DNA of 24,627 nucleotides from IMG/VR virus record IMGVR_UViG_3300027861_000186, positions 1 to 24,627 of that record. One strand, 5' to 3'. The notes below the pieces were generated by a model, which saw only the letters and a program-made list of their open reading frames with translations, did not search any database and was not told where the DNA came from. Below, piece by piece: positions 1 to 24,627 of the stretch; position 1 is the stretch's first letter; every line of letters starts with the position of its first letter. The translations under genes were made by a program, and so were the position numbers. This DNA is from a virus.

Positions 1-802
1 TATCTTTTATTAATGCGTTGTGAACATTTCCATTATTTGTGCAAGTATTAGTAGATTGGTCTGTTGCTGTAAGGTTATTAACTGTGAAGTTATTTCCATT
101 TCCTGATACATCTGCACCTAGACTACTTGCATTTTCAAAATCTAAATAAAAACCATTCGTACCAAAGGTTAAACCAGATACATCTATTGGTTTCCATATT
201 CCACTATCTTCGTCAAATTCTCCGAATGATGTTGCGTCTAATGCTAGACCATCTATTAAAACTGCTTCTGCTATATAGCCATCAAAATAACTAGAACCAG
301 CATCAGAACCATCTCTACCAATATCTAATCCCCCAGAAGCAAGTGTTATAACACTATCTGCATTTTGTGATGGGTATGTAGCTGTACTAAAAGAAGTTTC
401 TCTTACACCATTTATGTACATTATTAATCTATCGCCAGAAGTTCCATTACCAGAATCATAAACTATAACAATGTGCATCCATGCTGATAAATCTCTAAAT
501 TTTCTATTTGTATATAATTTTGCAAAAGGAGAACTACTAGCAACCATGTGCAAATATAAACTATCATCATTATTAAAATATAAATAGTCACTATCGTTAT
601 AAGTTGCACCAGAGGCTTGTAAAAAATTTGAATAAGCACCTAAAGAACTTCTTTTAACCCAACAACTATAAGTCCACTTATCTCTATTTCCAGCACCACT
701 TGGTGTTCTTGTTAAATAATCTGAACTTCCATCATCAAACCTACATGAGTTGTCTACATCATAGCCTGTGTCTTTTATGGAGTTAGTTCCAAGAATTATC
801 AT
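1..802 (-). CDS. LamG-like (concanavalin A-like fold) tail fibre/spike protein, partial
   Basis: The reading frame opens with ATG at 802-800, whose A is shared with the TAA of the upstream gene (TAATG overlap), and stays open for 267 codons to the window edge, so the C-terminus is missing. The protein shows the pattern of laminin-G/concanavalin A-like jelly-roll domains common in marine phage tail proteins: WTYSCWVKRSS near residues 43-53, WMHIVIVYDS near 108-117, YINGVRE near 129-135, then GYIAEAVLIDG near 175-185 and an aromatic FYLDFEN segment near 218-224. Such domains usually bind carbohydrate, so a role in adsorption to host surface glycans is likely. It lies at the end of the late operon, after the T7-type tail fibre gene and a probable assembly protein, which fits a second receptor-binding protein. 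The fold is assigned by motif memory only. No signal peptide or membrane segment is seen. Confidence 0.8.
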   Translation of the reverse strand, partial: MIILGTNSIKDTGYDVDNSCRFDDGSSDYLTRTPSGAGNRDKWTYSCWVKRSSLGAYSNFLQASGATYNDSDYLYFNNDDSLYLHMVASSSPFAKLYTNRKFRDLSAWMHIVIVYDSGNGTSGDRLIMYINGVRETSFSTATYPSQNADSVITLASGGLDIGRDGSDAGSSYFDGYIAEAVLIDGLALDATSFGEFDEDSGIWKPIDVSGLTFGTNGFYLDFENASSLGADVSGNGNNFTVNNLTATDQSTNTCTNNGNVHNALIKD

Positions 803-1419
803 TAACTCTCCAATGTTGGAAGTTCACCTAATGGTCTTGATTGAACACCATCTGTTGTAGTGTATGTGTATAAAGTTTCTAATGCTGGAGTGTTACTTGC
901 ATTTGTAATTGCAGTTTCCATTTCTGCTTGTTTAGTTCTAACTGCATCTCTGTGAGTAGATATAGCACTTGGTATAGCAGTAGATTTTTCTGTGTTTCTG
1001 GTAATGTACCAATCAGTATCATTTAATATTCCAGCTACTTGTGATTTTAAAGTTTGTATTAAATTATATTTTAATCCTCTAGTTTTAATATCATTAACTG
1101 ATTTGTCAGATGGTAATAAACCAGCATCTTCATCATCTTGCGACCATGTAGTATCTGCATGAGCCTTAGGTGTAGCTGATCCATAAGTTGCAGTAACAAC
1201 ATCATCAGCAAAAGCAAAAGATTGATTAGTATTGATATACCATTTCTCATCTTTTTTATTACTATCATCAAAGACTACTTCGTAAATACCTATGGCATTT
1301 AATTCTGATGTAGACCACAACTGAAATATTTTAGCTGGGTATTGAGTATCACCTATAACCATAGCTTTAGGATTATTTATAAATTTTGTTATTTCGTTAT
1401 CTGTTATTAATGCGTACAT
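802..1419 (-). CDS. Probable tail fibre assembly-type protein (DUF4376-like)
   Basis: A 205-residue protein. The N-terminus (MYALITDNEITKF, then QYPAKIFQLWSTSELNAIG and IYEVVFDD) looks like the family of small proteins encoded beside phage tail fibres, where a short beta-rich N-terminal module reads out a line such as YPxxIFxxW. The C-terminal third (about residues 125-180) is a predicted helical, charged stretch with HRDAVRTKQAEMETAI, resembling DUF4376 or tail-fibre assembly chaperone tails. It sits between the T7-type tail fibre and the LamG-domain protein and is coupled to the latter by a TAATG overlap. That context favours a role in folding or attaching one of these receptor-binding proteins. 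Family assignment is by recollection, and it could instead be a structural baseplate or fibre-linking protein. Confidence 0.7.
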   Translation of the reverse strand: MYALITDNEITKFINNPKAMVIGDTQYPAKIFQLWSTSELNAIGIYEVVFDDSNKKDEKWYINTNQSFAFADDVVTATYGSATPKAHADTTWSQDDEDAGLLPSDKSVNDIKTRGLKYNLIQTLKSQVAGILNDTDWYITRNTEKSTAIPSAISTHRDAVRTKQAEMETAITNASNTPALETLYTYTTTDGVQSRPLGELPTLES

Positions 1420-1422
1420 ATT

Positions 1423-3708
1423 TTAACTCTCACTTAAATTTAATGTTCTACCAACTTCTTGCCATACAGCACCACTGTATCTGAATACTAATATGTCTGT
1501 CTTACCATCTGTTGAAGTAAATGTTGGTGCAGTTGATGCTGCAAATTCAAAGATGGTATTAAAAGCAATAGTGTGTGAACCATTGTAATTAATTTCTAAA
1601 GCTATAAATGCACCTTCGACATTGTTAGTTGGTGCAGAAAAAGTTGTATTTTCTGTTGTTATATGAACTGCGTTTGGTTTAGCAGAAGCATCCCAAGCTA
1701 CAGCGTTTGATGATGATGTTAATGCTTGTTGTGTAACATTAGCAGCAGCACCAAAAGTAGATAAACCACTTACATCACAAGTTCCATTTATATCAATCGC
1801 TGTTGCAGTTAAATCTATTTCACTTCCACCAGCAATACTTAATACAGAACCATTACCGCTGATATGTTCTCCACCAGCATCATTAAGATATATTTTACCT
1901 GTACTCGCAACTAATAAATTTGTACCATCAAAAGTTAAATTTGCTTCTCCAATAAGAGCATTAGCACCTGTAACTGTTGCAACAGTATTATTTGTTGATC
2001 CAGATAAACTTGTTCCTGAACCATCAGCACCAGAGTATTCAAAATGTACTCCAACACCATCTGTATTTGAGAATGTTCCACTTGAAACTACATGAGTTAC
2101 TGGAACTTTAGTATAACCAGTGGCATCAGTTACAGCTCCTGTTACTTTGAATGTTGCATAAGTTGATGCTGTTCCTTCTTTAGTAATAGTTACAATACCT
2201 CTTGCAACTGCATTAGATACATCATCCCAAGATTGAACATAAGATGTTATATCTGCTGAAGCATCATCCGCATCATCTACATATAAAATTGTTGCACTTG
2301 CTATTGTGCCATGATTCCAAGCAATTTTACCTGCACCTGGATCGGCATCAGTTGTTGCACTACTCCAAGTCATAGAAAGTTGTGAGTTAGTACCCGAAGC
2401 TCCAGTAGCACCAGTTGATCCAGTTGATCCTGTAGACCCTGTATCTCCTGTTGTACCTTTGTCTCCAGCTCTAACAAAAGTTATAGATAGTTCGTCAGTA
2501 GCACTAAAAGTATTATTACTTGCTAGATGAGCAACTGTAATTTTATTGTAGCCACTCGCATCTGTAACCGCAGCAGTAATTTTAAATCTTGCATAAGTTG
2601 AGCTATCGTTAATATCAACTATATGTAATGAACCTTTAATTGTAGAAGTTGATCCACCCCATGATTGAACATCTGTAGCTGTACTAGCACCATTAGAATC
2701 AGCATCATTTATATAGATTGCTGTAGCTGAAGCATAAGTACCATTATTAAATTTTACTTCTCCAGCACCCGGATCACTATCTGCTGTATTAGTATCAAAC
2801 TTATAAAAATATCCCGGTATAGCACCATCTTCTCCAGAAGATGTAAATGCAATAAATACTTTATCATCATCAGCAAAACTACCAGCACTATCAATGTAAA
2901 CTAAAGTTATTTTAGAATAACCAGTAGCATCTGTGATTGCACCACTAACTTTAAATACCATCCAAGTATCTAATGTATTTGCTTTTGATATTCTTATTCT
3001 ACCTCTATTGGTATCATTACCAGTTACATCATCCCATGATTGTACCCATGCTGTTACATCTGTACCATTGTATTCTAAATCATCTATGTACATTTCAGTT
3101 GCACTAGATATTGTTGCGTGGTTTAATCTAAATTTTCCTGCTCCGGGATCTGCATCTGTTGTTGTTGTTGAATATTGGAACATTGCACTATCTCCACCTG
3201 CCGGTAGAAAATCTGCAACTGTTGTTAATACATTTCCTGTACTGTCAAATCCTAAAGTTTTAGATGCTCTTGTTGCAGCATCCTCTGTAAATTCTGGTGT
3301 TGTAATTGAGTTGGTTCTTGAAACTTTAAACGATCTATCTAATTCCTCTTGCATCTGCTGAATAGTCATAGTTGCACGATCCAAACCCTCTTCATGAGAT
3401 TCCGCAGGGAATGGATCATTAGCGATATAATCTATCGCTTGAGTTTGCGGAACACCTCTTCTAATAACAACTGTTTCACCAGTTGCAGGAGTATTCCCAG
3501 ATGTAAATGTAACATTACCACCTGACGCATCTCCAGCACCAGATACTGTGTAGTGCGTGGTTAGAGTTTTGGTTGTTTCAGTTCCTGTAGAGGATCTGAT
3601 AATTACTTGTAAATCTGTGTCTGCAAATATTTTAAATGTGTAGGCAAATTCAGTTGTACTGTCATTACCCGAATACGAATTTTTTACTGTTGTGCTTGAT
3701 ACTGTCAT
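1423..3708 (-). CDS. Tail fibre protein with T7-type N-terminal anchor, triple repeat and collagen-like segment
   Basis: A 761-residue protein. Residues 1-130 match the T7 tail-fibre N-terminal domain that docks on the tail: FAYTFKIFADTDLQVI near 21-36, VVIRRGVPQTQ near 80-90, FPAESHEEGLDRATM near 100-114 and a helix QQMQEELDRSFKV near 117-129. Then come three copies of a roughly 115-residue beta-rich module (about 176-293, 300-415 and 445-562), each opening with D(A/S)DPGAG and containing the line V(Q)SW and TDA(T/S)GY. Between copies 2 and 3 lie about nine Gly-X-Y triplets (about 415-441, GST repeats), a collagen-like trimeric stalk. The C-terminal region (about 575-761) is rich in Gly, Ala, Ser and Thr, with NLTFDGTNLLV and FRYSGAVWQEVG, typical of the distal fibre. 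An AAAGG motif precedes the ATG. It is the first gene after the internal virion proteins, the same place as T7 gene 17. Confidence 0.88.
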   Translation of the reverse strand: MTVSSTTVKNSYSGNDSTTEFAYTFKIFADTDLQVIIRSSTGTETTKTLTTHYTVSGAGDASGGNVTFTSGNTPATGETVVIRRGVPQTQAIDYIANDPFPAESHEEGLDRATMTIQQMQEELDRSFKVSRTNSITTPEFTEDAATRASKTLGFDSTGNVLTTVADFLPAGGDSAMFQYSTTTTDADPGAGKFRLNHATISSATEMYIDDLEYNGTDVTAWVQSWDDVTGNDTNRGRIRISKANTLDTWMVFKVSGAITDATGYSKITLVYIDSAGSFADDDKVFIAFTSSGEDGAIPGYFYKFDTNTADSDPGAGEVKFNNGTYASATAIYINDADSNGASTATDVQSWGGSTSTIKGSLHIVDINDSSTYARFKITAAVTDASGYNKITVAHLASNNTFSATDELSITFVRAGDKGTTGDTGSTGSTGSTGATGASGTNSQLSMTWSSATTDADPGAGKIAWNHGTIASATILYVDDADDASADITSYVQSWDDVSNAVARGIVTITKEGTASTYATFKVTGAVTDATGYTKVPVTHVVSSGTFSNTDGVGVHFEYSGADGSGTSLSGSTNNTVATVTGANALIGEANLTFDGTNLLVASTGKIYLNDAGGEHISGNGSVLSIAGGSEIDLTATAIDINGTCDVSGLSTFGAAANVTQQALTSSSNAVAWDASAKPNAVHITTENTTFSAPTNNVEGAFIALEINYNGSHTIAFNTIFEFAASTAPTFTSTDGKTDILVFRYSGAVWQEVGRTLNLSES
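2023..3183 (-). repeat. Three diverged protein repeats plus collagen-like linker in the tail fibre gene
   Basis: Copies at about 2830-3183, 2464-2811 and 2023-2376 encode related modules. Each has DxDPGAG, then N(H/N)(A/G)T(I/Y)xSAT, (Y/I)(I/V)(D/N)DA or DDL, VQSW, a TFK or RFK/VFK strand, TDA(T/S)GY and a final F strand. The Gly-X-Y stretch is encoded at 2386-2466 and contains short 9-bp tandem repeats (for example near 2411-2430), which could change copy number by slippage. Confidence 0.8.
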
Positions 3709-3711
3709 AAC

Positions 3712-6282
3712 TTAAAAACCTTTATTCTTTATTGAGGGTTTTGTAAATAAATATTCTTGGTTATAATCTTTTTTCATTCTCTTTTCTACTCTTTTTAATA
3801 CACCCGGATTCATTGTTTCCATAATTTGAAAACCTATCATATAGTCAAATGCTGCTTTAATATAAAATAAATTTAAAAAAGGTATATTTGAACTTATAGT
3901 TCTATAAGCAGCTCTACCTGCTTTACCACCTTCTCCAGTTAAAGCATATTTTAAAGCTAAACCAAGATCAATAACAGTTGTTGGAAATGGTCCTATAGCT
4001 CCAGCCAAAACTGATCCAGCATCTCTTTGTTCTTTAAATAACACATCTCCATATATACCAAGTCCACCACCTTGCAAGAAAGCAGCCATAATAGTTGCTT
4101 TTTTATTTGGATCACGAGGTTCTTTACCTTTTAATAAATCTTTTAAACTCATTGACATATAACCAAACATTCCAGAAGTTAGCATAAGTGCAGTGATACC
4201 TCTTATTCCTCTACCTATATCTTGATTTTTTCCTTTTCTTAAAAAAGCTACTTCTCTTCCTAAAACTTTATTTACAACAGCTATTGGAAATGCTTTAAAT
4301 TGACCCAAAAATCTCATAGCTTCACCCATACCAGTTCCAGCTAATGTACCTTGTGTCATAGTTCCTTTAGTTCTAGCATCCGGTTCAATTACCGCATAAA
4401 TTGATCTATCTAGTAACATACCCGACACTGAATATTTAAATTTTTCTTTTTCCATTTGTAATTCTGATTTACTTAAATCATCCATTCCTGTAATTTTTTT
4501 TATATCAGCATCAGACATATTACTTAATTCAGATATATTAATAAATTCTGTTCCATCATCTGCTTTTGACATTGCAGTTTTTCTAATTACATTCCATTTA
4601 TTAGAATCAATATTGTATAATTTAAAAAAATCTTGCAATGGTTTGTTTAATTGATCAAAACTTAAATTTTTTTGTTTAGCATAATAGTTAGCCATACCTA
4701 ACATTGAGTTTTCTTTTAAAGTGTTGGTCCACCAAGAAAGTAAGTTATATTTAAAAAATGTTCTTTGTATCTGTGTCCAACCTTTGTTTAAATTATCTCC
4801 AACTTGAAACCTTCCAGAAACATCATAAATAGTACCATCTTTAATAAAACCTAATCCTTGTACTATATCTTCTTTTTGTTTTGTATTTTTAATTCTTCTT
4901 ATTGAATTCATTGCTTCAAACATTCCACCTAAAAATGATCTACCTTGGTATTTCATTTCTGAAGCATAAATACCTATATCAGCCGCAGCAGAAATAACTG
5001 CACCTCCTAGTTTTGCAACATTACCAACTGCTCTTACTATTGCAGAATATTTTGTTATTGCAAATCCAAAAGTACCACCATCAAAAGTATAAACAGTTCC
5101 ATCTACAACATTCATAAACTTTTCAAATTGTCTATAGCTTGATAAACTTTCAACACTTCTTTTTTCTGCAATCATTCTGTTTGAAACAGCAACTCTAATT
5201 TTTTCAAAATTTTCTTTTGGTTTAGTTCCTAGTGTGTCTAGCATACCTATATTTCTTCCTGCTGTCATTAACCCACTATAGTAAGTTTCTTTTAATGATC
5301 CTGTGCCAAATTTTTCATTATATGCGTTCCAATGTTTTGCAGATTTAAAATGTAATACTCTTTTATTACCAATTCCTTTTGTAATATTTCTACTACCAAA
5401 TACTCCAGCAGCTCCATCTGCTACTTGTATTTTATTACCAACCAAAGAATTATATGAGTTCATTAAAAAATTATCAATATTATCTGTATCAGCAAATGTT
5501 CTATCTCCATCTAAATATTGCATAATAAAATCTTTCCAAGCTGTATAATTTTTATTATAATTTATATCTGTACCTGTTAAAGTTGGATCAGATTTTATTT
5601 CCTCTAAATTTTTTCCTAATCTGTTTGCAGCAGCTCTTACATTAAATTGATCGTGAGATTGTTTAACAACATAACCCCACATTTTAGCAATGTTTGCTCC
5701 TCTTTCATTTAATGCTGTTCTTGTTAATTCAGAATGTTTTTCCATTATTTCAGCTAACTTTTTTACATCTTTATTTTTTGTTGTTGTTTCTTTTCCTAAA
5801 GAAATTTCTTCCATTGTTATAGCAAGTTCTTCTTGAAGTCTTGCATCAGCTCTATCAAACATACCATCTAAACCAGCAGCGGTAACTTCAGCATCAAATG
5901 CAGCTATTAACTGACCTTGTGCAGCATTTTGTGCAACACCTACAGATGTTCTTGATCCAGTTGTTAATCTGTTTGAGCCAACTAATAAAGCTATTAAACC
6001 TTCTTGCTCATCACCTTTAAAATTTTCTAAAAGTTCTTCTACTTTTTTTCTTATTAATATTTCATCATTAACAGCATTAATTTTATTGATTTTTTTTTGT
6101 GCCTTTATTTGTTCTGTAACATCTTTACTAATTCTATCTATATCAACTTTATCTAAATTAGTTTTTTTAGATTCAGCTACAGCAGTTTTAATTTTATTAA
6201 TTAACTCTTGTTTATCAACTGATTTAATTGAAGATTTATTTATTGAATTTACTATTCTTGTTACACAACTATTTTTAGCCAT
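3712..6282 (-). CDS. Large internal virion protein, gp16 C-terminal-like
   Basis: An 856-residue protein if started at the ATG at 6282-6280. That start has a good AAGGAAA ribosome-binding site at 6286-6292 and overlaps the upstream stop as TAATG. The longer frame would use TTG at 6300 and is less likely. Family-like signals are the line LIALLVGSNRLTTGSR near residues 96-112, an AFDAEV/GLDGMF stretch soon after, helical middle regions, an alanine/glycine-rich hydrophobic segment near 405-440 (VGNVAKLGGAVISAAAD), and a C-terminal part with FLGQFKAFPIAVVNKVL, GITALMLTSGMFGYM and hydrophobic segments. These resemble the C-terminal portion of T7-like gp16, which is ejected at infection and forms part of the conduit across the envelope. 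It directly follows the 490-residue protein. The combined length of the two (1346) is close to T7 gp16 (1318). Confidence 0.8.
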   Translation of the reverse strand: MAKNSCVTRIVNSINKSSIKSVDKQELINKIKTAVAESKKTNLDKVDIDRISKDVTEQIKAQKKINKINAVNDEILIRKKVEELLENFKGDEQEGLIALLVGSNRLTTGSRTSVGVAQNAAQGQLIAAFDAEVTAAGLDGMFDRADARLQEELAITMEEISLGKETTTKNKDVKKLAEIMEKHSELTRTALNERGANIAKMWGYVVKQSHDQFNVRAAANRLGKNLEEIKSDPTLTGTDINYNKNYTAWKDFIMQYLDGDRTFADTDNIDNFLMNSYNSLVGNKIQVADGAAGVFGSRNITKGIGNKRVLHFKSAKHWNAYNEKFGTGSLKETYYSGLMTAGRNIGMLDTLGTKPKENFEKIRVAVSNRMIAEKRSVESLSSYRQFEKFMNVVDGTVYTFDGGTFGFAITKYSAIVRAVGNVAKLGGAVISAAADIGIYASEMKYQGRSFLGGMFEAMNSIRRIKNTKQKEDIVQGLGFIKDGTIYDVSGRFQVGDNLNKGWTQIQRTFFKYNLLSWWTNTLKENSMLGMANYYAKQKNLSFDQLNKPLQDFFKLYNIDSNKWNVIRKTAMSKADDGTEFINISELSNMSDADIKKITGMDDLSKSELQMEKEKFKYSVSGMLLDRSIYAVIEPDARTKGTMTQGTLAGTGMGEAMRFLGQFKAFPIAVVNKVLGREVAFLRKGKNQDIGRGIRGITALMLTSGMFGYMSMSLKDLLKGKEPRDPNKKATIMAAFLQGGGLGIYGDVLFKEQRDAGSVLAGAIGPFPTTVIDLGLALKYALTGEGGKAGRAAYRTISSNIPFLNLFYIKAAFDYMIGFQIMETMNPGVLKRVEKRMKKDYNQEYLFTKPSIKNKGF

Positions 6283-7754
6283 TAATTTCCTTGGGTACAA
6301 TTAATATAATCTGTTATTCCATTTTCTAAATCATCAGATTTAGCATTAACTTCATCTAGTTCTTCTGCAGCTTCTTTTAACGTTGCATCTTTTTTACCTG
6401 TACTTTTATTAGTAAAGTCTAAAGGTAGTCCGGCATCATTTTGTTTTGTTCTTAATTTAATTAATCTTGCTTCAACACGATTTAATTCAGAATCTTGTTG
6501 GGTAGGTTCTAAATCAGAAACACTTTTTTTTGTAGATTCAACTTGAATTTGTTTAGATGCTTTTGTACGATTAACTATTGGATCAGTAACTACAGGTTCT
6601 GTTTTAGTAGTTTTTTCTAATTTTTTTCTTTCAGCTAATAGATCGTTGTATTTTTTAGTTGCATTTTGTAAATGTTTTTTATTAACTTTACCACCATCTC
6701 TAATTATAATTTGAGTATCTTTTTTAATTATTTCAATATTTTTTCTTGCTTTATTTATAAGAAGGTCAAGTTGTTTAGTTGATGTACCATTAAGTGTAGG
6801 ATCAGCATTTGCTATATCCATAACATTTACAGGCTCATCTAGTTGTTGATCACCAACAGCTTTTGCTAATAATTTATTTCTAGTTTCTACATCCATTTGT
6901 TCTAGTTGCATCATTTTATCTACTACTTCTTTAGGATAATATTCTGCATATAAATCTACCTCTGGATCACCTCCTTCTGGTTTACTTAAATTTTCTCTAT
7001 TTGCTAAAACTCTTGCATTAAAATTTCTAGCAGTATTTATATCTCTTAATTTACCAGCACCAACATGAAGTCCGCCACCAATAACTGAACCAAAAGCAAC
7101 ATTTAAAAAACTATCATATATATCGTAATCTGCTTGTACTCTTTGAGCTACACCATAAACAAGTGGCTCTATAAGAGTAGCACCAACTGCACCTTCTGCA
7201 ACACCCCTTTTTAATCTTGTGTTTCTAAATGCTTTTGAACTTTTTACACCCATAGATTTTGCTTTAGCAATAGACCTAGCAAAACGAAGTTGTCCATAAA
7301 TAGGAATAAAAGAAGCTCCAATATTTATAGGGTCAAGAAAACTTGTACCAATACCTACAGCAAGTTTTGCTGCACCTACATAAAATCCACCAGATAAAGG
7401 ATTCCAAGAACCTTCTGGTCCTCTCATCATAATGCTTTGTCTTTCTTTTTCTTTCTTTTTTTTCTCTACCATAATATCAACAACTGATTGATACTCATCT
7501 TGTTCAAAATATAATCCCAAATCTTTATATTCTTCATTTAATAATTTTTTATCTCTAGGAACTATGTTTGCTATTCTTGATTCTTGTTTTGCTTCTTGAA
7601 TATCTTTTAAAGTTAATAATGATATTACAGGATTAAAATTCCAATTATCTTTTGCAACAGCTCCTAATGATTCAAACAAACTTGTTTGATATTGATCATA
7701 ACCAGTTTCTTGTGCTGTTTCGTTTATGTTTAATCCAAATCCAAATTGTGCCAT
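6282..7754 (-). CDS. Internal virion protein, gp16 middle-region-like
   Basis: A 490-residue protein. Residues about 117-235 carry glycine/alanine-rich hydrophobic stretches (GGFYVGAAKLAVGIGTSFL, DPINIGASFIPIYG, VAEGAVGATLIEPLVYG, LNVAFGSVIGGGLHVGAG). This is a pattern I associate with the large internal virion proteins of T7-like and marine podophages. The C-terminal half (about 290-490) is strongly charged and likely coiled-coil. No enzymatic motif is seen. Its stop overlaps the start of the 856-residue gp16-like protein (TAATG), so the two should be made in equal amounts. The start ATG (7754-7752) lacks a strong ribosome-binding site and lies 7 bases after the previous stop, suggesting translational coupling. 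The role in DNA ejection is inferred from position and sequence style. Confidence 0.72.
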   Translation of the reverse strand: MAQFGFGLNINETAQETGYDQYQTSLFESLGAVAKDNWNFNPVISLLTLKDIQEAKQESRIANIVPRDKKLLNEEYKDLGLYFEQDEYQSVVDIMVEKKKKEKERQSIMMRGPEGSWNPLSGGFYVGAAKLAVGIGTSFLDPINIGASFIPIYGQLRFARSIAKAKSMGVKSSKAFRNTRLKRGVAEGAVGATLIEPLVYGVAQRVQADYDIYDSFLNVAFGSVIGGGLHVGAGKLRDINTARNFNARVLANRENLSKPEGGDPEVDLYAEYYPKEVVDKMMQLEQMDVETRNKLLAKAVGDQQLDEPVNVMDIANADPTLNGTSTKQLDLLINKARKNIEIIKKDTQIIIRDGGKVNKKHLQNATKKYNDLLAERKKLEKTTKTEPVVTDPIVNRTKASKQIQVESTKKSVSDLEPTQQDSELNRVEARLIKLRTKQNDAGLPLDFTNKSTGKKDATLKEAAEELDEVNAKSDDLENGITDYINCTQGN

Positions 7755-7761
7755 AATATTA

Positions 7762-10644
7762 TTATTTATATGCTTTTTTAAATTTTTGTTTTATAACCCT
7801 GTCATTTACAACATTCATTTTAGTATGATGAAATTTTGCATATAATTGCATTGCTTTTTCCATGTTACCATTTAACATTGCTTTAATTAAAGCATCACTT
7901 CCCACTTGTTCATAAAGATTAATTAAAAATAATTCTTCTTGTTGTTCATAAGTTAATTTTCTAGGATCATTATGTTCTTTAGCTTCTTTAACCCAATTTG
8001 GAATATCTATGTTTTCTTTTGTATATCTATTTTCTATTCTTTTTAATCCTGTTTGAAATGCAGAACCTTTTTTAATTGTATATTTACCATTTTTATCTTT
8101 TGTAAACATTTTAAATTGAAAATCTCCAGCTGCAGTTGTAGATTCATTATATGTATTTTCTCCACTATTGCTTTCAACATCACGCACAGCAGTTATAAAT
8201 TTTTGTAAATTATTTTGTGATTCTTCATTATATATATCTCCACCAACTTTATCTAATATAATTCTTTTTGCAGTAGTTAGATTCATTTCTGATCCATAAG
8301 CAGGTGTAATTATAGCATCACCTATTGTTTTTAAAATAGATGATTGGTCATCTACCGAAATTTTAGAGTTTTTTTTTCCATCACCAAATTCAATATTTTT
8401 AATGTTTGGTTTTCTTATTTCTTTGAGAGCTTCCTCATATGTTATTCCTTTTTCCTTGGCAAGTGCAGATGCTTTTTCAAAAACGTCAATCATTGATGAA
8501 GCAGGAGTTTGATCTGGCTCACTAAAGTTTAAAGTAAAGTCTATTGGAATATCTGTTCCCGGTACAAGTTCAGAAGTATCATTTACATTTACAATTAAGT
8601 TTTCTCCATTAGCATTTATAATTGGTGCAAATTCATTACTACCATCAAGAACAATACCAAATATTAAATTTTCTCCATCTGGCATGTTTCTCCATTCACC
8701 ATTAAGAAGCATTTGAGAATACATTTTTGATGATAATTTTACTGGGTCTGTTTCAAAATTTGATTTAAAAGCTACAGCACCAAAATCATCTAAATAATAT
8801 TTTTGCAAAATATCTACTGTTTCAATAATTTTATTTAATTGTCCATCTCCTACATTTTTTCCATCAATTTTTTTTGGAAGATAAAAAGTATCTTCTACAA
8901 CAAAGTTATCATTAAATGTTTGTGCGGCAGATATTGCTGCTTCACTTGCATCCATTTCTTTACCATACATTCTATTTGCTGCTACAAAACTTAAATACTC
9001 TACTAAATTATCCATTTCTGTTAATGTTCCACTACTATTAAGTGGTACATTTCTTCTTAAAATAGATTCAAAATCTTTAAGTTGTTCTCTTATCTCTATT
9101 TGAATGTCTGCAATTTTTACATCATTGTCTTTTAAAAATTTTATAGAAGCATCTTTTTCCTCTTTAGTATCAAAAGCAAGACCTTCTTGTGCAAGTTCTC
9201 CATCTCCAAAAATATAAGAAACTTTTGCACCATAAGGTAAACCATTTTCTAATAATTGTGTTAATGCTAAACCATCATTATCACCATAGTTAAGATTTAA
9301 AGTTTGCATCATATCATTCATTGTAGGTATATCGTTTTTGTTTCCAGCTTCAGTATAAGCGGCAACAAAACTTTTAGCTGCATCATTGGTCATAACCTTA
9401 ATGTTTTTTATGTTTAAATCTTTTTGTTTTTGTATTAATGTTTCTGTAAGTTCTAGTTTAGCTTGTGCCATAGCACTTGTATCATAAACATTAGGTGCTG
9501 AAAATTCAGCTGTCATATTATCAATTTCTATTGACATATTTTTAATGTCATCATCTATATTAAATATATATCCAACAGGATCATCTTCTCTATTAGATTT
9601 TATATTTTCAATTACCTCTGCTAAAAAAGTTTCTTTTTGTTTAGCAATATCAATAGGGTATGTTTGGTAAACTTTTTCTATCATACTTGTTACAGTAGAA
9701 TCTAAATCTTGATTTGGTAAAGTATGAAGAAATTTAACATCATCAACAGTATCTTCCATAACAGTTTTTGCAACAATCATATTTTCATATACAGGTTCTG
9801 TCATTACTTCTTTTGCAAGATCAAAATCAAATCTTGGTGGTTCTTTTCCATCTTCTCTAGCTTTAATATAATTTTTAAATTCTTTAGTTAATTGATCTCT
9901 TATAACTGCTGATGCTCTTTCAGTTAATTTTGTTCTTTGTTCATAAGTTAAATTAGGTAAATAATTTTTATCTTTTAAAGCATAAAAAGTTTTTCTAGGT
10001 TGTTGTATAACATCTTTATTTCCATCTATAAGATCAATTTCGTTTGGTATAAAAGCTAACATTGCTTGTAACTCCGGATATGTTACTTGTGATTGAAATG
10101 TATCTATTGTTAATTTTTCTAAATCATCTTTTAAAGTTCCTTTAGCCATACCACTTTCATCTGTACTAGCTGTTATAAGTAAAAGTTCTTTTTGTTTATC
10201 ATAACCAGTAAATAAGTTTGTTAAAATATTTTTTGATATTTGTGTATCAGTTCTAAATATTGTTTTTTGTGTTTCTGCTAACGCATAATTTTCAAATTTA
10301 ATTGCAACATTATTATTGGTTGCTAAAGATTTATATTTAGGAAGTAAAATATTATTTTGATCTTTTAAATATTTGTTAGCAGCATCTTTATTAACTGACA
10401 TTACTGGATCAGTATTAATAGTCTCTGATACTTTTATAAGATCAGTTATATAATCGTTTTCTAATTTTAATGCTTCTGCTTGGTTCTGTGCGTTTGTTTC
10501 TTGTATTTTTTGATTAACAACCATTTTAGTAACAGGTGCTAAAGCAGTAGCTAATGTTTGATCTAATCCAATTTGAGGAGTAGTAGTAGAACCTTGTAAT
10601 TGTTCTATTGATCCTTGTGCTGTGAATGTAGGTATTTTTGGCAT
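7762..10644 (-). CDS. Internal virion protein with C-terminal lytic transglycosylase-like domain
   Basis: A 960-residue protein. Most of it (1 to about 800) is helical, charged and without recognisable motifs, as in T7 gp15-type core proteins. The last 149 residues (812-960) look like a lysozyme-fold transglycosylase: FITAVRDVESNSG places a candidate catalytic glutamate at residue 824, followed by AAGDFQFK near 838-844, the position of the GxxQ(I/M/F) motif of this superfamily, and a helical C-terminus with YEQQEELFLINLYEQ. Such a domain would locally open peptidoglycan during DNA ejection. In T7 this activity is at the N-terminus of gp16, so its place at the end of this protein is unusual. 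The start ATG (10644-10642) overlaps the stop of the gp14-like gene as TAATG. Function of the N-terminal 800 residues is not known from sequence. Confidence 0.82.
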   Translation of the reverse strand: MPKIPTFTAQGSIEQLQGSTTTPQIGLDQTLATALAPVTKMVVNQKIQETNAQNQAEALKLENDYITDLIKVSETINTDPVMSVNKDAANKYLKDQNNILLPKYKSLATNNNVAIKFENYALAETQKTIFRTDTQISKNILTNLFTGYDKQKELLLITASTDESGMAKGTLKDDLEKLTIDTFQSQVTYPELQAMLAFIPNEIDLIDGNKDVIQQPRKTFYALKDKNYLPNLTYEQRTKLTERASAVIRDQLTKEFKNYIKAREDGKEPPRFDFDLAKEVMTEPVYENMIVAKTVMEDTVDDVKFLHTLPNQDLDSTVTSMIEKVYQTYPIDIAKQKETFLAEVIENIKSNREDDPVGYIFNIDDDIKNMSIEIDNMTAEFSAPNVYDTSAMAQAKLELTETLIQKQKDLNIKNIKVMTNDAAKSFVAAYTEAGNKNDIPTMNDMMQTLNLNYGDNDGLALTQLLENGLPYGAKVSYIFGDGELAQEGLAFDTKEEKDASIKFLKDNDVKIADIQIEIREQLKDFESILRRNVPLNSSGTLTEMDNLVEYLSFVAANRMYGKEMDASEAAISAAQTFNDNFVVEDTFYLPKKIDGKNVGDGQLNKIIETVDILQKYYLDDFGAVAFKSNFETDPVKLSSKMYSQMLLNGEWRNMPDGENLIFGIVLDGSNEFAPIINANGENLIVNVNDTSELVPGTDIPIDFTLNFSEPDQTPASSMIDVFEKASALAKEKGITYEEALKEIRKPNIKNIEFGDGKKNSKISVDDQSSILKTIGDAIITPAYGSEMNLTTAKRIILDKVGGDIYNEESQNNLQKFITAVRDVESNSGENTYNESTTAAGDFQFKMFTKDKNGKYTIKKGSAFQTGLKRIENRYTKENIDIPNWVKEAKEHNDPRKLTYEQQEELFLINLYEQVGSDALIKAMLNGNMEKAMQLYAKFHHTKMNVVNDRVIKQKFKKAYK

Positions 10645-11174
10645 TATGGAGCTACCACCAATCCTTTGCTTTTAGTTCCAAAAGATCCTTGATTCATTGT
10701 TATTAAACTTGTTCCTGCAGATGCTATAGTTCCTATCTGTTTAATTCTTGATTCTTGTCTAGCAATAGTTCCTTTTATTCTTGCAAAGTTTGCTTCTTCT
10801 CTTTTATTGGCTGCTGCAACTTTTGAATTATATGTTATTAAATTTTCTTGTAACTTTGCTTCAAGAGCATTTGATAAAGCAATATTATATGCACTACCAC
10901 TTCCAATTTGTACTCCAGATTTAGCAAGAGCAACTGTAGTTTCTCCTTTTACTTTTTGATAAGTTTTATTAAATTGTGCAATATCAAATTCTGCTTTTTG
11001 TTCTATTTGTTCGGCTTGACCATCTAATACTGCAGCAGTTTTATTATTTGCTGCTTGATTATATTTACCAAGAGTTCCTTGAGCTTGGTATTTCATAATA
11101 GAAGTTCCCGCAGAAATATAAGGAGCTGCTGTTGTTAATGCTGGTGCTGCTGCTGCTGCTGCTAAAAATCCCAT
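10644..11174 (-). CDS. Internal virion protein, gp14-like
   Basis: A 176-residue protein with a short alanine-rich hydrophobic N-terminus (MGFLAAAAAAPALTTAAPY), then a long alanine/lysine/glutamine-rich helical body: ALAKSGVQIGSGSAYNI, EAKLQENLITYN and ANFARIKGTIARQESRIKQIG. The length, the hydrophobic start and the SGVxxxSGS line fit the gp14-type internal virion proteins of T7-like phages, which are ejected into the cell envelope and form the outer-membrane part of the ejection conduit. The order gp13-like, gp14-like, large core proteins matches T7. It is coupled by TAATG overlaps on both sides. A minor structural role other than gp14 cannot be excluded. Confidence 0.75.
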   Translation of the reverse strand: MGFLAAAAAAPALTTAAPYISAGTSIMKYQAQGTLGKYNQAANNKTAAVLDGQAEQIEQKAEFDIAQFNKTYQKVKGETTVALAKSGVQIGSGSAYNIALSNALEAKLQENLITYNSKVAAANKREEANFARIKGTIARQESRIKQIGTIASAGTSLITMNQGSFGTKSKGLVVAP

Positions 11175-11638
11175 TAAAATATCCTCGCATACATATATTG
11201 ATCAGAGCCATCAAAACCAAATTTTCTCATTAAACCTTCGTTCTCCAAACCTAACCACTCTGCAAATCTTTGACCTTGAGTAAAATCTTTTCTAATTGCA
11301 GTTTGAACTCTTTTTATATTATGTTCTTTGGCAACTCTAGCAAAATCTTTTTTAATTGCTTTAGCTACACCTAAAGGATGTTTCCACATATCACTTGATG
11401 CTATAACCCAACCTTCTGCAACTTGACCCCAAATCATTTTCATTCCTGCAGCAAAGATAGGTTTATTATTTAGCATTCCTGTAAAAGCTAAATGATCTTG
11501 TTCTAAATTTTTAGCATCACCTTCAACATTAATATAATGTCTGTCTGCTTCTAATATCTTATGATTCATTTGATATGACAATATAATCTGTCCATGCTCT
11601 TTTGTGTAAGGTACTATATATAACATATTATCCATCAT
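11174..11638 (-). CDS. GNAT-fold protein, T7 gp13-like (internal protein A type)
   Basis: A 154-residue protein. It starts with MLYIVPYTKEHGQIIL, typical of the first strand and helix of the GNAT acetyltransferase fold, and ends with RVQTAIRKDFTQGQRFAEWLGLENEGLMRKFGFDGSDQYMYARIF-type elements (last 45 residues), the C-terminal helix and strands of the same fold. T7 gp13 and many podophage homologues have this shape; gp13 is needed for virion maturation but no acetyl transfer has been tied to it. The location between tail tubular protein B and the gp14-like gene supports this. The first ATG (11638) overlaps the previous gene by 11 bases. An internal in-frame ATG at 11626 is an alternative start. 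Neither has a strong ribosome-binding site. Confidence 0.75.
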   Translation of the reverse strand: MMDNMLYIVPYTKEHGQIILSYQMNHKILEADRHYINVEGDAKNLEQDHLAFTGMLNNKPIFAAGMKMIWGQVAEGWVIASSDMWKHPLGVAKAIKKDFARVAKEHNIKRVQTAIRKDFTQGQRFAEWLGLENEGLMRKFGFDGSDQYMYARIF

Positions 11639-14189
11639 TTGTAGTTAATCTTGGGTATAACGATAAAATTGTAAAAGGTAAAGGTTGAGTTTGTCTAACA
11701 AAGATAAAACCATCTGTTTCATAGTTTCCTCTAAACTCTACCTCTTTATCTCCTGTAAATGGTGGTATACCTTCATCCATTAAATCAGCAGAACTTCTAA
11801 ATGGTATTCTCTCTAAATTGCTTAAATCTGGTCCAACTTCTACACCAATAGTTTCAAACATTCTAACTGTAATATCATATATTCTTTTTGTCTTACCTTG
11901 TGATGTACCATTCTGTGATCCAGCATTTAATCTCATAGTTTGTAGTAAAGATGTATATGCTAAACCTACTTTAACACTTGTTGAAGAACGATCTAAAGTA
12001 ATGCTGCCAGAACTTACAGTTTTATCTGGGTGTGTTGCACCATTAGCTAATATAGAAACTGTTTGTCCTTCAAGGTGATCTAATCCTGATATTGTACTTA
12101 CAGCACTACCACTATAACTTAATGCACTATCTAAAAAATTAAATGATGTGTTATCTGTTTGATCAAAATCAAATACATTTAATATTTCTACAAATCTTCT
12201 AGTTGCACCATTAATTGTTCTTTTAACAATTACATAAACTTGATATTCAGTATCATCAGTTGGAATAACTGCAACACTTTCACATACTGCTTTACCTTCA
12301 TCAGTTTTTGTTAATCTAGTAGAATCATCTAAAGATGTAACAGTTAAAAATCCTGTAGACAATGGTGATGTTTCTGTAATCGTAACTACATTACTACTAA
12401 CTGTTGCTGTAAAATCAGAATCAGCATCTATTAATGTTTTTAAATTTGTTGCTGTTTGGTTATTACTTGTTGTTGTATGAAATTTACCAGACGTAGCAGA
12501 TGTAGCGGATGTAAAGGTTGTAGTCGTACCATTTGCTTTTGTTAAAACTATTCTTGTACCATTTGCTATATTTGCATAATCAGTAACTGTAATTGTTGCA
12601 TTACCAAATCTACCACCAAAAATATGTCTATGCCAAGCAGTTACTTGTTGTTCTCTTTGATAAGTTAATCCTACTAACTCACCATCACCTCTTACAGCAT
12701 AAACAATTTGATTTGGTTCTTGTTGATATGCAATTTGTGTTAAACCACCTTCACTAATGTGTTCGGCAAGAATAGTCATATCGGGTGCAATATAACCATC
12801 TACATCAAAGTTATAAGCTAGTTCTCTAATTTTTCTTTTAGCTCTTTGTAAAAATAATGTTGCGTTACCTACAGCTATAGCATCTACGTTTGCTGCACCA
12901 TGGTTAGATTGTTTTTTAATTAATATGTTTGTAGGTGTAACTGCACTATCTGTACCACCTCCACTTACTGTAAATTCACCACCTGCTGTACCTATAATTA
13001 AAGTTCTTGTTGAAGTCATAAATCTAATGGCATTAACTTGGTTAGATGCGATTGTATAAATAATTGCATCATCATCAGCTATTGTGCCACCAATGTTTGC
13101 ATCCATGTTTTCATAATCACCAGACTTTGAGAAAAAAATAGTTTGTGGTTGATCGCTTGTTCCTGCAAATACTAATCTTTGTTCAAAGAAGGTTACAGAA
13201 GAAGCATGACCAGTAGTATCAGAAAATGATCCTAGATACCAAGCGGTAATAGAATTAGCATTTGTAAAAGCTGTTGTAATAGTTGCTACTGCTATTGTTG
13301 TACTTGTTATAGCTGTGATAACTCCATAACCAGCATTAAAATGTATTTGTCTACCTATGTCAGTTGATATAAATCCTGATCCACCATTTATTCCAGTAAC
13401 CGAAGATGCGGTTATATCTCTTGATCCAACAGATGCACTAGAGGGTGTTAAAGTTGTTGTTGTAGTATTAACATCCATAAAAGGTCCATTGGTAAAATCA
13501 ACATCAGTTAATGTCCAAGTGGTATGAGCAGTACGAGATAATTTTGTAGTTTCGTGTAAAGGATGCGTAATATACATTACATCAGCACTTTGTGCAAACT
13601 TAATATCAAATAGTTGTGCAGTAGTATAAGGTGTTGTTAATTCAAAAACTTTATTGGCTACACCGCCAGAACTATAAGCAGTAAATGCAGAACTGTTTAT
13701 ATCTACACCATCTTTATCTTGTAGTTCAAATGTATTGGTAGTTTTGTCTGCAACTAAAAATCTTTTACTATTAACTTCTGTCATACCAGAAACACCACTA
13801 ATTAATACTTCATCACCATTTTCATAACCATGTGAAGTTGCGGTTACTACTGCAGGATTAGCAGCAGTAATTCCAGATATAGTTTTATCTCCTTCTAATA
13901 CAGCACCACTATCTTTATACACTCTCATTTTTAAGTTTGAGAACTCAAGCATATAAGTTTGTGTTGTTGAAAATTCAAAAGGTATTAATCTTGTTTTATT
14001 ATCGCTATCAGCAACTTCTGCTAAAAATGTAGAGCCGGGTCTACGAGCTGCTGAACCATGTGGATATACTACTAAATTTTCTAATGTTGCACAACCAGAT
14101 GTATATTTAGTTAAATCTGTTCTACCATCTAATCTTGGAGATAGCTCACCACCTGTAAAGTTTGTAAGTTCGACAGCAACCCTAGCCAT
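11628..14189 (-). CDS. Tail tubular protein B (gp12-like tail nozzle)
   Basis: An 853-residue protein. The N-terminus (NFTGGELSPRLDGRTDLTKY, residues 10-29, and ARRPGSTFLAEV near 48-59) and the internal lines VTFFEQRLVFAGTSDQPQTI (332-351), LIIGTAGGEFTVSG (397-410) and LVGLTYQREQQVTAWHRH (505-522) are hallmark features of the T7-like nozzle protein that forms the tip of the short tail. Two added modules stand out. Residues about 101-182 resemble the small repeated E1-FCCH-like beta module found in many phage proteins (NPAVVTATSHGYENGDEVLI). Residues about 527-632 are a serine/threonine-rich beta insertion interrupting the usual WxRH...ESVAVIP line. It follows tail tubular protein A by 3 bases and overlaps the gp13-like gene. 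Confidence 0.93.
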   Translation of the reverse strand: MARVAVELTNFTGGELSPRLDGRTDLTKYTSGCATLENLVVYPHGSAARRPGSTFLAEVADSDNKTRLIPFEFSTTQTYMLEFSNLKMRVYKDSGAVLEGDKTISGITAANPAVVTATSHGYENGDEVLISGVSGMTEVNSKRFLVADKTTNTFELQDKDGVDINSSAFTAYSSGGVANKVFELTTPYTTAQLFDIKFAQSADVMYITHPLHETTKLSRTAHTTWTLTDVDFTNGPFMDVNTTTTTLTPSSASVGSRDITASSVTGINGGSGFISTDIGRQIHFNAGYGVITAITSTTIAVATITTAFTNANSITAWYLGSFSDTTGHASSVTFFEQRLVFAGTSDQPQTIFFSKSGDYENMDANIGGTIADDDAIIYTIASNQVNAIRFMTSTRTLIIGTAGGEFTVSGGGTDSAVTPTNILIKKQSNHGAANVDAIAVGNATLFLQRAKRKIRELAYNFDVDGYIAPDMTILAEHISEGGLTQIAYQQEPNQIVYAVRGDGELVGLTYQREQQVTAWHRHIFGGRFGNATITVTDYANIANGTRIVLTKANGTTTTFTSATSATSGKFHTTTSNNQTATNLKTLIDADSDFTATVSSNVVTITETSPLSTGFLTVTSLDDSTRLTKTDEGKAVCESVAVIPTDDTEYQVYVIVKRTINGATRRFVEILNVFDFDQTDNTSFNFLDSALSYSGSAVSTISGLDHLEGQTVSILANGATHPDKTVSSGSITLDRSSTSVKVGLAYTSLLQTMRLNAGSQNGTSQGKTKRIYDITVRMFETIGVEVGPDLSNLERIPFRSSADLMDEGIPPFTGDKEVEFRGNYETDGFIFVRQTQPLPFTILSLYPRLTTNDG

Positions 14190-14192
14190 TTA

Positions 14193-14774
14193 TTAAAACC
14201 TTGAGTTTATAAATGTACTTGCATCTATTTGATCTGCCATGCCTAAATCTTGTTCAACATTTTGACCTTCAGTTGAATCTACAAATCTAGCATCTTTTAA
14301 TTTATCTTGAAACAAATTATACATATTTGTTGCTGTAGTATTATTAGAAGTAACTGCAAAAGCAATATCAGCAGCTAAAGAAGCAGATAAAGTTTCTCTT
14401 AACAATTCATCATATTCATTAGGATCTGTAATTCTACCAATGTATAGTATCTTCATGCTAGATGCGTTGCTTAATATTTTTCTACCTTCTACTTTGTAGT
14501 TTGAATCATAATCTAATATTTTAAGTAATCTTAAACAATCTGCTGGTAAAGTATAAGCATAACTAAAACCCCAAGCAGGAGCTGTAGTGTCTGCTGCTAG
14601 TTCAACTCTTTTTTGTAAGCAGTTCCAAGGATGTGTTCTAAATAAACCATCTCTTACTTGAGTATATCTTGAATTGCAAAGTCTTGCGTTTTTTGAATCT
14701 TCTGTAAGTGAAAGAATAGTTGTTGCACCTAATTGGTTTAATGCTCCATTACAAATGTCTACTGTTGATGCCAT
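14193..14774 (-). CDS. Tail tubular protein A (gp11-like adaptor)
   Basis: A 193-residue protein of the usual length for the podophage adaptor that forms a ring between portal and nozzle. Recognisable lines are DICNGALNQLGA near residues 6-17, CNSRYTQVRDGLFRTHPWNC near 33-52 and YTLPADCLRLLKI near 74-86, all typical of T7 gp11-type proteins. The rest is helical and ends in acidic and hydrophobic residues. It is directly followed by the nozzle gene, the invariant order in T7-like phages. Start ATG at 14774-14772 follows a TTATAAGGAAG-like ribosome-binding stretch in the minus strand. Assignment is firm. Confidence 0.93.
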   Translation of the reverse strand: MASTVDICNGALNQLGATTILSLTEDSKNARLCNSRYTQVRDGLFRTHPWNCLQKRVELAADTTAPAWGFSYAYTLPADCLRLLKILDYDSNYKVEGRKILSNASSMKILYIGRITDPNEYDELLRETLSASLAADIAFAVTSNNTTATNMYNLFQDKLKDARFVDSTEGQNVEQDLGMADQIDASTFINSRF

Positions 14775-14775
14775 A

Positions 14776-14976
14776 TCACTTCCTTATAATATACTTACGT
14801 CTTATTTGTCTATCTTTTTCTAACGCAAATATTTCTGCTTCTGTTCGTTCTTCTTTAGTATCAAAGCCATAATGATATTTAGTATCATGTTTAAACCTAT
14901 CTACTAATACATACCTGTACACATAATTATCTTTTTTAAAGTGTAGTACAGGTTTTAAATCTTGTATCTTTTTCAT
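14776..14976 (-). CDS. Small basic protein of unknown function
   Basis: A 66-residue protein rich in Lys, Arg and Tyr (many of them in YVYRYVLVDRFKHDTKYHYG near residues 18-37). It ends with a highly charged helix (FALEKDRQIRRKYIIRK). It has no membrane segment, cysteine pair or known motif. It lies between the probable head protein and the tail adaptor and its stop is one base from the adaptor start. The start codon sits two bases after an 11-bp RNA stem (14979-15018), and no clear free ribosome-binding site exists, so its translation may be kept low. It could be a minor virion, assembly or nucleic-acid-binding protein. I do not recognise the family. Confidence 0.65.
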   Translation of the reverse strand: MKKIQDLKPVLHFKKDNYVYRYVLVDRFKHDTKYHYGFDTKEERTEAEIFALEKDRQIRRKYIIRK

Positions 14977-14978
14977 GC

Positions 14979-15018
14979 ACTCTAGGCGGCTTCCACTCTC
15001 GCTTTCACCGCCTAAAAT
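14979..15018 (-). promoter_or_regulatory. GC-rich RNA hairpin just before a start codon
   Basis: In minus-strand RNA the arms at 15008-15018 and 14979-14989 pair over 11 bp (core UAGGCGG/CCGCCUA) around an 18-base loop. Two of the outer pairs are G-U and would be C-A mismatches in plus-strand RNA, so the full stem exists only in the late transcript. No U-run follows it on the minus strand, so it is not a normal intrinsic terminator. It ends two bases before the ATG at 14976. It could limit initiation at that gene, act as an RNase processing or stabilising site, or damp read-through from the capsid genes. Confidence 0.6.
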
Positions 15019-15026
15019 TTTATTTA

Positions 15027-15524
15027 TTAGTCTACTGTGTATTCAATAACAAAACTTAAATCACCAGCAGTATTACCAGCAGCATCAAAAATGATACCTA
15101 CATAGTAATATCCTCCCGGATCAGAAGATTGTCCAGCATCTTGCCAAACTTTCTGTCCCATTTTGTTAATATCTCTAGCTTCAAATGCTACTTCAGTTCC
15201 TGTTGTTACCGCACCACGAAGGTCAGTAATCGCAGAAGCATAAGCATCATCATCAACCGCAGCAATAGCTGTTGTCCATAAACCAACATCCGCAGTATTA
15301 GTAGTTCCAGAATCTAAATCGTCATTAAACAATTTGATAGAAGAAATACTAGCATTAGTTGGAACAGGAGCTAACATAACTGTATCAGTAGCCGACAAGT
15401 CTCCAGATGCCAAAGCAATAGTACCTTGTGCAATTCTTTTTACACCATGTAATTGCTGTGAATCATTTTTGACTTGAGGAACTGCAACAAAGTTAGTTAC
15501 AATGTCTGTATTTACATTCGCCAT
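15027..15524 (-). CDS. Probable virion (head-associated) protein of unknown type
   Basis: A 165-residue Ala/Thr/Asp-rich protein without Cys, signal peptide or membrane segment. Lines include GVKRIAQGTIALASGDLSA near residues 27-45, VPTNASISSIKLFNDDL near 54-70 and DPGGYYYVGIIFDAAGNTAGD near 134-154. The composition and the alternating strands suggest an all-beta structural protein. It follows the major capsid gene by 16 bases and has a perfect AGGAGG ribosome-binding site at 15534-15539, which points to high expression, as for a head decoration or head-fibre protein. Similar proteins occur after the capsid gene in marine podophages, as far as I recall. The exact role is inferred from position alone. 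Confidence 0.75.
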   Translation of the reverse strand: MANVNTDIVTNFVAVPQVKNDSQQLHGVKRIAQGTIALASGDLSATDTVMLAPVPTNASISSIKLFNDDLDSGTTNTADVGLWTTAIAAVDDDAYASAITDLRGAVTTGTEVAFEARDINKMGQKVWQDAGQSSDPGGYYYVGIIFDAAGNTAGDLSFVIEYTVD

Positions 15525-15533
15525 AATCTATAT

Positions 15534-15539
15534 CCTCCT
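15534..15539 (-). promoter_or_regulatory. Perfect Shine-Dalgarno site of the post-capsid gene
   Basis: The minus strand reads AGGAGG nine bases before the ATG at 15524-15522. It is one of the two strongest ribosome-binding sites seen in the window and supports high expression of the 165-residue protein. Confidence 0.75.
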
Positions 15540-15540
15540 A

Positions 15541-16395
15541 TTACGATTCTGTACATTGTACTTCAACAACTTTAGCTTCTTCCATTCTAGTAGCACCAAT
15601 GCTCATGCAGTAGTACACTTGAGTGGCATAAGATTTGTCGCTTCTTTCGTCTATTCTAGCATTGACATCTTTGCCAACACCTAAAGCGATTCCATCTTGT
15701 GCAAAAGCTATACATGATCTAGTTGTGCTAGATAATGTTAGTCTGTTTGATACAATGAAATTAAAACCAAGGAACGAGTTGATTTCACCATTAGCCAATG
15801 CTTTGACTGTGTTGAAATCAGAACTTGTTACTTCAGTTATATTTAAAAGATCACTTATCTGTCTCGGAGACACGATAATGTGTCTCGGAATTGAAGGATC
15901 TACATCTCCTAAATCAAGAGTTTGTTTAGCTTCTCTTAATTTAGCGATATTTAAACCAGCAGAACCATGTACGATTTGATTCGAATTGGCTGTGCTTGTT
16001 GATCCTGTCTCACCAGTGTACGCAGTACCTAGTGCAGCAGAAATGATCACATCATCCATAGCTCTACCCATTGCCATAGCAGCAGCTTGAGCATAAGATG
16101 AAGTCGGATCTATTAAAAGTCTAACTTTGTCCTGTTGATCTATTAGATCAGCAAATTCATAATCCGCAAGAGATACTCTTCTTCTCGCATGAGGAGTATC
16201 TATTTGTGGAGTGTCTGAATGTCTGCTAGTTTTTTCAACTGCAGTTACTGAACCAACTTGATCGAAAAAAGCGTTTTTTCCAACCACAGATTCAACACGA
16301 ACTTTGTCTCTTAATAACGATCCCATTTGTTGAGATAGCATTTGTACGTTTGCAGAATACTGCTGTACAAAAGCTGTAGTTATATTTGATGACAT
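15541..16395 (-). CDS. Major capsid protein
   Basis: A 284-residue protein. Its opening (MSSNITTAFVQQYSANVQML) and the line RHSDTPQIDTPHARRRVSLADYEFADLIDQQD (about residues 58-89, with the Asp-Thr-Pro and Arg-Arg-Arg features) are typical of a family of short HK97-fold phage capsid proteins. Later come an alpha-helical spine (AQAAAMAMGRAMDDVIISAALG near 102-123), IPRHIIVSPRQISDLL near 169-184 and a C-terminal beta region (GVGKDVNARIDERSDKSYATQVY). Family placement (phage capsid protein 2 type) is from memory. The position right after the scaffold region and the GGAGAG ribosome-binding site at 16402-16407 fit the most abundant virion protein. Its length is at the short end for HK97-fold capsid proteins. 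Confidence 0.88.
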   Translation of the reverse strand: MSSNITTAFVQQYSANVQMLSQQMGSLLRDKVRVESVVGKNAFFDQVGSVTAVEKTSRHSDTPQIDTPHARRRVSLADYEFADLIDQQDKVRLLIDPTSSYAQAAAMAMGRAMDDVIISAALGTAYTGETGSTSTANSNQIVHGSAGLNIAKLREAKQTLDLGDVDPSIPRHIIVSPRQISDLLNITEVTSSDFNTVKALANGEINSFLGFNFIVSNRLTLSSTTRSCIAFAQDGIALGVGKDVNARIDERSDKSYATQVYYCMSIGATRMEEAKVVEVQCTES

Positions 16396-16401
16396 AATTG
16401 T

Positions 16402-16407
16402 CTCTCC
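16402..16407 (-). promoter_or_regulatory. Shine-Dalgarno site of the major capsid gene
   Basis: The minus strand reads GGAGAG six bases before the ATG at 16395-16393. The 101-base gap upstream (16396-16496) is the longest gap inside the late operon and could also hold a promoter or RNA-processing site, but no clear -35/-10 pair was found. Confidence 0.65.
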
Positions 16408-16477
16408 ATATTATTGTTAAGTTAAAATAATCAGAAAGGTTCTCCACTAAATAATAGTAGGCATCTCTTGGATTTTA

Positions 16478-16498
16478 AGTCTTTTAGACTAGAAGTCT
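16478..16498 (-). other. Triple AGACT-arm element before the capsid gene (possible alternative hairpins)
   Basis: On the minus strand the order is AGACT, TCT, AGTCT, AAA, AGACT. The middle arm can pair with either outer arm, giving two mutually exclusive 5-bp stems with 3-base loops. It covers the stop of the 56-residue ORF. The stems are short and the significance is uncertain. Confidence 0.35.
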
Positions 16499-16667
16499 AT
16501 TCCTTCTTGTCAGTAAGGTTCTTGCGAATTTTCTTACCTATTACCCAGTTATAATATTTTTCAGCAAAAGGCAAGGGATCATTTTTTTGTTTCTCTGATC
16601 CTGTTTCTTTTACCATTCTTAATATTTCTAACCGAATTTCTTTATCATTAAGATTATTTATCTGCAT
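16497..16667 (-). CDS. Small protein (56 residues) overlapping the scaffold gene end
   Basis: ATG at 16667-16665, stop TAG at 16499-16497. The translation starts MQINNLNDKEIRLEILRMVK, continues with KQKNDPLPFAEKYYNWVIGK (residues 26-45) and ends in a Lys-rich tail. It is a mainly helical, charged soluble protein with a plausible globular pattern (LNDKEIRLEIL, FAEKYYNWV). It begins 14 bases inside the scaffold gene in another frame, which is the usual tight packing of this operon. It fills most of the otherwise unexplained gap between scaffold and capsid. I recall similar short proteins near the capsid genes of other podophages but cannot name a family. Function unknown. Confidence 0.7.
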   Translation of the reverse strand: MQINNLNDKEIRLEILRMVKETGSEKQKNDPLPFAEKYYNWVIGKKIRKNLTDKKE

Positions 16668-17535
16668 TTAACATTTCTCTTAATGTATAAACTTGTTGTA
16701 CCAATTTATCGTGATCTGGATGTTGTTTATTCCAATAAGGTCCATTAGTATCATTGGTAATAGCTGATATTTCAGATTCAATATCTGCAATCGTATTTAC
16801 ATTTTCGCTTTCAGTTGCAACAATTTTATCTTCTGACATCATTCCTGCTATTTTTGCAAATCCTTTAATAATTTCTGGATGGTCTCCAAGCCTTGTACCA
16901 TTAGATAAAGTCATATCTAAAACTTCTGGATTAATATTAGCTTTTGCTAATGCACCAGCTTGTTTAACTTTACCTTCAAAGTCTCTACCCCATTCTTGTC
17001 TTAACTCTTGTTCAGCTTGAGATTGAGCAGTTTCAGTATCTATTTTTGCTTGTTGTGCAGATCCTTCCATATTATTTTTGTAAAACTCTAATATACCTTG
17101 AGCTTGTTTGTTATTTAAACCCAACTTATGTGATTGTTCGGCAAAAGATTTAATTGCATTTTCATCAAAAGGAACAACATCTGATTTTGCATCTAAAGCA
17201 TATTTTTCTGGAGATTCTGGTCTACCTAATTTTTCGTAAGCTTCATCCCATGCTTCTTGAGTTGAATTATTTGTTGGTATTGCTATTTTATCTTGACCAA
17301 TCATTTTAACTGCATTGATATAAGATTTAGCTAAAGCATCTGCTTCAGTAAATTTTTCAATGTTAGGATCATTTCTATAAACTTCACTAATAGAATCTTT
17401 CCAAGATGATGTTTGTGGTGCAGGAGTATCTGCTCCTTTTACTGCAACTTGTGTGGCAGTTGTTGTTGGTTGTGCTGTTTCTGTAGTCGCTTGTTCTACA
17501 GGCACAGTTTCCTGTGTTATCTGTTCATTTGACAT
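16654..17535 (-). CDS. Capsid scaffolding protein
   Basis: A 293-residue acidic protein. The N-terminus is a disordered Thr/Gln/Pro-rich stretch (about 1-45). The middle contains WDEAYEKLGRPESPEKYAL (near 89-107), a line found in many phage scaffold and assembly proteins, and then long helices rich in Gln, Glu and Lys (about 125-235, including QEWGRDFEGKVKQAGALAKAN). The C-terminus has PYWNKQHPDHDKLVQQVYTLREML, where a typical short helical hook binds the capsid protein. It lies between portal and capsid genes, the standard place. No protease domain is visible. The start has a moderate AAGGAAAAA ribosome-binding site. Confidence 0.88.
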   Translation of the reverse strand: MSNEQITQETVPVEQATTETAQPTTTATQVAVKGADTPAPQTSSWKDSISEVYRNDPNIEKFTEADALAKSYINAVKMIGQDKIAIPTNNSTQEAWDEAYEKLGRPESPEKYALDAKSDVVPFDENAIKSFAEQSHKLGLNNKQAQGILEFYKNNMEGSAQQAKIDTETAQSQAEQELRQEWGRDFEGKVKQAGALAKANINPEVLDMTLSNGTRLGDHPEIIKGFAKIAGMMSEDKIVATESENVNTIADIESEISAITNDTNGPYWNKQHPDHDKLVQQVYTLREMLNADK

Positions 17536-17537
17536 TT

Positions 17538-17768
17538 TTATTTTTCCTTATCGTTTCGTAGCATTGATTTAATAAATAGAATGACACTACGTTGTCCTTC
17601 CATGTATGCACTTTCATGGCTATCACCTTTTACATTAGTGGTAGAATGATAATGACATCTTTTTTCAAGGTCAGTTAAGACTTCTTTGCCTTCTTCTGTA
17701 TTGAATATGTATTGATAATTTTTTTTTAGTCCTGCTATAAATTTCTCTAGTTGTTTATCTTGTTTCAT
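17538..17768 (-). CDS. Bbp19-like small phage protein
   Basis: A 76-residue protein with the pattern of the Bbp19-like family of podophages: a helix ending IFNTEEGKEVLTDLEKRC (residues about 21-38), a His/Ser/Thr link (HYHSTTNVKGDSHESAYMEG) and the helix GQRSVILFIKSML (near 58-70). In relatives the same lines read F..pdGk.vL.dL...C and ...G.R.v.l.I. It lies between portal and scaffold with only a one-base gap to the portal stop and a two-base gap to the scaffold start. The biochemical role of the family is not known to me. A head assembly function is likely from context. Confidence 0.78.
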   Translation of the reverse strand: MKQDKQLEKFIAGLKKNYQYIFNTEEGKEVLTDLEKRCHYHSTTNVKGDSHESAYMEGQRSVILFIKSMLRNDKEK

Positions 17769-17769
17769 A

Positions 17770-19386
17770 TTATTCCACTAATGCTTTTGCTTCTTCCGGC
17801 AATGCTTTTGCTAGTGGTGCTATATCTCCTCCGGCTTGTGCAACTTGTTGCATCTGTGCCATTTGTTGTTGTTCTGCAGCTTGTGCTGCGGCTTGTTCTC
17901 TTTCTGCGTTTACTTGGTTTTGTGATTTTAATAATTTTTGTGGCATACCAACAATGTCTGCTAGATGTTTAACAAGATTATCAAAATTAACATAATCAAA
18001 TACTGGTGATATGTTTGCAAGGCTACCTAATATTTCTATAGCTCTCATAATAGATTGTAGCTCTGAAGATTTTTGTGCTTTAGCAAGTGGTGATACATAT
18101 TCTATTTCTATGTCTCTACCAGATAAAAACTCTGGAGCTGGTGGCAACATATCGTTACGAAGTAATATTGCAAACACCCTATCAATTAATGGTTTTAATA
18201 ATTCTGATTGTAGTCTACCTAATACTGGACCAAGTAATCTCATCTTCTCTTCATTACGTTGGATAACTTCTGTTGCTGTCATTTGTGGACCATCTTGCAT
18301 CATAAGTTGATTAACATAGAACACAGCTCTAATACTGTCTCTTCTTTGCTCTTCCATATTTAAACCTAGTGGATTGTTTGCACCAATGTTTAATGGTTCT
18401 ATTCTATCTCTTGTACCACTTCTGTAAAAGTTTAGTCCACCCGGTACAGTTCTTACAGGAAGCAAGAAGCCATCATCCGGAACTAATAGTGGTGGATCAA
18501 CTTGTTTCTGTGCAGCTTTGATTGTAGTCTTTGACATTTCATTTAACATCTTAACATCTGGCAATGCTGTCATTGCAGGTGATCTTCCATAAATTTCATT
18601 TGATGCTTTTAAATATCTAGGTACTACGAAAGGGAACTCTCTAAATCCACTAATAGATAATTCATTTGCATTTTTAAATTCTAAATAAACAGATTCAAAT
18701 GGCATATTAGATTTATCTTTTTTCTTTGGATTAAAATCTGATCTTGGATAAACTGCGTGTAGTATTTCTACTTCTTGGTATGGATCTTTTTTAAATATAC
18801 CTTTAATGTCTGTTGATGTTGCATCACCAAACTTTTGCATTGCAGCTCTAGCACTTATTTTAAATCTTCTAAAGATTGTATCTATTCTGCCTTTATCATT
18901 CTCTGCAATAAAAACTTCGTTAATATGTCTTGTTGAAAATTTTATAATATCATCATCATCTTCTTCAATAAACATTGCTGCTGTACCAAATGTAATTAGG
19001 TCATGGTACAATTCAAATATTTCTTGTTGAAAGTTTGATCTATTAAATGCTGTATACATTGCATCTGTAGATGCTTCTAACCAAAGTTTTGCTTCATCTT
19101 CATTATCAATTTCTGTATCTTTAAATCTTAAAGTAAACCAAGGTGTAGATGGATTTGTTAGCATACCATGTAATGATGCTGCTAATAATTCTACTGCTTG
19201 TATAGGTGAAGAATCAAAAACTTGTTCCATTCTTTTATCACCTCTAGCTCTTTGTTTAGTAACATCTGCTTTTCTTGGTTGCATATAATCTGCAACTTCC
19301 TGCCAATGCGTTTCCCAATTTTGTCTTTGACCTTCTAGTCTTTCGTATCTAGATAATATTCCTTTTGATAAATCTGTTCTTGCCAT
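17770..19386 (-). CDS. Portal protein (head-to-tail connector)
   Basis: A 538-residue protein of the usual length for T7-like portals. Strong family lines are RYERLEGQRQNWETHWQEVADYMQPRK (residues about 13-39), the VFDSSPIQAVELLAASLHGMLTNPSTPWFTL block (56-86, hallmark of the head-tail connecting family), FREFPFVVPRYLKASNEIYGRSPAMTALPD in the middle, and MMQDGPQMTATEVIQRNEEKMRLLGPVLGRLQSELL in the second half. The C-terminus is Gln/Ala-rich and helical (AEREQAAAQAAEQQQMAQM), like the crown. It forms the dodecamer at the packaging vertex and works with terminase. The start overlaps the previous stop as TAATG after an AGGTAAG ribosome-binding stretch. Confidence 0.95.
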   Translation of the reverse strand: MARTDLSKGILSRYERLEGQRQNWETHWQEVADYMQPRKADVTKQRARGDKRMEQVFDSSPIQAVELLAASLHGMLTNPSTPWFTLRFKDTEIDNEDEAKLWLEASTDAMYTAFNRSNFQQEIFELYHDLITFGTAAMFIEEDDDDIIKFSTRHINEVFIAENDKGRIDTIFRRFKISARAAMQKFGDATSTDIKGIFKKDPYQEVEILHAVYPRSDFNPKKKDKSNMPFESVYLEFKNANELSISGFREFPFVVPRYLKASNEIYGRSPAMTALPDVKMLNEMSKTTIKAAQKQVDPPLLVPDDGFLLPVRTVPGGLNFYRSGTRDRIEPLNIGANNPLGLNMEEQRRDSIRAVFYVNQLMMQDGPQMTATEVIQRNEEKMRLLGPVLGRLQSELLKPLIDRVFAILLRNDMLPPAPEFLSGRDIEIEYVSPLAKAQKSSELQSIMRAIEILGSLANISPVFDYVNFDNLVKHLADIVGMPQKLLKSQNQVNAEREQAAAQAAEQQQMAQMQQVAQAGGDIAPLAKALPEEAKALVE

Positions 19387-19607
19387 TACTTACCTAATAA
19401 ACTTTTCTTGCCTAATGTTAATGTTTCATCCTCTACACCTTTTGATCCTGTTATAATTGTAGATGATCTACCTTTGGCTTTTGTCTTTCTTGGATCGTAA
19501 GCATCTGCTGCTTTTGATTGTGAAACTTCTGCTACTGTGGGTGTAACTGGAGTAGGCACAGGTGCTGGTGCAGGTGCAGGTGGTTTTGGTCTAAATACTG
19601 ATCCCAT
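19386..19607 (-). CDS. Small proline-rich protein with STIxTG tail (paralogue 1)
   Basis: A 73-residue protein: MGSVFRPKPP, then a Pro/Ala/Val/Thr-rich disordered stretch (about 9-28), and a C-terminal KGRSSTIITGSKGVE...KKSLLGK. The same end, GR.STI(I/L)TG..GV......LLG, is shared with the 71-residue protein at 19815-20030, and I recall it from small proteins near portal genes in many podophages. It is preceded by a perfect AGGAGG ribosome-binding site (19613-19618), which also encodes the last codons of the gene before it. Its stop overlaps the portal start. The conserved tail suggests a binding peptide, perhaps for portal or terminase, but this is conjecture. Confidence 0.75.
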   Translation of the reverse strand: MGSVFRPKPPAPAPAPVPTPVTPTVAEVSQSKAADAYDPRKTKAKGRSSTIITGSKGVEDETLTLGKKSLLGK

Positions 19608-19608
19608 A

Positions 19609-19815
19609 TTATCCTCCTAATCCAGATTTAGTATCTGATTTTCTATCTGAAAATACTTTATCTGATTTTGTTTCTGATATTCTTTTTGTTTCTATTTGTT
19701 TAACTTCGTTTTCAAAAGTAATGTCATTACCATGATCTATAGCTTTCTCATAAGTTCTTTTTTCTTTTTCTACTTTTAGTTTTTTTTTAAAAATCTTTTT
19801 AATTTTGTCAAACAT
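19609..19815 (-). CDS. Small lysine-rich protein of unknown function
   Basis: A 68-residue protein. The N-terminus (MFDKIKKIFKKKLKVEKEKR) is an amphipathic basic helix that could lie on a membrane or bind nucleic acid. The rest is polar and probably disordered, with several KSD/KRISETKSD lines and a Gly-rich end. It has no cysteine and no transmembrane span, so it is not a typical holin. It lies between two paralogous small proteins and overlaps neighbouring genes by single bases. No family recognised. It is too small and lacks a helix-turn-helix pattern for a normal small terminase. Confidence 0.65.
   Translation of the reverse strand: MFDKIKKIFKKKLKVEKEKRTYEKAIDHGNDITFENEVKQIETKRISETKSDKVFSDRKSDTKSGLGG
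19613..19618 (-). promoter_or_regulatory. Perfect Shine-Dalgarno site inside the end of the 68-residue gene
   Basis: AGGAGG on the minus strand lies in the codons for the final Gly residues of the upstream gene and five bases before the ATG at 19607. It implies strong translation of the proline-rich protein. Confidence 0.7.
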
Positions 19816-20030
19816 TATGATCCTAATAAAGTTTTGTTTTCTGTTTCAGCTTCTTCCTCAACACCTAGTGGTCCAGTTAGAATTGTAGATTTACGACCTC
19901 TTCTTTTTCTAGCAATTTCTCTTTGTTCTGCTGCAATCGCATCTTTTTCCTCTTGCGAAACTCCCGGAGGTGGTGGTGCAGGTTGAACTGGCGGTAGCGG
20001 TGGCATTTTTGGTTTAAATATTGAACCCAT
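19815..20030 (-). CDS. Small proline-rich protein with STIxTG tail (paralogue 2)
   Basis: A 71-residue protein: MGSIFKPKMPP, a Pro-rich stretch (PPLPPVQPAPPPPG, about 10-23), a charged helix (EEKDAIAAEQREIARKRRGRK) and the tail STILTGPLGVEEEAETENKTLLGS. It shares its start (MGS(V/I)F(R/K)PK) and end (GR.STI(I/L)TG..GVE) with the 73-residue protein at 19386-19607, so the two are paralogues. It lies between terL and the 68-residue gene, with a 2-base gap after the terL stop. Its position next to terL and portal suggests a role at the packaging vertex; not proven. Confidence 0.75.
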   Translation of the reverse strand: MGSIFKPKMPPLPPVQPAPPPPGVSQEEKDAIAAEQREIARKRRGRKSTILTGPLGVEEEAETENKTLLGS

Positions 20031-20032
20031 AA

Positions 20033-21304
20033 TTATATAATCCTGTAACTATTATCTGCTACACTTTGTGGAGCTGATTGTCTAGTATTAATTTCTTGTA
20101 GTCCAACTGCTAGGTAACGCATTGCATCACAAGCGTGTGAACTCCAATCGTGTACAGGCTTTGATCTAAACATTCTATTTTTATCAATATACTTCCTGTG
20201 GTAATGTCTTAACGCATCTATTAACTTTTTGCAATGGTCAGTATCAATCCAACATCTAGGTAAGGTCATTGTGGTTGCGTGGATGCCATCCTCTAGTGGA
20301 ATTTTTGGAACGACTTTAAACCTTAATCCTAATTGGGTAGCGACCTCTCTCCGGGTCTTACCATTGCCGAACTCGGTAACTTCAATGTCGTGTGGTGCAA
20401 AGTGATCTTTGTAAACATACTCTTTCTGATCAATCATCTTAATGTAGTATGGTAAACCTTGACCTTTCTCTTCGTGGTAATCTATTATATTTATTGATCT
20501 TCCTAACTGCTGATAAAATATTATACTACTGTGGTCGGAGACCCCAAGATCCCATGCTGTAGATACTGGTAAGGCAGGATCGTAAGGAACTCTTGTAAGT
20601 TGTTTATCATCATCTAGTTTTGCTATAACATCTCCATATACTGCTCCTTCAATGTTGGCTATCCAATCGCACTCAAATTCTTGTAGGTACTTCTTTTCTC
20701 CCATTACCTCTTTTGCCTTGACCAACTCATCATTGTCTACAATCTTGGTATCTGATGCTTTTGCTTTGTAATTAAACCAATCTTCCGCACCTTGTGCGTG
20801 TTGGTACAGTTCATAAAAGTTATTGTTCATTCCCATTGGTGTGCCAATAAACACACAGTAACCTTTACGATCTGATAATGCTGGTCTAATTATTTCTGGA
20901 AACAACTTACTGTTTACATTTGCGTACTCATCAATGACACATCCATCAAGGTATATACCTCTTAACCCATCTGGGGATTCCGAGCCTAGCAAGGTAATAC
21001 GAGAACCATTAGGTAGGTCTACACGCAGTTCTGTCTCATTAAACTTGGTGTGGGGTATCTTGGCGGTAAACTGTTTCATGTAATCCCATGCAATAGATTT
21101 AGCTTGTTTGAAGGTAGGTGCAATGTAGGCAAACCTAGGGTTGTTAAGTTTGGACAGTAATGCTGACCTAATTAGGTGGTTGATCATACATACTGTCTTG
21201 CCGAATCTTCTGTGGCATACTAATACATTCCATCTGTGATTGTCTATCTGTCTGTGCAAGTAGGCTTGATGCTTTCTTGGTGTATAGGGTATTTTAATAT
21301 CCAT
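20033..21304 (-). CDS. terL: Terminase large subunit (packaging ATPase/nuclease)
   Basis: A 423-residue protein with all expected motifs. ATPase: Walker A-like CHRRFGKT at residues 30-37, Walker B GCVIDE with the acidic pair D125/E126, and the coupling line VFIGTPMG near 151-158. Nuclease: WDLGVSD at 251-257 with D252 and D257, and the C-terminal HDWSSHACDAMRY at 385-397 with D386 and D393 as candidate metal ligands. It drives DNA through the portal and cuts the concatemer. Length is on the short side but complete. A small terminase subunit was not recognised next to it. The ATG follows a short hairpin (21313-21327) and has only a weak AAAAG-like ribosome-binding stretch. Confidence 0.95.
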   Translation of the reverse strand: MDIKIPYTPRKHQAYLHRQIDNHRWNVLVCHRRFGKTVCMINHLIRSALLSKLNNPRFAYIAPTFKQAKSIAWDYMKQFTAKIPHTKFNETELRVDLPNGSRITLLGSESPDGLRGIYLDGCVIDEYANVNSKLFPEIIRPALSDRKGYCVFIGTPMGMNNNFYELYQHAQGAEDWFNYKAKASDTKIVDNDELVKAKEVMGEKKYLQEFECDWIANIEGAVYGDVIAKLDDDKQLTRVPYDPALPVSTAWDLGVSDHSSIIFYQQLGRSINIIDYHEEKGQGLPYYIKMIDQKEYVYKDHFAPHDIEVTEFGNGKTRREVATQLGLRFKVVPKIPLEDGIHATTMTLPRCWIDTDHCKKLIDALRHYHRKYIDKNRMFRSKPVHDWSSHACDAMRYLAVGLQEINTRQSAPQSVADNSYRII

Positions 21305-21312
21305 ATTTATTT

Positions 21313-21327
21313 CTTTTCGTAGAAAAG
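21313..21327 (-). other. Short hairpin in the terL 5' leader
   Basis: CTTTTC and GAAAAG form a 6-bp stem with a 3-base loop in the 28-base gap before terL. The GAAAAG arm contains the only ribosome-binding-like sequence for terL, so pairing could hold translation down. Weak evidence. Confidence 0.35.
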
Positions 21328-21332
21328 CATAT

Positions 21333-21521
21333 TTAGTGTATCATGTCTGACTTCATACCAGTTATAGGTTGGTAATCAAAACCCATATTGAGCATAGCAT
21401 AGCTGATAAATAGATCGGCTGCTACTTTATTGGGAAATCCATAAAACTTAATAATTACGTTGTTTGTTCCTTCTTCAACATAAGAAACTGAATCTAAATC
21501 GTCTGCACTAAAGTAATCCAT
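21333..21521 (-). CDS. Small protein of unknown function, first gene of the late operon
   Basis: A 62-residue protein, MDYFSADDLDSVSYVEEG then NVIIKFYGFPNKVAADLFISYAML and GFDYQPITG. The pattern of two strands followed by a helix (about 22-45) suggests a small folded domain. It has no known motif, no DNA-binding helix-turn-helix pattern and no membrane span. It precedes terL by 28 bases, the place where some phages keep the small terminase, but it is much shorter than usual small terminase proteins. The ribosome-binding site is weak, so start choice rests on this being the only in-frame ATG near the beginning. Function unknown. Confidence 0.65.
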   Translation of the reverse strand: MDYFSADDLDSVSYVEEGTNNVIIKFYGFPNKVAADLFISYAMLNMGFDYQPITGMKSDMIH

Positions 21522-21579
21522 ATACTACATCTAGTGCATTTGAAAAAAAAATAAAACAAAAAAGTGTTTGTGTATAAGT

Positions 21580-21598
21580 GGGTGGGTGGCTGTAAGGG
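21580..21598 (+). other. G-tract cluster (possible G-quadruplex or packaging-site element)
   Basis: Runs GGG, GGG, GG and GGG lie at 21580-21582, 21584-21586, 21588-21589 and 21596-21598 in a setting that is otherwise very AT-rich. Because one run has only two G, a two-layer quadruplex is the most that is clearly allowed. It lies about 60 bases upstream of the first late gene. Confidence 0.4.
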
Positions 21599-21681
21599 TG
21601 TCCTCAAGTCCGGTCTATATATAGAAAGAAAACTGCGACTGAAATCTGGGGTATACCGCTAATTAGAATCATTAAAAACTA

Positions 21682-21720
21682 CATTAATCTAGGTAAATAT
21701 ATATCTTAAATAGATTAGTG
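21682..21720. promoter_or_regulatory. Inverted repeat (candidate operator or RNA hairpin)
   Basis: CATTAATCTA at 21682-21691 and TAGATTAGTG at 21711-21720 are inverted repeats with 9 of 10 matches and a 19-base centre. As plus-strand RNA the mismatch becomes a U-G pair. The spacing would suit a dimeric repressor contacting two turns of DNA. AT-rich sequence makes chance matches possible. Confidence 0.4.
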
Positions 21721-21954
21721 ATAAATAAATGTTATCGGGACAAATGTAATTAATTAATAATAATTGCTTTGGTACTTATTATTTACTGTCGCTTGTTATG
21801 ATGTGAGAAAAAAAACAAAGACGCTTTATAAATGGATACCAACATTATCAATATTATTTTATTCTATATTTCAACCAAACATTAGAACAATTATAAACTG
21901 TAAATATATCACAGCTGTTGCAATATTATCACACTAATAATAATTAAATCTTTT

Positions 21955-21983
21955 TTGTATATGCCTTATTCATGCCTTATTAT
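21955..21983 (+). promoter_or_regulatory. Candidate sigma70-type promoter of the small-gene operon
   Basis: TTGTAT at 21955-21960 and TATTAT at 21978-21983 are separated by 17 bases. The -10 matches consensus in 5 of 6 positions, the -35 in 3 of 6. The spacer holds two copies of ATGCCTTATT one helical turn apart (21961-21970 and 21972-21981), which could be a regulator site. The first gene starts at 22030, giving a leader of about 40 bases. Confidence 0.5.
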
Positions 21984-22029
21984 TATATTATCTTTAATTA
22001 TGTTTAAAACAAATCAACCAAAGGAAACA

Positions 22030-22212
22030 ATGAAACCAATTAAAATATATTATTATTCAGCTTTTAAAAATGAAACATTTGAAACTGATGATATGAAAAC
22101 AGCAATAGAAATTTGTGAAAATGGAATAGATCAACAATATCTAGTTTATGTAAATGGAAACAAATATAAAGCTATGAATACATTTGGTAAAAAAATCAAC
22201 TTAAACAATTAA
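22030..22212 (+). CDS. Small protein of unknown function, first gene of the rightward operon
   Basis: The start is set at ATG 22030-22032 because AAAGGAAA at 22020-22027 is placed like the sites of the next genes. A longer frame from TTG at 21955 or ATG at 21961 has no ribosome-binding site and would overlap the probable promoter. The 60-residue product, MKPIKIYYYSAFKNETFETD..., has a beta-strand start (IKIYYYSAF), a helix with DMKTAIEICENG and a second strand YLVYVNGNKYKAM. It looks like a compact alpha/beta protein without cysteine clusters or a membrane span. No family recognised. It is followed after 8 bases by the next gene. Position favours an early host-takeover role. Confidence 0.7.
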   Translation: MKPIKIYYYSAFKNETFETDDMKTAIEICENGIDQQYLVYVNGNKYKAMNTFGKKINLNN

Positions 22213-22220
22213 AGGAAACT

Positions 22221-22514
22221 ATGAAAAAAGAAATAATAAAAGAGGAACCATTATTAGAAATTAATATTAAAGTTGATAGAACAATTAACGATAAATATGA
22301 TGATCGTTTAAATTGGTCTAGTTTTAATATGATTGATTTAATGGATATATTTGAAACTACTTTAGCTGATGAGGGTGAATATACTTTTAAACATCAAGAC
22401 AAAGCAAAAAGAATGACTAAAAGATTTAGAGAAAGATTAAAAGCATTTATTATTGAAAATGCTGATAAATCAGAATTGAAAAATTTTGATTGGTCTAATT
22501 GGAATGATAGATAA
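22221..22514 (+). CDS. Small charged helical protein of unknown function
   Basis: A 97-residue protein preceded by AAAGGAAACT right before the ATG. It is rich in acidic and basic residues, with a mostly helical C-terminal two thirds: FNMIDLMDIFETTLADEG near 35-52, KAKRMTKRFRERLKAFIIENAD near 61-82, and a Trp-containing end (DWSNWNDR). The N-terminus has an amphipathic strand (LLEINIKVDRTI). No known motif, signal or membrane segment. After it comes a 59-base gap before the next gene. Likely an early protein that acts on a host target, but this is guesswork from context. Confidence 0.72.
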   Translation: MKKEIIKEEPLLEINIKVDRTINDKYDDRLNWSSFNMIDLMDIFETTLADEGEYTFKHQDKAKRMTKRFRERLKAFIIENADKSELKNFDWSNWNDR

Positions 22515-22573
22515 TCTTGCCTAATTATAGCCATATTTATTTATTAACTTTAATTAACTGAAAGGAAACTAAA

Positions 22574-22852
22574 ATGAAAGTAGAAAACATAACAAGCAAC
22601 AGCGGTAATAAAATATCAAATCAATTTATAATTACTGATGATAAACAAAATGAATATTTCCAATCTTATAATTCTATGATTGTAAAAAAAGATTATGAGA
22701 GTGATCAAGTAAAAATATATCTTGATCAAAAATATTGGAACTACTCAAACACAACCGGCAAGTATAGAAATATATTTCTTAATGAAACTATAAAAGATAC
22801 ACGAGCCAAAATTAAAAATGGTACTTATATCTTAACAGACTTAAACAAATAG
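22574..22852 (+). CDS. DUF8033-like phage protein
   Basis: A 92-residue protein with the pattern SNQFIITD near 15-22, YFQSYNSMI near 28-36, IYLDQKYWNYSNTTGKYRN near 48-66 and ILTDLN at the end. I recall this pattern from a widespread family of short phage and bacterial proteins (DUF8033 in my memory), where Tyr/Phe-Gln-Ser-Tyr and YWxYSxTTxKYR lines are conserved. The function of the family is unknown to me. The GAAAGGAAACTAAA leader gives a good ribosome-binding site. It is the best recognised member of the rightward operon, which supports that the cluster consists of true phage genes. Confidence 0.8.
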   Translation: MKVENITSNSGNKISNQFIITDDKQNEYFQSYNSMIVKKDYESDQVKIYLDQKYWNYSNTTGKYRNIFLNETIKDTRAKIKNGTYILTDLNK

Positions 22853-22862
22853 AAAGGAACTT

Positions 22863-23051
22863 ATGAAATATCAAGATGAATATAATGATTTTTTAGATGA
22901 ACTTTATGACACAGGACATTGGAATTTTTCTAAACTGTTAGAAGATAGCGATCCGATTGCTTATAATGTGGGTTATGATGACTTTCTTGATAGTAGAGAT
23001 TTAAGCGAAGATGATGAAGATAATGAAGAAAACACAGAAAGCGAGAAATAA
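22863..23051 (+). CDS. Small acidic protein of unknown function
   Basis: A 62-residue, very acidic protein. The N-terminal 45 residues contain a helix-like DEYNDFLDELYDTGHWNFSKLL and an aromatic GYDDFLDSRD. The C-terminus is a run of Asp/Glu with Ser and Asn (EDDEDNEENTESE). Highly acidic small phage proteins sometimes act as DNA mimics that block host DNA-binding proteins, but nothing beyond charge supports this here. Ribosome-binding site GAAAGGAAC lies just before the ATG. The next gene starts right after its stop. Confidence 0.7.
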   Translation: MKYQDEYNDFLDELYDTGHWNFSKLLEDSDPIAYNVGYDDFLDSRDLSEDDEDNEENTESEK

Positions 23052-23381
23052 ATGAAAAAACAAAAACAAAAATATTGGTTATGTGAATTTTTCAAAAGGT
23101 GTGGTGAAGATGAAAACACATACCATTATATTTATTCAGATAAAAATTTAAAAGAAATGGGTCATGAAGATGATGATAATGATTATAAAATTTTATCACA
23201 ATTTTTTTTAAATAAAATTACACCGGATGATCAAGATGGAAACGATTATTGGCATTTTGATAGTTTAGTTAGATTTGATGGTATGCAAGAGGTAAAGCCA
23301 AACGAATTTAAAACACTTCAAAAAGCCGGTGTATATGTTAATGGTGATAATTTAATGTTTAACTATGAGAAAGGTCAATAA
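23052..23381 (+). CDS. Small protein of unknown function
   Basis: A 109-residue protein starting immediately after the preceding stop (TAA then ATG), so it is probably translationally coupled. It has an aromatic and charged composition: KYWLCEFFKRCGEDENTYHYIY near 7-28 with two cysteines five residues apart (not a metal pair), NDYWHFDSLVRFDGM near 74-88 and a strand-turn end GVYVNGDNLMFNYE. The pattern suggests a folded alpha/beta protein. No signal peptide, membrane segment or known motif. Function not recognised. It belongs to the same operon as its neighbours. Confidence 0.7.
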   Translation: MKKQKQKYWLCEFFKRCGEDENTYHYIYSDKNLKEMGHEDDDNDYKILSQFFLNKITPDDQDGNDYWHFDSLVRFDGMQEVKPNEFKTLQKAGVYVNGDNLMFNYEKGQ

Positions 23382-23383
23382 AT

Positions 23384-23605
23384 ATGAATGATGATAGTAG
23401 TAAAATAGGTAAATTAATCAATGGTTTCAACGATTATTTGGATAAACTAAAGAAAGAAGAAGATCACAGTTTAGCCATATTTTATGACTACGATATAGAA
23501 CCATTGCCAAATGATTTGGTTGATATGGCAAATGAAAATAAAACAGAAACAGAAAACGATTTAGAAAATGCTCTTGATTTTAAAATTAATAAATGGGGTT
23601 TTTAA
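23384..23605 (+). CDS. Small acidic protein of unknown function
   Basis: A 73-residue acidic protein: MNDDSSKIGKLINGFNDYLDKLKKEED has a predicted amphipathic helix (about 7-27), followed by IFYDYDIEPLPNDLVDMANENK and a helix ending in ALDFKINKWGF. AGAAAGG eleven bases upstream, inside the end of the previous gene, serves as ribosome-binding site. No membrane span, cysteine or known motif. Function unknown. Confidence 0.66.
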   Translation: MNDDSSKIGKLINGFNDYLDKLKKEEDHSLAIFYDYDIEPLPNDLVDMANENKTETENDLENALDFKINKWGF

Positions 23606-23629
23606 TAAATCAAGCAAATGAGAAAAACA

Positions 23630-23647
23630 AAAGGGAAAAATAAAATG
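23630..23647 (+). repeat. Leader cassette copy 1
   Basis: The 18 bases AAAGGGAAAAATAAAATG, which include a ribosome-binding site and start codon, occur identically four times (23630, 23871, 24131, 24283). Copies 2 and 3 also share AAACAACT.AA a little upstream, showing that whole leaders have been duplicated. Confidence 0.85.
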
Positions 23648-23848
23648 GATCAAATAGATAAGTACAGATTGGAAATGACTAAAAAACATTATCCTATTTA
23701 TTGGAAAATAAAAGATAATGAAATAGAAATGACTGATATTAATAATAAGGAACTACCAAAAGATCATGCAGTATATCAAGCTGAATTAAGTTTTATTCAA
23801 GATAGAATATCTGAAATGGAATTTAGTGGTGAAATAGTTATGATGTAA
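23645..23848 (+). CDS. Small protein of unknown function (18-base leader cassette gene 1)
   Basis: The ATG at 23645-23647 is chosen because AAAGGGAAAAATAAAATG (23630-23647), the same cassette as before three later genes, puts the ribosome-binding site at the normal distance. The longer frame from 23618 merely translates the leader. The 67-residue product begins MDQIDKYRLEMTKKHYPIYW and then has KIKDNEIEMTDINNKELPKDHAVYQAEL- and ISEMEFSGEIVMM-type stretches. It looks like an alpha/beta protein, mildly acidic. Function not recognised. Confidence 0.7.
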   Translation: MDQIDKYRLEMTKKHYPIYWKIKDNEIEMTDINNKELPKDHAVYQAELSFIQDRISEMEFSGEIVMM

Positions 23849-23870
23849 TTTATGAATAAACAACTAAACA

Positions 23871-23888
23871 AAAGGGAAAAATAAAATG
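23871..23888 (+). repeat. Leader cassette copy 2 (uninterrupted long form)
   Basis: Identical 18-base cassette, here preceded directly by AATAAACAACTAAAC. This is the form without the 33-bp hairpin element and serves as a comparison for copy 3. Confidence 0.85.
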
Positions 23889-24086
23889 AAAACTTATAGA
23901 GTGTGTCCAACATTAGATATATTTAAAGATGTAAAAGCTAAAAACGAAGAAGATGCTAAAAATAAAGTACAAAATGAAATTGATAATTTAATTAATTGGA
24001 AAAAAATTATGAATAAAAATTATCAAGAACTTAATTGTGATCATACATTTATTACTGATGAATGGTATAATTTTAATGATAAATAA
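23886..24086 (+). CDS. Small protein of unknown function (leader cassette gene 2)
   Basis: A 66-residue protein: MKTYRVCPTLDIFKDVKAKNEEDAKNKVQNEI has a strand, a second strand with a DVKA.NEEDAK line and a helix. This is the layout of small proteins that read V.A.s.EEA...v, often found in phages. Then follow LINWKKIMNKNYQELNCD and a last strand TFITDEWYNF. Two cysteines are far apart. The AAAGGG ribosome-binding site is in the 18-base cassette. Function unknown. It is followed by the leader that carries the 33-bp hairpin repeat. Confidence 0.7.
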   Translation: MKTYRVCPTLDIFKDVKAKNEEDAKNKVQNEIDNLINWKKIMNKNYQELNCDHTFITDEWYNFNDK

Positions 24087-24144
24087 ACAACTGAAGAATA
24101 CTTCTTGCTTCGACAGAAGTAAGCTACAACAAAGGGAAAAATAA
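24076..24144 (+). other. Mini reading frame through hairpin repeat copy 1
   Basis: ATG at 24076 opens a 22-codon frame through the repeat to TAA at 24142-24144, one base before the lipoprotein ATG. Its middle encodes NTSCFDRSKLQ, the same peptide that copy 2 encodes inside the gene starting at 24475. There is no ribosome-binding site. It could be a leader peptide reached by reinitiation, a decayed duplicate of that gene start, or just a side effect of the duplicated DNA. Confidence 0.3.
24097..24129 (+). repeat. 33-bp hairpin repeat, copy 1 (in a leader)
   Basis: Identical over 33 bp to 24502-24534. CTTGCTTC (24104-24111) and GAAGTAAG (24116-24123) form an 8-bp stem with loop GACA. One pair is G-U on the plus strand and would be C-A in minus RNA, so the RNA of this operon is the likely active form. 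No U-run follows, so it is not a terminator. It seems inserted within the leader that precedes the lipoprotein gene, by comparison with leader copy 2. Confidence 0.85.
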
Positions 24145-24148
24145 AATG
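24131..24148 (+). repeat. Leader cassette copy 3
   Basis: Identical 18-base cassette directly before the lipoprotein gene. It follows the 33-bp hairpin repeat with two bases between. Confidence 0.85.
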
Positions 24149-24265
24149 ATTAACTTAATTAAATTATTGCTTGTATGTTTATTGTTAAGCGGTTGTTCTG
24201 TTTATAAAAATAATAAATTACAAAAACAAATTTATGAAAAACAGCAATCATGGTTAAATATATAA
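24146..24265 (+). CDS. Small lipoprotein (39 residues)
   Basis: ATG at 24146-24148 lies in leader cassette copy 3 with a good AAAGGG ribosome-binding site. Stop TAA is at 24263-24265. The product starts MINLIKLLLVCLLLSGCSVY: a Lys-containing n-region, a hydrophobic core and a lipobox LSGC with the lipid-modified Cys at residue 17. The mature part is only 23 residues, Lys/Gln-rich. It should be an inner-face outer-membrane or inner-membrane lipoprotein. Phages use such proteins as outer spanin subunits (for example the T7 and lambda Rz1 types) or as receptor-blocking superinfection-exclusion proteins (for example T5 Llp). Its placement among early-type genes, without a visible inner spanin next to it, leaves both open. 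Confidence 0.78.
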   Translation: MINLIKLLLVCLLLSGCSVYKNNKLQKQIYEKQQSWLNI

Positions 24266-24282
24266 TTAAAAAAAACAAACAG

Positions 24283-24300
24283 AAAGGGAAAAATAAAATG
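24283..24300 (+). repeat. Leader cassette copy 4
   Basis: Identical 18-base cassette whose ATG (24298-24300) starts the zinc-ribbon gene. The longer reading frame from 24250 only translates this leader in frame. Confidence 0.85.
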
Positions 24301-24474
24301 ACACAAGAAAAAAAAATATACTACTCTGATTTAGCAAACTATGTTGATGTTTGTTATAGCTGTAAAAGTCAAAATATATCAATACATGACATAGAAATTG
24401 ATAATCAAAAAAATTATTGTTTAGATTGTCATAGTGAAGATGTTGGAGCAGTACCACCAGAAGATGTTATATAA
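24298..24474 (+). CDS. Zinc-ribbon-type small protein
   Basis: A 58-residue protein with two CxxC knuckles, CYSC at residues 19-22 and CLDC at 41-44, separated by 18 residues. This is the classic spacing of a zinc ribbon. The N-terminus (MTQEKKIYYSDLANYV) is charged, and the C-terminal tail is acidic (EDVGAVPPEDV). Phage zinc ribbons often bind RNA polymerase, nucleic acid or other proteins, so a transcription or host-takeover regulator is possible, but no specific family is recognised. The start is fixed by the AAAGGG cassette at 24283. The next gene starts immediately after the stop. Confidence 0.77.
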   Translation: MTQEKKIYYSDLANYVDVCYSCKSQNISIHDIEIDNQKNYCLDCHSEDVGAVPPEDVI

Positions 24475-24627
24475 ATGACAACTAAACAATTAACACAGCA
24501 AAATACTTCTTGCTTCGACAGAAGTAAGCTACAAAAACAAAATTTAAGAGAAAATGTTAAGGAATTATTTAACACTCTTAAAGAACAAAATGGTCTAGCT
24601 TGGAAAGAAATAGTTAGAAATTATAAA
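24475..24627 (+). CDS. Protein of unknown function, 3' end outside window
   Basis: The frame opens with ATG at 24475-24477, directly after the previous stop, and stays open for 51 codons to the window end. Its first part is coded by the 33-bp hairpin repeat (NTSCFDRSKLQ near residues 10-20). After that comes a charged helical stretch, LRENVKELFNTLKEQNG then LAWKEIVRNYK, that looks like genuine folded protein. No clear ribosome-binding site is seen; coupling to the zinc-ribbon gene is likely. The hairpin about 35 bases into the message might affect translation. Function cannot be judged from this fragment. Confidence 0.66.
   Translation, partial: MTTKQLTQQNTSCFDRSKLQKQNLRENVKELFNTLKEQNGLAWKEIVRNYK
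24502..24534 (+). repeat. 33-bp hairpin repeat, copy 2 (within a coding sequence)
   Basis: Exact match of 24097-24129, 405 bases downstream, with the stem at 24509-24516 and 24521-24528. Here it is read in frame as the early part of the gene starting at 24475. The upstream bases ACAACTAAACAA (24478-24489) also match the leader before 23886. Confidence 0.85.

Follow-up and report, generated by a model that had tools for sequence, protein, structure and literature searches.

The repeat and its boundaries

What is a 33-bp hairpin doing twice, without a single difference, among the early genes of an ocean phage? The window, which is the whole 24,627-base IMG/VR virus record analysed here, belongs to an HTVC010P/Skadi-like pelagiphage, a phage of the ocean alphaproteobacterium SAR11. 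Its nearest annotated relatives are the Skadi isolates, which match parts of the window at about 90% identity, followed by HTVC203P, HTVC010P and others. The repeat is located past the terminase, among the rightward early genes. An earlier note on this DNA had recorded identical 33-mers at 24097–24129 and 24502–24534, and both are present exactly. With as many as three mismatches allowed, the 20-nt hairpin core is matched twice in the window, and 100 shuffles gave no match. The stem–loop described in that note, CTTGCTTC-GACA-GAAGTAAG, has a folding energy of -9.1 kcal/mol (z = -3.5), which no shuffled sequence out of 200 equalled.

The exact 33-mers are real, but their boundaries are not those of the biological unit, which starts six bases further left and runs from CTGAAG to GTAAG; the CTACAA common to the right side of both 33-mers is flank and falls outside it. 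Copy 1 (CTGAAGAATACTTCTTGCTTCGACAGAAGTAAG) thus occupies 24091–24123 and copy 2 (CAGCAAAATACTTCTTGCTTCGACAGAAGTAAG; covariance model score 44.7 bits, E 1.7e-7) occupies 24496–24528, both on the plus strand. Copy 2 differs from copy 1 by three changes within the first six bases, and the main stem is intact.

Copy 1 had been taken as mostly noncoding. It in fact lies in frame within a mini-ORF, MINKQ-LKNTSCFDRSK-LQQREK* (MINKQLKNTSCFDRSKLQQREK*; 24076–24144, plus strand), which overlaps the end of the gene upstream with its start and terminates a single base ahead of the next start codon. Copy 2 is in phase inside a small early gene that begins MTTKQLTQ-QNTSCFDRSK-LQKQNLREN... and runs off the window (24475–24627, plus strand). 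Both window copies of the 33-mer read the same 11 codons. Relatives commonly have homologues of the small gene that lack the element.

The comparison with an uninterrupted leader was well chosen. The leader at 23852–23888 on the plus strand (23853–23888 in the earlier note), with its mini-ORF MNKQLNKREK*, is an empty counterpart of the copy-1 leader, and near-exact empty leaders occur in L005 (near position 3000) and in L130–L132. Pelagiphage early-gene leaders share ATGAATAAACAACT...AAAGGGAAAAATAAAATG (window 23852–23888 and 24076–24144; L005 near 3000 and 3213). They often hold mini-ORFs of the MNKQLNKREK* type that end beside the following start codon, and resemble collapsed small-gene ends.

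Copies in other pelagiphages

Pattern scans, a covariance model and a screen of indels together brought the count to 18 copies, which occupy about ten sites and come from 17 pelagiphage records. The exact 20-mer, scanned against 2.9 million viral contigs, was present in four from pelagiphages and in a pair unrelated to them; the 20-mer matches in L001/L003 lie inside an unrelated gene and were set aside as chance. Looser patterns added L135, L225, L227, L247, L029, L062 and L234, then L287 and L294, and then L325 and L326. Most of the looser-pattern matches, together with L324 (Clostridiales), L328 and L329, were judged by their context to be chance. The covariance model, applied to 100 pelagiphage sources (1.04 Mb), recovered those copies at E < 2e-5, several of them belonging to its training set and so not independent. 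A diverged copy in L153 scored 19 bits (E 0.19) and was confirmed by the empty sites of L174, L205 and L255, which are 33 bp shorter. In the indel screen among relatives, which is unbiased and covered 338 short indels, the element inserts were among the best-folding. When about 1 Mb was scanned with a generic 8-bp-stem pattern, the known copies were recovered with 4-nt loops, together with one doubtful match; a shuffled set gave one match.

Outside this group the searches were negative. The strict pattern gave one chance match and no genuine copy in 84,980 bacterial and archaeal genomes, no copy was found in isolate phages (10 isolate genomes being searched with the covariance model) and a search of Rfam with the element gave no match.

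The element is found in both orientations. It occurs in frame close to either end of one small early gene; other copies are in leaders, in the space separating divergent genes and behind an annealing-protein gene. Identical copies occupy different sites (L135 and L247 share one form; the window, L002, L005 and L006 another). Each record has two copies at most, so that there is no clear amplification. The earlier note had proposed looking for further copies and for covariation in the stem, and would have taken the lack of both as a sign of a one-off recent duplication. Both were found, namely copies at unrelated sites and compensating stem changes.

Empty sites and target

Joining the 12-base flanks of each copy and searching for them in relatives revealed an empty counterpart for eight sites. 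The insert is exactly 33 bp long, or 26 and 32 bp in two variants. The 26-bp insert of L287/L294, which lies behind the annealing-protein gene and opposite to transcription, occupies a site (TGGTTATATCAA^CTACTGTTGATT, with ^ the insertion point) that is empty in the isolates HTVC024P and Greip, with 24 of 24 flanking bases identical. The same score was obtained for the L247 site (TAATATTTTAAA^CAAATAGAAAGG), empty in L173, while one mismatch (23/24) separates the L062 site from its empty form in L184. The L225 site (AGAAACTATAAA^CAAAAACAAG), near the C-terminus of the small gene, is empty in L192 (23/24). Empty forms are also seen for L005 (AAACAA^CTAACACAAAAA) in L138, for L135 and L002 (CTACAA^CAACAAAATTTA) in L203 and for L153 (CTCAA^GTAGTAACGATAA), where the element is reversed, in L174. 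L227 has a loose empty counterpart only, and L325/L326 have none among the relatives searched.

There is no target duplication at any site beyond one ambiguous base. Insertion occurred at AA^C at six of the seven main-subfamily sites, compared with a background of 2.0%; the nominal probability of 4e-10 is overstated, since the element itself begins with C and some of the flanks are related.

Other short inserts were seen in these phages. L247 carries, at about 271–306 on the minus strand, a different 36-bp in-frame insert in the same small gene, with a small hairpin of its own (TTCCATAAAGACAAATGGAA); L225 and L192 lack this insert, whose flanking TTAGC repeat resembles a target duplication. 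In L250 (HTVC203P; about 2992) an insert of 42 bp containing a long hairpin is located near the end of a putative transcriptional regulator gene; relatives are without it, and its length is again a multiple of three. Near the terminase region of L252/L182 (about 630–670) a TCCCTTA...CAGCTAGATCGCTGGACTCCCTTA unit forms a 32-bp indel among relatives.

Hairpin structure and reading frame

The unit consists of two tandem hairpins, laid out as CT, GAAG-NNNN-CTTC, 7-bp stem-NNNN-7-bp stem and G; in copy 1 a GAAG-AATA-CTTC hairpin is followed by a 7–8-bp stem with the loop GACA. In an alignment of eight variants the 8-bp main stem is paired in 64 of 64 cells (100%), compared with at most 61% when it is slid. 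Two main-stem pairs have changed on both sides, both in the diverged L153 copy, and as they come from one lineage they provide support for the stem rather than proof. The loops are GACA, GCAA or GTAA. The tandem pair is the best fold in the window variant and in L153, and most other variants prefer an alternative 6–10-bp stem. An alternative pairing, TACTTCTTRY with GYAAGAAGTA, was rejected, with 85–91% of cells paired compared with 100% for the main stem. A hairpin in a leader of L337, from the record of L133 (about 1192–1212), has the same stem layout with two compensatory changes (CTCGTTTC-GTAA-GAAATGAG, then CAAATG) and no clean empty site; it may represent a third subfamily.

The G-U pair, which was said to work only in plus-strand RNA, does so in the window variant. 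One such pair, at a varying position, is present in each full-length main-subfamily variant except the GCAA-loop form of L325, but the preference for a strand is not conserved: by folding energy the plus strand is better for the window variant and the minus strand for L135. A strand-specific RNA was set aside on this inconsistency, and a role in plus-strand RNA is therefore not established. A transcription terminator was also rejected, there being no T-run.

The element has a single open phase, CTG AAG AAT ..., which adds 11 codons and reads LKNTS[CY]F[DAV]RSK. This phase is used in all seven of the translated forward contexts tabulated, and the reversed L153 copy reads through as SLRKKREEFFS. 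In the L029/L062 and L287/L294 variants the frame is not kept. Residues encoded by the element vary (C/Y and D/A/V) while the stem stays. CAA is itself a codon, so target choice and selection are inseparable in the reading-frame data.

A two-gene cassette between the copies

The two window copies, whose starts are 405 bp apart, flank a 405-bp two-gene cassette that is missing from the near-identical L006. The inter-copy stretch (24124–24495, plus strand) holds a 39-aa ORF with a lipoprotein-like signal (MINLIKLLLVCLLLSGCSVYKNN...; 24146–24265, plus strand), for which all PHROG matches are weak (E at least 0.019), and a 58-aa ORF with two CxxC pairs (24298–24474, plus strand). In L006 a single element has the left flank of copy 1 on one side and the right flank of copy 2 on the other; the left side of this comparison is short, because L006 ends only 21 bases beyond the element. 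Judged from these sequences, the presence and absence of the cassette is what recombination between the copies would produce. In L151 the upstream gene is joined directly to an element-free small gene, and in Skadi-5 a homologue of the CxxC gene lies directly upstream of an element-free small gene. Given these three arrangements, the window is best read as a mosaic, with a two-gene cassette between two copies of the element. The suggestion of a recent duplication of a gene start is true in small part, in that the two window copies are related by recombination; it is not the whole account.

Nature of the element

We consider that the repeat is probably a miniature mobile element of pelagiphages, palindromic and 33 bp long. 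The earlier proposal of a small mobile or amplifying element gains support from the copies at unrelated sites, the clean empty sites in relatives and the compensating stem changes. The direction, gain and not loss, is read from relatives without the element and not from rooted trees.

Several of the sites share leader-like flanks, and leader-to-leader recombination could therefore have moved some copies. Taken as the sole process, this would make the unit a linker carried by homologous recombination between similar AC-rich early-gene leaders, a seam of cassette exchange that never transposes. Many copies do sit in leaders of the AAACAA...CAAA type, and the window and L006 differ by exactly such an exchange. 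However, the flanks at L287/L294 (TATATCAA^CTACTGTTG), L029/L062 (AATTAAATTA^CATTAG) and L153 (CTCAA^GTAGTA) share only the target bases with leaders and the insertions are clean. Recombination alone appears already strained by these three unrelated sites, and we regard it as improbable. Somewhat less probable still is a functional RNA or DNA site, whether a processing hairpin, translational regulator or operator, that was selected and spread for its benefit. Such a role would suit a stem preserved in all variants with loops GACA, GCAA and GTAA, the copy in a divergent promoter region of L029/L062 and the closeness of copies to gene starts. It sits poorly with the L225 and L153 copies, which are inside coding sequence near the C-terminus, with the lack of the element at every site in most close relatives and with the empty Rfam search; the occurrence of both orientations relative to genes and the absence of a consistent strand preference by folding energy argue mildly against a transcript-specific role.

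That every translated copy is in phase, with seven contexts giving LKNTS[CY]F[DAV]RSK, might suggest instead that NTSCFDRSKLQ is an 11-residue protein motif conserved in one gene and duplicated recently with the gene start. The motif is, however, absent from most homologues of that gene, and its residues change where the stem is kept; the intergenic and reverse copies elsewhere and those with a broken frame in L029/L062 and L287/L294 rule this reading out for practical purposes. Short hairpin inserts of similar size inside genes also recall mobile inserts that the ribosome skips by translational bypass, such as the byps of yeast mitochondria and the gap in T4 gene 60. Here the insert has an open reading phase with no stop, the preceding codons (CAA, CAG and AAA) differ between copies with no consistent landing codon, and matching take-off and landing codons were not found around it; we give bypass almost no credence.

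As a mobile element, the unit would enter an AA^C target in the form of a single strand bearing the hairpin. We liken this to single-strand transposition because there is no duplication, the target preference is one-sided and the hairpin is conserved. A single-strand (HUH-type) transposase acting in trans might be responsible; a search for the Y1 transposase (PF01797) gave no match in 26 phage records, most of them fragments. Alternatively, the single strand might anneal during replication through the phage's own nuclease/annealing-protein recombination, a possible route since these phages carry nuclease and single-strand-annealing genes. We view the two routes as about equally likely. Insertions that break a frame would be removed by selection and, where two copies are present, recombination between them would gain or delete the intervening genes.

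More tentatively, and with less than even confidence, we propose that this is phage-borne 33-bp mobile DNA with its own target choice, without target duplication and compatible with coding, which is spreading in streamlined lytic SAR11 phages and providing seams for the exchange of early-gene cassettes. Even a stripped-down lytic virus would then appear to carry its own miniature mobile element, and the rapid turnover of early genes in pelagiphages would have a concrete seam. These are abundant marine phages and the isolates HTVC024P and Greip carry an empty site; as the hosts are culturable, insertion, excision and effects on the gene are directly testable.

Comparison with known systems

Within a partial coverage of the literature, we found no description of a comparable element from a pelagiphage. 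Miniature elements derived from IS200/IS605 make no target duplication, use a short fixed target on one side and carry a subterminal hairpin. The pelagiphage element is like them in all three respects, with AA^C at six of seven sites and no duplication beyond one ambiguous base; unlike them it is far smaller, and no transposase was found in the 26 records.

The PeSL cassettes of T4-like phages (Arbiol 2010; Comeau 2014), described as promoter-plus-terminator units in a paper that cites them (PMC4503421), are likewise phage stem-loops between small early genes and tied to cassette shuffling. In contrast to that description, the pelagiphage element inserts inside genes, no copy has a T-run after the stem and no promoter hexamer pair can be read within the 33 bp.

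The element resembles both REPs and Rickettsia palindromic elements and fits the definition of neither. REPs fall into GTAG and CGTC superfamilies, and RAYT transposases are presumed to move the former (PMC3733652). As small mobile DNA with an imperfect hairpin of 20–40 bp the pelagiphage element is similar, but its copies start with CTGAAG and end with GTAAG or GAGAG and have no terminal GTAG or CGTC tag. It is also not high-copy, is frequently intragenic and is accompanied by no RAYT (Y1) gene in the 26 records, mostly fragments. Rickettsia palindromic elements (Ogata et al.) are about 105–150 bp long and dispersed in many copies through the Rickettsia chromosome, both between genes and in frame within them, with one open phase (PMC10969869, PMC2229807). 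By comparison of descriptions, the element differs in being 33 bp long, in numbering one or two copies per record and in residing in phages, with no host-genome copy by the strict pattern. Protein-compatible palindromic elements were already known from bacterial chromosomes such as those of Rickettsia. The likeness lies in a palindromic, mobile-looking unit, in an alphaproteobacterial setting, that occupies intergenic DNA and also protein genes, where it is in frame.
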